The notes under the pieces were generated by a model that saw nothing but the letters and a program-made list of their open reading frames with translations, did no database searches and was not told the origin of the DNA. Below are positions 1 through 5,742 of a stretch of DNA of 5,742 bases, piece after piece (position 1 is the first letter of the stretch; each line of letters begins with the position of its first letter). The position numbers were made by a program, and so were the translations under genes. The stretch is from Bdellovibrionales bacterium (GTDB lineage: Bacteria; Bdellovibrionota; Bdellovibrionia; Bdellovibrionales; UBA1609), in NCBI GenBank assembly GCA_020435085.1, contig JAGRAB010000302.1:1-5742 (forward strand), written 5' to 3'.

Positions 1-451
1 CTTGGTCTAATTTTTGATCAATTTCCCATCCATCGGCAGCCTCAATTTTTTCTTGAATAGATCCTTGCCGCTCAATCAGTTTTTCCATTTTTTCAGGACT
101 TAAATTCTCATCACATAACTCTGTGCTGATATCATTAAACTCTTGGAGCCAATTGTTCAAATCACCAAGCCCCTCCATGATATTTTCTTTCACAGTTTTA
201 GTTTCATCCAACTCGGGCTCTTGCTTTAAATAACCCAATTTAAAATCACGAGCAGGAAACGCCTCCCCTAAAAAATCTTGGTCTTCTCCTGCCATAATTT
301 TGAGCAAAGAGGATTTCCCAGCACCATTGAGCCCAAGCACTCCAATTTTGGCTCCATAAAAATAAGAAAGGTAAATATCTTTGAGTACATAACGGTTAGG
401 GGGATAAACTTTACTCACCCCTTTCATTGTATAAATAATATCTTCAGCCAC
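1..451 (-). CDS. ettA: ABC-F ATPase EttA, energy-dependent translational throttle (N-terminal part, cut by window edge)
   Basis: The visible 150 residues are the start of an ABC-F protein that closely resembles EttA (YjjK). EttA binds the ribosomal E site and gates translation according to the ATP/ADP ratio; it is cytosolic and has no membrane domain. Visible are the opening 'IIYTMKGVSKVYPPNR', a Walker A motif GLNGAGKSS at residues 40-48, and the Q-loop stretch GYLKQEP around residues 73-79. These match EttA family signatures at the same positions. The rest, including the first signature and Walker B motifs and the whole second ABC domain, lies beyond the left edge; the family is about 555 residues long. 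The start is GTG, chosen because AAGGAG lies 5 nt upstream (457-462); an in-frame ATG at codon 9 lacks such a site and would cut into the first strand. Another ABC-F subtype is possible, but the N-terminus favours EttA. Confidence 0.93.
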   Translation of the reverse strand, partial: MAEDIIYTMKGVSKVYPPNRYVLKDIYLSYFYGAKIGVLGLNGAGKSSLLKIMAGEDQDFLGEAFPARDFKLGYLKQEPELDETKTVKENIMEGLGDLNNWLQEFNDISTELCDENLSPEKMEKLIERQGSIQEKIEAADGWEIDQKLDQ

Positions 452-488
452 CGGAACTCCTTACAGCAAGGGGGATTCATTTCATACA

Positions 489-517
489 TCCTTATCCAAG
501 GGTGAACATATTGTCAA
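489..517 (-). promoter_or_regulatory. Candidate promoter for ettA
   Basis: A perfect -35 hexamer TTGACA (minus strand, 512-517) is followed after 17 nt by TAAGGA (489-494), a poor -10. Transcription would begin near 482, giving a leader of about 30 nt that carries AAGGAG ahead of the GTG. Position and the exact -35 support it; the weak -10 lowers confidence. A possible plus-strand promoter for the small gene (TTGATG at 523, TACACT at 545, spacer 16) lies in the same divergent gap and is weaker still. Confidence 0.4.
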
Positions 518-573
518 AAGCCTTGATGATCTCACGAAAACAGGTACACTTTTGACTTTAATTTTTAATTCAA

Positions 574-762
574 ATGAAGCCTATGAAAAAAAATAAAGCC
601 AGTAATAACCCAAATCTGTCCCATCTCTTTCAGAAGTTACAATCTGATTTTGAGTCTTGGGATGAAATACCCACTGGCATCAAAAAAAAGTCAGCTCAAC
701 AAAAAAGAGAAGAACTCTATACAGAGCTTAAAGAAAAAATAAAGAAACTCTCTGAAGAGTAA
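574..762 (+). CDS. Small charged protein of unknown function (62 aa)
   Basis: I do not recognise this protein. It has 62 residues and is very rich in Lys, Glu and Gln, with a central 'FESWDEIPTGIKKKS' stretch and a C-terminal part predicted by eye to be one amphipathic charged helix. It has no signal peptide, membrane segment or cysteine pair, so a cytosolic location is likely. The composition reads like real protein rather than a chance frame, and the frame exactly fills the space between the divergent ettA promoter region and the convergent bolA, ending 2 bp before the bolA stop. No clear Shine-Dalgarno site precedes the first ATG. The second ATG (583) has GAAG 3 nt upstream, which is too close to be convincing, so the start is uncertain. 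It could be a small nucleic-acid- or ribosome-binding protein, but that is only a guess from charge. Confidence 0.6.
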   Translation: MKPMKKNKASNNPNLSHLFQKLQSDFESWDEIPTGIKKKSAQQKREELYTELKEKIKKLSEE

Positions 763-764
763 CC

Positions 765-1085
765 CTACTTACTTCCACCATGGCATGGTGGAGATGCCGG
801 TGCAGGAGTTTTTCGCGAAGCCTCCCACTCTTCATTCGTTAGAAGTCTGAGACTGAGTGCATGTACAGATTGGCTCATCTCTTCTTTTAATAAATCGTAT
901 ACAAGTCGTTGGCGTTGAATACGGGATTGAGACTGAAAAACATGACTCACAATAAATAGTTTAAAGTGGGTTTCTGACCCCTTTGGAACATTATGAGAAT
1001 GACTTTCATTAATGATATCCAAATAAATGGGATCAAATATTTCAGTTACTTTTTTAATAATAGCATTTTTAATCGGCTCCATCAT
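765..1085 (-). CDS. bolA: BolA family protein
   Basis: This 106-aa protein is a full-length BolA-fold protein. BolA proteins pair with monothiol glutaredoxins to bind or traffic [2Fe-2S] clusters, and in E. coli BolA also acts as a DNA-binding regulator of morphology and stress genes. Visible are the family stretches 'NESHSHNVPKGSETHFKLFIVS' (about residues 26-47, class II-like helix-turn segment), 'RQRLVYDLLKEEM' and 'VHALSLRLLTNEEW' with the invariant His, and the C-terminal 'SPPCHGG'. The whole length aligns in register with E. coli BolA, including the MM start. It lies 17 nt after the exported nuclease-like gene. No Shine-Dalgarno site is visible. Instead, the two adjacent ATG codons lie in the loop of a perfect hairpin (1071-1095), suggesting structure-controlled initiation. 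Its 3' end converges on the 62-aa gene with a 2-bp gap and no U-tract terminator. Confidence 0.93.
   Translation of the reverse strand: MMEPIKNAIIKKVTEIFDPIYLDIINESHSHNVPKGSETHFKLFIVSHVFQSQSRIQRQRLVYDLLKEEMSQSVHALSLRLLTNEEWEASRKTPAPASPPCHGGSK
774..792. repeat. Short inverted repeat at the convergent 3' ends
   Basis: An 8-bp perfect inverted repeat (TCCACCAT / ATGGTGGA) with a 3-nt loop lies in the last codons of bolA, just beyond the end of the converging 62-aa gene. Neither strand has a T-tract after it, so it is not a standard terminator. It may slow or stabilise converging transcripts, or may be a coincidence of the codons for CHGG. Confidence 0.3.
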
Positions 1086-1095
1086 AGAGCCGATT
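1071..1095 (-). promoter_or_regulatory. Perfect hairpin enclosing the bolA start codons
   Basis: AATCGGCTC and GAGCCGATT form a perfect 9-bp stem around a 7-nt loop. On the minus strand the loop reads TATGATG, which contains both candidate bolA start codons. No run of T follows on either strand, so it is not an intrinsic terminator. The stem covers the place where a ribosome-binding site would be, and also codons 3-5. It could repress or gate bolA translation, or mark an RNA-processing site after the upstream gene. The structure is seen directly; the regulatory role is inferred. Confidence 0.5.
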
Positions 1096-1102
1096 CATAC
1101 AA

Positions 1103-1810
1103 TTAGTAATTCTGTAAATCAAATGGATTCAAGATTTTATGGATATGCTTTTTCAAAAATGACTTAAATCGCTCTAATTGCTCATGCGCATGATTAAGAC
1201 TTTTTAGTCCCAACTTAGCCTCACCAATTGAAAAAATTTGGCAATCTGATTTGCGGCCAATCATGAGGTCTAACTCTCCCGCAACTTTATCTGAATATGC
1301 AACTGAGCCTGTCACATAAAATTCATCAGAAAGTTTCTTCGAAGTTTCTACTATTGATAAAATTTCTAAAACTTCACCTTCTGAATGGAAGTTAAAATCC
1401 ATTTCCTGGTAAAGATCCATCATGATTTGAAAGTCCCTCAAAGCTTCTGGATTTGATTTTAATCGCCACATTGCTGACTCAATATCGCCTCTTTCTACAA
1501 CCATTCTTCCTAAATCCCAAAGTAAACGAGCATCGTCACGTCGGATGGGATACTCATATGTAAATCCACGGTTTTGAGCCCCAATAGGTCCGTAAGTGAA
1601 TGTCTCAAGATCATAAGTGGCAAAGTTATCTAACTCTACTTCTCGGCACTTTTCTGGAATTGTGTGATCGTCACGAAGGCTTCTAAAATAACTGCCTCCG
1701 TAACCAGCAAATGTCACTTCAGATAATAATAAAAATGGAAATAATGCCACGAATGTGAATGCATTTATAGCTTTCAAGGTCCCCCCCGGGTATGAGTGCG
1801 GTTGACACAC
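1103..1810 (-). CDS. Exported protein with a PD-(D/E)XK nuclease-like core
   Basis: I do not recognise the family. Counted from the GTG at 1810 (235 aa), a hydrophobic segment at residues 14-29 ends in 'SEVTFA-GYGG', a plausible signal-peptidase I site after residue 35, so export to the periplasm is likely. The C-terminal third has the spacing of a PD-(D/E)XK nuclease core: 'GELDLMIG' (Asp181), a strand 'CQIFSIGEAK' (Glu197-x-Lys199), then a helix with 'EQLERFKSFL'. This motif set is also found in non-nuclease relatives. The start is unsettled. The GTG has no Shine-Dalgarno site, whereas an in-frame TTG at 1777 follows a G7 tract and gives a compact signal peptide starting MKAINAF (224 aa); I slightly favour the TTG. 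A weak promoter (TTGAAA 1830-1835, TAGTGT 1807-1812) would start RNA near 1800, which also suits the TTG. bolA follows after 17 nt. Confidence 0.72.
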   Translation of the reverse strand: MCQPHSYPGGTLKAINAFTFVALFPFLLLSEVTFAGYGGSYFRSLRDDHTIPEKCREVELDNFATYDLETFTYGPIGAQNRGFTYEYPIRRDDARLLWDLGRMVVERGDIESAMWRLKSNPEALRDFQIMMDLYQEMDFNFHSEGEVLEILSIVETSKKLSDEFYVTGSVAYSDKVAGELDLMIGRKSDCQIFSIGEAKLGLKSLNHAHEQLERFKSFLKKHIHKILNPFDLQNY

Positions 1811-1868
1811 TATCTAATGCAACAAATTGTTTCAACTGAATTATGTAAATTTGACAATTTCCTGATTT

Positions 1869-2663
1869 TTATAGGAATTCCGCCCACATTTTCATAGCTA
1901 AAAAAGTCAGCAAAATTATTAAAAGCCCCGATCGCCAACGAGCATAGATATGCTCTTGGATTTGTCTTGCCCAAATCGATGTTAAAAAAGCTCCTATTGC
2001 CATTAATAGAGCCAAGTCCACATGAATATAACCAATTTTCCAATTTTGAATCGCCTTCGCACTGGTCATAAAGGCCCCTGCACCAAATGCTGTTGTAAAC
2101 AGCATCACTGCATTCGCTGTCGGACTCACCATTTTATTTTCAACAAGTCCTAGATGGGCAAGAAGAGGACTTACAACAGCTCCAGAACCAATACCACTAA
2201 GGCCTGATAGAACTCCTGCAAAAATTCCAACAAAACTTGAAATTCCTGTTTTTTTAAACGAACTCATTGGGGCATTTGAAATCGGATCTCTTTTGTTTTT
2301 GCCAAAATAACCAAAAAGAGATTTTACTAGAACAGAAGAAATTAAAAGCGCTAAAATAAATCTTAAATAAAAATGAGAGAGCGATTGAGCCAAAATCCCA
2401 CTGGTAAAAGAACCCACTGCTGTCAGTGGACCGATGAGTAAGGCCACTGGCCATACGATAAGATTTTTTCTTGCAAAACCAATAGAGTTATTCGCAACAA
2501 CAAGAAGAATCGTAAAAAGAGATGTGGCAACAGCTTCATGAGAATTTAAAGTAAAAACCGTTGGAAGCAGAGGAACCATCACAAGTCCTCCACCAATTCC
2601 TAAAATTGCAGAAAACATTCCGACAAGGCCACCCAGCCCAATGGCCAACAGCCCTATTATCAC
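1869..2663 (-). CDS. TauE/SafE family membrane permease
   Basis: This is a polytopic inner-membrane protein of about 264 aa with roughly eight hydrophobic segments. The TauE/SafE family is thought to export sulfite, sulfoacetate or related organosulfur anions, but many members have no proven substrate. The two family repeats are visible: 'GLVGMFSAILGIGGG' at about residues 12-26 followed by 'VPLL', and 'GVLSGLSGIGSGAVVSPLL' at about 150-167, separated by a charged cytosolic loop (GKNKRDPISN). I chose GTG at 2661-2663 because GGAG lies 9 nt upstream and its GTGA overlaps the TGA stop of the EEP gene, a classic coupling arrangement. An upstream GTG at 2676-2678 would add MEKKR, which suits positive-inside topology but has no good ribosome site. 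No neighbour points to sulfur metabolism, so the substrate is unknown. Confidence 0.9.
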   Translation of the reverse strand: MIIGLLAIGLGGLVGMFSAILGIGGGLVMVPLLPTVFTLNSHEAVATSLFTILLVVANNSIGFARKNLIVWPVALLIGPLTAVGSFTSGILAQSLSHFYLRFILALLISSVLVKSLFGYFGKNKRDPISNAPMSSFKKTGISSFVGIFAGVLSGLSGIGSGAVVSPLLAHLGLVENKMVSPTANAVMLFTTAFGAGAFMTSAKAIQNWKIGYIHVDLALLMAIGAFLTSIWARQIQEHIYARWRSGLLIILLTFLAMKMWAEFL

Positions 2664-3712
2664 TCTCTTTTTCTCCACCGAATTTCACTTTGAACTCCAA
2701 AGTGGTCTGACGGTGCCATTTCTTTATCCATTGGCACACCGATAAGTTGGGGATTTGATATTTCGACACGACCTGTTGCTGACCAAACCAAAAAATCATC
2801 GATTCTTCGTGGCTGACTCTCCCAAGATTCGGCAAGTTCTTGCAGACACTGTCGCACCTTAAAGTCGAATGATAAATCTTCAAGAAGAAATGTCGATATA
2901 TGATCACGTGCCAAAGTAAAATTTGCCATATTTTTGGGAGGGTCCCAAGATGGTGAAAAATCACCTAAAGATTTTGCCATCGATTGAAATCCATTCTTAT
3001 AGAATCGTTCAAAAAGAGAAGACTCCGGCCTTGCATTAAAATCACCACCAATGACAATTAAATTATAACGATTTTTTAAGGATTCCAACTTATTGAGGAG
3101 AATGGTCACTTCATGGTGACGACGTTCATCCGCTCGTTTCAATCGCTCAATAATTTCTTCTTTCACACCCTCTGAAATCACTTCTTTTTTTTGAAGATCA
3201 TTCAATTGCTCAACGATAGTTTCATTCATTTCAATGCCGTGATGAAGATGGGTATTAACCCATAAAGTACGTCCCACTTCGCTATGAATCGTTGAGAGTA
3301 ACAATGCAAATCTTGATTCTTTTAATTGAAAAGACCCTTTGTCACCTATGAGTGAAGATGTTTTACCACTCAAAGGAACAGCCTCAGACCATTCAAAATA
3401 ATGATTCTCATCAAACAATGTACAAAGACCAGAGTCTAAGTTTAAAGGAGCTCCCCATTGCCCCCAACGAATGCCAGAGTTATCGCGATGATGAACTTCT
3501 TGCATATTTACTTTTTTACTCAATTCTTTTGCTCGCCTCTCAATAGGATTCACCTCTTGAAGGAAGACAATACTGGCACGATGTTGTTGAAGTAATTGAA
3601 CTTGAAGCTTTTCTCGCTCTTTACGACGACTTCGAGGCTCAATCTCTTTAAACCTCAAAATCCCTTGCGGAGAAAGTCCATGCCATAAATTATAAGTAAT
3701 TACAGAAATCAA
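2660..3712 (-). CDS. Endonuclease/exonuclease/phosphatase (EEP) family hydrolase
   Basis: This 350-aa protein carries the full active site of the metal-dependent EEP fold, shared by DNase I, exonuclease III-type enzymes, inositol phosphatases and sphingomyelinases. The expected residues are all visible: Asn8 in 'TYNLW', Glu53 in 'FLQEV', His155 in 'VNTHLHHG', Asp224 and Asn226 in 'GGDFNARPES', Asp305 in 'RIDDFLVW', and Asp336-His337 in 'PSDHFGV'. It is therefore probably an active Mg-dependent phosphodiesterase or phosphatase; the substrate cannot be told from sequence. A charged helical stretch (about 160-215) between the catalytic His and GGDFN looks longer than usual. There is no signal peptide, so it is predicted to be cytosolic. 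The start is TTG, 2 nt after the stop of the zinc-ribbon gene; it places 'ISVITYNLW' at the N-terminus, as usual for the fold. The 3' end overlaps the permease start by 4 nt, so the three genes are probably one transcript. Confidence 0.9.
   Translation of the reverse strand: MISVITYNLWHGLSPQGILRFKEIEPRSRRKEREKLQVQLLQQHRASIVFLQEVNPIERRAKELSKKVNMQEVHHRDNSGIRWGQWGAPLNLDSGLCTLFDENHYFEWSEAVPLSGKTSSLIGDKGSFQLKESRFALLLSTIHSEVGRTLWVNTHLHHGIEMNETIVEQLNDLQKKEVISEGVKEEIIERLKRADERRHHEVTILLNKLESLKNRYNLIVIGGDFNARPESSLFERFYKNGFQSMAKSLGDFSPSWDPPKNMANFTLARDHISTFLLEDLSFDFKVRQCLQELAESWESQPRRIDDFLVWSATGRVEISNPQLIGVPMDKEMAPSDHFGVQSEIRWRKRE
2673..2676 (-). promoter_or_regulatory. Ribosome-binding site deciding the permease start
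   Basis: GGAG on the minus strand stands 9 nt before the GTG at 2663, inside the last codons of the EEP gene. It supports initiation at 2663, by reinitiation at the overlapping GTGA, over the longer GTG start at 2678. Confidence 0.5.
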
Positions 3713-3714
3713 CT

Positions 3715-4164
3715 CTAAGCTCTATTGTGTACTAATGACTTTTCTCCATCTTTAAAAGTCACCATAATAGAAAGACCATTGGAGTCAGTAACAACTCCTA
3801 TTCCAAACTTGGGATGTTCAATAGCTGTATCCGCCGAAAACTTCTTTTTCATATTATAGGTTTCTACTTTATCCATATTGATATTGGCCTTTTTTTCCAT
3901 CCAAACTTCTTCTGTAGACTGTGTTTTTTTACGAGACACACCTTTTTTTCCAGTTGCTTTTTTCTTAGCTACCCCTACTTTAAAAGTCTGCTTCCCTTTA
4001 CAAACTTCACACTCGAGCTTGGCACTTGTCGCTGTTGGATGCGTGAGAACTTTATGATATCGATCCACTCCACATTTTTTACAATGATAATAAAAATTAG
4101 AAGCTACCGCTGGAAGCGTATTCATATTTACAGAGCTTGTTGCAGCTTGAGTCGTCTCCGACAT
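3715..4164 (-). CDS. Zinc-ribbon protein with basic linker and Tudor-like C-terminal domain
   Basis: No named family is recognised. The 149 residues split into three parts. A zinc ribbon has Cys28-x2-Cys31 and Cys52-x2-Cys55, with 'CGVDRYHKVLTHPTATSAKLECEVC'. A strongly basic linker (about 66-80, KKKATGKKGVSRKK) follows. The C-terminal module (about 109-148) reads 'IEHPKFGIGVVTD...IMVTFKDGEKSLVHNR', resembling the small SH3/Tudor-like barrel at the end of PcrA/UvrD helicases and in transcription-coupling factors. A nucleic-acid- or RNA-polymerase-associated role is the natural inference, not shown. The ATG has GGGG 6 nt upstream (4171-4174). A 32-bp dyad and a candidate extended -10 lie directly before it, so this gene probably heads the transcript with the EEP hydrolase and the permease. 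I have an impression of similar proteins in Bdellovibrio-type genomes but cannot confirm it here. Confidence 0.82.
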   Translation of the reverse strand: MSETTQAATSSVNMNTLPAVASNFYYHCKKCGVDRYHKVLTHPTATSAKLECEVCKGKQTFKVGVAKKKATGKKGVSRKKTQSTEEVWMEKKANINMDKVETYNMKKKFSADTAIEHPKFGIGVVTDSNGLSIMVTFKDGEKSLVHNRA

Positions 4165-4173
4165 AAAAATCCC

Positions 4174-4205
4174 CTTTGATTGAATATGTTCTTATTCTAT
4201 CAAAG
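4174..4205 (-). promoter_or_regulatory. 32-bp dyad overlapping a candidate extended -10 promoter
   Basis: CTTTGAT (4174-4180) pairs with ATCAAAG (4199-4205), then one mismatch, then GAATA (4182-4186) pairs with TATTC (4193-4197), around a 6-nt centre. On the minus strand, TGATAGAAT in the first half is a good extended -10 (TAGAAT at 4194-4199); no good -35 accompanies it. The symmetry over the -10 suggests a repressor operator. Alternatively the transcript could fold here, with the stem touching the GGGG ribosome site at 4171-4174. The dyad is certain; its role is inferred. Confidence 0.45.
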
Positions 4206-4242
4206 ACTTTTTCAGCTGGGCAGTAATTAATCATACCCATTC

Positions 4243-4271
4243 CAAAAAATAATTGTCTCAGGTTCATAAGT
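4243..4271 (+). repeat. Left arm, 29-bp perfect inverted repeat
   Basis: It runs C, A6, TAATTGTCTCAGG, TTCATAAGT and is the exact reverse complement of 4402-4430. Pairing continues outward with three mismatches to 4229. Confidence 0.9.
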
Positions 4272-4401
4272 CACCAAGGAGGTTTGTCATTCTGGTTGCA
4301 AACCAAAACCTAGTCGACGCGGTAGTGAAATTAAGAAGGATATAGCTTCTAACGCCTCGTGCAAGATGGCTATAAATACAAAATCTTCGTACTCGTTGTT
4401 T

Positions 4402-4430
4402 ACTTATGAACCTGAGACAATTATTTTTTG
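4402..4430 (-). repeat. Right arm, 29-bp perfect inverted repeat
   Basis: Exact reverse complement of 4243-4271, ending in a T6 tract (4424-4429) on the plus strand. Its imperfect outward extension runs to 4444 and overlaps the TAA stop (4440-4442) of the upstream gene. Confidence 0.9.
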
Positions 4431-4439
4431 AAATTGGTA

Positions 4440-5309
4440 TTATTTCTCAACGAAGACATCTAACGGTGCGTCTAAAGCCTGCTTACGAATTTGGTTAGAA
4501 TCTAAAAAAAAGGGGCCTTGTTTCATTTCTATTTTCAATTGAAAAGCTTTTAAGGAGAGCTCATCACTGGGATTCACTTGAAATCCCGCTTTTTTATATT
4601 TTACCGAAAAGTCCATGGATGGCTCTTGACTAAAAAATCTCTCCCACTCTTTTGGATCTGTTCGCAACCGATATGTCAGAGTCTGGCTATACGAATGAAC
4701 AGGGGTATAAGCTGTAAGAACTTCAAAATCACCATAATGTGTGTGTAGGCGTGCTGCTGGCGACCGCCACTGTGTCATTCCACAGCAAATTTCAATATTC
4801 GCATACCAAAGCCCAAAGGCTTTGGTTAAAAAACCAAGACCATAAAACCTTTGTTCTTTTGGCAACAGTGAGTTCGCTGAACAAAGGTTATGCGCCACCC
4901 ACTCTCCATCTCCCATTGTGGGAATAATAATAAATAATGAGAGCGGGATCCACTCAGCCTCTTGTGTTGTGCGAGTCAGGCGTTTTAGGTCTTCACTTGC
5001 AGCATCTTTATGAATCGCATATCCAGCCACAAACCCTGGCATAATGGCACAGTCAAAAAATACCCAACGAGGCATGGCCATATTGCTTGTTGAAAATGCT
5101 TTTTCTTCTAATGAGAGAATCTGGTCTGCAAACTCCACATTACTCATAAGTAATGGATTTCGATAAATCGGTTTTCTATTGAACCAATTGATATCAAATT
5201 TTGTACCTGGGTCTTTTATGCGATTTTCTTCTCTGACAAAAACATAGGGACGAATATTGTCGCTAAAAAACCAATTGAGTTTTTGATATTGCTTGAGAGA
5301 GGCCTCCAT
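4440..5309 (-). CDS. Conserved-looking 289-aa protein with GNAT-like features
   Basis: I do not recognise a named family. The second half has the order of elements seen in GCN5-related acyltransferases. First comes a strand pair 'RWVFFDCAIMPGFVAGYAIHK' (81-101), then a hydrophobic strand 'WIPLSLFIIIP' (120-130). An R-x-x-G-x-G acetyl-CoA-loop motif follows (Arg154, Gly157, Gly159) with a helix 'LTKAFGLWYA', then a strand 'IEICCGM' and 'SPAARLHTHYGDFEVL' (183-198), which resembles the usual NxxAxxLYxxxGF segment. The roughly 25 residues between the strand and the R-x-x-G-x-G motif are unusual for GNATs, so the assignment is tentative. It has no signal peptide or membrane helix and is probably cytosolic. 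The ATG lies 12 nt after the LOG-family stop, with only a weak GAGA-type ribosome site, suggesting co-transcription. Its TAA lies inside the right arm of the inverted-repeat element, so the original C-terminus may have been altered by insertion. Confidence 0.75.
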   Translation of the reverse strand: MEASLKQYQKLNWFFSDNIRPYVFVREENRIKDPGTKFDINWFNRKPIYRNPLLMSNVEFADQILSLEEKAFSTSNMAMPRWVFFDCAIMPGFVAGYAIHKDAASEDLKRLTRTTQEAEWIPLSLFIIIPTMGDGEWVAHNLCSANSLLPKEQRFYGLGFLTKAFGLWYANIEICCGMTQWRSPAARLHTHYGDFEVLTAYTPVHSYSQTLTYRLRTDPKEWERFFSQEPSMDFSVKYKKAGFQVNPSDELSLKAFQLKIEMKQGPFFLDSNQIRKQALDAPLDVFVEK

Positions 5310-5321
5310 GACCGTAGTATC

Positions 5322-5742
5322 TCATTCATTTGCTAAAAGTTGAACGATCTCTTTTAAATCTTCTTTCACTTGAAAAAGCTGGCCTAAAGACCGAGAGATA
5401 AAGTTTTGTTGAATCATTATCTCTAAACTTTCTAATAATGGGTCCCAAAAATTCAAGGTATTTACGAATATCACCGGTTTTTTATGCATATTCAGATTTT
5501 TATTGGGACTTGTTTCATGAAGCAAGCGAAGCGTTATCAATTCAAAAACCTCATCTAAAGTCCCAAGCCCCCCTGGAAAAACAAGGAACGCATCTGATTT
5601 ATCAAAGAGAATCTGCTTTCTCTCTGCCATAGTCTGCACGTTAATGAATTCAGTCAGTCCCTCATGTGCTTTTTCGTGCCCTAATTCCAATTGGGGGAAT
5701 ACACCTAAAACTGTTCCTCCAGCGATCAATGCCCCTTCGGCC
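5322..5742 (-). CDS. LOG-family nucleotide hydrolase (5' end beyond window)
   Basis: This is the C-terminal part of a Rossmann-fold LOG-family protein (TIGR00730 type, formerly annotated as lysine decarboxylase). Characterised members release a free base from nucleoside 5'-monophosphates, for example cytokinin riboside monophosphates or purine nucleotides. The signature is intact: 'MAERK' with the catalytic Arg, and 'FPGGLGTLDEVFE' with the catalytic Glu and the phosphate-binding glycines (about residues 56-64 of the visible part). The frame runs open through the right edge as 'AEGALIAGGTVLGVFP', a region internal to the family, so the start lies outside the window and a TTG at 5729 is not the real start. 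The 289-aa gene follows after 12 nt. The true nucleotide substrate cannot be deduced; cytokinin activity should not be assumed. Confidence 0.92.
   Translation of the reverse strand, partial: AEGALIAGGTVLGVFPQLELGHEKAHEGLTEFINVQTMAERKQILFDKSDAFLVFPGGLGTLDEVFELITLRLLHETSPNKNLNMHKKPVIFVNTLNFWDPLLESLEIMIQQNFISRSLGQLFQVKEDLKEIVQLLANE

What the first reader, a model, noticed from the sequence alone, without database searches (positions are those of the whole stretch)
4229..4444. Large MITE-like element with 29-bp perfect, 43-bp near-perfect inverted arms
The arms are far longer and cleaner than chance or a normal terminator allows, and they enclose a 130-nt non-coding centre with its own small hairpins. 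Symmetrical TA dinucleotides at the outer ends suggest a non-autonomous element moved by an IS630/Tc1-mariner-type transposase. It could instead be a long structured RNA in the leader of the zinc-ribbon operon. The right arm contains the stop codon of the upstream gene, so insertion may have reshaped that protein's C-terminus and separated two former operon neighbours.
Basis: partly seen in the sequence, partly recalled or inferred. Interest (0 to 1): 0.75.

Follow-up and report, generated by a model that had tools for sequence, protein, structure and literature searches.

The report
Hairpin mobile element at gene ends
A 206-base hairpin-shaped stretch of DNA between two neighbouring bacterial genes is one of at least nine copies of a tiny mobile element in this genome; it was likely moved by a larger relative's enzyme, and it sits exactly at one gene's stop signal, where that gene's protein is as long as in close relatives without the element.

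Summary
In detail: arms of 53 nt (89% complementary, 29 perfect), far beyond chance. It is a miniature inverted-repeat transposable element (MITE): nine near-full copies (the other eight 83-88% identical, both orientations) plus ten fragments or single ends in this incomplete genome. The full element was not found in 57 relatives, but its ~21-bp ends, TACCAATTCCANNAAATAATT, bound other short palindromes (81-181 bp) in five further genomes of the order and an IS-like repeat in a sixth. One insertion of that IS-like repeat splits a gene; frame and a paralogous repeat point to a 3-bp TAA duplication. The MITEs' own duplications are only weakly visible, and no transposase was found. In the window the upstream gene's stop codon is the boundary triplet; its protein ends within the range of 28 orthologues, so reshaping is not supported. 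The insertion widened an intergenic gap to 275 bp (at most 76 bp in 18 relatives). Elements recurrently abut gene stop codons, often an in-frame TAA. Arms covary between copies, best read as arm-to-arm correction; the centre shows no special fold. A new member of a known kind, with an interesting target bias.

The parts
4234..4439 (.). MITE proper, TACC...GGTA, 206 bp, AT-rich inverted termini, no gene inside
   Evidence: 9 near-full copies in own genome; alignments A1, A2; ends placed from the element rows and the insertion
4229..4281 (.). left inverted arm (perfect part 4243-4271)
   Evidence: shuffle control
4392..4444 (.). right inverted arm (perfect part 4402-4430)
   Evidence: shuffle control
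4234..4254 (+). left terminal inverted repeat, order-wide motif TACCAATTCCANNAAATAATT (1 mismatch here)
4419..4439 (-). right terminal inverted repeat, same motif (1 mismatch)
4231..4233 (.). left flanking triplet TCA (TGA in gene orientation), predicted decayed copy of the 3-bp target duplication
4440..4442 (-). right flanking triplet = TAA stop codon of the 289-aa gene; predicted other copy of the target duplication
4282..4391 (.). 110-nt centre, conserved among copies (mean pairwise identity 87% over alignment columns 54-165) but without special fold
4440..5309 (-). upstream gene, 289 aa, found in 31 of 47 genomes of the family, no Pfam or NCBIfam match
3715..4164 (-). downstream gene, 149 aa, CxxC-containing (zinc-ribbon-like by sequence, no Pfam match), same-strand neighbour in 22 of 29 other loci

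Best explanation
The 206-bp sequence at 4234-4439 is one of nine near-full copies, in both orientations, of a miniature inverted-repeat element in this genome, and it was likely moved in trans by the transposase of a larger insertion sequence with the same ends that likely targets TWA (TAA/TTA) and duplicates those 3 bp. Shown: copy number, shared ends across the order, and TAA on both sides of one insertion of a same-ended IS-like repeat in another genome. Inferred: that the transposase is an IS5/PIF-Harbinger-type DDE enzyme and that it also moved this element. In the window the element lies at the stop codon of the 289-aa gene. Because a TAA stop is itself a TWA target, duplicating it would leave the gene's reading frame and stop intact, so such insertions would be close to harmless and be kept (inferred). 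The consequence shown is a gap between two usually adjacent same-strand genes widened to 275 bp. A read-through transcript would be predicted to carry a hairpin of some 40 base pairs, a possible RNase III substrate as proposed for Correia/NEMIS elements (untested). The arms stay matched despite divergence, most likely because one arm is copied from the other (hairpin-templated correction, inferred).
For: Own genome: 9 near-full copies, the other 8 at 83-88% identity to the window, in both orientations. Arm motif: 23 hits with up to 3 mismatches, against 0 for the reversed-pattern control. Full-length BLASTN: match in 1 of 58 genomes, the own one, but arms recur: 10 of 147 genomes and 9 of 368 phylum genomes, own genome included in both; two or more hits only within the order. 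Paired short palindromes lie in G014, G020, G037, G065 and G108. G105 has 9 contigs that stop 82-97 bp inside an IS-like repeat with two distinct inner ends. Target duplication: contigs C90 and C42 of G105 read as two halves of one gene; joined with 3 bp (TAA) removed they give TPGSVVIKVTD, the same length as the protein's own paralogous repeat TPGTVTIRVTD, whereas removing 2, 4 or 5 bp does not match and breaks the frame, and a TA-duplication model gives a stop. Synteny: 22 of 29 other loci have the downstream gene on the same strand, and 18 measurable gaps run from -35 to 76 bp against 275 bp here. Protein end: query-equivalent end 289 here and in 9 of 28 orthologues with a visible stop, including same-genus G002. 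Gene-end placement: 8 of 19 own-genome sites have a gene's stop at -3 to 0 bp of the boundary and 0 of 19 lie inside an ORF of 90 aa or more; 9 of 17 boundaries reached by a 100-codon open frame use the boundary TAA as stop. Of 9 neighbouring proteins, 6 match a family to within 2 positions of its end.
Against: No transposase was found: 0 PF13358 and 0 PF01609 matches in the own genome (61.85% complete, 421 contigs), and no place among 18 PF01609 places in G014, G065, G105 and G108 has a convincing pair of these ends. MITE flanks show the duplication only weakly: 10 of 23 elements have identical flanking triplets (permutation mean 7.7, p 0.17); middle base 14 of 23 (mean 9.8, p 0.049). The window's own triplets differ (TCA/TTA). 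A 0-bp duplication would also keep the G105 gene in frame, one residue longer, and no true empty site was found. Stop-codon bias: p 0.012 against a chance of 1/4, but 0.075 against 1/3; 3 of the 17 boundaries are of the G105 IS-like repeat; purifying selection on insertions could produce the pattern. One neighbouring protein (uridine kinase) ends 18 positions short of its profile and 2 of 9 match no family. Copies are 82-94% identical to each other, so no recent movement is shown here.
Confidence: 0.72

Rival explanations
1. A MITE moved by an IS630/Tc1-mariner transposase with a TA target duplication, element CC...GG flanked by TA.
For: TA stands at both outer ends of the window element; TA at the termini is usual in bacterial MITEs such as Correia and RUP (PMC2229807, passages); flanking triplets of MITE copies often differ between sides.
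Against: The C90/C42 insertion in G105 gets a stop in frame under a TA duplication. Of 24 DDE_3 places in 140 genomes of the order none has a pair of these ends (up to 5 mismatches each, within 1.5 kb where the contig allows) enclosing the domain match; L133 has a 3- and a 5-mismatch match 220 bp apart that do not enclose it. In the six own-genome copies with both ends tabulated, 6 of 12 ends no longer have TA next to CC. The own genome has no DDE_3 match, though it is incomplete.
Confidence: 0.15
2. A structured RNA or attenuator kept for function in the operon leader, spread by duplication.
For: Arms covary between copies: 9 of 36 arm pairs changed on both sides, 0 of 500 shuffles as many, and slid controls give 0-1 (the tool warns that relatedness can inflate this); strong fold, z -9.17.
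Against: Copies sit beside unrelated genes, and the gap at the orthologous locus in 18 measured relatives is too short to hold one. The centre folds no better than shuffles and shows no covariation. In the window copy a 1-nt insertion and some substitutions are mirrored in both arms, as expected of one arm templating the other. No relevant Rfam family.
Confidence: 0.07
3. A REPIN/BIME-type repeat dispersed by a single-strand (Y1) RAYT transposase through its hairpin, without target duplication.
For: Hairpin shape of the paired elements in each genome; weak target duplication in the MITEs.
Against: Long terminal inverted repeats shared with an IS-like repeat whose insertion left TAA on both sides; bounded elements of 81-206 bp rather than short REP units (REP size recalled). 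RAYT genes were not searched for.
Confidence: 0.05

Closest known systems
Tourist-like MITEs / PIF-Harbinger superfamily (eukaryotes)
   Same: Short elements with terminal inverted repeats moved in trans by PIF/Harbinger transposases (PMC2836001, abstract start in the listing); TWA 3-bp target duplication of PIF/Harbinger (PMC4482050, passages)
   Different: Bacterial host; transposase not seen here; no second protein (ORF1) shown; MITE duplications mostly not visible
IS5 family, IS1031 group (3-bp TNA duplication, recalled) and ISL2 group
   Same: 3-bp AT-rich target duplication; the bacterial family grouped with PIF-Harbinger (PMC4482050 and PMC12730594, passages)
   Different: PMC4482050 gives ANT for bacterial IS5; no convincing pair of these ends at 18 PF01609 places; the transposase of the same-ended IS-like repeat is unread
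Correia/NEMIS and RUP elements
   Same: Bacterial MITEs of about 107 and 155 bp (Correia) and 107 bp (RUP) with TA at the termini and stem-loop transcripts; RNase III processing proposed for NEMIS (PMC2229807, passages)
   Different: Different end sequence; RUP is linked to IS630-Spn1 with TA targets, here the one readable insertion shows TAA
REPINs
   Same: Small mobile hairpin repeats in bacteria (PMC3116915, search listing only)
   Different: Different size and ends (recalled); no RAYT link tested

Membership tests
MITE (bacterial) | Multi-copy, a few hundred bp at most, no transposase gene inside | tested here: met
   9 near-full copies of about 200 bp, own genome; no ORF of 50 aa or more lies wholly inside 4234-4439 (a 56-aa ORF, 4097-4267 minus, starts in the left arm)
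MITE (bacterial) | Terminal inverted repeats | tested here: met
MITE (bacterial) | Ends shared with a full-length autonomous element | tested here: inconclusive
   Ends shared with an IS-like repeat in G105 at 9 contig ends; its interior was on no contig found
MITE (bacterial) | Absent from orthologous loci of relatives | tested here: met
   Gap 275 bp here, -35 to 76 bp in 18 measurable orthologues of 29 other loci; no full-element match in 57 other genomes
IS630/Tc1-mariner derived | TA target duplication | tested here: not met
   A TA duplication gives an in-frame stop at the one readable insertion of the same-ended repeat, G105 C90/C42; not testable directly on the window copy
IS630/Tc1-mariner derived | Matching ends on an IS630 element | tested here: not met
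   0 of 24 DDE_3 places in 140 genomes of the order have such a pair around the domain; own genome 0 matches
IS5 / PIF-Harbinger derived | 3-bp TWA/TNA target duplication | tested here: inconclusive
   TAA at one IS-like insertion, a 0-bp alternative not wholly excluded; MITE copies 10 of 23 identical triplets, p 0.17
IS5 / PIF-Harbinger derived | IS5/Harbinger-type DDE transposase between the ends | tested here: inconclusive
   PF01609 searched in 7 genomes: 18 places, no convincing pair of these ends; PF13359, PF13586 and PF13340 not searched
Structured RNA family | Conserved fold of the centre with compensatory changes | tested here: not met
REPIN | RAYT transposase and REP units | not tested
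   no search made

The most novel reading that the evidence does not exclude
An order-wide bacterial counterpart of Tourist MITEs: hairpin elements with a nearly fixed 21-bp end but mostly genome-specific interiors, whose TWA target makes the ochre stop codon a safe harbour. The duplicated TAA regenerates the stop, so the element can settle at the 3' ends of housekeeping genes (hflX, uridine kinase, and inside the last codons of ligA) and put a long hairpin into their transcripts.
Probability: 0.35. Interest if true: 0.58.

Novelty: new member of a known kind. Interest (0 to 1): 0.42.

Why it matters
If the TWA/ochre link holds, it gives a simple rule for why a transposon can accumulate in compact genomes at gene ends without damage, and it would tie a bacterial MITE family to the IS5/PIF-Harbinger mechanism rather than to IS630, the family linked to RUP. 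It also warns that covariation between the arms of a multi-copy palindrome is not by itself evidence of a functional RNA. A search of the held library for 'miniature inverted-repeat transposable' with 'Bdellovibrio' gave 0 papers; the host order is unnamed in the data, and that genus was only my guess.

Tried and rejected
Rejected: IS630 origin (frame and ends); reshaped C-terminus; structured centre; known Rfam RNA (only a sub-threshold viral snoRNA match, outside the element); intrinsic terminator at the element (the single terminator-like site in 4100-4600 lies at 4568-4588); plasmid carriage (no match in the plasmid collection; the phage and E. coli collections were not searched). A simple reading in which every MITE copy has a clean 3-bp duplication failed (10 of 23). 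Two G020 elements share one right flank with different left flanks, so some contigs are probably chimeric at the repeat and flanking triplets of MAG copies are not fully reliable; both rows stayed in the 23.

Led nowhere: exact 21-mer of the arm in genome contigs, 3 hits in unrelated records, and in viral contigs 1 and 8 hits, none with a partner arm at MITE spacing. Inverted ends of the 42 transposase loci, three best shown per locus, did not match. An orthologue of the split G105 gene in its genus: 1 of 6 genomes, only G105 itself, so no true empty site. Text search for the end sequence in papers gave only unrelated titles among the 20 listed of 40. Searches for literature on stop-codon targeting by MITEs or IS5 gave no relevant title in the listings.

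Full report
The observation. The window holds inverted arms at 4229-4281 and 4392-4444, 53 nt and 89% complementary, with a 29-nt perfect part; 200 dinucleotide shuffles of the window never gave more than 15. The RNA fold of the whole is far below shuffles (z -9.17), but the centre alone is ordinary on both strands (z -0.31 and 0.29).

It is a repeat. BLASTN with the 216-bp unit found nine near-full copies (the other eight at 83-88% identity; one, C409, cut by a contig end) in both orientations, and further arms. A 23-bp arm pattern with up to 3 mismatches hit 23 times against 0 for the reversed control. I examined 19 sites in this genome, nine near-full and ten fragments or single ends. Pairwise identities of the nine copies are 82-94%, so the family is not young. 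Contigs C205, C409, C40, C257, C323 and C56 begin or end in or near such a sequence.

The ends are shared across an order, the interiors mostly not. The full unit matched none of 57 other genomes. The arm pattern matched 10 of 147 genomes with up to 3 mismatches (G000 23, G020 13, G105 9, G065 8, G108 3, G014 2, and single hits in G012, G061, G096, G146) and 9 of 368 phylum genomes with up to 1 mismatch (G000 19, G065 17, G020 15, G105 9, G108 6, G037 2, single hits in G061, G216, G244). Paired arms define short palindromes of about 81 bp (G108), 100 (G014), 139-141 (G065), 160 (G037) and 151-181 (G020) against 206 here. Solo arms and internally deleted copies also occur (C125, C57, G037 contig 1). 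In G105 nine contigs stop 82-97 bp inside a repeat with these ends; four carry one inner end and five another, as an IS of about five copies would. Its interior was on no contig found. One inner end has a short open frame ending in a stop (AWNVFCDQDGAIKNLCSRSWAQI*), perhaps a transposase C-terminus.

Target duplication. In G105, contig C90 ends in a gene reading ...GTPGSVV, and contig C42 continues with IKVTDELGST...; the same protein has a paralogous stretch TPGTVTIRVTD, and a search of G105 aligned the C42 fragment to C90 at 41%. Removing a 3-bp TAA overlap gives a product of exactly the paralogue's length; removing 2, 4 or 5 bp gives no match and a broken frame; removing 0 keeps the frame with one extra residue; a TA-duplication model puts a stop right after the junction. 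So the duplication is most likely TAA, 3 bp, element TACC...GGTA. The other G105 ends are compatible: left ends TAA, TTA, TAA, TAA; right ends, read outward, TTA, TAA, TAA, TAA, TTA. Among MITEs the signal is weak: of 31 element rows (a few double-counted, decayed or chance) I kept 23 with both arms within 3 mismatches; 20 of 23 left and 21 of 23 right triplets are TNA, but only 10 of 23 are identical on both sides (p 0.17; middle base p 0.049). Age and chimeric contigs may explain this, but I cannot show it.

Known parallels. PIF/Harbinger elements have TWA duplications and are grouped with bacterial IS5 (PMC4482050 and PMC12730594, passages read). That IS1031-group IS5 elements duplicate TNA is recalled. 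Correia/NEMIS and RUP are bacterial MITEs with TA at the termini; NEMIS RNA is proposed to be cut by RNase III, and RUP is linked to IS630-Spn1 (PMC2229807, passages). I searched IS630-type DDE_3 in 140 genomes of the order (24 places in 16 genomes) and DDE_Tnp_1 in 7 TIR-bearing genomes (18 places in 4 genomes): no place has a convincing pair of these ends around the domain. The transposase class is therefore an inference from one duplication.

The locus. The 289-aa gene was matched in 31 of 47 genomes of the family; 30 loci were read, 29 of them not the window's. In 22 of 29 the 149-aa gene follows on the same strand; in 18 the gap could be measured, -35 to 76 bp, against 275 bp here. The G002 orthologue ends DAPLDVFIPK, the window's DAPLDVFVEK. 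Of 28 orthologues with a visible stop, 9 end at the residue equivalent to the window's, 1 ends one residue earlier and 18 end 1 to 8 residues later, same-genus G001 4 later; the window's end is within the natural range, though loss of a few residues cannot be excluded. After the element, in gene orientation, the window reads TGATTAATT, and G002 reads TGATTAAG directly after its last codon. This would suit insertion at the stop codon with a triplet on both sides (TAA at the gene, TGA beyond), but intergenic DNA is otherwise diverged and this may be chance.

Gene ends as landing sites. At 8 of 19 own-genome sites a gene's stop lies within -3 to 0 bp of the element boundary, and no ORF of 90 aa or more spans any of the 19. 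Over 88 boundaries from several genomes (some of them chance hits), 17 are reached by a 100-codon open frame; in 9 of 17 the boundary TAA is the in-frame stop, in 1 the frame is the same but the triplet is not a stop, in 2 and 5 the other two frames apply (3 of the 17 belong to the G105 IS-like repeat). Binomial p is 0.012 for a chance of 1/4 and 0.075 for 1/3. Nine neighbouring proteins were scanned: 6 of 9 match a family to within 2 positions of its end (HflX, a nucleoside phosphorylase-like enzyme, a glycosyltransferase, NamZ, LigA, a heptosyltransferase), uridine kinase stops 18 positions short of its profile, and 2 match none. In ligA and the heptosyltransferase gene the frame runs 22 and 30 bp into the element. 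Selection against damaging insertions would give much of this pattern; a TWA target adds that an in-frame TAA stop can be duplicated without loss.

Arms and transcription. Between the nine copies 9 of 36 arm pairs changed on both sides with pairing kept, 0 of 500 shuffles as many, while 25 predicted centre pairs show nothing beyond shuffles. The window copy has a 1-nt insertion in both arms and mirrored substitutions, beside a few unmatched ones. Correction of one arm from the other through a hairpin explains this; selection for an RNA helix is not excluded. A consensus scan of 4100-4600 found 4 promoter-like sites (shuffle mean 1.2, sd 1.1), three of them at the element's ends; two lie on the minus strand, and the one at 4259-4230 points towards the downstream gene. 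These are 9-of-12 matches and no evidence of function, but an outward promoter is possible.

Verdict. A MITE, well supported; TWA-type transposition, moderately supported; functional RNA, weakly supported. Novelty lies in the family and in the possible ochre-stop harbour.

Noticed in passing
L107 (G105 contig C27) 2024-2089: A decayed copy of the IS-like left end (85% over 66 bp) whose sequence then departs, with synonymous-looking differences in the short terminal open frame.
   Followed up: partly
L091 and L093 (G020 contigs C280, C350): Two elements with the same right flank and different left flanks, probably a chimeric join of contigs at the repeat.
   Followed up: partly
L115 (G014) and L108 (G020 contig C134): Elements in two genera share interior sequence by eye (GTTG.TGCGCT.TCG.GGTATT...ATACAGCTT), unlike the otherwise genome-specific interiors; inheritance or transfer.
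   Followed up: no
L060 (own contig C362) around 9856-9950: An element fragment flanked by a separate inverted repeat of about 30 nt (GCCAGCTCCTCAATGGTAGCAAT... and its complement on the two sides).
   Followed up: no
L066 (own contig C134) 914-960 and L179 (own contig C56) 1-84: Two single ends in the own genome whose inner sequence differs from the MITE; C134 continues CCCTAGATTTCAAG, close to the G105 IS-like end CCCTAAATTTGAG, perhaps an IS remnant.
   Followed up: partly
L058 (own contig C309) near 2503: The ligA frame runs 22 bp into the element, so the last residues of DNA ligase are predicted to come from the mobile element.
   Followed up: partly
window 4230-4259 (minus), 4414-4443 (plus), 4423-4450 (minus): Promoter-like 9-of-12 matches at the element's ends; the first points towards the downstream gene.
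   Followed up: no
window 1103-1810, minus strand: 235-aa ORF without Pfam match, GTG start, next to a BolA gene.
   Followed up: no
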